Assembly (NCBI GenBank): GCA_034687125.1
Contig: JAQGBZ010000264.1
Span: 23,778-87,777, forward strand
DNA length: 64,000 bases
Direction of reading: 5' to 3'
DNA from: Neelides folsomi
Taxonomy: Eukaryota; Arthropoda; Collembola; Neelipleona; Neelidae
In this document: piece by piece, positions 1 through 64,000 of the stretch
How positions within the stretch are numbered: the stretch's first letter is position 1
Layout of the letters: every line of letters begins with the position of its first letter
The notes under the pieces: model-generated
Databases searched by the model: none
Told to the model about the DNA's origin: nothing
The model's input: only the letters and a program-made list of their open reading frames with translations
Position numbers and translations under genes: made by a program

Positions 1-88
1 ACAACCGTTATAATATTCAAAATAGCCAAATTTAAATTTAAATTAAACTTAATTGGTAGTTAAGATTTCAGCTAGAGTTTAATTATTT

Positions 89-683
89 TTAATTTACCAC
101 TCCTGGAGCTGGGCATTTGCAAGCTTCACAAGTAAAGAGCGGAGATTGTGTCGCTGGGCAAAGGAAGTCAATGTCAACAAGGTCGTTGTTCACTCCGCCG
201 TTGGAAATCTCGAAAATGATGGTTGAAGGAGTTCGGACGTTGCAAGAGCATGGGTACAATCTGAGGAAATAATTGAAATTAAATTAAATAAAGGTAATTT
301 AATTTGATTGTTAACTATTAATAATGAACAAGTCCTTTAGTTAATTGTAATTGTTTCAATGTCTTACGAGAGTGGGTCGCAGTTGGGGTCACGGAATGGA
401 GCACAGAGATCTGAAGAAGGACAGGCGTATCCAGTAAGAAGGGGAGAAATGTCCGTACAAGATTGCAAATTCATTGTGTTCTTCTTCTGTGGTAAATTGG
501 ATTTACTAGCTGCTCCGTAAACAACGCCAATCTGATTTAAAATAAAAACACGAGATTCAATTAAAAAATTAAATTCATCAAAATTTCTCGAAATTTGAAA
601 AAATTAAAATTTTCTCAATTTAGTTTGGATTTTCAAAATTCCTAACTTACAATGGCAAAAAGGGCAAAGAGAAACTTGGCCAT
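89..683 (-). CDS. Small secreted cysteine-rich protein, 3 exons, function unknown
   Basis: Spliced from exons 683-651, 531-368 and 260-89; the lengths 33+164+172 sum to 369 nt and give 122 residues with consistent phases and GTAAG-type donors. Residues 1 to about 20 (MAKFLFALFAIIGVVYGAAS) form a signal peptide, so the product should be secreted. The mature part has about ten cysteines, including CSCN and a CEACKC cluster near the C-terminus, and ends CPAPGVVN. I do not recognise the family. The start is the only ATG ahead of the signal peptide, and a TATA-like box lies about 100 bp upstream. High confidence that it is a gene, none about its role. Confidence 0.8.
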
Positions 684-783
684 TTTCTGCAGAAATGGAA
701 AATTTGAAGAAAAATGAGATTGGGAAGTTTGGGAAGGAAGTGAAGTTTAAAGTTGACTGTGAACTTAAGGGTTGAGATGGAGA

Positions 784-792
784 GCTTAAATA
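784..792 (-). promoter_or_regulatory. TATA box of the small Cys-rich gene
   Basis: On the minus strand the sequence reads TATTTAAGC about 100 bp before the ATG at 683. A pyrimidine-rich TCAACC stretch about 30 bp downstream could be the start of transcription. Inferred from consensus and spacing only. Confidence 0.45.
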
Positions 793-1274
793 CCCGGAAA
801 GTAACTGTAATTAAAGGACACTTGCCCTTGCCTTTGAATTATCAACGGACTTTGAATTATCAAGGGATGTAAAATTAAAACCATGTGTTGACCATTCACC
901 CCATTTACCATCCTTTCCCTTATTGTCCGTTTCATGGTGAGGATGAATGATTTCCTTATTGGATCCCTTCCAGTCCCAACGGTTCCAAGTTCCCAATTTT
1001 AGACTTTTTCTTGTCTATTGATTAAAAGTCCGTTAAGTACCCAAAGGGTCATTCAATTTTAGAACCAATCTCTTAAACTTGAAGGCAAATGCAGTATTAA
1101 CTAAACAGAACCAAACAAAATGTTCTTTGTTGAGATTCGTGAGATATTAAAATACCGTTAAATGTAAAGTTAAATTCCAATTTTATCGTATATATTTAAT
1201 TTTATAAAAAATAGATTAGGAAAACAGCATTCACAATTGTGTATTATTTATAATCTATCTTGAGAGTACGAATG
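793..1274. other. Intergenic, no supported gene
   Basis: A 61-codon minus-strand ORF (996-811) is a little less AT-rich than its surroundings and contains a direct repeat CTTTGAATTATCAA. It has no signal peptide, domain or partner exon, so it is not called. Confidence 0.4.
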
Positions 1275-1348
1275 TACAGGGTGGGCCATAGGTATCTCTC
1301 TTTTTTAGATTGTTTATTTAAAAACGAAAGATTATGGCTCACCCTGTA
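1275..1348. repeat. Hairpin MITE, CAGGGTGGGCCA family, copy 1
   Basis: Begins TACAGGGTGGGCCATA and ends TATGGCTCACCCTGTA, so the two ends are inverted repeats with one mismatch over 16 bp. The terminal TA on each side fits a mariner-type TA target site. Related copies lie at 16638-16773, 56488-56566 and 60578-60639. It has no coding capacity. Confidence 0.7.
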
Positions 1349-3275
1349 TTTCATGATATTCAAATAAATGGATAAAATATTAAATAACAATTTGAAGGCA
1401 TATTCCTGTGTATCACATCATATCATTCATATATATATACATATAATTATGTATGTGAGTACATTACCCACATTGGGTACTATAATAAATAGTGATATAC
1501 ACAATTACACAGTATTATATACATGAATGTAAATGCATATATCCTAATACTTTAATAGCATAAGTGCATAGGTATAAAATAAAATATTGAAATGTAACCA
1601 TTTTAATTTTAATTAAAGGAAAGTTGTATTATGCTAAAACCCTTTAAGTATTTATAATGGATGATGATTCCCCACTTCCTCGTTCGTACTTTGGTTAAAG
1701 TAATTCTGAGTAATAAATAATGAGTCAGATGACGATTTGTGATTATAGTATATCAAGATTTATATTTTATATTGCAAACGCGGTTGGATTCGTCGAAATA
1801 TAATTATGGCAATAATTTATTTATTCATTTACGCAATTATCAGTATTTAGATTATAATTTAGTAAACTATTTTGATTGATTTAACACTATCTAAACTTGT
1901 AAAATTACCAAATGAATTTAACACGTATTATATTATGCACACAGTATAATCGGTATTGTAATGTTACAATTTTATAACAAAAGGATATTCTTCATCAATG
2001 TCAATACGTCAATTCTGCTACATTATGAATAAATTAAATAAAATGAAATAAAAAAATCTCTGTTTGTATTCAATCAGAATCTATAATCTACCATAAAGGA
2101 AGATGGGAATGTTTAAGTTTTAATAACACATGTTGTAATTAAGTTAATTAATAAAAAAATAATTACTTACCCAATAGAAATCGAATACTTGACCCTTCCG
2201 AAGTTGTTTGCTATTAGGGTGGATTGAAATTGCATTTGCATATTTAGTGATGACTCATTGAATATTGTTATTGTATGGAAAAGAATCAAAATGATATTTT
2301 TAATCGAATGGGAATTCCTCGTTCTGCACATCCACAAACTCAACAAGCAAAACTCAATGGAGCAATTAAAAGACATTTGGAAAATATCGATACAAAATAT
2401 TCATTGTACTTTTAAGTGTAAAGAATTTCAATTGTCGCTCGATACCTCTTTCGTAACTTTGAATCATTCCATTCATAAGTATGTACATACCAGTACTGCT
2501 TAATTATGTTACGTATGTATTGTAATACATATATATATGAAAATATTCATTCATATTTCCAAATTTGAGCTAACTAACTTTATTTAATTTAATTTTAATA
2601 GTGTTAATTGTATGGTATGATATTTCATGGTTTGAGTTCAAGTTCAAAGTCTGCAAAAATTTGGTTCTGGTTGGTATATTGACGTCAGCAGTATAGGAAG
2701 TGAAAGCACTTGAAATAGGAATTTGATAATTGAATAAACACCATATCATTGATTTCATTCAAGAATTTGATTGATCGAGAAATCCAAGTAAAAAGTGTTA
2801 GACATGGATTCAGTTAAAGTTAATTATGATTAGGAATATCCTTTTTATCTATTTTGTACGTACTCATAATTACGAACAGTTTCACGAAGCTTAGCACGTG
2901 CATACAATCGGTAATTATAATTACGCAAAAGGAAGAAAAATGCAATTGAACAATGCCGATTTTCTATCAATTAATTAAATCTAGTTAATTTCCTTTCAAT
3001 TTTAATTTTTTAAAAATTTGCGTATTGGTTTCAAATACAAACAAGTCGAATTGCGTTTGAGTGTTTATTTGGACTTTAATAAAAAAATAATTAGGAAAGG
3101 CGTGAAAGATAATTAGAAAGATAATTAATTTTGTGTTTTAAAATGATAAATGTTATCAGGTGTTATCTGGATAAAATACATAAATTGGAGAAACCCTTTG
3201 GCTCTTCAATCAATTAATGAATTTCACTAAGAGGAGAAACACCAAACACAATTAGTAGTTAAGTAGACATTCAAA
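1349..3275. other. AT-rich intergenic DNA
   Basis: Contains several short ORFs on both strands near 2170-2760 that overlap each other and have no recognisable domain. The last 100 bp before the mucin gene hold a weak TATA-like stretch near 3171-3183. Nothing else is supported. Confidence 0.4.
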
Positions 3276-4691
3276 ATGTCTTTTTTATTTAAAGTTTTGA
3301 TTCTCACATTTTGCATTGGTTTCCAATTGCAGTCTGCGATAGCAAAACCCAACACGCATGCTTCAATCCACCGAATTCGGGATCCTTCCCTTCATCGAAA
3401 TGTCGTTGAGGAAGATTTAAACAAACGACTTACTTGGCCACCAAAATGGCCAACATGGCCACCAAGAACCACAACCACCACCACAACAACTCAAGCACCA
3501 ACAACTCGTCGCCATCCAACTTGGCCAACATTGCCAACCAAATGGCCAACATGGCCAGCGTGGCCAACCAAGAAAACCACCACGACCACCACAACCGAAG
3601 CCCCAACAGAACCACCCACAACTCGTCGTCGTCCAACTTGGCCAACTTTACCAACAAAATGGCCAACATGGCCAGCATGGCCAACCAAGAAAACCACCAC
3701 GACCACCACAACCGAAGCCCCAACCGAACCACCCACAACTCGTCGTCATCCAACTTGGCCAACTTTACCAACAAAATGGCCAACATGGCCAGCATGGCCA
3801 ACAAAAAAGACCACCACTACCACCACCACAACTGAAGCTCCAACAGAAGCCCCAACAGAAGCCCCAACTGAGGCTCCGACAGAGGCTCCAACAGAAGCCC
3901 CAACAGAAGCCCCAACTGAGGCTCCAACTGAGGCTCCAACTGAGGCTCCAACTGAGGCTCCAACTGAGGCTCCAACTGAGGCTCCAACCGATGCCCCAAC
4001 CGATGCCCCAACCACAACCAGACGTCCACATCCAACTTGGCCAACTTTGCCAACCAAATGGCCAACATGGCCAACATGGCCAACTTGGCCAACAAGAAAG
4101 ACTACGACCACAACCACCACAACCGAAGCCCCAACAGAACCACCAACCGATGCCCCAACCGAGGCTCCAACCGATGCCCCAACTGATGCACCAACCACGA
4201 CAAGACGTCCTCATCCAACTTGGCCAACCTTACCAACAAAATGGCCAACATGGCCAACATGGCCAACTTGGCCAACAAGAAAGACTACGACCACAACCAC
4301 CACAACTCAGGCACCAACTGAGGCTCCAACTCAGGCACCAACCACAAGACCAACAACAACGGCCAAGCCAACAACAACCGCTAAGCCAACAACGACAACT
4401 CAAGCTCCCACAACCACAACAAAGAAGACGACGACCACAACAGTGAAAACCACCACAAAACCTCCATCTTGCCCAACAGTCGATTGCAAGAAATTGTCCA
4501 ATGGAAACTATGCCAATCCAAGTGATTGCACAAGTTTCATTTCATGCTCGGGTGGAAACAAATACGTGATGGATTGCCCATCTAATCTTCATTACAATAC
4601 CAAGCTCGGAGTTTGCGATTGGCCACAAAATGCTAATTGTAGATCTTGCGATAGCGAAAGTGGATCTTCTGGTTCTGACTCATCAGATTAA
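3276..4691 (+). CDS. Secreted mucin-like protein with C-terminal chitin-binding (CBM14) domain
   Basis: A single 471-codon exon. Residues 1-23 (MSFLFKVLILTFCIGFQLQS then AIA) are a signal peptide. Residues about 50-390 are five rounds of a tryptophan-rich block (WPTLPTKWPTWP) followed by poly-Thr and TEAPTEAP runs, ideal for dense O-glycosylation; the longest APTE array is near residues 190-240. Residues about 405-460 hold six cysteines in the peritrophin-A pattern (CPTVDC, DCTSFISC, MDC, VCDW, NC), which binds chitin. The tail is acidic and Ser-rich. It is probably a peritrophic-matrix or cuticle mucin. The repeat regularity implies recent unequal expansion, so copy number may vary or be misassembled. 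ORFs in other frames here are shadows of the repeat. Confidence 0.92.
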   Translation: MSFLFKVLILTFCIGFQLQSAIAKPNTHASIHRIRDPSLHRNVVEEDLNKRLTWPPKWPTWPPRTTTTTTTTQAPTTRRHPTWPTLPTKWPTWPAWPTKKTTTTTTTEAPTEPPTTRRRPTWPTLPTKWPTWPAWPTKKTTTTTTTEAPTEPPTTRRHPTWPTLPTKWPTWPAWPTKKTTTTTTTTEAPTEAPTEAPTEAPTEAPTEAPTEAPTEAPTEAPTEAPTEAPTEAPTEAPTDAPTDAPTTTRRPHPTWPTLPTKWPTWPTWPTWPTRKTTTTTTTTEAPTEPPTDAPTEAPTDAPTDAPTTTRRPHPTWPTLPTKWPTWPTWPTWPTRKTTTTTTTTQAPTEAPTQAPTTRPTTTAKPTTTAKPTTTTQAPTTTTKKTTTTTVKTTTKPPSCPTVDCKKLSNGNYANPSDCTSFISCSGGNKYVMDCPSNLHYNTKLGVCDWPQNANCRSCDSESGSSGSDSSD

Positions 4692-6312
4692 ATAAAATAA
4701 CTAAAAATAATCTTCAAGATAACGAGGATTAAATTATATGTTTAAATTAAAAATTAAATTTTGTAGTAACACAATTCAAGAGCATTTTTAATTTCTTTAT
4801 TCGAATAAAATTCATTTGCATATTTCAAATATTTGATAAGGATTATTTCGTATAATAATATTATGAATGGCAAGGGCAAAGCATTAGTAAAAATAAATTT
4901 TTTCAGATTGCAATTAATAAATTTTTTCAGATTGCAATTTTATTTTTATCATAATTTCATTCAAAAATAAAATAATGTATTCATTGTCATTGTCATTTTA
5001 AGAGCGTAAAGGGTGGTAGAAAATTTCATATTAAATTTCAATTCATACGAATTTACGTAATTCGTAGTAAATTACGTAAATTGCTACATTCATTTTTATC
5101 GGTACTTTCCAAAAGATAAGTTGAATAATCAATCAAATTAAAAAAGAATTTGAACAGAATAATTGTTAGAATACTTTCCGACTTAAATTAGATAACTAAC
5201 CTAACTAAACTAGACGTTTGTGTTATTTCATTATTTAATTTATCGTTAGTATAATTAATTATTCTAATCTCACTTATTCTGACATTTTCACATCGGTCAA
5301 ATCTCAAATTAATTATTTTAAGCATACATAAATATGCACACATCGTTTTTATTATCTGTTTAACCTATAGTTTAAGATTTTAAAGTTTATATTAAATATT
5401 AATACGTTATAAATATTTATTTGGGTTTTAAATAATATACGTATTTAATATTTGGCTTGTTAATCAATTGTTGTTAAATAGGTAAACGTTAATTAAAACA
5501 TTAAAGAAAAAGTTGAATAATCAGTAATTTGCTATTTTTTATCAAAAGCGCGAGTTGAACATATTCATCATTTTTTATATCTTACTACCTGTACCTATTT
5601 TGTAAATATGTTGAGCATTTGGTACCAGTAAAACTAGAAATAACAGATAATTATAAAAGTCTATAAACTCATAATATAAGACTAACAATAAATGGGTATA
5701 ATTAAACTAAATTCGTAGTTTAAGAATGGACTTTGGGAATTAGAATGAGAAAATGAGCTTATATTCTATATTTATTTATGTCCACAGTCCACACATAAGT
5801 ACATGAGCATATACATACGGGTATTGCATTATATTTTGAACCTTAGAACTAGGATAATTAATTTGGTACTTTTAAAAGATAATCCCTATATATTTTAATC
5901 TTATAAATATACATTATTTATTTTCACCCTATTTTACCCTTTTAAAACCTAAAGTTTAAAAATATTTATTTCCTTCTATATATTAAAACATTACGCTTTA
6001 CTTATAATTTAGGAGATAAAATGCATTTCTTTGCCCTGGTATTATGGTGTGACTCACTCAGTCAAAAACCTACAAACGGTAAATATATAATTTGTCATTG
6101 TCAGATATAACAATTTTTTTGAATCTAATTTTAAGTAGCGTAATTGAAATACAGCTAATGGGTCAAAGCAAATTATTATTTAAGGTTTGCCTTTATCGCT
6201 AATTTGCAAAGGAAAGGAATATAATAAATAAGAATCTTCTCATATTAAAGATTTTGCTAATCGATTTTAATGAGTGGCAATTTAAAAACATACAACAGCT
6301 TAAACAAGTTAG
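4692..6312. other. AT-rich intergenic DNA with a short tandem repeat
   Basis: A direct repeat of about 23 bp (AAATTTTTTCAGATTGCAAT) occurs twice at about 4896-4942. Nothing codes here. Confidence 0.4.
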
Positions 6313-6493
6313 ATGAAAAAAATTTAAATGCAGAATATGGAATAAAGTATTTTCAAAGAATGGACATTTAATAAAACACATGAGAATTCACACAGGTGAA
6401 AAACCATTTAAATGTGAAATATGCAATAAAGAATTTTCACAGAATGGAAGTCTAATAAAGCACACTAAAATTCACCCAGAGGACAAATCATAA
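6313..6493 (+). pseudogene. C2H2 zinc-finger relic
   Basis: Translation shows a typical finger and linker, [20 protein letters not shown] followed by [13 protein letters not shown] and a stop at 6491-6493. The preceding finger has its second cysteine changed to tryptophan (KCRIWNKVF), and the linker before it has lost one base (GATGAAAAAAATTTAAATGC). No upstream exon is visible. It is the decayed 3' end of a zinc-finger gene or retrocopy. A second relic of similar kind lies near 50160. Confidence 0.7.
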
Positions 6494-7566
6494 TTGTATT
6501 GTGCATGAAAAGCTTTAGACAAATTCATAATATGCTATCTCATATTATAATCCTACTTGTGAAAAACCTCAATAAAAGTTTGTTTATTCTGTTACAAGCA
6601 TTTACTTATTAACGTAAATTAACCAATCGAATCTATTGAGTACTTCAAGATTTTGCCGTTCATCTGGTCCTTATTCCTTAACAGAGTCAAAAAAAGTTAT
6701 CCTTAAAATTCCTTTAAAATCCATAAACTACAAATTAATAAATTAATTATGTAGTAGAAATTCAAGGTTTGTAAAATATACAGATACATACAATATAGTA
6801 AGAATTAAGAATACGTAATTACATAAGTACTTAAATAGATACATGAATATATGTTGCATAGCGGTAGTATAATTAATAATAATTACTTAATTGCAGTAAA
6901 TTAACTAAATATGGTATAGTAATGTTCAAATTATAATATATTGTAATTTAATTTAAAGAAATTCTTCAAATAAAATAGTATTTGCGTAAAAGTAAGTTTA
7001 ATTCTCATTTACTTATTATATTGTTAGTTTAATTATTGCATATCGTGATTTACTTTTTTTTTGATAATTCACCTATTGTTAATAAAAAAAGAATATGTAC
7101 GTATTATCTTAAACTTCCAAAATTGTTTAATTGATGCATAAAAATAATAATGATAAATACTCATATGGCAGAAATGACAGTACTTACAATCTATACAATT
7201 TATCCATAAGACTATGTATGTTAATTTTATATAATTATTAATTATGTACCTTACCTACAAAGTATATGAAGTTTATACATTTGACACTTATACAAAATAC
7301 ACACACAATGTTTATCTACTTATACCTGTAAAAATATATGCATAGTGTAAAAGCAAAGTAAATATAAACATGTGCATAGGCACAATGATATTTTTATATT
7401 TATGACGAGTCTACAAGAGTTTAAATGAAAAGTTTCAAGGGCGCACCGATAAGAAATAAACTTGAAACCTTAATGGAATTAAACATATATAATGAATAGA
7501 TTCTAAATTTATTTCAATTATTCTAATTGATAGACAACTCATCAATTGAACCAACTTTAAGTCAAA
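6494..7566. other. AT-rich intergenic DNA
   Basis: Nothing recognisable on either strand up to the reductase start codon. Confidence 0.4.
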
Positions 7567-9873
<2,307 letters not shown>

Positions 9874-10350
9874 TTTAAGTAATTATTATGAAATATAATG
9901 TAATAATATGTGAACATATAATATGAAATGAAATAAAAATTAAATGCAATTTCCCATTTCTTAAGAATTTATTAATCTTCATAAGCTAACAATAAGCTTA
10001 AAAGTTTTATTTTTTATTATCGAACTTACAAAAGACACTTGTTAGACAAAAATAATTTTAAAATTTTAGTTAAACAATAAATCAAAATAGTCGGATTTAA
10101 TTGTTATTTTTAAATTTCGCCTTTCAGATAGCAATATATAAGAGTGGAAAATTATTTTTTTCTCATTCACTCGACTTTTTCCATCTTACCAACTTTTGGC
10201 CTTTTAAACATTATTTTAAATAAAATTGAAAAATCGCTAAACACTTCTAATTGTCATATCTCTTGACGTATATATGCGAAATGAGTTTCATCTGGAGCGA
10301 CGTGGTGGGCTGGGGATGTGGGCTGAAGATATGACTGATTTTATGAGAAT
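9874..10350. other. Reductase 3' UTR and intergenic DNA
   Basis: AATAAA-like signals follow the stop near 9930. A short stretch near 10280 (MSFIWSDVVGWGCGLKI, then stop) may be the start of the orphan fragment that follows, but no splice join closes. Confidence 0.35.
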
Positions 10351-10351
10351 A

Positions 10352-10542
10352 TAAATTTACGCTCCACAAATGAATTTCCTGAAAGCTATTATGGTGTTGG
10401 TCAGACTTTTAGATTCACAGTCCTGTATTTGATTAATTTGACAAATCCAATTGATTACGAAATTACGAGAACTCGCCATTGTGTGGCTATGAATGACCCA
10501 TCAGTGGAAATTATGTACGATTACGATTATACTTGTTCAGCG
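10352..10542 (+). pseudogene. Orphan coding fragment, unknown family
   Basis: One frame stays open across about 190 nt and reads like protein (SYYGVGQTFRFTVLYLINLT, then a stretch ending MYDYDYTCSAG) up to a GTAATT donor-like site after 10542. Upstream the frame is closed by TGA unless the TATGAG acceptor at 10351 is used, and no downstream exon is found. It may be a degraded gene piece or an exon of an unrecognised gene. Low confidence. Confidence 0.3.
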
Positions 10543-11124
10543 GGTAATTTTAAATTGCATTTTTTTCTATCAATCCACCTCAAATTGTTCAGAATGAGGA
10601 ACCACATCCAATGATGGAGATTCTTCTACTACCTATTATTAATTGTAAAATGAAAGTATTTATATAAATATTATGCATGGACAAGTGCATGAAAATAAGG
10701 AACAGAATAGAGAAAATTGTCAACTGTTGGGTCGTTGGATTATTGTCAATTAGGACTAAATTTTGATTTGAGCATGTGTCAGTATACATGTAATGTTATA
10801 TCGGTCAATTGTAGTGCAGATGCGAAACGTTCGGAGCCGAGTGGAATTATTCCAGCATAACAATATTAACACATAAGGTTGTTATTGTCCTCGTAGCATA
10901 AGTTCCCTAGACCTTTTTTTAAATCTAACCCTTAAAAATTGAAAATAATAGAATCCCAGAAATTTTCTATTCAATTTTCATAAAAATGCACAAATTAATT
11001 GTGGATCGCTATTCAAAGATTTAAAAAGGACTAATAATGATAAAAAAGTGTTTTAATCAACTATAATAAAAAAATTAAGAATTCCTAATCCATAATATAC
11101 ATATTTTATTATCCCTACTAATAT
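10543..11124. other. Intergenic DNA
   Basis: Nothing recognisable. Confidence 0.35.
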
Positions 11125-11749
11125 TCAGGATACAGCCCTTGGGTTTCCCGGATATGGAGGCGGCGGATCTTCATGAACTAAATATTATTTTAATAATAAT
11201 TTAATCATAATTTAATTATAAAATTATTGTCATCACATATTGGATTTTGAATATAAAATGAACCTCTTTGAGAATTCTGGACCCAACTGTGTGTTGATGC
11301 AAATCTTGGATTATAATTTTGATTTACAATATAATAACTTTCTTGTGCAGAAATGACTCCAATTCCTCTTGAATTCTCGTTTGTATTTGTAATTCGTGCG
11401 TCATGAACAATACTCCATCCTGGTTGCCGCTGGCGATTCATTTCAAATGCACTATCTCGATTGCTCTCATAAATTATCACATTTCCTAAAGTGCATTAAA
11501 ATGATTCATCATTAATTCATTAATCACTTTCATTAAATAAAATAAAGTTAAGTTAATAAATTTAATTTAAAACTTGTTTCTATTAATTATTCTAATTAAT
11601 ATTTTACCTATTGAACGTTGTGGTCCTCCAGTATCTTCAAGACTGTCAGTTCTCATTCTACCAAAGAAGAATTTATAAATGAAATAAATTGTCAAAGCGA
11701 AGAACAAAATGGTACTTATAATTATCACAATGTCATATGCAGTATTCAT
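11125..11749 (-). CDS. Small single-pass membrane protein with PPxY tail, paralogue A
   Basis: Exons 11749-11608, 11485-11237 and 11177-11125; lengths 142+249+53 give 147 residues, both introns in phase 1. A transmembrane helix occupies residues about 7-29 with no cleavable signal peptide and a basic flank (FFGRMR), suggesting an N-out/C-in topology. The middle is polar and rich in Asn, Ser and Arg. The C-terminus reads HEDPPPPYPGNPRAVS; PPPY is a WW-domain ligand, as recognised by NEDD4-type ubiquitin ligases (known biology). The exon layout matches the neighbour at 12397-13026, so the two are tandem duplicates despite low sequence identity outside the tail. I do not recognise the family; Shisa and WBP1-like adaptors have a comparable plan. 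Confidence 0.75.
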
Positions 11750-12396
11750 TATTAATTATAATCTCATTTAATTCCAAATTTGAACTAATAACAATTAGAG
11801 TGAAAACAGTATTGGATTTAATTATAATAAACAGTAAGCAGAAATGCTAAATGTTTCAAATAAAATGAAAATAATATTTCCTGACGTACTTCAATCTGGA
11901 TTCAATTTTAATTGAAGCATCAAATGTTCGAATAATTGAAATAATTGAATGTTAACTGTAAATCATTCGGCGATAAAATATGACGTCCAAATAGGGCAAA
12001 ACAATTCAAATCATATCTTATTGAATAGCATACAAATTTATTATTTTGGCATAGAGTTCTCATTATCATATTCTTCACATTGTGTATGGTATTTCTGATA
12101 TACATATAACTATAGAAATTTTCAGATATTATAATCTACATAATAAAAGGATGATTCATTTTATCGCTAATGCTTGTGGATATAACAAAACGTATTTAAC
12201 ATTGTCACCTTGAATGATAAAATATTTGCCTTTATCAGTCTTAACAATTTTAAATTACATAAATACAAGAAAATAACAGATGTAGAATTATGAACGGCAA
12301 CGGTTTTATTCAATAATGTTTAATGTAATATCAAAGATATTGATAATTATCATATAAATACTTGTATTATATTCTGTTCGCTTTTTGAATTATTTT
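11750..12396. other. Spacer between the two PPxY genes
   Basis: AT-rich; a 61-codon minus ORF at 12105-11920 has no supporting feature. Confidence 0.35.
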
Positions 12397-13026
12397 TCAT
12401 ATATGATGAATTGTTCCAGGATAAGGAGGTGGAGGATCTTCCCACTCTGTATATAAATAAAAACATTACCTTTAATTTAAAACTTCATAATTAAGAATTT
12501 AAGAAATCAAATTAAAGGAATTAAATAAAGTTAAAAATGAGTTAAGTTATTAAGATAAGAATTTCTCATTGAAGTTAATTCATTTGCGGGTATTACTTGT
12601 ATTAAAGTTGGGCCTCCGTGGATATAAAGACGCTTCGCAAATTGTCCTTTGTTCATTTAAAATGTTTATGGGATTTGTTCGCATATTTAAATTAGAAAAA
12701 TTCGGACACCTCTGGGGAGAATTGAAATCGATTTCATTATTCATTGAACTGTTTGTATTCTGAGACATCTCGACATTGACTATCAAGTGTAAAACAGTTA
12801 AAAGTTAAAATTGACCAAAAATTTTGGTTTTTTTTTCAATTTTGAGCCAATAATTTTAAAAAGAAAAAGAACCTCTTGAATTTTGATATAAATTTTCGTT
12901 AATTCTTTTTTGATATTTACATTCGTATTTGCATATCCTTATAAGAACATTAATAAGGACAATAATAAACAGAAAACTGATTGGCATGGAAATGCTAAGA
13001 ATGTCATTGGGGGTAATTTCGGCCAT
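12397..13026 (-). CDS. Small single-pass membrane protein with PPxY tail, paralogue B
   Basis: Exons 13026-12873, 12779-12597 and 12446-12397; lengths 154+183+50 give 128 residues, both introns phase 1 as in paralogue A. Residues about 9-30 are a hydrophobic helix (ISMPISFLFIIVLINVLI) followed by a Cys/Lys-rich flank (RICKYECKYQKR). The cytoplasmic middle is Asn-rich. The C-terminus WEDPPPPYPGTIHHI repeats the EDPPPPYPG motif of paralogue A almost exactly, making this the conserved functional part. Likely a WW-domain docking tail; partner unknown. Confidence 0.75.
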
Positions 13027-13929
13027 CAAGTCTTTAGAAAAATAAACTTTTAAAAAGTTAAATCAAAGAAATTGTTAATAACTGTATTTAAAATATAATT
13101 AATTAAACAAGTAATCAAATTTATAACTCGTGATTCTAACACCGATGAGATATAATAACTGTGTAAGATCGTGTAACATCAAATACTATTACATCTCAAA
13201 TAAATAAAAATGATCCAATCCAATCCAGACCTTATTATTTTTAAATCAATTTAAATATGTTGAAACCACCGGGAAAATTTATTCGCATTTATCATGAAAC
13301 CATAATGAATTTATTCTGTTTTTATTTAATATAATACATAAAATACATATAACCTACTATGTATCTAACCTATCTTATATACACAATTATTTGATTATTG
13401 TGCCACAGCCAAAGTTAAACTAAACTGAAATTCAAATGATTACGACACTCCTGTAATTATGAAATAACTTTTTAACAAACAGGAATTTATTCTTATTAAT
13501 TTTATAAGGCATGAGGGAGGTAATATAAGTTCAAGTTTTAAAAATTTACATTGTTACCCTATGTAAATTTTTCTGCGAATTTTAAAACTCGGACACTTTG
13601 CTTATTGGAATGAACTATAGTTGATTCATTCTAAAATTATCATAAGGTATCGATTGTTAAATTTTGTTAATAATTCACACTTTATTAAGTATAATACAAT
13701 TAGCAATACATGGTAGGTGATTTTCAGTTATTGAAAATGAAAAATGATTATTTAATTAAAAATCTTATTTCAACGATCACTTATACTCATTAATCATTAA
13801 CTTGTACTATGCCAAATAAATTTGGACAGATAAAATTCATGGAATGATTATTGATACTAAAATTACGATTTCTTCATATAAAGTAAAATAATGCTTTAAA
13901 GGGTTAACTTTTAAGAGAAAAGGAGACAT
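13027..13929. other. AT-rich intergenic DNA
   Basis: Contains an imperfect inverted repeat around 13535-13595 (TTTAAAAATTTACAT against ATGTAAATTTTT). No gene seen. Confidence 0.35.
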
Positions 13930-14160
13930 AAAAAGTATTTTAATCAAAAGGTCACTTTAAGTTTTAAATAAGAGGATTATAATTTTAATAATAAATTAAC
14001 CCATTGAGAGGAGAAACGAAAATTCCCAGAATCTTTATTTCAATGTCTCTCTGAATTGAATACATTACTCATATGCCATTTCATGCTTATCGTTAATAAA
14101 CTATATTTCATCATACAGAGTTTGTCTAATAGAAAAATGGTATTTAACACAAAAAATTAA
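13930..14160 (+). pseudogene. Duplicated 5' region of the galactosyltransferase gene, including its ATG exon
   Basis: Closely resembles 15175-15390: both share GTATTTTA..AAAAGGTCACTTTAAG, CCCATTGAGAG, TTTCAATGTCTCTCTGAATT and AGAGTTTGTCTAATAGAAAA followed by ATG and a GT donor (ATG at 14137-14139 here, 15365-15367 in the gene). No matching second exon follows. It is a tandem duplicate that kept promoter, leader and start exon only. Confidence 0.7.
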
Positions 14161-14264
14161 TATGATTGTAATGATGATTAAAAAAGAAATAAATTATTAT
14201 CAACATCCTGATATATTTGTTTCATAATGTTTATTCCAATATCTAAACTTGTGATTGTTATATC

Positions 14265-15042
14265 CATGCATGGGCGGTATTCGAATACTCGAATACTGAA
14301 TACGAATACTTAATACGTATTCTGTATTGGATACTCTTCGAGAAATATGTATTCGGTATTCGAATACTTTCGTAGACGCTTGTATTTTTGTATTCACGAA
14401 TACATGTAGAGTATTGAATACTTTCGAATACATTATTAATTATTGTTTGAATATTATTAAAACGAGAGGTGGCGACATTCCATGAATTAAAATATGCAAA
14501 ATAAATAATTTATTATATTAAACTTAAATTACCACATTTATAATTTAAAAAATTAAAATTAAAATAAATAATTTTTAGATTGATGAGAAGTTTAGCTCTG
14601 AGAAGATTCAAAGGAACTCATAGCTAAGACCGAATTGCTGAAATGTTAACGGAAATAAATGAAGGCTAATATTTAATAATTAAATATAATTAATAACAAA
14701 ATCAAATGTATCAAGTTTTTAAGAAAACATTCCTAATTTAAGTGTATGAACTTTGTGAGTATTATTTATTTTTTATTATTACATTATATTTCATATGTCA
14801 AATTTGTAATTACAAATTTAAACAAAATTAAATTGTCATTTTTTCTAACTTTCGTTTTGAAAATTATTCTCAATATTTTAATGTATTTAATACTCTTAAA
14901 GTATTCTGAATACTGTACTTGTATTCAGTCTTGAATACATTTGTTAAAAATATTCATATTTGTATTCAAATACTATTTTTAAAAATGAGGTATTCGCTAT
15001 TCAATATTCGAATACATTTTTTAAAGTATTCACCCATGCATG
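14265..15042. mobile_element. Non-autonomous hAT-type element with 8-bp target duplication
   Basis: Terminal inverted repeats CATGCATGGG...CCCATGCATG are flanked by the perfect 8-bp direct repeat GTTATATC at 14257-14264 and 15043-15050, the target-site length of hAT transposons. The first 170 bp and last 150 bp are packed with GTATTCGAATAC-type subterminal motifs in both orientations. The 778-bp body has no transposase ORF. It sits between the two copies of the GalT 5' region. Confidence 0.85.
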
Positions 15043-15364
15043 GTTATATCCAATTGTAATTTCTCCAATCTGAATAAATAATTTATTTATTATTATTTAT
15101 TAATTTTCCTTTATAATGTAATGCTATTGTTGCTGAAAAAAGCCCTAAAATGAAACCCTTGAATTGAATTGAATAAAAAAGTATTTTAGTAAAAAGGTCA
15201 CTTTAAGCTGATTATAATTTTATTAATAAACCCATTGAGAGAACAACGAAAATTTCCAGAATCATATATTTCAATGTCTCTCTGAATTGAATATATTACA
15301 GACACATAGCATATACTTATTGATAATATACAATTTTATCATGCAGAGTTTGTCTAATAGAAAA

Positions 15365-16607
15365 ATGGTAATTAACAAATTAACACAATTAGTTAAATAA
15401 AAAATTTAATCATTATTTCAATATATAATAAGAATAATCTTTCGTATAATTTCAGCTAATTGCAATTGCTGGCATTTGTATTGTCACATTTTTATTCTCG
15501 CATTCAAAATACTTCCAGAACCTTGAATATCAATTAAAAATTGACAAACTCGTTAAAAAGAACAAGAGCGGAAGTTTTGAAGTTAAAATAATTCTGAATG
15601 GGAATATTCCGCAATGTAGAGACAAATTACCAAATCGCACATTAATTATCTCAACACAATTTGTCCAAAGTAAAGATTTTGAAATGCGTCAAGCAATAAG
15701 AAAAACATGGGGAAAAACTTTAATTTACAAAAACTTCATTTTCTCCAATGTGTTTTTAATTGGAGAATCAGAAAATTCGACAATTGACGAGAAATTAATT
15801 AAAGAAAATTTTGAATACCAAGATTTAATTGTTGGAAATTTCATTGACACTTATAAGAATTTGTCTTATAAAAGACTTTTAAGTTTTAAATGGATAATTG
15901 ATCATTGTCCAAATGCTAAATACATATTAAAGGTTATTAACTGAAATTAACTCATTAATTAGACATTTATACTAAAATACAAATATTAAAATCAATTCTC
16001 AATTATAAATAATAATTACAAATAATTAATTAATTAATATATTTAACTTTATAAACAGATTGACGATGACGTTTTTCCTGACATATTTAAAATGATTAAA
16101 TTTATTTCCCACATGGAGCCACAAATTAAAAATGAGTCGATTGGTCATTTCGGTTGTTGGATTTATTCAAGAGATAAACCGATTCGCGATCCAGAAAGTA
16201 AACATTATGTTTCCAATGAAGAATATTCAAGATATTATTTCCCAGATTTCTGTTTGGGTCCCGCATCTATTTCAACCAGAAAAGCGTTATTTGCCGAATA
16301 TTCAGTAAGGAATTCCATTCCGTTCTTTTGGACCGAAGATGTTTTCTTTACTGGATTACTTCGCGAATATTACGAACTTGTTCACAACGAGGCAATCAAT
16401 TTGTATCAATTGGACAACGCTCATTTCTATGGTCAAAAAGATTATTGGATCAAATGGTGCGAATCAAACCGAACGGAAAATCTAACAAAGGAAGAATTTA
16501 CAGGAATTTTTATTCATTTGGAACATGAAAAAACTTTAATTTCTGATATTTTTTGTCTTCATAATAAACTTAAAGAAATAAATGGGAATAAAAATATTAT
16601 AAATTAA
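15365..16607 (+). CDS. Beta-1,3-galactosyltransferase-like glycosyltransferase (GT31)
   Basis: Exons 15365-15367 (ATG only), 15456-15932 and 16059-16607; 342 residues. The first exon is one codon, spliced to CTAATTGC. Residues 2-17 (LIAIAGICIVTFLFSH) form a type II signal anchor, so the enzyme should sit in the Golgi membrane. GT31 landmarks follow: MRQAIRKTWG near residue 78, FLIGES, the block YKNLSYKRLLSFKWIIDHCP, the metal-binding IDDDVF at the exon 3 start, and TEDVFFTGLL. The usual YPPYCSGGGY segment is replaced by FPDFCLGPAS, so acceptor use may differ. It transfers a hexose from a UDP-sugar; which sugar cannot be told. The start depends on the splice at ATG|GTAATT, supported by the exact frame and by the duplicated upstream copy. 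Confidence 0.85.
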
Positions 16608-17611
16608 ATTTAAATTATTGACGCTTATAGTCCATTGTACAGGGTGGGCCATTAGTTGCTTTCTTTTTTATACGATTGTTTATTTAAAAAAGAAAGCAAC
16701 TTTTAATTCACCCTGTACAGGATCCATAAATTGCTATCTTTTTTAAATAATGTGTTTTCGGCCCACCCTGTATAGTTAATTATTAATTATGTTAATTTTT
16801 AATAAATGTTTTGTACAGACGATTTTTGTTTATTTAATTTGATACATTGAAGTTCCATATGGGCATTGCGATTAATTAAAGAAAGCATAAGCTTAAAGTA
16901 AGCGATGGTTCAAAACCAAGTTCAAATTCAAGGTTTGCCCTTTAATTTATTAACATTAAACTTCCCATATTTTCGCAAATGTTAATTTCTTAACTAACCA
17001 TTAGATTTGTGTTCCATATATTAATTTGTTTCCCACATCCTGTGAATACTCATTGTCACAAATGTTAACCAACGACTGATTATTCGTTTTATCTTTATTC
17101 TAATTACGATAACAGAAATGTGACTCGATGAATAATTCAAGCTCCGACCCTTTTATTTTTATTTCTTCCAATTAAAGCTTAATTATTAAACCAACCTTAA
17201 TTGGTTCTTAAACTTATTCGCTTAATTTAAAATAATTTCCTTTGATAATTTAACTTAATTAGTCACAATTAACCAATTTAATTTAATTCATTTTTACAAT
17301 TATGGTCACTGTGATAAAATTTCTCAAAAGTCAAAATCGGTTTGGAGTCACAAATGGAAAAGTATTAATTTTGTAACAATCTTTGTGAAATTAAATGTTC
17401 AAATTTATTACAAACCAAACTTCTCAAAAAACATTCAAACTTTTCATATCAACGTCGGACATCGTGAAGTGTTTTTGATTCGAATGGAAATTCCCGACAT
17501 TTGGTTCAACATTGACGATGAATCTAAGAACAATTTAATTGCCATTTAAAATCGTCGGATCGTCGGGTTTTTTAGTTGGATTCGAAGATTATCGATTTAG
17601 TCAAAGTGAAA
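16608..17611. other. Intergenic DNA with a dimeric MITE; TMEM184 leader
   Basis: Apart from the MITE at 16638-16773, only AT-rich DNA is seen. The last 150 bp, with CGTCGG motifs, are probably the TMEM184 promoter and 5' UTR. Confidence 0.4.
16638..16773. repeat. Hairpin MITE, CAGGGTGGGCCA family, dimeric copy
   Basis: Two units lie head to tail: the first runs from TACAGGGTGGGCCATTAG to ATTCACCCTGTA, and the second uses the same TACAGGATCC junction and ends GGCCCACCCTGTA. The first unit folds through GTTGCTTTCTTTTTT against AAAAAAGAAAGCAAC. Confidence 0.7.
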
Positions 17612-20109
17612 ATGAGTTCCTGTGACGATTGTATGTTCAAAATGGGAGAATGGTGGTGCAATTTATTTATGAGGTTAGGACAATTACAAGCAATTGTTAA
17701 TTATAGTTGATTCACTCTCAACTGGCCGGTGAAAATTGAATCATGTTACTTGATTAGTTATTTGAAGTTAAAATAAACCGATATTTAGTTACATTTAAAT
17801 GTACTAATAATTTTCTGGTGACATGAAATTCTATTCCCCGGTCAATTAACATGATTCACTTTTCACCGGTCAGTTGAAAGTGAATGAACTTTTTTTATAA
17901 ACATTAACATTAAATATTTATTTTTATTTTTAATTGTTTTAATACATTTATTAAAAATGTTTAATCGGAATTAAGACTGATTTTAATTAATTTCAGGTGG
18001 AGACTTTGGATTCGCCCTTTTGTAATATTAGGCTACATCATTATCTTAATCGGACTTTTGCCATTTCTTGTCATTAACTGCTTTGGGACTGAATGTAACA
18101 ATCAGCAAAGGACAATTCTCATCGGAGGTTCAAATTAACAATTAAATAAAAAATCCAATTTTAAATATCAGTTCAATGTCAAATGTCAGTCCAATGTTAA
18201 AGTCAGTCCAATTCAATGTTTAAATAGTTAACGGTTATAAATTAAAAATTAAGCTTAATAAAGTAAATAATTTTAATTTGTAGGAATTTTCGCTTTGATG
18301 GCTCTTCCTATCAATTTCTACGAACTCACTCAGCACCTCGTTCACTATACAAAACCGGATCTTCAAAAACACGTCATACGGTACTACATTCTTATAGTTA
18401 AATTAAATTAAAGAATTTTAATTAAAATTAAAATATTAACAAAATTAACAAAATTAATTTAATTATTTATTTTGCAGAATTCTTTGGATGGTTCCAATTT
18501 ACGCTTTAGATGCCGTAAGTTAATTATTTATATTTTTGACAATTTGTCTCTTGTTGAAGTTAATTAACTATTTAATTTGCAATTAAGTTAATTAAGATCA
18601 GAATGTTTATTAATTAATATTTTTTTATTTCCAGTGGCTTGGTCTTTTGGCTCCTCAGTATTCGATCTTCGCTAATAGTTTGCGCGAGACTTATGAAGCC
18701 TACGTAATTTACAACTTTATGAAATTCCTCCTTAATTATTTGAATGCTGAAATGGATTTGGAAGCGACGTTGGAATTGAAGCAGCAAGTGAAACATCTTT
18801 TCCCACTTTGTTGTATTCGGGATTGGGAAATGGGAAGGGAATTTGTGCACAAGTGCAAACATGGAATTCTTCAATACACAGTCATTAGACCAATTACAAC
18901 CGCTATCGCTTTGTAAGTTAAACTTTGTAATTTAGTCAAATAATTAATTCTCTAATAACTTCAATTTAACAATTTAACTTCAATTTAGCTTTTAAACAGA
19001 TGATTTATAATGAATGATGTAAATTCATGATTTCTTAATCAATGTTATTTTCAGCATTTGTGAATTGTGTGGAGTTTACGGTGAAGATGAATTTCGTGCC
19101 GATGTTGCTTTCCCGTACATTATTGCAGTAAATAACATTTCGCAAGGAATAGCAATGTACTGTTTAGTTCTATTCTACAAAGCAAGCAAAGATGAATTGG
19201 CGCCGATGAGACCTTTAGGGAAATTCTTGTGCATTAAAGCCGTCGTTTTCTTTTCATTCTTGTAAGTTCAATTAAATTAAAGTGATTCTTGAACTTAATT
19301 AAGTAATTTTATCACTTACAATTTTTTACAATCAATTTACATCACTTGTTAGTTGTTAGTTAATTTAATAATTATTTTAATAGCCAAGGAGTTGCCATTT
19401 CAATTCTTGTCAACACGGGTGTCATCACAAACCAAATATTTGGAACGACGGATAAAACCGATGTGAAAGATGTTTCCTCAAGTTTACAAAATTTCTTAAT
19501 TTGCATCGAAATGTTTTTCGCGGCCATTGCCCATCATTACGCTTTCTCCTACAAGGCTTACATTGACTTAGCTGCAGATCAACCTAATTGTTGCGAAAGC
19601 TTTTGTCAAATGTGGGATGTTTCCGATGTGAGAAAAGATCTTGAAGAACATTATGGAGTTGTTAGTAAGTGAAAATATTAATTAATAAACTCAACTTTAT
19701 TTAAATAATAATAACTTGATACTTAATAAAGTTAAAAAGAACTGAAGTTAATTAAAGTAAATTTAAAATTTTGTTAAAATTAATTAAATTAATTAAAATT
19801 GGTTAATATTGATTAATTAAAATTTTTATAATTTTAGAGAGCACAGTGAAGAATGTAATTCCATCAAAGCGAGTTTACAGACATCCAGGTGGAGTTCGAA
19901 CCGAAAGAGCTCGACTTTTATCTGCAGGGGAATCCACGGATTATCAAAGTGGAAGTGAAGAAATAATTCCTTCAACTTCGGGTGTTGTGAGATCGGCAAG
20001 TTTAACAATTTTAGCCGAAATCTCACCAATTTCTCCAACAAGTCCGCCGTCACCAGATGAACAAAATTTCACAGACCTCACAGAAGATCTCATTTCGGAT
20101 TCTGAATAA
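17612..20109 (+). CDS. TMEM184C: TMEM184C-like transmembrane protein (DUF300/OST-alpha family)
   Basis: Eight exons: 17612-17673, 17997-18127, 18284-18380, 18478-18514, 18635-18912, 19055-19261, 19384-19664, 19838-20109; 454 residues, family length. It follows vertebrate TMEM184C from end to end: [101 protein letters not shown] and [11 protein letters not shown]. About seven membrane helices are followed by a Ser/Pro-rich cytosolic tail ([11 protein letters not shown]). Relatives are putative organic-solute or lipid transport-related proteins; the exact role is unsettled. The intron 1 holds a MITE. Confidence 0.95.
17706..17889. repeat. MITE in TMEM184 intron 1
   Basis: Inverted termini of about 43 bp: GTTGATTCACTCTCAACTGG at the left and, on the opposite strand, GTTCATTCACTTTCAACTGA at the right, continuing through CCGGTGAAAA and GAATCATGTTA with a few mismatches. 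The total of 184 bp has no coding capacity and lies wholly inside the intron. Confidence 0.7.
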
Positions 20110-20772
20110 GAATTGACAAATTTTCACGCTGCTTTGCCACTTTCAAATTGACTGTCAAATTTACCTCTTTTGCGTCCTATCATTCATATTATAAAAATAC
20201 TTATATAAAATATAAGTAAATATTATCTATTACTTCAACATTATATCATTTATGTCTAATGAAACAAAGTTATACGTATATAAATATTAACACTATATGT
20301 TTATCAAATTACTATTTATTATGATTATGATATATATTCTGAATATACATGTAGTTATATTTATATGATGTGATTTATATATTGTGTTTACTTTTGAAAA
20401 AAAAAAGATATTGTTTATATACTCATTGTAATGTGAATCCTTAATTAGTAATTTCATATATTACGCTACTTATAACTTTATGTTATTTTGTTAATGCATA
20501 GTTAGTGCTTATTAAAATTTTCCTTATAAAGAATTTGTGATTTATTTAATGTAAAATTATGATTAATAAATGTTTATTCGAATAATGTTAATATGTGAGT
20601 TTTTAATCATATTTATCGCTACATAAAATTATCCATGATGAATAATGAATTACATTACATATTCATTTTATTTGTTCGTGGGATTTTTTCATTTAATGAT
20701 TTTGATGGTGAACAATAGATGAAATAAAGTTTTGAATATAAATTTTAAATAAAAGTTATTGAATAATAATTC
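20110..20772. other. TMEM184 3' UTR and intergenic DNA
   Basis: Very AT-rich with AATAAA at about 20565; no gene seen. Confidence 0.4.
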
Positions 20773-21431
20773 CTAAAGATAAATCAAACATGAAATTGCC
20801 AAAAGTGAACATTCGATGATAAAAACAGGTAGAAACTTTCGAATGATTAAAGATGTTGGGTTGTAAGTTACAGGAGGTTTAAGTAAACTTCTAAATGTGT
20901 TAATTTTATCAAAATTAATTCTATTCCATTTATTAGCTTTATTAAACTGAATTAGATTTTTTTGCATACTGTAAAAGGAGTCAATAATTAAATTTCCTTC
21001 TTCCCACATTTTATATATTCCAGATGCAAACAGAGAATCAAAAATGAATTTGAACTTTTCATTAAAACTGGATTTAAAATTGAATTTAATAAAATAATAA
21101 TCGGAATAACTCATTTTATAAGATTTCAAATCCCGAACTTCTCTTTCTTTGATCATGTAATCATGCCGGGAAAATTGAATTCAAGATATATTTCATATTG
21201 ATATATATATTTTCTCATATCTGTCTAATATAAAAAAGTTTGATGGAACTTTGGTTTGGCCCAAAGGTGTGGAAAAATATTTTCTAAATTATCAATAAGT
21301 TTATTTTCAAGTGGAATATGGATAATTTTATCAGAAAATTCATTTTGAATCTCGTTATTAATTACCAAAGAAAATATATTTAAAACCTGGGAAATAATTG
21401 AAAGATTAAAATAAAAATTGAAAATATGCAT
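20773..21431 (-). pseudogene. Ionotropic-receptor-like fragment
   Basis: Minus-strand codons from 21156 to 20773 encode a C-terminal piece with FIFDSLFASGIYKMWEE and a final hydrophobic helix (KFLPVFIIECSLLAISCLIYL-like, trimmed here), the arrangement of the S2 lobe plus last membrane helix of arthropod ionotropic receptors. Upstream a 68-codon ORF (21431-21225) with a signal-peptide-like start is in another frame and is separated by stops; the ligand lobe S1 and pore are absent. It is either a relic of a receptor gene or a chance pairing of two scraps. Family call is tentative. Confidence 0.4.
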
Positions 21432-21665
21432 TGTTAAATTTCAAAAATTAAGACTTTGTTTAAAGAAGTCTTATTTACTTCAAATTAAGAAAAGAAATCA
21501 TAAATTATAATAGATAAATATAATTATGTAATTAAACCACGGCCATACAATCAAATTAAAAATTTATTAACACATCATTTTAAAATTACATACATTCGTG
21601 CTAATTCAATTAAAATATTTATTTATTCATAAACCTTTCAATTTTATTAAGGGAAAAAACTAATT

Positions 21666-23481
21666 TTAATCCATCCTTAAATTTGCATATGTTTTGCTTG
21701 TGGTTAACAAAATGTTGTCAATTTCCACTTTGTTATAAGTCCAGAAAATCATTCCACAATACAAAGACTCTTTGGGAAAAAACGGATCTCTAAGGAACAA
21801 ATTTTTTTTAACAACATTGTCAATCAAAAATTCGAATTGTTTCCCATCTTGGTCAATCGCAAGTTTTATGACATGCGTATGCCCAGAAGAGTCATTTCTC
21901 TTTTCTTGGTTTTCATTAAAAGCAAATCCCTTTTTGGATTTTGAAATTCCATCGTTTGTTAAATAGGTATCTTCGTTGTAATTGTACAATACAATTTCGC
22001 CCCTTCCGTAGTTAAATTGAAACAAAGGATTCCCAGTGGTTGTGTTGGTTTTAAATCTCGATTCGCAATCATAAAAACTAAAAGACGTCCGCCTTTTATC
22101 ATTAACTTCATAAGATTTCAAAATGTATTGAAAAATTAAAGATTTTCCTTTAAAGGAAAATGGCGGAAATGTTGCATACATATTTTGAATCGATTCGCTC
22201 AAATAAGAATTACCGGAATTGAACGTTGATTTAATCCGATTGACTTTAAAATCTTCATAAATTACGTAAGGAGTTTCGCTATTGTTATTGTTAGTTTTTG
22301 TTAGATCGGAATAAATTTGAATCCATTTATTTGAATAATTCCCGCTAACATCTCGTTCGAAATCTTCTTCGAAAGCGATCTCACTTTTGAACTCAATTCT
22401 TTCTACAGTTTTTTCCATTTTGGCCAGTTTTTCTTTCATTTGTGAATTACGTTCAAATAATTTTTTATTGAATTGTTCCGATTTTGCAAATTCTTCCTTT
22501 CTGATTTCCTTCTCATTTTCATGTAAACCTCTGAGGTCCGAAATATCAGTTTTTACCATTTTTAATTCTTCGGTAATTTTGAAAATAATATTATTAATTC
22601 CATCTGTCACTGAATGAGAAACATGTTCAATGACAATTTCATTCATTGTTTTAATTAAATCAATTTGTTTCTTTTCAATTAACCGTTTTATTAATTCGCT
22701 TTCTTCTTTGACATTTAATTTCAAATTTGATTCTAAATCTTGTAAATTTATTCCATTGGGCTTGGACCTTTCGCCCATACTTGTATCATAATCAGGATTA
22801 TTTTCTTTCCAACCCTCAACACATTTTTTTTCTAATTCATCACCAGCCAATTTTGTATTTTTACACATTTCCCTGTTGATCTTATCCAATTTTTTCTAAA
22901 ATAAAATTATATCGATCATAATATAAGTACATGGTATTTTATGTAATGATGTAGGTATGTTATATATTCAATTTTAAATGTTTTACCATTGTCATGTTAA
23001 ACATATCCAAATCATTTGTAAATTCGCATTCGCGAGATCTCTGCAAAAAATTATTAAAAATTACTCAAATATTTATAATATAATATTTATTTTATTAACA
23101 ATTAGCTTTTACAAGATATTCCTCATTTAAAATTCTGTTTAGGGTCGAATTCGTGGACTGGATCCAATTGCCTATAAAATTCTAATGAAAAACAAGCCAT
23201 TTGTTCAATATAAATATCGTTAATTAGTTTTAATAAAATATATTGACATATAATATAATACCAGTTTATTAATAACTTCATTTTGCCATGGACTATAACA
23301 ATTGCAATAACAGTCTCGATTTTGACTTCCTCGATTTTGACTTCTCTATAATTAAATAACCCAATTAATCAAATCCAATTTACATATATATAACATAAAA
23401 GTGTCGCTAACGAAATAATAAATGTTTCCACAATCTTACACAAACAATGACGAATCCAAAAAACCATAATAAAATTTTCAT
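21666..23481 (-). CDS. Secreted calreticulin-fold protein lacking the P-domain, with N-terminal coiled coil
   Basis: Exons 23481-23440, 23345-23262, 23181-23113, 23040-22987 and 22895-21666, all phase 0; 492 residues. Residues 1-14 (MKILLWFFGFVIVC) begin a signal peptide; a Cys cluster (CYCNCY) and an N-glycosylation-type NST site follow. Residues about 110-260 are charged and coiled-coil-like (KMEKTVERIEFKSE). Residues about 262-485 line up in order with the globular lectin domain of calreticulin: FEEDFERD...NKWI, NMYATFPPFSFKGKSLIFQY, THVIKLAIDQDGKQFEFLID and GMIFWTYNKVEIDNILLTTS. The Pro-rich P-domain that normally interrupts this fold is missing, and the end NLRMD is not a KDEL retrieval signal. 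So it is likely exported rather than ER-resident. The calreticulin match is by eye from known motifs. Confidence 0.75.
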
Positions 23482-24516
23482 TTTAGATTTATTCGGAAAA
23501 TTTTATGAAAATTTGTAATATGATAATATTACTTATAACCAACAAGTTTTTATTTGACTAAGCAAAACTATGTGCATTCATTGATTCCTAAAACCAAATA
23601 AAATTGTATAAAGTAATAATTACAGACTTAAAGTTCGATCATAAAGTACTTCCAAGATAATCTCATATTTAACCTTTCATGATCTTTTCTTGAATTTATT
23701 CCCTATTATATCTTGTGAATAAACATATAATACAAACTTAACTTTACTCATTTTATATCTTCCATATATGTATCTGTTATCTGTATGTATGTATGAACAA
23801 AATGAATATACACATTCATAAGTTTATCATAACAAATAATTCTCAAGAAAAAGATAAATCCTTTTAGTTTCATTTCATAATTCCATAATAAAAACGGATC
23901 GAGTCATTGATTACGATTCCACGTATACGATAACGTATAGGATATTATTGATATATTATTATTTTATAAATTATACATTGAGAGATAAAGACGTATATCA
24001 TAAATCATCATCATAATATAATTATAATATTTAAATAGAATTACATATTTGATGTGCAAGTGTATTAAAGGTTTAGGGGCACATCGAATATTATCACTAT
24101 TGCTCGCTCAAAAGTCCGCCAAATATTTTTGCTTGCGAGACTTGCGACTTTTGCACTAATATTAATGTTGCAGTTATTGCACTATTGATTTGGATTGAAC
24201 TTTTATTTTTAGTTAAAATTTATTGTTAAAAGTTCTAAATTTTAAATCTATTGTTTATTATTTCATTTACAAACTTATGATAATTACTTCACCTAATTAT
24301 AACACAAATTGGTGAGTAATTATTCGAATCAAAATATATTTTATATCTTTGTAATTTATTTTGTGGTTTTAATACTTTAATTATTATTAATTATAAGCAA
24401 CTTATCTCAACTTACAATTACTATTGATTCATTCATTTGTTAATTTTACTCAAGATCACGAACGAAATTGAACATTGAAATTAATTAAAAATTTATTACT
24501 TTTTCAGATATTAACG
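23482..24516. other. Intergenic DNA between divergent genes
   Basis: Shared upstream region of the calreticulin-like gene (minus) and MGME1 (plus). AT-rich; an acceptor-like TTTTTCAG at 24507 suggests a non-coding first exon of MGME1 near 24400. No other feature seen. Confidence 0.4.
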
Positions 24517-26236
24517 ATGCGGCGATCATTTAATTCTTCACTTGTTTCAACAATGAGAAATTATTGCACAAAGAAGAAGACAAAAGCAGCGGACCGAATA
24601 AAATCTCAATATCGCGAAGCAAAACTTTTGTACGGAGAACTCGCCGAGTCAAAGGCCATGCGAATGAAAAGGATGAGGAAGGATTTCAAAGAGAAAATTG
24701 CCCTTGGAGAAATTCCAATCCTCAACAAAGTCCCACAAGACAACACAGCTGAAGCTGAATGGAACACCAAAAGTTTCCCATCGAGATTGAAATTCCTCAA
24801 CATCGTGAAAGACAACTGGGACCCCAAATTTCCCAAAGATCCGATTCATTCAAAATACCCACAATTTTCACTTCATGTAAATAATCCTCCATTGCCAGAT
24901 TCAGAACCTCAGTCAATTTACAATTATCAAAATAATAATGAAATCCCCGTAGATCAAAATAATTTATTTAATGAAAATAATTCATTTAATGACAATTCCC
25001 ATCAAGTGCCTTTAAATGAATTTAATAAAGAAAATTCAATTAAAAATATTCTCAAAGTGCCAATTGAAAATCCCGAAAGAGAATCTTTGAATTTTACTTC
25101 ACAACAGCTGAAATGGAATCGGAAGGATTTAATCATTTCCAATCCTTTTGAATATTCTTCGCCTCGATTGCCAAGCGTTTCGAAAATCCTTTCAGCGACG
25201 ATGCCACCAGAGCAAGCTGAAGCTTTACTCAAATGGGAAAAGAGAATGATTGACAAATTGGGAATTGATGGATTTCATGCTTACAAAAAAGGTGATTTGA
25301 ATAATTTCAATTTTAATTTTAAATAATTAGAATTAAAACTATAATTATCATTTAATAATAATTATTATTTCAATTGTCCCAATATCTGTAAATTGCAATT
25401 ATTAAATTAAATTAATTTCGTTTAGATTTACTCGACGGTGGTAAAGAACTTCATCACAACATTCGATGTTTTCTGAGCGGAACCGAGGAATCTTCATTGA
25501 CAATTTCGCCGAGAATTTCTGGACATTGGGAAAGCTGCACGGGGATTTTGAGCCAAGTTGAAAATGTTGTGGCTTTGGAAAGTCACGTTGTTCATCCAAA
25601 GTTGAATTATTGTGGGGTTGTCGATTGTGTAGGATTTTTCAGGTGAGAATTTAAAACTTTAATCATAATTAAAATATGAATTAACATATTTCTAATTATT
25701 CATGATTGCTATGCAATTTGCTTAATTGGCTTTAAAATTAAATTAAATGCAATTGTTTTAATTTGAAGGTAAATTATGCTAAATTTTAAATTTATTATTT
25801 TGTTATTAGAGATAAACTTGTTTTGATTGATTGGAAAACTTCTGAGCGAGCGAAGAATTCCGTTGCGATGACTTACGACACTCCGATCCAAATCGCTGCT
25901 TACATCGGGGCCATCAATTACGATCCAAAATATTCATTTCAAGTAATTTAAGATTCAATATTGGATTTTATGATTAAATTTATTTACTGTGTTGTACTTG
26001 CATTTAATTATTGTTTATTAATGTTTATTGTTGACACAATTATTATTATAGTTTATTTAATAAGAGCGCTTTTATTGTTTTTTGTTTAGATCAATCAAGG
26101 ATTAATCGTCGTTGTTTATAAAGACGGATCAACAGCGAATCCTTTTATTCTTTCCACATCAATCTTGGAGAAAAATTGGGGCAAATGGCTTAAAAGACTC
26201 GAGCAGTTCAAAGATCTCAATAAAGAATCAATTTAG
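24517..26236 (+). CDS. MGME1: Mitochondrial genome maintenance exonuclease 1
   Basis: Exons 24517-25291, 25426-25642, 25810-25942 and 26090-26236; 423 residues, with a basic mitochondrial presequence (MRRSFNSSLVSTMRNY). The C-terminal half follows MGME1: LPSVSKILSATMPPEQAEAL near residue 215, then a PD-(D/E)XK nuclease core with VVDCVG, LIDWKTSE (D and K of the active site) and PIQIAAYIGA (the QxxxY motif). MGME1 trims single-stranded flaps during mitochondrial DNA replication and turnover (known biology). The region at residues 100-210 is a variable Asn-rich linker. An ATG 42 nt upstream is in frame, but an acceptor-like CAG lies between, so the inner ATG is preferred. Confidence 0.93.
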
Positions 26237-26526
26237 CACAATTACAATTTGGTCGCTTTTAAGCATCATTTATTATCATTATCGGTAATATTATTATTTA
26301 ACATTACTAGTTTTGAGTAGAATTGCATAAGGACAATTTATATATAGTTATAAGGGGATGCTAATTAAATGTAATAGACAAAAATGTCAATGGTGTATTT
26401 CCTTTTTTATTCAGTTACATTTCTTAAGTGATCTACTTTTTCTACTCTACATTAATTAGGAATTAAATATAATATTATTCTAACAATAAATTATACATGA
26501 TTAGTGATTAGATATTCAAAATCAAT
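26237..26526. other. Convergent 3' UTRs of MGME1 and the receptor kinase
   Basis: The two genes converge here. AT-rich sequence with poly(A)-like signals; nothing else. Confidence 0.4.
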
Positions 26527-29500
26527 TTACTTTGAAAAATTTTCCAACTCTTTTTTAACGCGAATTGATATTTCAAAAAATGGTGGGCGATCGTAAACTG
26601 AATCTTTCCAACAGTCCAACATTAAATTATATCTGTATTATTTAGATTGAATTAAAATTAAATAATCTACTTTATAAACAATAAAGATTAATGAAACAAA
26701 TTTAAAATTTATGGGATATTATTGGATGTAATGAAAAATTGATAAATGTTAAATTACATTTCATTTGTTGAATAATTTGGTTTGTGCATTCTCATCCCAT
26801 CTTTAAGTCCTTTAACAAAATCCAAACTCCAATTACATCCAGGATAAGGATCATTTCCCATTGAAAACATTTCCCATAAAGTAATTCCGTATGACCAAAC
26901 ATCAGACTTTTCAGAAAAAGTTAAAGTTTCCAAAGCTTCAATTGACATCCATTTCCAAGGAAGCGGACCCTACGTTCATTATACGTAAATTTAACAATAC
27001 ATTTAACTTATTTAACAATGTTACTGTTTTCATATATCAAGTTATTATGACTAGTTAAAAATTTTACTTGTGATTTTTTGATATAATTAATCTCTTCAAA
27101 TATTTGTCTTGAAAGACCAAAGTCACAAATCTTAACTTCATATTTAGATGTAAGCAAAATGTTCCGTGTTGCTAAATCACAATGGACCACCTGAATATTT
27201 TAAGTTTTATAATCAAATATAAAATATCCTTAAAAGATTTAAATTATATTAATGTGTTCTTAATTTAATTTAATTTTTACTTTATTTTCAGCAAGATATT
27301 TCATTCCTTCAGCTATTTCAATTGACCATTTAAGTAACGTTTTAATTATCATATTCTCTTCATTGTTCTTTTCATTTCTAAATCATTAATTTTTTTTATA
27401 AATTATTAAATTGATCAACATTAGTCATATTCTTAAAATTGCCATTTATAATTTCCAATATTGATAAAACGAATTGAACTCACGCGAAACAGTTTTGATA
27501 AATTGAATCCTCTTGTGAAACATTTGCGTATGCACTTTCATTCCAAATCAATTTTCCTTTTCGCAAAACATCCAAAAGGCATCCATTTTCACAGAATTCA
27601 ACTGCTACGTATATTTCATCTGGAAGTTTATTTTGTTTTAATTAAAATTAATTGGATATTTAACGTTAAACCTTATATGCATTGAATTATTTAGTTAAAA
27701 TATTAAAATTACTCTCCCGGATATTTTCTGTACAGGCAGCAACTAAGGAAACAATATGTTTGTGTTTTCCAACAGACGCCATCAATTTTAATTCATTGAG
27801 CAGAGATTTCACTTGAACCAATTCAACTCCAGATTTAACAATTTTAATGGCAACTTCTTGATTTGTTTCTTTTAAGTCTACAGAACCTTTCATTACATAA
27901 CCAAAACACCCTTGGCCTAACATTTGATCTCCTAAAATAATTAAATGTTTAAACTTAATTACAATTATGTTAAAGATAATTAATTATTTCATTATAGAAT
28001 AATTAATTGCTAGCAAACTAGCAACGCGCCATTCTTGCGCAACTTTTAGCGCCAAGTAGGTTGCGCATTGAAAGTATGTAGGTAATGACCCGCTACCGCT
28101 GAATGTTTTGTTACCAATATTAATCTTTGTTCTTGGAATTTCGTATGAGAAATTATATTTAATATTTTCAGTGTTGACATATTGATTATCTTTAAAAGAT
28201 TCAAATCCTTCTTCAAATGCTTTGATTTCTTCTTCTGTTAAAAATCTCACTAAAGCTTTTTTGTTTTCATTATACTTGTAAAATAAAAATAAGATGATCA
28301 ACAATAGAGATAAGATCAATGAAGCTATAGATCCAATAATGATTTTTGTTTTTTCTTCGTTTGGATCTACATATATCAATAGTTAAAATTTAGAAACATG
28401 TTATTGTTTAAAATTTTAATTATTTTAAAGATTTAATTATATTTATTTAGTCATTTTAGTATAATTAGTTTTTATTACCTTTATATTTGACAACGAAAAT
28501 CTTTTCGACTGTTCCAAATGGATTACTCATTCTGCAAATATATCGACCTTCTTTTGAAATTCTCAATATTTTATCATTTGTTTTGATGGCATCATGCTAT
28601 ATCAAATAATTGTAATTTTATTTAAGTTATAACTTTAAATATTATTAATATGAAATTTAATGTAACGAATTATTATAAATTATCTCAACCATAATTCCGT
28701 AAATCCATTCTATTTTTGGTTTAGGATTTCCAAATGTATTATTGCAAAACAAGTCCAATTCGTTATTTATAAACAATTCTTCATGATCAACTTCAAATGA
28801 AGGTTTTTCAGGAACTGAAAAATGAAATTATTTGAAAATAATTGTTGATTGTAAATTATATTTTTATTACCGGATAATTTTATATTTAATGATTTGTTAT
28901 AGAAGGCGTTATTTAGCCAATATAATCCTTCACAAGAAATCTTCTTAATTTTGTCCTTTAATTCAAATTTTTTTGTTTTAATTACACTATTAACGTTCTG
29001 AATTGGATTGTATTGGACAAATTCTTCAACATTCTCTTCTATATAAATGTCAATTTTGAATCAATAATTAAGATTAGGTTAGGTTAAGTTTTAACTTTAA
29101 TTCGTATTTAACGTTTAATAAACCTTTTATTGTTCCATTTAGAAATTCGTATTTTATAAATAATGGCCCATCATAAAATACTAATTTTGACCAAATGCAT
29201 TGGAATGTAATGTTTAAAGTGTAAACTAAATCCTGATCTTCATGAATATATAACTCCATCATTTGTTTGATATCAATTTTATCCCAATGATTATCTAAAA
29301 ATGTAGAAAACCTTATAAAAATATCAATAATAAAGTTAATTTTTAATTAAGATATTAATAGTAATGTTAAAAATACTATACAGTAATTTGAATATTTGGG
29401 AAGAGAAAAAATGAGAAAATTTAATTTCTTAGTGGACCCATCTTGACAATAGTCAACAAAATAACCAGCACTTTTATACTTAATTTGAACAGAAGATAAA

Positions 29501-32230
29501 ACCGTTGTGTAATTTTGATAATCTTCACAATGCGTTAGCTAAAAATTATATTTGAGAAATAAGCAAATTTAAATTAGTAAATTTTAATCAAGGAAGTTTC
29601 ATAATCATTTAAAAAGCCTCAAATTCATTAAATTATCTTTTTTGTTTAATTATTTTTATTTTAAAACTAACATGTTCCAACAAATAATAAAATTTAATAA
29701 TGCAATCATTCAACGTTAAGCATTCTTTTGTATTCGATAGTGTTTTCTTATCACAATTAAAATTTATATTTTCATTTGTCACAATTGGACGATTGCAGAA
29801 AAGATCTTCATTAAGATAATCGATTTCAGTTTCACTGGATATTTCAACTTCGTTAATTGTTGCACCTTGAATTAAAAAATTAAAATAAATTGTATTAAAA
29901 GGTTAATAATTATTTTAGTTGTAGTTTTAGGTGTATAATTATTCTTATGATAAATTTTAATTAACTAAGCATATTATATCTTGACAATAATAATCTCGAG
30001 TCGCGTTGAAGTAAAACTTGAATTGCTTCTTCGGAATTAATCAAAGATGCGCATGTGTACTTTTTTGAATACGTTTCATAATAAATTCCTTCATATGAGA
30101 AATTCAAGGAAGATTTGTAAAAAGACGTTTCGTTAGTTTTAATGTAATAATACATAGCATCGATTTCAGAATCTTTGAATTTAAAAATCAATTTAATTTT
30201 GTAATACTAATTTAATTAATTAATTTATATATAATATTTAATTAATTTATTTGATAAATTTAATTAATGATTATTTATTTATTTAAGGTGAAATTATTTA
30301 CAATAATTTGTATCTTTGAAATAACTCCAAAAGAGTGGTTGTGGAGAATAACATTCAAATAATATTTTCTGGTTACTATCATCCGTTAAAAAGTCTGTAG
30401 CAAATTCTTGGTCAATTTCGTATTTGTGAAATTCGTAATTTGATGTGTTGATGTCTTTTTTCAAAGTTAGTAGAAATGGAATTTTATTAAGATTTCTTGC
30501 TTTGTCAATTTCTACAGGTTCTCTTCTTAAAGGTTTATCTGTCATACATTTCATTTTGAAAATGAAATTAATTTTAATGGGGATTTAATTATTTTAATTT
30601 TTGTTACCTCCAATTATGACATTTTTAGTAACGAACATAAATTTATTAATATCCCAAATTAAACAAAAACATGTAACATTTGAAAATAAATCTCTTGGTT
30701 TGTACAAATGATATTCGAATTCATCATTGTGATAATCGAAATTCAAGTATAGGGGATTTTCATATTGAGGTATTACTAAAGTAATAAAGTTTAAATTTAG
30801 TTAGGTAATTGTTAATTAATATTAAATATTTAATATTATAGTTAAATACCTTCATTAGAATAATAAATTTCCTTTGAGCCATTCTTAAGTTGAACAATTA
30901 TTCCATTTAATCCTGAGTTTTTATTTGATAATTTATAATTTAATTTGCATGCAACTGAAAGGCTACGTCCTTTCAAAAACTTAAGGTCAATCTTTATATC
31001 AAATTTAATGGCTTCCAAAGTATTATTTACTAAAAGAAATTCCAAATTTTATTTCATTATTAAAGTTTTCAGAATATTAAATTAATTAAATTAATTAAAA
31101 TAAATCAATAAAATTCATTTCTAATTAATACCAATATTTTCATTTTTGACATTGTTTAAAAGTAAGCGCGATTCATATTTGGTCCCATTAAATGTACAAT
31201 ATTGAAAATGCGCAACTTTTCTTTCATTTATAAAAGATTGCTTACACGAAATATTTTCGTCTACATCACAAATCCCTCTTAAATCTGGATAAATTCCTCT
31301 CGTGGTACATTTTGATGACTAAATTTGAAAAATCATTAATTTTGACAAAAAATCGTTAATTATACAAAGCGTCATTTTTGGAATTTTGAATTTACCAATT
31401 TCTGAATTCCATAAATGCCAATTCGTGAACATTCTGGATGTGAACAAATGTCAATTTCTTCTTCTTCAAAGTCAAAAGAAGTTCCATTTTTAAAATCATT
31501 GAAATTATTTGTTGCCATAACACAATGACTTTTATAATGATATGGTGAAACAAATGTATGAAATATTATCGGACAATCCTCAATTTCATTTTTCAAATAC
31601 TCAGCCTTGAAATCTGAAATATAATAATATAAAAATTCTTTAATATTTAAAAATACGAAAAAGTTACTACTATAATTGTAAATAAATAAATTTATATGAA
31701 CCTTTGATGGGTATGTCAATTGAATTGAAAAATCCATTATTAAAAATATTTTTTGTAACAGTTGAACAATTATTTTCCATTAGTTCTTCACAATAAAATG
31801 TAACATTTTCTAATTCATCTTCTAGTGGATTGAAATGTAACAGCGAAGAATAAATATATTTTGATGTATCATTTGTATCAAATATATCAAATTCGATTTT
31901 ATTACAAATATTATATTTTATGTCGATATTCTATAAAAAAATAATAATCAACTTAATAAATCGTTAACTAACAATGGTTAATTAATAATTGTCTTGCTAT
32001 CTTCAACAGATTCATGGAATAGAACTTACAATATCCGGAATTACAAACCATCTTATTGGCGTTAAATTTGAAGAACAATTTAATAAAATTGTTTCTTCGT
32101 CAATCGAATTGATGATTACTTTTGTTGAATTGCACACTTGTGCAAGTAATTGCATATATACTTGCGAGGAGAAAAATGTGTGCAGAATATAAAAATTAAT
32201 TAACACTGATTTTAAAAATATCATATGCAT
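26527..32230 (-). CDS. Receptor tyrosine kinase, VEGFR/PDGFR-like with Ig-type ectodomain
   Basis: Twenty-one exons, minus strand: 32230-32030, 31930-31702, 31613-31396, 31318-31132, 31029-30850, 30775-30608, 30538-30302, 30172-29966, 29865-29672, 29538-29382, 29294-29124, 29038-28871, 28814-28690, 28596-28479, 28366-28097, 27931-27713, 27619-27484, 27377-27281, 27190-27068, 26969-26758, 26632-26527. They total 3723 nt, 1240 residues, with phases matching throughout. A signal peptide is followed by about 830 ectodomain residues with Ig signatures (LLNCSSNLTPIRWF; LDLFCNNTFGNPKPKIEW; GRYICRMSNPFG). The membrane helix is near 862-884. The kinase has LGQGCFGYV, VAIKIVK, CDFGLSRQ and WKWMSIEAL, a short insert, and ends soon after the C-lobe. 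The catalytic loop reads VVHCDLATRN, with Cys for the usual Arg of HRD. Ligand unknown. Confidence 0.9.
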
Positions 32231-32819
32231 AATTTTATTAAAAGTATTAAACGTTTAATATTAAAAGTTGTGTTAACGACTTCTGTTATACATTTTATAG
32301 GAATTAATAAGGAAGTGGAATTATAAATATTAACAATTTAATTTTCCTTCAATTTCAATTTCACTGTAATTTAAGCATAAAAATTTATTTATATTCTAAT
32401 TTCGACCAATTTCTTGAATAAGTACGATTTTCCTCTCATATTTCTAAGATAAAGAAATCCAAGGTCTTAATTAAACTATTTTATATAAATAAATATTTAA
32501 TTTGAATGTCAGTCTAATAGAAAATGCAATTTTAATGTCATTCTTTGCAATCGGCAAATTAACAAGTAAATTTCTTTAATTAAAATTCTAATTTCCAGAA
32601 ATATGAAAAAAAAGTTAATAATAACAATTTTCTTTCAATATTCATTTAGTAAACGTTATAACATCAGTCAATACATATGTATTTATGTATTCAAGAATGA
32701 AATGATGTAATACTTAAGTATTAGTATTGTAAGTGAGTACGAATTGTTTTTAAATTAATAATGATTAAAAACTTTAATAATGATTTTAATCATTCTTAAT
32801 TTAAAAATAACCACTTTCC
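32231..32819. other. Upstream region of the receptor kinase
   Basis: AT-rich with no gene; it must hold the kinase promoter, but no clear motif stands out. Confidence 0.35.
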
Positions 32820-33158
32820 ATGGGATCATCGGCTGGTGAAAAACAACCGGGTACATTTGACCACGGTGACATGTGCCATAGGACGAGATGGCGAAGAACA
32901 CAAGCACTGGCTGATACGTTTTGGAAACGTTGGACTCGCGAATGCATTCCGACCCTCAACAAGCGACAAAAGTGGCACGGAAAGGTGACCGAAGTGGAAA
33001 TCGGTGACGTGGTCTTGCTCTATGGACCTGAGATGCCAAGGAACACATGGCCCAAAGGCATAGTGATGAAGACGTTCCCAGGAACGGATGGAACAGTTCG
33101 GACAGTGAAGGTGCGGACCAGGAACGGAACCTACATCCGACCAGTCACCAGAGTTTAG
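32820..33158 (+). mobile_element. BEL/Pao retrotransposon relic (C-terminal pol fragment, DUF5641)
   Basis: The open frame reads RTRWRRTQALADTFWKRWTR, KRQKWHGKVTEVEIGDVVLL and PRNTWPKGIVMKTFPGTDG, the conserved C-terminal domain after integrase in BEL/Pao pol. It is far less AT-rich than neighbouring DNA. No gag, protease, RT or integrase remains upstream, so this is the 3' end of a 5'-truncated or deleted copy. Downstream, GGAACCGCCGGCCCGG followed by TGTATTGACTG at about 33219 could be the polypurine-side boundary and LTR start. Confidence 0.85.
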
Positions 33159-33548
33159 TCCTCTACGTGAAAAAAGAATAAATTGTTTTGGTTTATGTTC
33201 CGCCGGAACCGCCGGCCCGGTGTATTGACTGATGTTATAACGTTTACTAAATGAATATTGGATGATTATAAATTGTGACTATGGTATTATTTAGTGTGTT
33301 ACTATGTTTTGTTATAATATGAATATGAAAAATGATGATTATTGATTGTATTTTCCGACAAATAAAGTCGCACTTTTTATTCTCTCGCATTTTAATTTGA
33401 CCTTTGACCCAGGCCGTTTTCACTATTAGGAAAACGAGGAATTTGAGTATTAGATAATACAACATTTATATAAATTTTTGAATAATGATTTTTTTTGTTT
33501 TCAAATGTTAAACATTAAGCTAACATAAACATTGTACAAGGAATATAC
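33159..33548. repeat. Possible BEL/Pao 3' LTR remnant with nuclear-receptor-like DR1
   Basis: Follows the pol relic. At about 33355-33460 it contains CAAATAAA...TTGACCTTTGACC...CGTTTTCACT...GAGTATTAG, which resembles 46505-46615 in order and spacing. LTR status is inferred from position only. Confidence 0.35.
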
Positions 33549-34238
33549 TTATTGACACACACACCTAGGTGGTCTAGGCGCCGCACCCCCGAATCGTATA
33601 TCATTAATATTACGTTGTGTATCTGTACGACGTCTTCTACCAAATGGACGGACTTGATCACTCGAAGGCGCAGAAGATGGTATAATACTTTGTGAATCTG
33701 GACCGACTTGACCACTCGCAGGCGCCGAAAATGGTATAAAACTATCTGTATCTGGACGGACTTGACTACTCGCAGGTGCCGAAAATGGTATAAAACTTTC
33801 TGTATCTGGACGGACTTGACCACTCGCAGGCGTCGAAAATGGTATACTTTGTGTATCTGGACGACTATGTCCTCTACCAAATGGACGAACTTGACCACTC
33901 GCAGGCGCCGCACCCCCGTATCCCATATTTTTAATATTAAATTGTGTACCTGGACGACGATGTCCTCTAACAACTGGACGGACTTGATCACTCGCAGCCG
34001 CCGAAGTTGAAATAAAATGGGTTGAATAGATTGGACTCTTTTTATATTTTGAGAATGAGTATGTTGGGCGTGAAGAATATGTATAGGTTTTGATCCCTGG
34101 TGCATAATGGCTAAATGATGGCGAAGAAAAAGAACCGAGGTGATTGTAGTCGAAATGATCAATTCCATGGTTCAACCCAAGTAAATTTCCACCTAAAACT
34201 CCGCTCAGGGAAAGAACCAAAAAGATAATTTGATTCAT
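33549..34238 (-). CDS. Secreted repeat protein rich in APASGQVRPDT units
   Basis: One 229-codon exon. Residues 1-16 (MNQIIFLVLSLSGVLG) are a signal peptide. Residues about 75-215 consist of repeats built on (A)PASGQVRPDTxSFIPFS or QVRPFGRGHRRPGT, with dibasic sites that could be cleaved. The C-terminus is AAPRPPRCVCQ. An acceptor (TTTTTCAACAG) just 5' of the ATG indicates an intron in the leader. I do not know the family; a cuticular or peptide-precursor role is possible. A decayed tandem copy lies at 35515-35945. Confidence 0.75.
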   Translation of the reverse strand: MNQIIFLVLSLSGVLGGNLLGLNHGIDHFDYNHLGSFSSPSFSHYAPGIKTYTYSSRPTYSFSKYKKSPIYSTHFISTSAAASDQVRPVVRGHRRPGTQFNIKNMGYGGAAPASGQVRPFGRGHSRPDTQSIPFSTPASGQVRPDTESFIPFSAPASSQVRPDTDSFIPFSAPASGQVGPDSQSIIPSSAPSSDQVRPFGRRRRTDTQRNINDIRFGGAAPRPPRCVCQ

Positions 34239-34911
34239 TATATCTGTTGAAAAATAATATTTAGATTTAATTCAATTTTATTATGAGTGTTAAAATTAAG
34301 ATTAATATATAACAATTAATATTATTCTTGATTATTTTAAATACGTAAATAAATTATTATTAAATAAATTTAGTAATTTTTTAATGATTATTTACATTTT
34401 TAGACAAGTAGTAATGAGGAAAAGAGATTGAGGGAAAATGAGTTAGAAGACTTTTCTGGCTCTTCTGTGACAAATTCCCACTGATTTTATATTTATATAT
34501 TGTCTTAACCTTGCTAACCTTGCCTTTGTTAAATTAAAGTTAAAAATTGGTGAATTTTATGATGATTAGTGTCCCTGTCCTTGCTGTCAACTGTACACGA
34601 CAAAGAATTCGCATATAAATATTAAGTATGTTAACACCTTATATAATTTAGATTTTATATGGTCGGAAGAGTTGAATGGTTCTTAAAGTAAATAAAGTGA
34701 AAGTTGATTCATCAGTCTTGATATGATTAAAAACTAATTTGGCAATTGTTCATTTGGAATAAGAAGTGCCAAGAAAAATTGCACTGTTATCTTCGGAAAT
34801 GAATAAAATGTCAATAGTGACAAACTCTCCCATACGCATCCCAAAGGTAAAAAGACATCTCATCAGAATCATTACTTTAGAAAAAATTGGAAAAGCTTTA
34901 CAATGTAACTA
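34239..34911. other. Upstream region of the secreted repeat protein
   Basis: On the plus strand GGCTCTTCTGTGACAAATTC (34458-34477) is identical to 35784-35803 in the duplicated copy, marking a conserved leader or promoter element. A TATA-like TATATAAATA (minus strand) lies just upstream, near 34490-34500. Confidence 0.5.
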
Positions 34912-35198
34912 TAGGGTCATTCCATGAACTAAGGGAAATGAGACATTGAGACACGTCACGTGACCTCCGTCTAAAATGCATGGGATTTTCTTATTTCTCA
35001 GAAGTCGCCTGCCCAAATATTTATTTAATATGATAGATAAACATAAAATAACCATAAAAAAGATTAAATTTGGCCTTCTGAGAAATTAATCTAAATGTCA
35101 ATTAACCCACAGTGTTGAATATACGCGAATCAACCTTGATGGAGAATGTGAGACATTTTCGGGTTTAAATCCTTCCCTTAGTTCATGGAATGACCCTA
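34912..35198. repeat. 287-bp MITE with 26-bp perfect terminal inverted repeats
   Basis: Ends are TAGGGTCATTCCATGAACTA and its exact inverse, extending through AGGGAA, flanked by TA at 34910-34911 and 35199-35200. The TA target fits Tc1/mariner. Internal sequence contains GACACGTCACGTGACC and no ORF. Confidence 0.85.
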
Positions 35199-35514
35199 TA
35201 GGTTTATTCGGCTGTTATTAAAAATTAGGTCGAAATAAAAGATCTCCATAATCATATACTATTCCCTCCGACTGGACCTTACAAAACACTAACAAAGTAA
35301 ATGGAAAAAGAAGATTGGTTTAATTTAATAAATTAATAATAAGCATAAAAATTATCACTATCTATTTATAGATAATACTTGACTATAGTTAACTTTAACA
35401 CTGAACATTATACATTTATGTCGAACATAAAAACACCCAGGAATTTTATTTGGTTACAACTGATAAACTTACATAAACATTGTAAATGGGATTTTATTAC
35501 CTTAGAAATTTTGT
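35199..35514. other. Intergenic DNA
   Basis: Nothing recognisable between the MITE and the decayed gene copy. Confidence 0.35.
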
Positions 35515-35945
35515 GATGATTAAACCCAAATTCCACCATAAACTCCGCTCAAGGAAAATACCAAAAAAGATAATTTGATTCATTGTATCTGTTAAAAAAA
35601 TATTAGAGTTATTAATTTACAATCGGTTTCTTTTTATAATATTTTTAGTTCAATGTGAGTGTTAAGATAAAGTATAAATATATTCTCGGTAATTATAGGT
35701 AAATAAATAAATTTAATTATTTATAGTGATTATTTACGCTTTGAAGTGGAAATGAGAAATTAAAGAGCGAAAAGGAGTTGAAAGGCTCTTCTGTGACAAA
35801 TTCAATTTATATTATGTCTTATATATTATTATGTCATTATTATGTCAATTAGTTTAAAATAAAAGTTAAAAAATTATCAATTTTATAATGATTGTAATGG
35901 CCATTATCCCTTGTTGACAACTGTAAATGGCAATTAATTACAAAT
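35515..35945 (-). pseudogene. Decayed tandem copy of the secreted repeat protein gene
   Basis: The minus strand from 35583 starts ATGAATCAAATTATCTTTTT as in the intact gene, then base changes shift the frame within the signal peptide (CTTTCCCTGAGC became TTTTCCTTGAGC). The repeat region is missing. Upstream, the leader intron acceptor (TTTTTAACAG) and the GGCTCTTCTGTGACAAATTC block are retained, as is the TTGACAACTGTA stretch. So at least 430 bp were duplicated and only the 5' end survives. Confidence 0.75.
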
Positions 35946-36851
35946 AGGAATAATCATTATCATGTAAGAGATTAATTCGTGTATAATGGCTAATGTATTT
36001 TCAACACTTTTACATTTTTATATTTGTGAAGCCTTGAAGGAGAATTAAGCTCGGACAACTCACAAAGAAGAGAGTTGTATCCGGACATGGGCTACGTTGC
36101 ACCTCATGATCAACTCCATTTGGACAAATAAATCTAAACATTGATTTGGCCAACAATACATTCATATGACCATTTATAGATGATGCATAATTAATCCATT
36201 ATTCATATAATGTGCATAAATAGGAACATTAACTACTTTAATTACATACATTTGTAAGGTTAGTTGTGTAATCTGTACTTATAAATATGTAAAGGTATTT
36301 GCTTAATGCACATATTCAAAAGTGAGTAGTGATCTATAGTCACTTCTTATGTATATGAAGAATTTCTAGGCATGAAAATTATTATTGATATTTTTTTCAT
36401 TTAAATAGGTCAATATTATGATTCCTGATATGAAGGTAATTTTAAGATTCGAATTTTAATTGCAAAATAACTTTAATAAAATTTAGTTTATACTTTTATT
36501 GTTTTTAAGTAAATAAGGCAATTAAAGCAAATAAAATAAATGAATTAAAGTAATACCTAATGAATGACAATGTTACACACATCCTAGGAGATTGAGATGC
36601 GTGTTTCACAGAAACTCCCAAATCGAAATCCAAAATACTATAGTAGGTAATAAATAATTACACAAAACAATGAATGGGTTAAAACGTTGACACCATCAGT
36701 ATAATTATTCTTGTCACCAAAAATCCATTTATATTAAATTAATGGCCGCAATTATGTTTAACATCAAATAATGGAGACTGTTGAATTTATTTGAGTACCT
36801 AAATTTTAAAATATCTCTCAGTAGTTGCGAGGAATTTGCACAAATTTCAAT
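35946..36851. other. Intergenic DNA before the aldehyde oxidase
   Basis: No gene or repeat recognised. Confidence 0.35.
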
Positions 36852-39800
36852 ATGGGTTCTGAACATAGCAGTTTATCGTAAGGAATAAATTTGACTATTT
36901 AAAACTTAAATACTTAAACAACTTTAAACATTAATGTTATAACATTGAAATTTTTAAATTTTAAACATTCACTAAAATTTCTATAATTTGGATTGCAGGG
37001 AAGAATTTGGGTCAGAAAAAGTTAAAAGAAATAAAGTTAATTTTAAAATCAATGGAAAATCATATAATGGTAAGATTATAAATCTAAAGTTTTTTAATAC
37101 CTATATTATTTGGGTATTTATATCAGTTATATTCTTATATCACATATACAATAAACTTGATAATTAATATATTTATTCACATATTTGAATATGTTTATTA
37201 AAAGCTTATGTTTTTATATATTGAATTCAAAGTGAATGAAAATGAAGAAATTGATCCAAATTCCCTTCTGGTTGATTTCATTCGTGACAAAGCGGGTTTG
37301 AAAGGGACAAAGTTCATGTGCAGAGAAGGAGGCTGCGGAGCTTGCGTTGTCACACTCAAATCTAAATGTCCAATCACACACCAAAATATATTTAAAGCTG
37401 TCAACTCAGTAAGTACATTTAAACTTAATTCAATTGTTTTCAGATAAATATTAAGTATTTTATTTATAAATTAACGCTATTTCATATAAGTAATTAAGTA
37501 ATTAAAGACAAGTTTTAATATTAATAATGATTATTTTTTAGTGTTTAATTCCAACTTTATCTTGCGATGGAAAAGAATTTCTCACTATTGAAAGCTTAGG
37601 AAATCGTTCGAAAGGATATCATCCAATTCAAGAGCGCTTAGTCAAATTTGGCGGGAGTCAATGTGGATTTTGTTCACCTGGAATGGTCATGAGCATGTAC
37701 AGGTAAGGATTTTAATTAATGATCAATATAATTTATTTTTCATATATTTTTGATGCATTTAGATTTATATGTATCATCTTAACATTCATGATTTATTTCG
37801 GTTTTTAGTCTCGCGTCTTCTAATAAGAAAATGACATGCAAAGAAATTGAGGATAATTTAGATGGGAACATTTGTCGTTGCACGGGATATCGACCAATAT
37901 TAGAAGCATTCAAATCATTTGCAGTCAACGCAAGTGAAGAGCTCAAAAGAAAAACAGCAGAATTCTCAGTAAGAATTTTAACATTTTAACACCATATGTA
38001 CTAAGCTATGGGATGATCATCGCACACCTACTTCCACTTATGATATTTAGATAGAAGTAATTAAGCTAGGAATTTGATATTTTTTCTAATCCTCAATTAA
38101 GTATATGTCCATATAAGACCAAAATTTCAAGAAATTTTAATTTCAATTAAACTTTTTAAAAATCAAAAACTGCCAAAAAACTAAAATTTCCTTATGGAGA
38201 GCCATGTAAAACAAGGATATCTAGAAATCTTGATGGGTGGTCCCTTACCTTCCTCGACTCTCTTTAATAGCGTAACTCGATGGTATATTGGGGAGCTTTT
38301 ACGGAGTTTCTTACACAATATGTTATAATAACAGATTTCATTTACTGCTTAGTATTTCCTTATTTGCAACACAATGGTGAAACAGAGATACTGCTATAAA
38401 CAAGTTTTCACCATGTTTTACTATTCCCTATGATTATTAATATGGTGGAACACATGGTGAAAATTGGTTTATTTTATATCAATGGTTGACCATTGTTTAC
38501 CAAATAAAGTTATCGCTTGGCTAGCCAATAATAAGCATTGAGATGTTAACATCTGGAATATGTAAAACACAAATATAATTTACTGGGAGAAAGGAGAGGG
38601 ACCTGACGTTTAGTTACGCCACTGTGTAAAAACGAGCCTATGTGATGATCATCCCATGGGCTCGTGTTTTTCATGACTTGGAAATCGCCGTATAGGAAGA
38701 ATACAATGAAATAAATAAAATAAATAAATACAATGTTTAAATTTAATAACATCTTTCGCTCCTTATAGCCATGTTCCTCATCTTGCGCATGTTCTAAAAT
38801 TGAAGAAGGAAAAATTGAAGAAATCTCCCTTGAAGATTGCGAAATTGGTGAAGAAGCTGAAGAAGTTGAAAGTCTTCATTTGTCCATTTTAACAAGTGGG
38901 GAAGAATGGGTCAAAGCAACAAATCTCGGAGAAGCTTTTAAAGCTTTACAGGAATTTACCCGAGCACGTTTGAACTTTATGATTGTGGCGGGAAACACCG
39001 GAAAAGGTTAAAATCTGATATTGTGAAAAATATTCCAATTTTTACAAAATTTCATAAAAGATTTAATTTAATTATTATTTGATCTTAAATATTATTTAAT
39101 CTTAAATATTTTTTAATCATAAAGGTGTTTATCCGTTAAATGGAGATTGCAAAGCATTTCTTGATGTCAGCAGCGTCCGTGAGCTCACATTTAATTCGAT
39201 CCAAGCTGAAGGGATAAATCTCGGTTCTTGTGTCACTTTGGCCAATGCAATCCAATTGTTGAAAAAAGCATCTGAAACGGATGGATTTTCTTATGCACTT
39301 CCAATGGCAAAACATCTTCAACGTGTTGCGAATACGCCAGTTAGAAATGTAACGACAATATTTAAAAATATAAACAGATATTTACTTATGATTTCTTTAT
39401 TGACTTTTATTTTCTATAAGTATTTAAACCATTTTTCATTCTTTCTTTATTTAAATAAGATGGCCACTTTGGGCGGAAATTTGATGATTAAACATCAGCA
39501 TCGGGAATTTCCATCAGATGTTTTCACTCTGCTTGAAACAATTGGAACAAAGATCATAATTGGTAAAATTAAAATCTTAATTTTATTAATTGACCAAAAC
39601 AATACTTTATTGTTATTATACATTGAAAGGTAAAGATTTCATTTTATTTATATAATTGTATTTAATCACTTTATGTATTATTTGAATAAAATGGGGTTTT
39701 AATTCGTTTATAAATGTAATTGTATAAAAATAGGTTATGGATTTGGCCAAGCGAGAACAATGGGACTTTTAGATTTTCTAAATCTTGACATGAATGGAAA

Positions 39801-42800
39801 AATCATCATTGGTTTGGCATTGCCGTGCTTGAAAGGAAATTATTTTTTTAGAAGCTTCAAGGTGTCAATTTAATTTATTTTAATTCTAAATTTTCTTTTT
39901 ACGTCAATTATACGTTTTTGTCATTTTTGTGACACCTTGTTTTAAATGCTAGCGCCAACGCCCAATGACAACTTAATTAAGGCTTAATTGCACATTTATT
40001 GTTATAAATATTTTCTTTCTGTTTTAGATTGCTCGGAGATATCAAAATTCGCATGCTTATGTCAACGCTGGATTTCTATTCAAATTGGACCCCAAGAGGA
40101 ATTTCAGCATTAGAGAAAAACCATCAATTGTTTATGGAGGCGTTAATCCAAATTTTGTATGATAATAATGCTTTTGACAATCTGGAATTATGGAATGTAT
40201 GATTTTAAGAATTTAAATTGTTATAAATTAATTTTTACACTTTTAGGTTCACGGAGCTGGAACTGAAGTTTATTTAGTTGGTAAATTCCTCGGAGATGAA
40301 AAATGCTTAAAGGGAGCTTTGGATGTTCTTGACAAAGAAGTAAATCCACAAACGCTTCCACATGAAGGATCTAAAGAATTTCTCAAAGGACTCACACAAT
40401 CTTTATTTTACAAAGTTATTCCATACAAAATAAAAAATGATTATTTTTATACAAAAAGCATAAATATTATAAGGTTAACATTAATTTAACATTATTAGTT
40501 AACTGTAAGTAAATAAAATTAAATTAAGTTAAAGTTAAATTTCACGCATGTAATATTTTATGTTTTATTCGATTTGTATAATTCCAGTTTGTTGTTGGCG
40601 TTCTTGGGCCAAAATGTAGCAAAAGAATTGAATCTGCTGGGAACGATCTTGAACATTTGGTTACGCGAGCAAAGCAAAGTTATGAAATTGAAAAAAGTGA
40701 TTTTCCACTTTATCAACCAATTGCTAAATTAGAAGGACTCATTCAAGCATCAGGTTAATTATATTTAATTAAGGATATTATGCTATTAAATAGATATAAT
40801 TAATTGAATCTAAATGGTCGAATAGGAGAAGCTGAATATCTTAATGACATTAATCCTGAAATTGGAGAACTTTTTGGAGTTTTTATTTTGAGTCAAGTTG
40901 CTAATGCAGATTTGAAATTAATAGATTTTACGAATGCTCTTGTAAGCAATTATAATAATTTGTAAATTAGTAATAATAGTTAATAGTAGTTAATCATAGC
41001 TTAGTTATACTAATTAAAAATGTTAATGTTGAATTGTGAATAAAATGAAAAGGTTTTTCGTATTTTTTGAAATAGAAAATTCCAGGTGTAGTGGCATGCG
41101 TTTCTGCAAAGGACATTCCTGGTGTTAACGACTATATGACATTGGCATTTATTCCGTCAATGCCTGAAGAAGTAATAATTGCTTTATATAGTAATTAGTA
41201 ATAAAACTAACTTAACTAACATTAAATTATTAGTAAGGTTAATGTTAATTTTTAATTTAGTTATTTGCAACAAAAAAGATTATATGCGCGGGCCAATCAT
41301 TAGGAATGATCGTCGCAGAAAATAAAGAAATTGCATGTAAAGCCGCGAAACTTGTCCGAGTTGAATATGAAAACATTAAAGCACCAATCATTCATCTAAA
41401 AGCTGCGCTTTTGAAAGCAGAAACCGAAGGAAACCTTCAAGATTTTAAAATGGAAACTAAAAGGAGCGAATTTGTTGGAGGATTTGAATCAACCCGCGTT
41501 ATCACTGGAGAGATGGAAATGAATAGTCAATATCATTTCCAAATGGAAACTCAATCAGCTCTTTGCATTCCAACAGAAGACGGCTATGACATTTATTCAG
41601 CAACTCAATGGATTGATCAAATACAAGTCACCGTAGCAAATGTTTTAAACATCCCGCAAAATAGGTTTATTAACGCAATATTTAATTAATATAGGATTTT
41701 AAAATTACCATAAAGCAGGATAATTTTAAAGAATTTTAAAAATTATATTTTAGTTTGAACATAAAAGTGAAGAGAATTGGCGGGGGCTATGGAAGTAAAA
41801 TAACACGTGCGTCTCAAGTTGCGTGCGCGGCAGCTGTCGCAGCTTTTAAAACTCGCAAACCTGTGAGGGTCATTTTGGATTTGGAAACTAATATGAATTT
41901 GATTGGGAAGCGCCATCCTTACTTAACCAAATACGAGGTAATTAAAATTCAATTAAATGATTAAATGTAGATTAAACTAATTTTTTAAATAATTAAGCTT
42001 ACAAATAGTTTATTGTCACAATTTAAGCTAATGCCTAAATTAAATTATTATTTTACAATAGGTTGGTTTCGATGAAAGTGGAAGAATCACAAAATTGAAA
42101 AGTGATATAATCTGCGACACCGGTTGCCATCCAAATGAACCAACGGCTCTTTTCGCAATGCTTTCAACTCAAAGTTGCTATGGAGCTACAAACTGGGATA
42201 TCACTCCAACTAATTTAACAACAAATACCGCTCCAAATACTTATTGCAGAGCTCCTGGTATTAAACAAAATAAGAAAAGTTATTAAATCATATTTAATCA
42301 ATTAAATTATATTTTGTCAATTAACAAATAATTGTTATGTAGGAAGTACACGAGGCGTTGCATTGATTGAAACCATAATGGAACACATTGCATTTGAGCT
42401 GAAAAAAGATCCTTTGGAAGTTCGAATGGCAAATTTAATAAAAGAAGGAGATCCCATTTTTGCAATTGGTGTCAATTTCGAAGGGCCCAATTACATTCCA
42501 GATATCGTAAAACAATTGAAAAATGACGATTTTGATGCGAGAAAACGATTTGTGGAGAATTTCAATCAAGTTCTAAATAAATTGAACCATAATTATAATA
42601 ATTATAAATATATACCTACTTAATTAATATTTACAACTGAAAATATCCACAATGTTTAATTGTAATTAATGGTGGTTTTTTGTTATAGACAAACAGGTGG
42701 ATCAAACGTGGAATTTCCCTCGTGCCAATGAGATATCCTTGTCATTATTTGGCAATTGGATTCACTGTGTTTATTGCAATTTATCCCCGTGATGGAACAA

Positions 42801-44238
42801 TTTGTGTTACCCATGGAGGGATTGAAATGGGCCAAGGAATAAACACAAAAGTATATTATTATTAAAATTTTAAATTCTCAAAATTAATAAATATTCATAA
42901 ATTCAAATTGATAGTTAATTTGGTTATTATTTATATAAAAATATTTTCAATAAGGTTGCACAAACCGTTGCTTACAAGTTGAATATTCCAATCGACTTGA
43001 TCAAAATCAAACCAACAAATAATTTGACAGGAGCAAGCAATTTTTTATCTGGCGGAGCAACCACAAGCGAACTTTGCTGTTATGTTAGTTTTATTCAAAT
43101 TAGCTCAATTAACATTAAAAATATTTTATAAATTTTAAGTTTTACTTAATTACTATTTTTCTATTGGGCGGCAATGAAGGCGGCAATGAAGACATGTGAC
43201 ATTTTGATTGAAAGAATGTCAGAAGTCAAATCCAAACTTGACCATCCAAATTGGCTAAAACTCCTCGAAGAATGTCATAAAGAACATGTGGATTTAACGG
43301 CTTCTTATATGTATTTAAAATCCCCTAATTAGAGTTTATCATTAATTCATTAAGCTCAAACTATTATAATTATAATTAAAGATTTAAATTTTAAATAAAG
43401 GATGAGCGCTAAAGACGGTCTTGTGCCTTATGATGTCTGGGGCGTAAATGTTACTGAAGTGGAAGTTGACATCTTGACCGGGGAATACAAAGTATGAAGA
43501 AGTTTATAATTTAATAAATATTATATTGTAATATACAATCAAAATAAGCATTATTTTATTAGATTATTAATTAAATTTTAAAATAATTTTAGATTTTGAG
43601 ATCTGATGTGATTGAAGACGCTGGGAAAAGTTTGAGCCCAGAAATTGATATTGGACAAATTGAAGGAGCTTTAATGATGGGATATGGAAATTGGACAACG
43701 GAGAAAATAATTCATTGCGGAAAAACTGGGAAACTTCTTACAAACAGAACTTGGGTATTTCATTAAATTATAATTTGTGTTAATTATTAAATGAATTATA
43801 AATTATTATAATTAAAAAATTTTTTACAATTTTTGGGAATTCCAGACATATAAACCACCAATGGGAAAAGATATACCAGAAGATTTGAGAATAACTATAA
43901 TGAAAAATGTTCCGAATCCACTTGGTGTTTTGCGGTCAAAAGGTCAAATATATCCAAATCTCAATGATTAAATAGAATGAATTATAATTTTTTAATTTTT
44001 ATTCAGCCACTGGGGAACCTCCACAATGTTTATCAGTTTCAGTTGTATTTGCTTTAAAACAAGCAATTACATCAGCAAGAAAAGATTCAAATAATGAAGA
44101 ATTCTTCCAATTGGGTAAGAAATTCAATTTGAACTTAGAATTGTAAATAATCTTTTATTGTTTAAATTAGATGGTCCAGTGACTCCTGACGAAATTTTCA
44201 AATTATCGCTCTCTTCAAAATCACAATATTCAATTTAA
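36852..44238 (+). CDS. AOX: Aldehyde oxidase (molybdo-flavoenzyme), insect type
   Basis: Twenty-six exons: 36852-36877, 36999-37069, 37233-37408, 37542-37702, 37809-37968, 38769-39006, 39125-39348, 39460-39562, 39734-39861, 40028-40156, 40247-40414, 40588-40753, 40826-40941, 41076-41171, 41261-41664, 41754-41937, 42062-42257, 42343-42569, 42689-42850, 42955-43083, 43180-43310, 43401-43491, 43593-43754, 43846-43942, 44007-44114, 44171-44238. They give 1306 residues. Two 2Fe-2S sites ([11 protein letters not shown] near 62; [10 protein letters not shown] near 131 with ICRCTGYRP near 172), an FAD domain ([15 protein letters not shown]), and the Mo domain ([35 protein letters not shown] with the catalytic Glu). 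The xanthine-oxidase Glu of GGKETR is Ile here and the FRGFGGPQ loop is replaced, so it oxidises aldehydes rather than xanthine. Cytosolic; needs molybdenum cofactor. Confidence 0.95.
38007..38672. repeat. Hairpin/TIR-bearing insert in the 800-bp AOX intron 5
   Basis: This intron is ten times longer than its neighbours. It starts near CTATGGGATGATCATCGCAC and ends with a hairpin at 38628-38672 built from AAAAACGAGCC, GATGATCATC and GGGCTCGTGTTTTT, so ATGGGATGATCATC recurs inverted about 630 bp apart. No ORF of note. Probably a non-autonomous element, family unknown. Confidence 0.5.
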
Positions 44239-47200
44239 CAAAACATTTGCCATTGTTGTCTGTTAAAATCATAAATTTAGTTAAATATTTAATTCACACA
44301 ATAATAAAATGAGTTTTTTTTATTTAATCTAAAATATGTTTATTTAAAATTTGTAGAGTGTTCTTTTAATTTCAATGGAAATGTTAATAAATTTAAATAG
44401 AATTTCTTGATCGATTTCTAAAATCGAAGGACAGAAATTTTTTGCAATTTCTTCTCATTTTCCTCACATGTATTGGGTTGTTATCCTTCATTAGAGGTCT
44501 AATTAAATACGCAGAACCACCCCCCCCCCCCCCCCATATTCCGCAAAATTCGTTCGAAGTAGTGAAGTAGAAAATACATCAATACAGTCAGAGGTCGACA
44601 AAAAGAGGTGGGTGTGTACCAGGGAGTGGAGTTGGGATTAATGACTCAATATAAAATTTATGATACAAAATATGAAACTTACATTATCTATACATAATCT
44701 ATAAAAATATACCAACTGTATATAAGAAAATATATAATTATTATCGTATTAATAATTGTCGTACTATATTTAAATAGAAATTAATATATCAGTAAATTTT
44801 ATGTAGTGGTATATTACAGTTAATTATTAACTTTAAGTAATATTGGCTTAAATGAGTAAGCGATACAAAGATATATAAATATATTTAATATGTCATATGG
44901 GATCTTGGTGATTCAGCAAAGTGGAGTAAAATTGTATAAGAGGAAAGGAGCCGTAGGGAAAAGATAGACAGGATGGCGAAATTTCCCCCAACACTTTCCG
45001 ACAGAAATCTCCTGAGCTGAATTCCCCTCACGGAGATCCAAGAAGGAATTTTGTATCTGGAGAAGATAAGACCAATTAGACCTTTCTTCTTTACCAACCG
45101 AGGAATAAAAAAATAACAGCGTGTTTAATGGGCTTAGGTGTTCCGGTGACTTGATAACTCAAAGAGCCACCGAGCCAATCCGCCACATCTCTCCAACATC
45201 CCTTTTGACCTTTCACCTCCTCAAACTTCATCGAGCAATGATGCAAAAGGCTTTCGGGACCTTATTGAACTTCTACTGGTATAGATATAATATTCATTCT
45301 AACTTGTGCCCATACATACCTAGTAGATTCTCATCTGATAATAGCTGAAATATTACAAATTAAATTATCAAACATATTTGATCAATGATGATACATATAT
45401 ACCATATATAAGCATGTATGTACTAAAAGCCATGCGAGAAATTCGATCTATGAAATAAAACCAACTTGTACTTAAATTTTTAATTTCAATAAATTTGAAA
45501 AGTAATATCCTCAATGAAATATTATGTGTGTGCGTATTATAAAATTATCAATTTATTAAATTGAAATAAATTTATGTCCTTTGAGAGGAATTACACAATT
45601 TGAAAATTTTCTCACGCGCACCACAAGTTGAGCTTTCTTTAAACTTCCCGCATTTCCAGTAGAATGCATTTATGCTCTTTATGGTTCAAGATGGGTCTTT
45701 AGTGAAGGTTTAGGAGATTCCTTGTTAGATGACAAAGGCTGAATATCCAGATTGGGGGAGCGTCTATTAAAACTACGTTAATAAAACATTAAATTCAAAA
45801 GATGAATAAACCCTCGAAATTCTTCCTATTTGCTCGCTCCTGTATTTAATACACAAGCGGATATCTTGTCAAGTTGAAGTTGGGGATTGAAATTCCCGAT
45901 TTTGTGTATTTACCTCAAATGCACATTGTAAGATAATGCAGATCGGTTTAAATATTTATTACAAATACATGCACAAAGATGTGGAAGAAAGGGAGCATTT
46001 TGGATTGAAGTATTTAAGAAAAGGGAAACCTTCGTGGCCATATGCTGTCAAAGTCAATTCCCACTTCTCTAAATACACTTTGATGCGTGGAAAATAGGGA
46101 TGGATATGCAATATATGGAGCATATAAACGAAATCCGCTTTGCGACTTACTTATCTCCCCTCATCAGAAGGTTGGTATTGAATTTCAACGTTACAAGTTA
46201 CAACGTCATTATATGATGATTATTTCTGACTCCTCCAATAATACAATTTCCAATATTCCTCACTCGATAATCATCCATATATATCCCATTCTTATACCTA
46301 CTTATACAAATGTACAAAGTACATATATGAGTACTGATAGAAGTTACTTTTAATACTTAACACATAGTAAATGTATCGGCGTGTATTTTAATATTATGGA
46401 AATACATGATTTGGGCCATGGAAGTAACGGAGTTTTCGTTTGTTATAAATTTGTCATTTATGATTCATTCAATTATTATTCTTTGTCTCCAGCAGTCGTG
46501 TAATTTTTGTCTCTCAAATAAACCGTTAACTTTCTCTTTTCTCAAATTGACCTTTGACCTTTCATTTTCCCGATTCGTTTTCACTGGGAGTTTGAGTTAG
46601 GGAACTTTGAGAATTAGCCGAAACAATAAATAATTGTATTAACATATTCTTATATGAAAATTGCCCAACCTTGAAAATTGCTATTTCTTATATGTTCAAC
46701 TAATATCTACTGATATACATATTTTATACGCTTTTAATATTATTGAAGCATTTTGTATTCCTACAGACTTGAATATACTATATTTTTATATTGTGGAATT
46801 AGAATCGTTTTAAGCTTTATATTGAGTATTGGCATTATAAAGAAAGAGCTGCATTAAAAAGAATTAGATAATAAGGGTATACCTATGAATAGCAAAGTGA
46901 AGTATCGAAGATTGTTCAAGTTATATGAAATTATATGAACTGGTCATATAATTCTTCAAATAATATTCCCAAGTCCAAAAAATGTGTGATTTCACAGCTG
47001 AAAGTAACTTTCGGGTTTTATGGAATTACCAATTAAGGTTGGAGGGATATTATGTTATCAAAAGTGTATTTCCCCACTCGCCTGTCCATCTTATCTCTAT
47101 CTGTGTAGTAATAAAAGCTCGTCAATGCTCCCCTTCAGCTACGAAGATTTGCACAAGGGCGAGAATTGGGAATTTCCGAACCCCTGAATAGTTTTCTATT

Positions 47201-48576
47201 GCTTTCCCTTACGACCCTTTTTCTCCATCAGCACCATTTTCTTATCCAAACATATGGAGAGATTTCCCTTCAGTCTTCCCCCAAACATTATTCTTTCCAT
47301 CACCAAGATCTTCGGAGGGAGGAGATAACTTTCAAGTTGACTTCATTTACAAACATGTGTTTTCTGCATTTACAAGGACATGTGTGAAATGTATGGGATT
47401 CAAGAAGATGCATGGGATATAAAAGATGCAGAGATGCGTCTATAAAATACTGATAAACTTAAATTCAGTACTTGTAAGATGTGAATAAAAATGGTTGATT
47501 TGATATATTGGAATAGTATTTTGCTCATTTTACTTTCCTCTTCCATCTTTTACAATGGTGGGGAAGACATGAAGAGAGCGGATGGAGAAATGGAATAAGA
47601 AAATGGTTTTTTGGTTTACAATACACAAGGAGGACTCGAAGATAGATAGACTTCATGTCATTGAGTTGTTTGAAAATTAAAAAAACGTTGATTATTCCAT
47701 TTTGGAAAATATTTTAAATGTTTCCCCATTAGTTGGCATTTTTAACATTAAAATCATAAATTGAAGGTTGTAGTTTGTAGTCAATAAAGTTATTAATTTA
47801 AATTGCTCAATAACTGAGGACGAGTTCAGAAAAATACCGAAAACTTTTTGCACCTCAATTCAAAAGACGATATTTAAAAAATCCAAGTCCAAAAAAGAAT
47901 GAAAAAATGTCATAAGGCTACGAATACTTAATTTGCATTTATTTGCATTTATTAATAAAAAAATTAACTACTATGAAACGTATTCATAAAAGAATCACTT
48001 TTGATTTTTATTATAAGTTATAAGCATTGTGAGAAATTTTAAAAATTCTCAGGGGTTTTTGTGAATTCTAATATGATTATAAATACAATTACTAATACCA
48101 TCATAAGTAATTTGAGCGAATATTTTCCTATTCGAATATATTATTTGAATTCTTTGATATATATCTTATATATGTATAAATAGTAAATCTCAAATGTCCC
48201 GAATCAAAGGTACTTTATTGTCAATAACTCAAATAGAGATTTCAATGACTAAATCATAATATACCTATTTAAACAAAACGTTCGTTTAAAAGTTCCAGCG
48301 AATATTTTTAACAAAAAATATCAAAATTATAGCCAATAATCGAATATATTCGACTGGTTGAATCGATTCGAGTCCAATTTTTTTTAAAATCAATTTTTAT
48401 TCACCACTGGCTCCTTTGCATACGCCACTGGATAATTGGATGTATTTAATTTAAAAATCCATTACCAGTAAGTTAATAACATAAATCCAGCTTATGTACA
48501 TATATATACATGTATAAGTTACTAATGTTATATAACACTCATGGTAAAGTAATTAATCTTTTAATTCGAGATTCAT
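44239..48576. other. Gene-poor 4.3 kb with higher-GC islands and a 16-base C run
   Basis: The run of 16 Cs lies at 44520-44535. Less AT-rich islands at about 44885-45340, 45600-46200, 46400-46620 and 46980-47400 carry only short ORFs in several frames with no domain. 46505-46615 resembles part of 33355-33460, including TTGACCTTTGACC. No gene could be built. The islands may be regulatory DNA or remnants of old inserts. Confidence 0.4.
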
Positions 48577-48584
48577 TATAAATA
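48577..48584 (+). promoter_or_regulatory. TATA box of the defensin-like gene
   Basis: TATAAATA lies 96 bp before the ATG, in a good position for a start near 48608. Consensus match only. Confidence 0.6.
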
Positions 48585-48679
48585 GCGAAAACACAGATTG
48601 CGAATTCTTGAAACTTTTTTTTTATTAACAAGACATTTGTAGACTTCATTCAATTGTTTGTTAGATTTAAAAAATCTCA

Positions 48680-49774
48680 ATGAAGAAAATAATCATATTC
48701 TGTTTTTTCCTGTTTCTTACAGGAGGTAAATTTTAAATTTAATTGAAATGACCTTATCACAATTCTTATTTTATAAAAAATTATTTTTTATAACTGTAAT
48801 TAATATTTTATGAGAAATTTATACGAATTGTACAAAATAAAATCATTAAAGTTATTATACCAAATAGAAATGATATCCAGAAAATCCAATTTAAATTTAA
48901 ATATTACAATGCTAAATTGTTTGAAATTAAAATAAGTTATATAATAATAATTATATTATATTATATTATAATATTATAATATAATAAAATAAGGAAGACG
49001 TTTTTATTAAAAGCTTTTTTTATTAACAACTGTATTTAAATGTATATTTAATTAAATATTGTTCAAGCAATGACTTTTATACTTTGTAATTAAGCTATGG
49101 ATTAAACTATAATAGATTATTTATTAATAGGCAATAGACATTTTATTCATCAAGATTTCATGTTTTATATTTTTTGTTTAGCAAATGCAGGTGGATTTGG
49201 AGCTGGAATTCCATTTAATTGTCCTGTACCTGGATCAAATTTGAGCGTAGTTGCCTTACCATGCAAAGACGATTGTTTTTCTAACCATGGAGCTATAAAT
49301 GGAGCATGCGACTTAAACCAAAATTGCATTTGCGAATATAATTACAACGTTTCAGCTACAGGTGTACGTGAACTATTTTGTACAACTCTAAAGATTGTAC
49401 TTTGAATGGATGTCAATGTTCGACTGAATCAGAATCAGAATTTTTCAACAACATTTGTTTGGGAGACTGCACTTGCAATCATGGAGGAGGACCTGGTTCA
49501 TATTGTGACTATAAAGTAAAGAAATGCTTCTGTCCACCAAATGCAAACGTAAGTAATTTTGATATATCTTTCAAAAAATTATAATAATTCATGCTTAATT
49601 CATTAATTGAAAATTTATTTTTATTTCCAGTGGACCCGATCAGATTGCTTAGCTTTTAAATTATTGGCAAATCCCGGTAATTATTCTTCAGGTTTTGAAG
49701 ATATGATTAAACAAATTTTAGATAGGCAAGCTTTATTAAAAACAATTATTTCAATTGTATCTTCAGTTGGTTAA
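48680..49774 (+). CDS. Secreted protein with two tandem CS-alpha-beta (defensin-like) domains
   Basis: Exons 48680-48725, 49182-49361, 49394-49548 and 49631-49774; 525 nt, 174 residues. A signal peptide (MKKIIIFCFFLFLTGANA) is followed by a GFGAGIPFNCP start like that of arthropod defensins. Domain 1 has the six-Cys pattern with CKDDC (CxxxC), GAC (GxC) and CIC (CxC), the last three with spacing x5 and x1 as in defensins. Domain 2 repeats it: CLGDC, GSYC, five residues, CFC. The final 48 residues are an amphipathic tail without cysteines. Likely an antimicrobial effector exported to haemolymph or gut. The intron between the domains is only 32 nt; retaining it ends translation soon after domain 1. 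CS-alpha-beta assignment is by cysteine pattern. Confidence 0.8.
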
Positions 49775-50159
49775 ACAATTGAACAAAACAAAAACTTACA
49801 TAATTCACCCTTATTGGGTTAAATTCTTAAAAAAATTACAATGAACAAATTGAATTCTCACTAGTGAGTCATCAAATCAGTTAAGCCATAAAAGATATTC
49901 AACTCATTATAAAAAATAAAAATACTTAAATGTTGAAATATTGGGTTCTCGTTAGTTTTAAAATAAATTAGATTAAAATAAAATTATAAATACAATATAA
50001 AATGAAGTTTATTAAAATCACTTTGTTAAGATCTTGGATTTCCATTTTATCTTTAAATATACTTTGCAATAATCTTGTAATGAATGCATTTGATGAATAA
50101 AATTCATTGCAATACAAAAACCTCATACCATTCATATAACTATAACAAGTTTAAACTTA
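49775..50159. other. Defensin 3' UTR and intergenic DNA
   Basis: AATAAA-type signals near 49915; no other feature. Confidence 0.35.
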
Positions 50160-50440
50160 CACATGAGAAAACACAATGAAGAAAAACCATTTATGTATGT
50201 AAATCTACATAAATATTGTTAGAAATTTTTCACAATGAAAGGGCATTTAGATAATCATATAGAATTTATACAGGTGAAGAACCCTTAAAGTGCAGAAAAT
50301 TTTCTTCCCGATATAAACGTAATTTGGATAAGCACATACGATTATGTACATAGTTGAGAAAAATCTAACAATTGCACTATTTGCTAATATTCATCAAATA
50401 ATAAAGGAAATTTAATTAAGTACACGAAAAGGCATATAAA
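50160..50440 (+). pseudogene. C2H2 zinc-finger relic, second
   Basis: Fragments of finger sequence in shifting frames: HMRKHNEEKPF, GHLDNH, then (I)YTGEEPLKC without its second Cys, RNLDKHIRLC and stop. At least three small indels separate them. Old, decayed zinc-finger array. Confidence 0.6.
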
Positions 50441-52917
50441 ATATGCAATAAAAGCTTAAAGCTTATTGACTGTTCTTTCTCAACTCATCAAATTGTCAAT
50501 TGTTTTTAAATACATAATTATGCAAAAATATTTTTAATCAATGGTTATATTTTGTTAACCTCAATTATCATATAATATTTTAATGATATTAAAAGTTTGA
50601 TCCGCCGCTCTTGATAATCATCAATTATGAATCATTATAAGGTGGTGCAATATTTATTTAATTACATACTATATTTATAATTTGTAATATTTATGTACTT
50701 GAGTAATTCGACCAGTATAAGTATGTAATTGGATTTGAAAAGCCAAATAAGATGATTTGTCTTTTAATTATATCAAGAAATATTATCAATGTTTTATGGA
50801 ATTATTAAAAATAAAAATAAATGAAAAAGTTTTAATATTTGCCACTTAAATATAATAATTAACTTTAAATATTAAAATTGATACATATTCATATCAAAAG
50901 CTTATTAAATTCATAGCTTTGAATCAACTCTAACTCTGAAAATCATTTGAATGAATTGTAATTGTATATTTGAAAAAGTCATTTGGCATCGAAATTGGTT
51001 TCCTCATTTCTTCCCTCCGGATCAAATCGAGAAAGTGTAAAGGAGAATCTGAAGAATGATCAGAATTTGCAAGCAGGGGAGTTAATGAAACCTGTTCAGG
51101 GAACAATTTATAGAACCTAATTTTTTTGTTGCTCTCATTACTCCCAAAGTCGGATGGTTCTTTTTCTTTGCTGGTAGGGAAAGAAATCTCTCTCGGCATT
51201 TGAACTCCCTTTCTTCTCCTCCGCTGGAATAGTTGGTAATCATTACTTTAAGACACTCCTCTGTTTTGCATTTCATGAATCCAATTTCACATGGTGTACA
51301 TGGGGAGTTGGGCAAATATTAAAACCACTTGGAGCCTCTCAAAAACTTTTCTCAAATTTAACCAACGTGGAACATAAAGGAACAGAATGAGGAGTTCGAA
51401 GATGCCCAGAAACAGATTCATGGGCTCTTGGAATTGATATATCTCTCATACGCTCACTTCAGCTCTAAACGATACTTACATACTTTATACCATACGAACC
51501 TTTATACTAATATATATGAACCTTTATAACATATGAACCATTACATCCCACATGTAACAAAATATTTAAAATTATCCAAAAATTCTTCATACAATAATTC
51601 TCTCTGTATAAATACTTGTCTAAGGAAACCTTTTTATATACCGTCATATAGGAAAATCTTTGGAAAAATATAGCAAATAAATATATTAATTTATTTAGAA
51701 CATTTTGATATGAAAAATATTTTAAAATACTCAAGAACATTTACATATGATTTTTCATTTAATATGTAACAATACAATATAAGAGACAATATAAGACAAT
51801 ATAAAAAATAATAAATATTAAAAAAGTAAAGGAATGTGAGAAAGTATAGGAAGAGATAGAATAAGGGATTAAAGTAAATCTGTACGAAGTGATGGGTGTT
51901 TTGCATGCGACGTTCCTCCATCCACATTGTTCCAAAAGAGGAGGCGGTCGGGTGGGAAATTATTTTCTTTGGGAAAGCCATAAACAAAAACGGGAAACTT
52001 TGGCAAGTTGTAAAAAAAGAAACACATGGGTGGATGGAAAGTCCAAAATTCTGTCTTATCTCCCTGCTACATGCCATCTTTCCAACTTCCCGCTCTGCGG
52101 TGGAACTCAAAACAAAGGTACACCCGGATTCGGATTTACCCCCAAAATTATAAATTCAAAATCCAGAAGAAAAATCCTGAGCGGATCAGAGATTGATATG
52201 AAATCGATGGGGTTTTGTAAGGGGAAAAGATGAGAAAAACTTTTTACTGCTTCCCGCTCTCAATTTAATGCACGCACACAATTGGGAAATTCATAAGGAA
52301 ATATGACAAGTGAAAGGACAAGGTAAATTTCCTATGTATAAAAAATATCAAGAGCAGTATTTTGTAATTTTACATATATATATTTACACAAATACAGAAT
52401 ATTACATATATGTGGGTATGTAAAGTAATATTAATATTTCTATTTTACATTTGTATATCATGTTTATTCATGTTTTCACATCATATATTTATTGATATAT
52501 CCAAGATACTTATATCTTGCTTATATCTATGTTTATACATATGCATTTATGTATGTATAGATGATGTATGTAATAGGTATGGAAGTATTTATTCATATAT
52601 TTATTTTATATTTAGTTATATTTTATATTTAGTCTTCCAAATCATCTCCTTTTGGATCCATTTTATATTTAAGTAGTAAGCATATGGGGGGAGAAAATGA
52701 AGGGAAAATCTATTAGTTTAAGTCATCAGAATTAATTTTATATTAAGATATTATTAATTTATTCTGTATTTCTATTTATTGTATTGCTTAAAAGCTAAAA
52801 TATGAGTAAATCATGAAAAAATGATAATAATTTATAAATAATTGTAAGCTCATATATGCAACAAAATAATATTTTATTTTTACAAATAAATTAATGGAAT
52901 TTTAAAATATTTTTTAA
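50441..52917. other. Gene-poor 2.5 kb with higher-GC islands
   Basis: Islands at about 50930-51460 and 51880-52330 contain overlapping short ORFs on both strands, none with domains or partner exons. The rest is AT-rich with ATATAC tracts. No gene supported. Confidence 0.4.
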
Positions 52918-55362
52918 TTATTTAACACGTGGAATGAGTTTTATTTTGAAATCTTGTGGAGAAACAGTGAATCCAAATACAGGTTTGCCTGATGGCGGAT
53001 TTCCTTCAAAGTCAAATTGCTGAATTAAATTAGCATAGAAAATGAATAAATTTGCATATGCTAAATTTTCTCCAATGCATCTCCGAGTTCCTAATAAACA
53101 AATTATAAGTAAAATTCAACATCGAAATTAAATTGAATAATTTATTTAACTATAAAAATTGAATCCATCTTTAAAAATTTAAACAAAATAAAAAATTTAC
53201 CGAAACCAAAGTTGATTAATAAATTTTGATTTATAACTTTTCCATCAATATTTGAAATGAATCGACTTGGTCTGAAAATTTCCGCGTCTTCACCCCAAAC
53301 TTCTTTATTCAAATTCAACCTAAGAATGTTAAAGATGAAAATGGAATCTTTGGGAATGTCAAATCCTTCAATTTTTGCATCTTCAAATGCGTTCCGCTGT
53401 GCAAATGGAAGAACAACCGACAAACGAATAATTTCAAGAATTGTCGCTTCAATCAATGGCAATCTATTAAAATTAAAATGATAATAAAATAATAATTAAT
53501 AATGGAGCAGGATATAGTAAGACGTATTGTGATGGTGTAGTATATGAGTTGTTAACTTACTATATCCTGCGCCTTTGGCAAAAAAAGTCAAAAGCATTTC
53601 TAAACTTGGCATTTTATGTATCGGTGTGTTTGAAATTAATGAACTTTCTAAACATTAAATATTTGATTAAACCTGTCTTTATCTTCAGTCGTGATTTTTC
53701 TATTTGGTATTTTAGTATCAATTTCATGCTGAGCTTCCTTCAAACAATGGGGATTATTCAACATGTGATAAACGGCCCATTCCAATGTTGTGGAAGTTGT
53801 GTCAGAACCAGCAAACAATAAATCAACTAAACAATCCGCTAAAGACTCGGCTATGATAAAAAACATTTCAATTAAAATAATTATTAAACATAAAATTGTT
53901 TAATTAATTAAGCAGAAATTAATTTTTTTATTTTAATTAAGTGACTAACTTGAGTAATAAGGCTTTCCTTTATCAATTTCATTAAGAAAACTGTTCATAT
54001 AATCTGAATATTCACTTTTATAAGATCCAGATCTTTTCCTTAGTAAAATCAGCTCCTACATATTGGAATGAAAATTTTAAATAAACAATTAATATACCTA
54101 ATATACAATACAATATGTATTGTTACAATATTTTAATATTTTTAGATTCAGAATGAAATTTTTTTTTTAAATTTCGCATTTTTGAATTTTTTTGAATTTA
54201 CCTTGAAAAACATTTGAATATTGCTGACATATTTTTTCAATTCTTGGAATTCAGTCAAATGTGGAATGAATCTTAAGAATGGGAACAGGATGAGATAAGA
54301 ATTTAAAGACCGATCGACCACCACAGCTTTTCCCAAGTTGTAAATCACTTTCTGATCTAATGGATCTTTATGGGAAAATCTCTGACCAGACAAACAATGC
54401 CATAAAAAGTTCACTGTGGAAATGGAAAATATCGAATGGAGATTAAAAGAATAATTTAAAGATTTCACGTGGTTGACAAATTCATCGAATTCATTGATAA
54501 TGTATTCATTCAATTTAGTCATTTTTCCAATTCCCAATTCCTTCAATGTCCTCATTGAAAAACGGCGCATTTCTTTCCAATATGGTCCTTGGCTGAAGAT
54601 GATTCCTATAATAAGAATTTGATTCATTTCATTTCATTTCATATACAGATGATTTAATTTCATATATAATTTAATGTATCAGGCTCAAAATATTTCCTTA
54701 CCATTATTCATATCATACAAATTTGTATAATTGTTTGGATATAAACGAGATGCAAAATCTGGATTGTTTAAAACTTCTTTCGCCACTTTGTAGTCATTAA
54801 TGAGCACTGAAAAATATAAAATTTCATATAAGTTACATATATAATGATTGATGTATGTATTTAAAATTATGTTTAAATGTGTCTATTGTGATTAAATTTA
54901 AATATATGGACAGCTAAAGGATAAATGAAAAAAAAAATTTCTTACCTACACAATGATTCCCAATAAATAACTGACAAATTTTTCCATACTTGTCCGATAT
55001 ATTGGCAAAAAACTCAGTTGGTGGAATTTTGGTAACAAGTTGATTATAAACCAAATTAATGTTTCCAATGATTGGAAATCTCGCGGGACCTTTAACAATA
55101 TAAAATAGTTAATTGTAAAATACTAATCTCTTAATTGTAATCTCTAAACTCTAATCGCTTAATTGTAATCTATTAATTGTACTGTCTTAACTTTAATCTC
55201 TTTATCGTAATTAGAAATTTCTTAACTATTAAAAATATTTTTTTAAATTTAATAATGAAATTCACCAGGTGGAAGTTTTTTCTTTGGTTGGATTGTTAAA
55301 ACCAAATAAAGAGACAAAGAAAAAGAGAAAATTAGAAAAAGTGTTATAAAATGCTCCAACAT
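52918..55362 (-). CDS. Cytochrome P450, CYP2-clan-like
   Basis: Eight exons, minus: 55362-55266, 55089-54946, 54806-54702, 54605-54202, 54055-53950, 53850-53673, 53463-53201, 53090-52918; 1470 nt, 489 residues. The N-terminal anchor (LFLIFSFSLSLYLVL) and hinge PPGPARFPIIGN place it in the ER membrane. Helix C reads WKEMRR, helix I AGSDTTS (near 300), ExxR is EIIR (near 354), the PERF region is FRPSRF and the haem loop FGFGTRRCIGE (near 430-440), split by an intron. All residues needed for a working monooxygenase are present. The hinge and haem motifs point to clan 2 (CYP15/18/306 relatives), but the subfamily and substrate cannot be told. Confidence 0.93.
53505..53572. repeat. Short hairpin in a P450 intron
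   Basis: GGAGCAGGATATAGTAAG and its inverse CTTACTATATCCTGCGCC pair over 18 bp with one mismatch, spaced by 32 bp. A miniature element or local inverted repeat. Confidence 0.5.
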
Positions 55363-56351
55363 TTTGTAAATTGTTTTTGAGCAGAAAAGTAAAGGCGAAG
55401 TGAAGTGAGGCGAAATTACAATAAAATTGTAATTTATTTATATATTGATTTAAATTATTCATTCTTAAAAGATCTGATAAGATTGAATTTAGATATGCAT
55501 TTATTCAAATCCCCATATTTCCATAGGAATTGTGAGTTTGTGATTTATCCAATGAATTAAAACCCTTTTACTTAACTTAATTTCATATAGCTTTTAATCG
55601 CAAAACCTCAGTAGTAAAAAGTGTAATTGATATATTCTTTCTTGTATAAAATTTATTCGGCATAAGATGAATTTATAATCTCAATTAAGAAAACAATATA
55701 CGTACAAAGTACAATACGTACGTACGTACAATACATATACGTATATTGTAATGTAAATGTAACACAAAGCCCAGTTTGACTTTTCGTGTAATTTTTTTAT
55801 TATCGTGAGAAAGTGCGAAACCAAATAAAGTATGTTTTAATTGCACCACAAAACCCACATTACATTACCTTAATTTCTCTATTTACCAACTCGTGAGAAA
55901 ACATTACAAATTATTCATCATTGGTGTTGAATATTCTAACGGGTTAAGAATTTGTAAGATGAGACTATGTTAAGGTTTAGATCTAACAGAAACAGAATTA
56001 AACTTCATGGACATCAAATGTTAAGACCCAATAAAAAATTGTTATTGTTCATTTTCATATGCTTCATAACATCATAACTATTAAGAGAACTCTAACTATT
56101 GAATATGTATTAAATGGTATTTGTGCTTAATAAGGTTAAACTTAAATGGTTAAATATTCCACATACACATCACATTTATTTCATTATAAATATATTAATA
56201 TTAATAAGAGTATTAAGTCATGACTAATAATTGTCTTTTAAACTACAAATGCTTATAATTAACTTTTATAAGATAACTAATATGCTTATTATTATACTGG
56301 TATGTAATAATTAATTATTATAATATTTGTATTTGATTCTTTCTTCTTGTT
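55363..56351. other. Intergenic DNA upstream of the P450
   Basis: Contains an ACGTACGTACGTAC tract near 55700-55745. No gene seen. Confidence 0.35.
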
Positions 56352-57994
56352 TTATTTTGGTCCGAGATTTCTTCTCGCTTTCAGAATCTTCCTTTGCCCT
56401 TCAACCTTTAAATCAAAAGATAAAATGAATTTATTAATATTTATAAAGAACTAATATAATTATATTGACTTAATATACAATTACATATACAGGATGGGCC
56501 ATAAGTATCTTTCTTTTTTATACGGTTGCCATTTAAAAAAGAAAGATACTTATGGCCCACCCTGTAAATATAAATGTAAACAATAATGATAAAAGCTTAA
56601 AAGCCTTAATGTGAATTAACTAACGTGGGCATGAACTTGTTCACTCAACACTGCAAGTGAATGTTGTTGCTTCTTTTGAATAAATTCCGTTATGAATTTG
56701 CCAATTCCTTCTTTGACTGTTCCAACTCCTGCAATGACAGCAAGCAACTCTGGAGGAAATTGGAGGAAGAATTCCTAAAAGACTCATTTATTTAAATATT
56801 TAAAATTTATTTACTTATTTATTAAACTTTTTATATCTTTGGATTAGTTGAGAATAATGTTTAATTAATAAATTAACAACGGTACATTAAATATGTTTAG
56901 GTAAATGAAAATAATTAAATGTTAAGTTGCCTTAAGTTGCAGAGCGTAATAAAGAATGACTTTGTGAGCTTTGAATGCATTTGCAAAGTTGTGGCAAGAA
57001 CCGCAAATTTCCGCTCCCTCCGTCAAATGTTACAAATATTTTGGTCTAAGCGTGTCGTTGCCGCTTTCATCTTGGGCGAGAACCATTGAGAGAATCACGG
57101 CTTCAACAATCCCGTCACCAGACACGTGGTAATGATACAAACCGCCTGGTTCAATTTTATCTCAGCAAATTACGCAAACATTCCTTTAACAAAACAGCAA
57201 ATCATTTAATTATATTTATTTTAAACATCTTAATTGTCACAATATTTAATTGCTTTTGTTTTAGTTCAGATATGTAATTTTGAATTACGGCGGAAGTTCA
57301 ACGCGTAATTTGGCGTTTGCTGGATTGTAATGGTTGAGCGAACAAATGATGCAAGTGTCACTGAAATGAGAAATTAACAATTAGCACAACACTAAACATT
57401 GCGATTATAAAAAGCGAGAAATGAAATGGATTTTAAAGTTTAATTGTTTTAGTTTACAATTAGTTTAATTAATAATTAAGTCTTACTCTGGCTTGTTTGG
57501 GTCAACATTCATCACTTGTTGTGGCGGCCCAGAATAAAGATCTTTGACAAGGATTTGCTTCATTGAATCGTTCACACATTCTTTGATGATCTCCGCTGGC
57601 AGTTTAACACGAATGGTCTAAAGAAGTTAAAAAATCAAAATTTTTAACAATTAAGCGAAATAATAAAAATTAAATAATCAATTAAGTTAATTGACTCTAT
57701 CTAGGACAGCGTTAGAATTAATTGTTAATTAAACCTTCATGCTCAAGACGTCCTTGGCAGTTTGGCTCCATTTTGTGAAATTTGACAATTTCCAGACAAG
57801 TGAGACAAATGAGGGAATTTGGATTGATTTTATCCAACTGCTTTGAACTGATCGCTGATTCATCCCCATTTTCATCTTTGTGCAAAGCGACGGTCAAACA
57901 AACGACTTGGACTAAACAATCAGGCGGGATTTGGAACTTCTTCGGCTGGCCGTCAACAATTGGAAACATTTCGACGCAGACTGGACAAACGACG
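56352..57994 (-). pseudogene. Broken CxxC-rich protein gene
   Basis: Exons recognisable at 57994-57735, 57617-57487, 57360-57289, 57183-56931, 56774-56625 and 56405-56352. The protein has repeated zinc-ribbon-like pairs (VVCPVC, LICLTC, TCIIC, NVCVIC, EICGSC) and a basic C-terminus RKILKARRNLGPK. It is damaged: exon 57183-56931 keeps the right length (1+84 codons) but has in-frame TGA after NVCVIC and TAA after RPKYL; the first intron joins phase 1 to phase 0; and one donor is GC (AAG|GCAACT). More coding-like sequence with stops continues to about 58400. I do not recognise the family. A recent pseudogene is the simplest reading. Confidence 0.6.
56488..56566. repeat. Hairpin MITE, CAGGGTGGGCCA family, most intact copy
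   Basis: Runs from TACAGGATGGGCCATAAGTA to TACTTATGGCCCACCCTGTA. The two arms pair for about 35 bp almost without mismatch around the loop TATACGGTTGCC. It lies just upstream (plus sense) of the broken CxxC gene's last exons. Confidence 0.75.
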
Positions 57995-59010
57995 CTGAAA
58001 ATAATCATTTGTAAGTTTCACCATTTTTTAACTTGTCAGAATTTAATCATTGTTTCATTGTCCTTTAGTTTGATACATTATGATTACGACTCATTATAAT
58101 TACTAAATTATGGTTAATCGCATTACTTAGCTCATTGGTCCATATTGGTCTTTTTCTCGCGATAGATTCAACGGCAATTGGAGGGTTCCTTTTTTTGATT
58201 TTCTCTCTTCGGAAAATTGCCAAAGAAAAATTGCCATTTTCTGTTACTTTGTTATTATTTATTTTAGAAATTTCCAGTAACGATTTGCCAATATTTAAAA
58301 CTGCAAGAGTTTCTCGAATTGACTTCAATTATTTAAATTGGGTCAAATGCATCAATTTGGTTTACAATTTTCAGTTTAACGTCATTGGAATTGTTTCTGC
58401 TATGATGTAATATAACTGTCTTAATTTAATCTGTAAATTAAGCATATTGGTATTTAGATCAAATGTAAATGGCAATTGTTATAAGTAAGGACCTTATATG
58501 ACCTAAAGTTAGATATTTAAAATATTTACGACAATGATGAAAAATTGTGATATTATTAATATATGGATTCATACACAGATAATCATATTCATATCAATTG
58601 GAATAATTGTGGTCGATAGCGTTAATACAAATGGAATTTGAATATGACAGCAAATTCTTTTAAGTTCAAATAGCATTTTTCTTTAGCATAATTCAATTTA
58701 ATGACACGGTTTTAAATTTTTTAGATAATTCAATTTCATTTATTACAAAGGAGATTTGTAATATATAATTAATCTCTTATTAGCATTTAAATTATATATG
58801 TGAAGTTGATATTGTTTAGCGTGGAAAGTTTCAAATTACAGGATTAAATAAAATTATTTATTTATAAGTTCAGTGACTTTAACAGAAAAAAACGTTAGAA
58901 TCAAAAGCTCATATTAAAATAATATTGACAATACATAATACATTAATAATACACCCAATTGTTGTACATATTTTTATCTTTTTGAATTAATTTGAAAAAA
59001 GTTGGTTAAA
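57995..59010. other. Upstream region of P4HA and possible decayed exons
   Basis: 57995-58420 holds minus-strand coding-like sequence interrupted by stops (see the broken CxxC gene). 58730-58980 is the P4HA upstream block that recurs at 62281-62548. Confidence 0.45.
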
Positions 59011-62000
59011 ATGATGTTACCAAAATTCCAAAATGTTTTATTATTTATCTTAATTATTGAATTATGTTTTACGAGGATTTATGTAGAAAGTGGACATGTT
59101 GAGGGTTTATTGGGAAATTCTATTGACATTGATAAAGAACTCAATTTGGAATTAAATGAAAAGGAAAATGAAATTGAACAACAATTTCAACAGCAAAAGC
59201 TTATCGAAGTTGAAAATGAATCTTTAACAGACCGAGATGATGTTTTCTCATCGACATCAAAACTCAAAGATCTTTTGGAAAATGAAGTGGAAGTTTTGAA
59301 TCTTTTACAAACGCTTGTTGATTACTCAGTCAAACAATTAAAAATTATTAATTCGTAAGTTAATTATTATTTACATTTAATAAAATCGTTTCAAGATTAC
59401 AATTTGCTATAATAGTTAAACATTTACAGATATGTCGCTGCTCAAAAACGGTTTTTATTTCCTGGACCGGGAGATAAAAAACTCGATGTTAGAAATCCAA
59501 TCAACGCTTTTCTTCTCGTTCGAAAAGCAGCGGTGGATTATGAACAAGCTGCATTCGCGCTTTATGGAGTCGCTAATTTTAGTCAAAGTAATCATAATTA
59601 TAACTTTATAGCATTTATAGCCAAAACATAATTAATATTTAATTGATTTTATTTCATAGCATTTTCGTAAATAGACTTTTTATAATTTTGACTTTAAACT
59701 GAAAATTTTATCACACAGGTGTGAATGAATGGGTTAAAAGATTTCGTTTACACAAGAATTTCCCAACACTTGAAGATTTGAACGGAGCGGCATCGGCTCT
59801 GATTCGTCTCCAAAGCACTTACCAACTCGATTTTGAAAGTCTTTCAAAAGGGATCGTTAAACCAAAAAACAACCACAAAAATTTAATCCCACAAAATGTA
59901 AATGGTGAGGTCATTCATATTAATATATAATTCATAGTAGGCTAAATCCTGATATGCTTTTTTTAAATGTGGGAGTTTTAGTTTCTAAAGGTCTTCTGGC
60001 ACGAGATTTGATGTATCTCGGTCGACAATCAACTGCTTCTGGATATTATGACCAAGCTGTTGAATGGTTCAAAGCTGCAAAAAACACTTCATTGAATGAA
60101 ATCGACTCATCAGCACTAATAGGAGAAATTAATCGTGAAATTGAAACTGCAATTGAAGCCGTAATTATTTTAATTATTTTTTACATGTATAAATAACAGA
60201 TAAAATGTTTAAAATAAAATGAACCTTGTTTTAGCATGATTATGTGTTATATCGAAGCGGACCACGAGGATATTCTTGGCGGACTCGTTCAATTCCTTAT
60301 CGCTCAGAAACACAAACAGCACAGCATGAAATTGAGTGGAAACAATTTGTGCCAAAGTTTCATCAAATGCAAACAGAGGACGAGGAATATGACCATTATG
60401 AACGTTTGTGCAGAGGGGAACAATTGCGTGTAATTAATTCATCAATTATTAATTTATGCTTTAAATTATTTGTGAATTTAATTTAGGACAAACACAGCGA
60501 GAAAGATCTCAAATGCTTCTTTAAATTTACCGGGGCTGAATATTTTAAAATTTCACCACTCAAGGTATTGTTCTCTATACAGGATGATCCCAATTAATTA
60601 TTGATTTATAAAACGAACCAACTCTTGTCCACTCTGTACATATTGTTTAGTCTACGTCTATTGTATAACATATATACAAGTAAATAATTTAAAAATGGCG
60701 TACATATTTTTCTTTAGCTTGAAGTTCAATCTGAAAATCCCTACATTGTTGTGATTCATGATTTAATAACGGATTATCAAGCTCAGCGTTTAATGGAACT
60801 TGCAAAGCCGAAAGTAAATATGAGTATGAAGTAAGAGCACGAGCACAATTGTCGGTATAGGGTATTACGTGTATTTCAGAGGTCACGTTTACCAGAATTT
60901 ACCAGTCTGAAATACACGTATTTCCCTATACCGACAATTGTGCTCGTGCTCTTACTTCATACTTATAAAGTAAATACAGAATTGTATTTATAAACAAAGA
61001 ATCAGGATTTAAGTATGAATTCTAATATTAATTTTAATTCTATAAATTATTTTGTATAGTTGATGAGATCCAGACACAAAGGAAGAGAAAATGCAAATGT
61101 CAAAAGTCAAAAACGCACAAGTCACAGGTCAAACAATATTTATTAATGCAATTATGACACATATCGTTAACATAATGGCATTTATTAGTTATTTTAATAT
61201 TTTATTTTATAGTGCTTGGATTAAATTGCACGAGGATTTAAATATGCTGACTAAGCTTTCTGAAAGAATTGAATTGGTCACTGGACTTCATGTAATGTTT
61301 AGTTCTGCTGCTGAAGATTATCAGGTAAATTATACAAGTAATTATATTTAAGTATGAATAATACTAACTATTATACACTAACCTAAATACACAAAAATTA
61401 CAATCCTTATATGCATAGAATTGTAATTTGTAAAATCGCTATATGAGTTGATTTACATAGATTGCTAATTATGGTCTTGGGGGTCTTTACGTTCCTCATC
61501 CTGATTTCCTCGTTCATCTTCCCGACACCGAAGGCACCACAGATTGGGAAAAATTTATCGGGGATAGAATTGCTACTTTGATGATTTACGTATAATTTTT
61601 ACATTATAAATGAAATTTTAAATACACAAATTTTTAAATATTTTGTTAGATAAGCAATATTTTTTAGTTGACGGATGTTGAAGCTGGCGGTGGGACAGTT
61701 TTCCCCCGTCTTGGTGTCACTTTATGGCCAACAAAAGGCTCAGCGGCTTTTTGGTGGAATTTGGATTCGTCAGGACTTGGAGATGAAAACACAAGACACG
61801 GAGCTTGTCCTGTACTTTATGGAGATAAATGGGGTATATATTTATAAAATTAAATAATCTTATTTTAAACGCTGCGCTGTATAACATTATATCATACACA
61901 ATAACACAAACAATGTTTTAATACTGTTTTATAATTTAAACAGTTTCAAATAAATGGATTCGATACAAAGACCAAATTCTTAAAGCTCCGTGTCACCTTC

Positions 62001-62032
62001 AACAGAGTAGGATTTTCCAAAGACCAACATGA
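59011..62032 (+). CDS. P4HA: Prolyl 4-hydroxylase alpha subunit
   Basis: Twelve exons: 59011-59354, 59430-59587, 59719-59904, 59982-60160, 60235-60429, 60487-60564, 60718-60813, 61060-61127, 61213-61324, 61461-61589, 61668-61833, 61944-62032; 599 residues. A signal peptide is followed by an N-terminal region with NPINAFLLVRKA and a TPR-type peptide-binding segment (MYLGRQSTASGYYDQAVEWF). YERLCRGEQLR and VIHDLITDYQAQRLMELAKPK lead into the 2-oxoglutarate/Fe(II) dioxygenase domain: YVPHPDF gives the iron-binding His and Asp (near 484), TRHGACPVLYGDKWVSNKW the distal His (near 559) and the 2OG-binding Lys. It hydroxylates prolines in collagen-like chains in the ER with PDI as partner. Intron 6 and intron 7 each hold a miniature element. 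Confidence 0.93.
60578..60639. repeat. Degenerate CAGGGTGGGCCA-family MITE in P4HA intron 6
   Basis: Ends TACAGGATGATCC and GTCCACTCTGTA are diverged versions of the family termini; the arms no longer pair well. Confidence 0.5.
60821..60966. repeat. MITE in P4HA intron 7 whose target duplication copied the splice donor
   Basis: Arms AGTATGAAGTAAGAGCACGA and onward pair perfectly over 40 bp, then 15 bp more after a three-base mismatch. The element is flanked by the 10-bp direct repeat AAAGTAAATA at 60811-60820 and 60967-60976, which spans the exon 7 donor (AAA|GTAAATA). A 9-10 bp target duplication suggests a Mutator-like element. Confidence 0.8.
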
Positions 62033-63049
62033 AACAAGAACTTAAATATATTTATTTGTAATGTGGATCTAAATTATGTTTTGAATAAAATGATAAAACA
62101 ACTAAAATTGAGTTTTTATAAATATCATAAATAATAATATGAAATAAATAGTTATCGTACAACATTTCATGTCATTCATGTTAAAAACGTTATTGTCCAT
62201 AAAATTTTTGCAAATCTCAAATATAATCTGCTACTCTAACTATACCTGAATAAATCATTCATCATCATCAGGTAACATCATTCAATTTCATTTACAATTA
62301 GTACAAAGGAAATTTGTAATATAGTTAAATTCTTATTAACATTTAAATATAAATGTTAAGTCGATATTGTTAAGCATGGAAAGTTTCAAATTACAGAATT
62401 AAATAAAATTAATTTTATTTATGAATTCAGTGACTTTAACGAAAATAAAATCTTTAGAATCAAAACTTTATAAAATAATACTGATAAAACATATTTAGTA
62501 CATATATAATACAACTTACAACCAATTATTGTATATACTTTTAGGTATAATTGAAGAATGTGGGGATATTCGATATTAAATATAAGGTAAGTATTTTTAT
62601 ACTAATTCAACTATGCTAATTAAGAATCTGAAGTTAGTTTTTGTCGCTAGTGTAAAATAACAAAGTTAGGAATATTTAAAGTTCAAATGATTTGAATGTT
62701 CCGCGCGAAGCGCGGAATACTTAACTTTCTCTGCTCGCATGAACATTCATTCTTTCTCTGCTTGCACTTCTGTTCGTTTTCCATTTTTATTTTCTGCTTA
62801 TTTTTTCAATTTTAAAGAATGAGCAACATTCTTTAATTCGTTTTTGATAGAATTAAAAATAAAAGAGAAAATTGTCGCTCCGAGGAAAATGTAAATTCGA
62901 TTTATTCTTTCAATTAAAAGGTTAGGTTAGAAAAGAATATTATTTTGTAGTATTTAGGTTAGATAAGGTTAGGAATGCTCGCATTTAAATGGCCTTTAAT
63001 ATGATTATTTTAATAAAATAAGCTATATAATATACGGTTCCCAAGTATG
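62033..63049. other. P4HA 3' flank with duplicated P4HA upstream block
   Basis: 62281-62548 matches 58730-58980 (ACAAAGGA..TTTGTAATATA, GTGGAAAGTTTCAAATTACA-like, TTCAGTGACTTTAAC). At 62558 a short ATG exon-like stretch (MWGYSILNIR then GTAAGT) has no partner. A perfect hairpin TTCCGCGCGAAGCGCGGAA is at 62699-62717. Confidence 0.55.
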
Positions 63050-63420
63050 TGATGCCGGTATGGCTTTGTTAAAGGAAGGAGATGATTCGTTGCAGTGTGG
63101 ATGAGGGCGGCGTCATGTGACGTCATAGGTGAGTATAAGGGATTATTATATAAACAATTGTATGAGTTTTACTCACCCCACTTCCTCTAATCCGTATTCC
63201 GAGTTAGTTGTGTTTTGGGTTAATCTATTTTGAATTAATAAATATATATTGAGTGTTTTTATAAACCATTTCCTTTCATTCAGCATATAAGTTAAAGAAG
63301 GTGTTTAGTCCTCATACTAAACATCTTAGCACTTTCACCCAAAATTTCAGGTCGTCTTTAATAATGCGTGATGATCTGATTGGGACTAAATAATCGAAGA
63401 GACAAACAAATTACGCATTA
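63050..63420 (+). mobile_element. Probable 5' LTR of a retrotransposon
   Basis: Starts near TGTGATGCCGG, contains a TATA-like TTATTATATAAACA at about 63144 and AATAAATA near 63237, and is followed at once by a primer-binding-site-like sequence. Exact ends are uncertain since the second LTR would lie beyond the window. Confidence 0.45.
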
Positions 63421-63422
63421 TT

Positions 63423-63442
63423 TGGGGGCTTACAGCCGGGAT
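63423..63442 (+). other. Candidate tRNA-Pro-type primer binding site
   Basis: TGGGGGCTTACAGCCGGGAT shares its first eight and last seven bases with the tRNA-Pro primer site TGGGGGCTCGTCCGGGAT; the centre differs. Position just after the LTR supports it. Confidence 0.4.
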
Positions 63443-64000
63443 TTAGTTAAAGTGCCAAACTTGAAAGTGAATAATTTGAAACAATAAAGATATAACATTG
63501 AAAGACAACAAAAACTAAAATAAAAAAAGTTAAATAATATAAATGGATAAACAATAATAAAGAAGTGATTTAAATGTGTGAGAAGAATCATTAATGTAAA
63601 AGTATATTGAGAATCAAAAAAATATAATTAAGAAGATTTAAGAGAACTACAGACAAAGTAAGAAAATCGTATTTGATATTTAAATTCAATAACGACTATT
63701 TGAATTAACCACAGAAGAAATCAAGGAATAGGAAATAAGTTTATAAATAAAATAATAACATGGACAATAATTAAAGAAATGGATAATTACTTTTGAAATA
63801 ACTTCATGGTATAAATTTAAAGAAAGTAATTCTAAAGTGAATATGAATTTTGTTAATAATTCATGAAATAAAGAAATAAAGAAAAGATAATTGGAGACAA
63901 CAAAATAAATAGAAGATATTGTGCTGCGGCCGCAGGCATTAATCAAATAGTAGCACTAAATATCACCGTTTCAAAGCGAAAGGGAATGATGGAGGTGTGA
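63443..64000 (+). other. Leader of the retrotransposon, no ORF before the window end
   Basis: A-rich untranslated sequence; no gag start is seen before base 64000. The final 90 bp become less AT-rich (TGCGGCCGCAGGC), possibly the approach to gag. Confidence 0.35.

Follow-up and report, generated by a model that had tools for sequence, protein, structure and literature searches.

A gene on the minus strand of a 64,000-nucleotide stretch of the Neelides folsomi genome (contig JAQGBZ010000264.1, positions 23,778 to 87,777; hereafter the window) encodes a homolog of the calreticulin globular domain that is preceded by a predicted helical stalk and lacks the P-domain, the acidic tail and the ER-retrieval signal. 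Calreticulin is a highly conserved chaperone of the ER, and the P-domain is regarded as one of its defining features. That a single small arthropod genome contains two dozen stalked copies which lack the P-domain and look extracellular suggests that the globular head of calreticulin can live alone and be recruited to another job. Our favoured reading, to which we give about an even chance of being right, is that the protein would be secreted, probably multivalent, and act as a stalked binding protein of calreticulin descent with a changed ligand. Here we describe the gene and its family, and weigh this reading against four others.

Gene structure and surroundings

The gene extends from position 23481 to 21666 on the minus strand, and its five exons, separated by GT-AG introns that are all in phase 0, join to encode 492 amino acids, in agreement with the residue numbering used in an earlier, sequence-only reading of this DNA. 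Exon 1 (23440..23481) provides the ATG together with a putative signal peptide, MKILLWFFGFVIVC, judged as such by eye, and ends in phase 0 at the donor GTAAGATT. Exon 2 (23262..23345) is short and contains cysteines (RDCYCNCYSPW); like exons 3 (23113..23181) and 4 (22987..23040) it has AG/GT ends in phase 0. Exon 5 (21666..22895) encodes both the stalk (22392..22745, residues 134-251 of the full-length protein) and the calreticulin-like head (21669..22400, residues 249-492), and is open for 409 codons plus a stop, compared to a maximum of 116 codons in 500 mononucleotide shuffles of the same exon. The four segments quoted earlier as following the order of the calreticulin globular domain all reside in the open frame of the head. 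Neither tblastn nor a motif scan of the paralog loci yielded a convincing match to exons 1-4, and exons 2-4 are for this reason the least secure portion of the gene model.

Several other features of the window were recorded. Just downstream of the gene a small frame on the minus strand (20773-21156), which has no Pfam match, looks on inspection by eye like the C-terminus of an ionotropic (glutamate-like) receptor. On the plus strand, residues 230-273 of a frame at 24475-25326 match mitochondrial genome maintenance exonuclease 1 (E 4.6e-4) while its long N-terminal part is unmatched, and a frame of 474 amino acids at 3267-4688 with Thr/Pro-rich tandem repeats (WPTWPT, TEAP) and a signal-like start looks by eye like a mucin-like secreted protein. 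A DUF5641 match (3.5e-29) lies at 32811-33155, also on the plus strand; this domain usually belongs to Pao/BEL-type retroelements. Finally, a tyrosine-kinase-like exon at 27690-28382 on the minus strand (2.2e-13) follows a transmembrane-looking frame, and the two probably belong to a receptor kinase.

Homology of the head to calreticulin

As a single sequence the window protein has no calreticulin match in Pfam, and against the PDB it returns four chance matches, the best at E 0.51 and none of them a calreticulin; calreticulin emerges only from the profile built on the family, from the paralogs and from the fold. A profile of 14 family domains matches calreticulin at 1.1e-8, and among the 16 chains listed with E values to 10, calreticulin or calnexin takes the first 11 places. 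When the calreticulin-like paralog C139 is removed, calreticulins still account for the top 9 of the 12 chains listed, at E 0.0021-0.045, and judged by these sequence scores the match is above chance. The Pfam Calreticulin profile (PF00262), suggested earlier as a check, gives a divided answer: the window protein falls below the cut-off of 25 bits, but two of 17 family frames pass it, C139 with 34.6 and C53 with 29.6 bits. C139 also matches calreticulin in the PDB at 3.1e-11.

A fold search with the predicted structure, the underlying alignment (A2) of which includes C139 and the predictor of which, AlphaFold2, was trained on known structures, identifies the head as the jelly-roll globular domain of calreticulin at approximately 17% identity; Emp46p and legume-lectin-like domains, which are sugar-binding jelly-rolls, rank below it. 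Family profile and predicted fold agree on the calreticulin jelly-roll that the sequence-only reading had proposed, and we regard the homology of the head to calreticulin as firm.

A diverged gene family

Three single-protein searches of the genome (75.1 Mb, 840 contigs) pooled to 24 family places at E <= 0.01, counting the window gene itself and a single decayed copy, and two further copies were recognised by eye, one of them C237a (L036:862-1746) and the other an additional C76 copy, which had scored E 0.377. From these 26 places 21 domains were counted; excluded were the C227 copy that has decayed, the C781 fragment at a contig edge, the incomplete second C76 copy and, at C237, two more places whose frames are split or broken. 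The same genome retains a normal calreticulin and a calnexin. Its arthropod nature shows in 39 chitin_bind_4 cuticle-domain matches, and a nematode source is rejected on these together with the lack of an exact SL1 sequence and of TTR-52. Blo-t-5 and pectate lyase 3 were not found either; since TTR-52, Blo-t-5 and pectate lyase 3 gave no signal in the control genomes, these three absences carry little weight. Intradiol dioxygenase is absent, with the controls positive. There are three weak 7tm_6 matches, the best frame of which resembles by eye a gustatory receptor more closely, and two weak PBP_GOBP matches. The window gene, put forward earlier as a possible new architecture, is no single oddity; a literature search through titles and abstract openings, with most subscription papers outside its scope, returned no description of stalked calreticulins without a P-domain.

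In a tree of these domains a branch with 100/100 support separates C139, C53 (on a long branch), C622 and calreticulin from the other 18 domains, which form the derived side. The window gene is among these 18 and is weakly nearest to C680 and C449 (87/85). C139 appears by eye to have a signal-peptide-like exon of its own and, ahead of the head, an exon that is helical. Two single frames at C227 and C780 combine tandem double heads with a stalk (L017:6305-7927, 541 amino acids, and L018:2184-3785, 534 amino acids, both minus strand). The copies C133 (L035:899-1714) and C237a, also on the minus strand, form a divergent pair that lacks Cys112, His170 and Asp187 yet keeps the second cysteine pair described below, and may have yet another function.

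A copy with in-frame stops (G000:C227:66318-66818, in L017) adjoins intact ones, a juxtaposition indicative of birth-and-death evolution of the family. This sister copy, at about 66.3 kb of C227, is also the one observation in favour of reading the window gene itself as a decaying, functionless copy. We consider this very improbable: the gene is open over the 409 codons of exon 5, the head keeps the equivalents of Cys112/Cys215 and His170/Asp187, and dN/dS is below 1 in other paralog pairs. By the NG86 method it ranges from 0.18 to 0.63 in all seven pairs tested, where dS may be near saturation, and two of the seven pairs fail by a second method, YN00; all of these pairs consist of paralogs other than the window gene.

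Cysteines and descent

The head of the window protein has only two cysteines, Cys112 (22065..22067) and Cys215 (21756..21758) in the numbering of the domain, which may form a disulfide. Cys112 is found in 19 and Cys215 in 20 of the 21 domains, and both are present in the calreticulin of the same genome, while human calreticulin has neither. That the pair is common to the family and this calreticulin points to descent from the calreticulin of this lineage, in keeping with the ER-chaperone origin suggested earlier, and makes calreticulin the nearer parent than calnexin. Calnexin was considered as the parent and is less likely, the pair not being seen by eye in the calnexin frames of the genome. 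Cys188 and Cys202 make up a second pair: 17 domains have both residues and four (window, C139, C53 and C622) have neither, a pattern of joint presence and absence that fits the expectation for a disulfide.

Loss of the P-domain and of the ER-retrieval signal

In human calreticulin the P-domain comprises residues 204-302 (PMC3057994). At its exact insertion site the window protein has a linker of 20 residues (21759..21818, minus strand) inside one uninterrupted exon, and the corresponding linker measures 18-21 residues in all 21 family domains examined. A six-frame scan for a set of P-domain motifs across positions 18001-29000 of the window found none, and of all loci fetched, those of the genuine calreticulin and calnexin of the genome are the only ones to contain such motifs. 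An overlooked P-domain exon is rejected on both grounds, the uninterrupted head exon and the absence of the motifs nearby; the P-domain is truly missing from the window protein, as had been claimed.

The C-terminus, ..YANLRMD, likewise bears out the earlier statement that there is no KDEL, and a calreticulin-type acidic tail is absent as well. The true calreticulin of the genome ends in HDEL; no KDEL-like end occurs in the family frames read, a few of which may stop at an intron.

Glucose site and second surface patch

Residues were counted across the 21 domains by fixed distance from conserved columns because the alignment misplaces Asp317 and Trp319 in some rows. The glucose site is practically erased: Tyr109 and Asp317 are kept in 0/21 domains, and Lys111 and Trp319 in 1/21 each. 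The window protein carries Ser, Ser and Trp in place of Tyr109, Lys111 and Asp317, respectively. These losses weaken the designation 'lectin' in the sense in which it applies to calreticulin, and here the sequence-only reading has to be amended. We propose from these residues that the head would no longer bind monoglucosylated N-glycans as calreticulin does and that its ligand has changed to a protein, a lipid or another glycan.

The last of these options would make the protein a secreted lectin whose concave sheet, the same one as in calreticulin, has acquired a new sugar specificity and whose stalk bundles it in the manner of a collectin. This is possible but clearly less probable than our favoured reading. 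The sugar-binding jelly-rolls among the fold neighbours speak for it, as do C53 and C622, which carry the conservative replacements Phe and Arg at Tyr109 and Lys111; against it, no conserved replacement site was identified, and the glucose-site positions vary freely among the members.

A second conserved surface patch of calreticulin, at the opposite face of the barrel, consists of Asp166, His170, Tyr172, Asp187 and Trp347, and the His170Ala substitution impairs chaperone function (PMC3057994). Two residues of the patch fare better than the glucose site: His170 (codon 21873..21875 in the window gene) and Asp187 (21819..21821) are each kept in 17/21 domains and together in 16/21, and their conservation places them 8th-9th among 196 aligned columns of calreticulin. 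His170 is lost in C133, C237a, C789 and C53. Conservation does not extend over the whole patch, with Asp166 kept in 10/21 domains, Tyr172 in 6/21, and Asp166, His170 and Asp187 together in 9/21; the window protein has the His and the Asp, Ser at Asp166 and Ile at Tyr172, and ends short of the position of Trp347. The calreticulin of the genome keeps Asp166 and His170 (His codon CAC). Outside the patch, 14/21 domains retain Asp328, a Ca2+ ligand.

Retention of His170 and Asp187 may be structural rather than functional. If functional, it would suit a luminal co-chaperone or receptor of the ER or Golgi that uses the patch for polypeptide clients and dispenses with sugar binding and P-domain partners, and both the conservation rank of the two residues and the His170Ala phenotype are consistent with such a role. 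We nonetheless consider it unlikely, given the lack of a KDEL-like end in the frames read (subject to the few that may stop at an intron), the number and divergence of the copies, which are unlike those of housekeeping chaperones, and the Ser of the window protein at Asp166 in a patch that could be structural. The loss of the glucose site combined with the retention of His170/Asp187 offers a route to test the role of the patch.

The stalk

AlphaFold2 models exon 5 as a single chain, in which one 118-residue helix (residues 51-168 of the exon; pLDDT by block 56-84) precedes the head, where a coiled coil had been claimed. The helix holds up as a prediction; the coiled coil is likely rather than demonstrated, the hydrophobic periodicity being modest. 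Its period of 3.75, reached by 12/400 shuffles, is more like that of one amphipathic helix than of a canonical heptad. Periodicity at 3.40-3.75 exceeds that of shuffles in C642, C306, C227a, C780 and C789 (0-5/400) and is modest in C531 (13/400), and in C76a (49/400) and residues 43-127 of the window protein (76/400) it is not above shuffles.

A coiled coil also features in the reading of the protein as a secreted effector against another organism, a modulator of host immunity comparable to the venom calreticulins of parasitoid wasps. Venom calreticulin suppresses encapsulation, and the coiled coil of one venom calreticulin is said to aid entry into haemocytes (PMC7023170); the multigene, divergent character of the family would fit as well. 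That source describes the known venom proteins as calreticulins with conserved calreticulin domains and not as P-domain-less forms, and an effector role is about as improbable as that of a luminal co-chaperone.

Proposed origin and comparison with known systems

In the scenario that we favour, a duplicated arthropod calreticulin would have shed the P-domain together with the acidic tail and the signal for ER retrieval and acquired a helical stalk at its N-terminus, after which the copies multiplied. The window protein would enter the secretory pathway and escape ER retention, its stalk would probably bundle several copies, and the jelly-roll heads would be displayed outside the cell as a multivalent binder. 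More tentatively, and with less than an even chance, the family may constitute a natural separation-of-function series, in which P-domain, ER tag and lectin site were discarded, the His170/Asp187 patch was mostly kept and the head was turned into a stalked, multivalent, secreted binder; it would then be possible to study the role of the patch separately from sugar binding.

Collectins, ficolins and C1q-domain proteins are secreted heads on an oligomerising stalk, and their resemblance to the window protein is an analogy of how they work only. The L-type lectins of the secretory pathway (Emp46p/Emp47p) have the jelly-roll in common with the window head, and some lectins of this type have a helical stalk. 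Compared to the luminal domain of calnexin (PDB 1jhn) the window protein lacks the P-domain. In contrast to the globular (N+C) domain of calreticulin (PDB 3pow/3o0w) it is devoid of the P-domain, the acidic tail, the KDEL, the residues of the glucose site and the Cys105-Cys137 pair, and possesses an N-terminal helical stalk.
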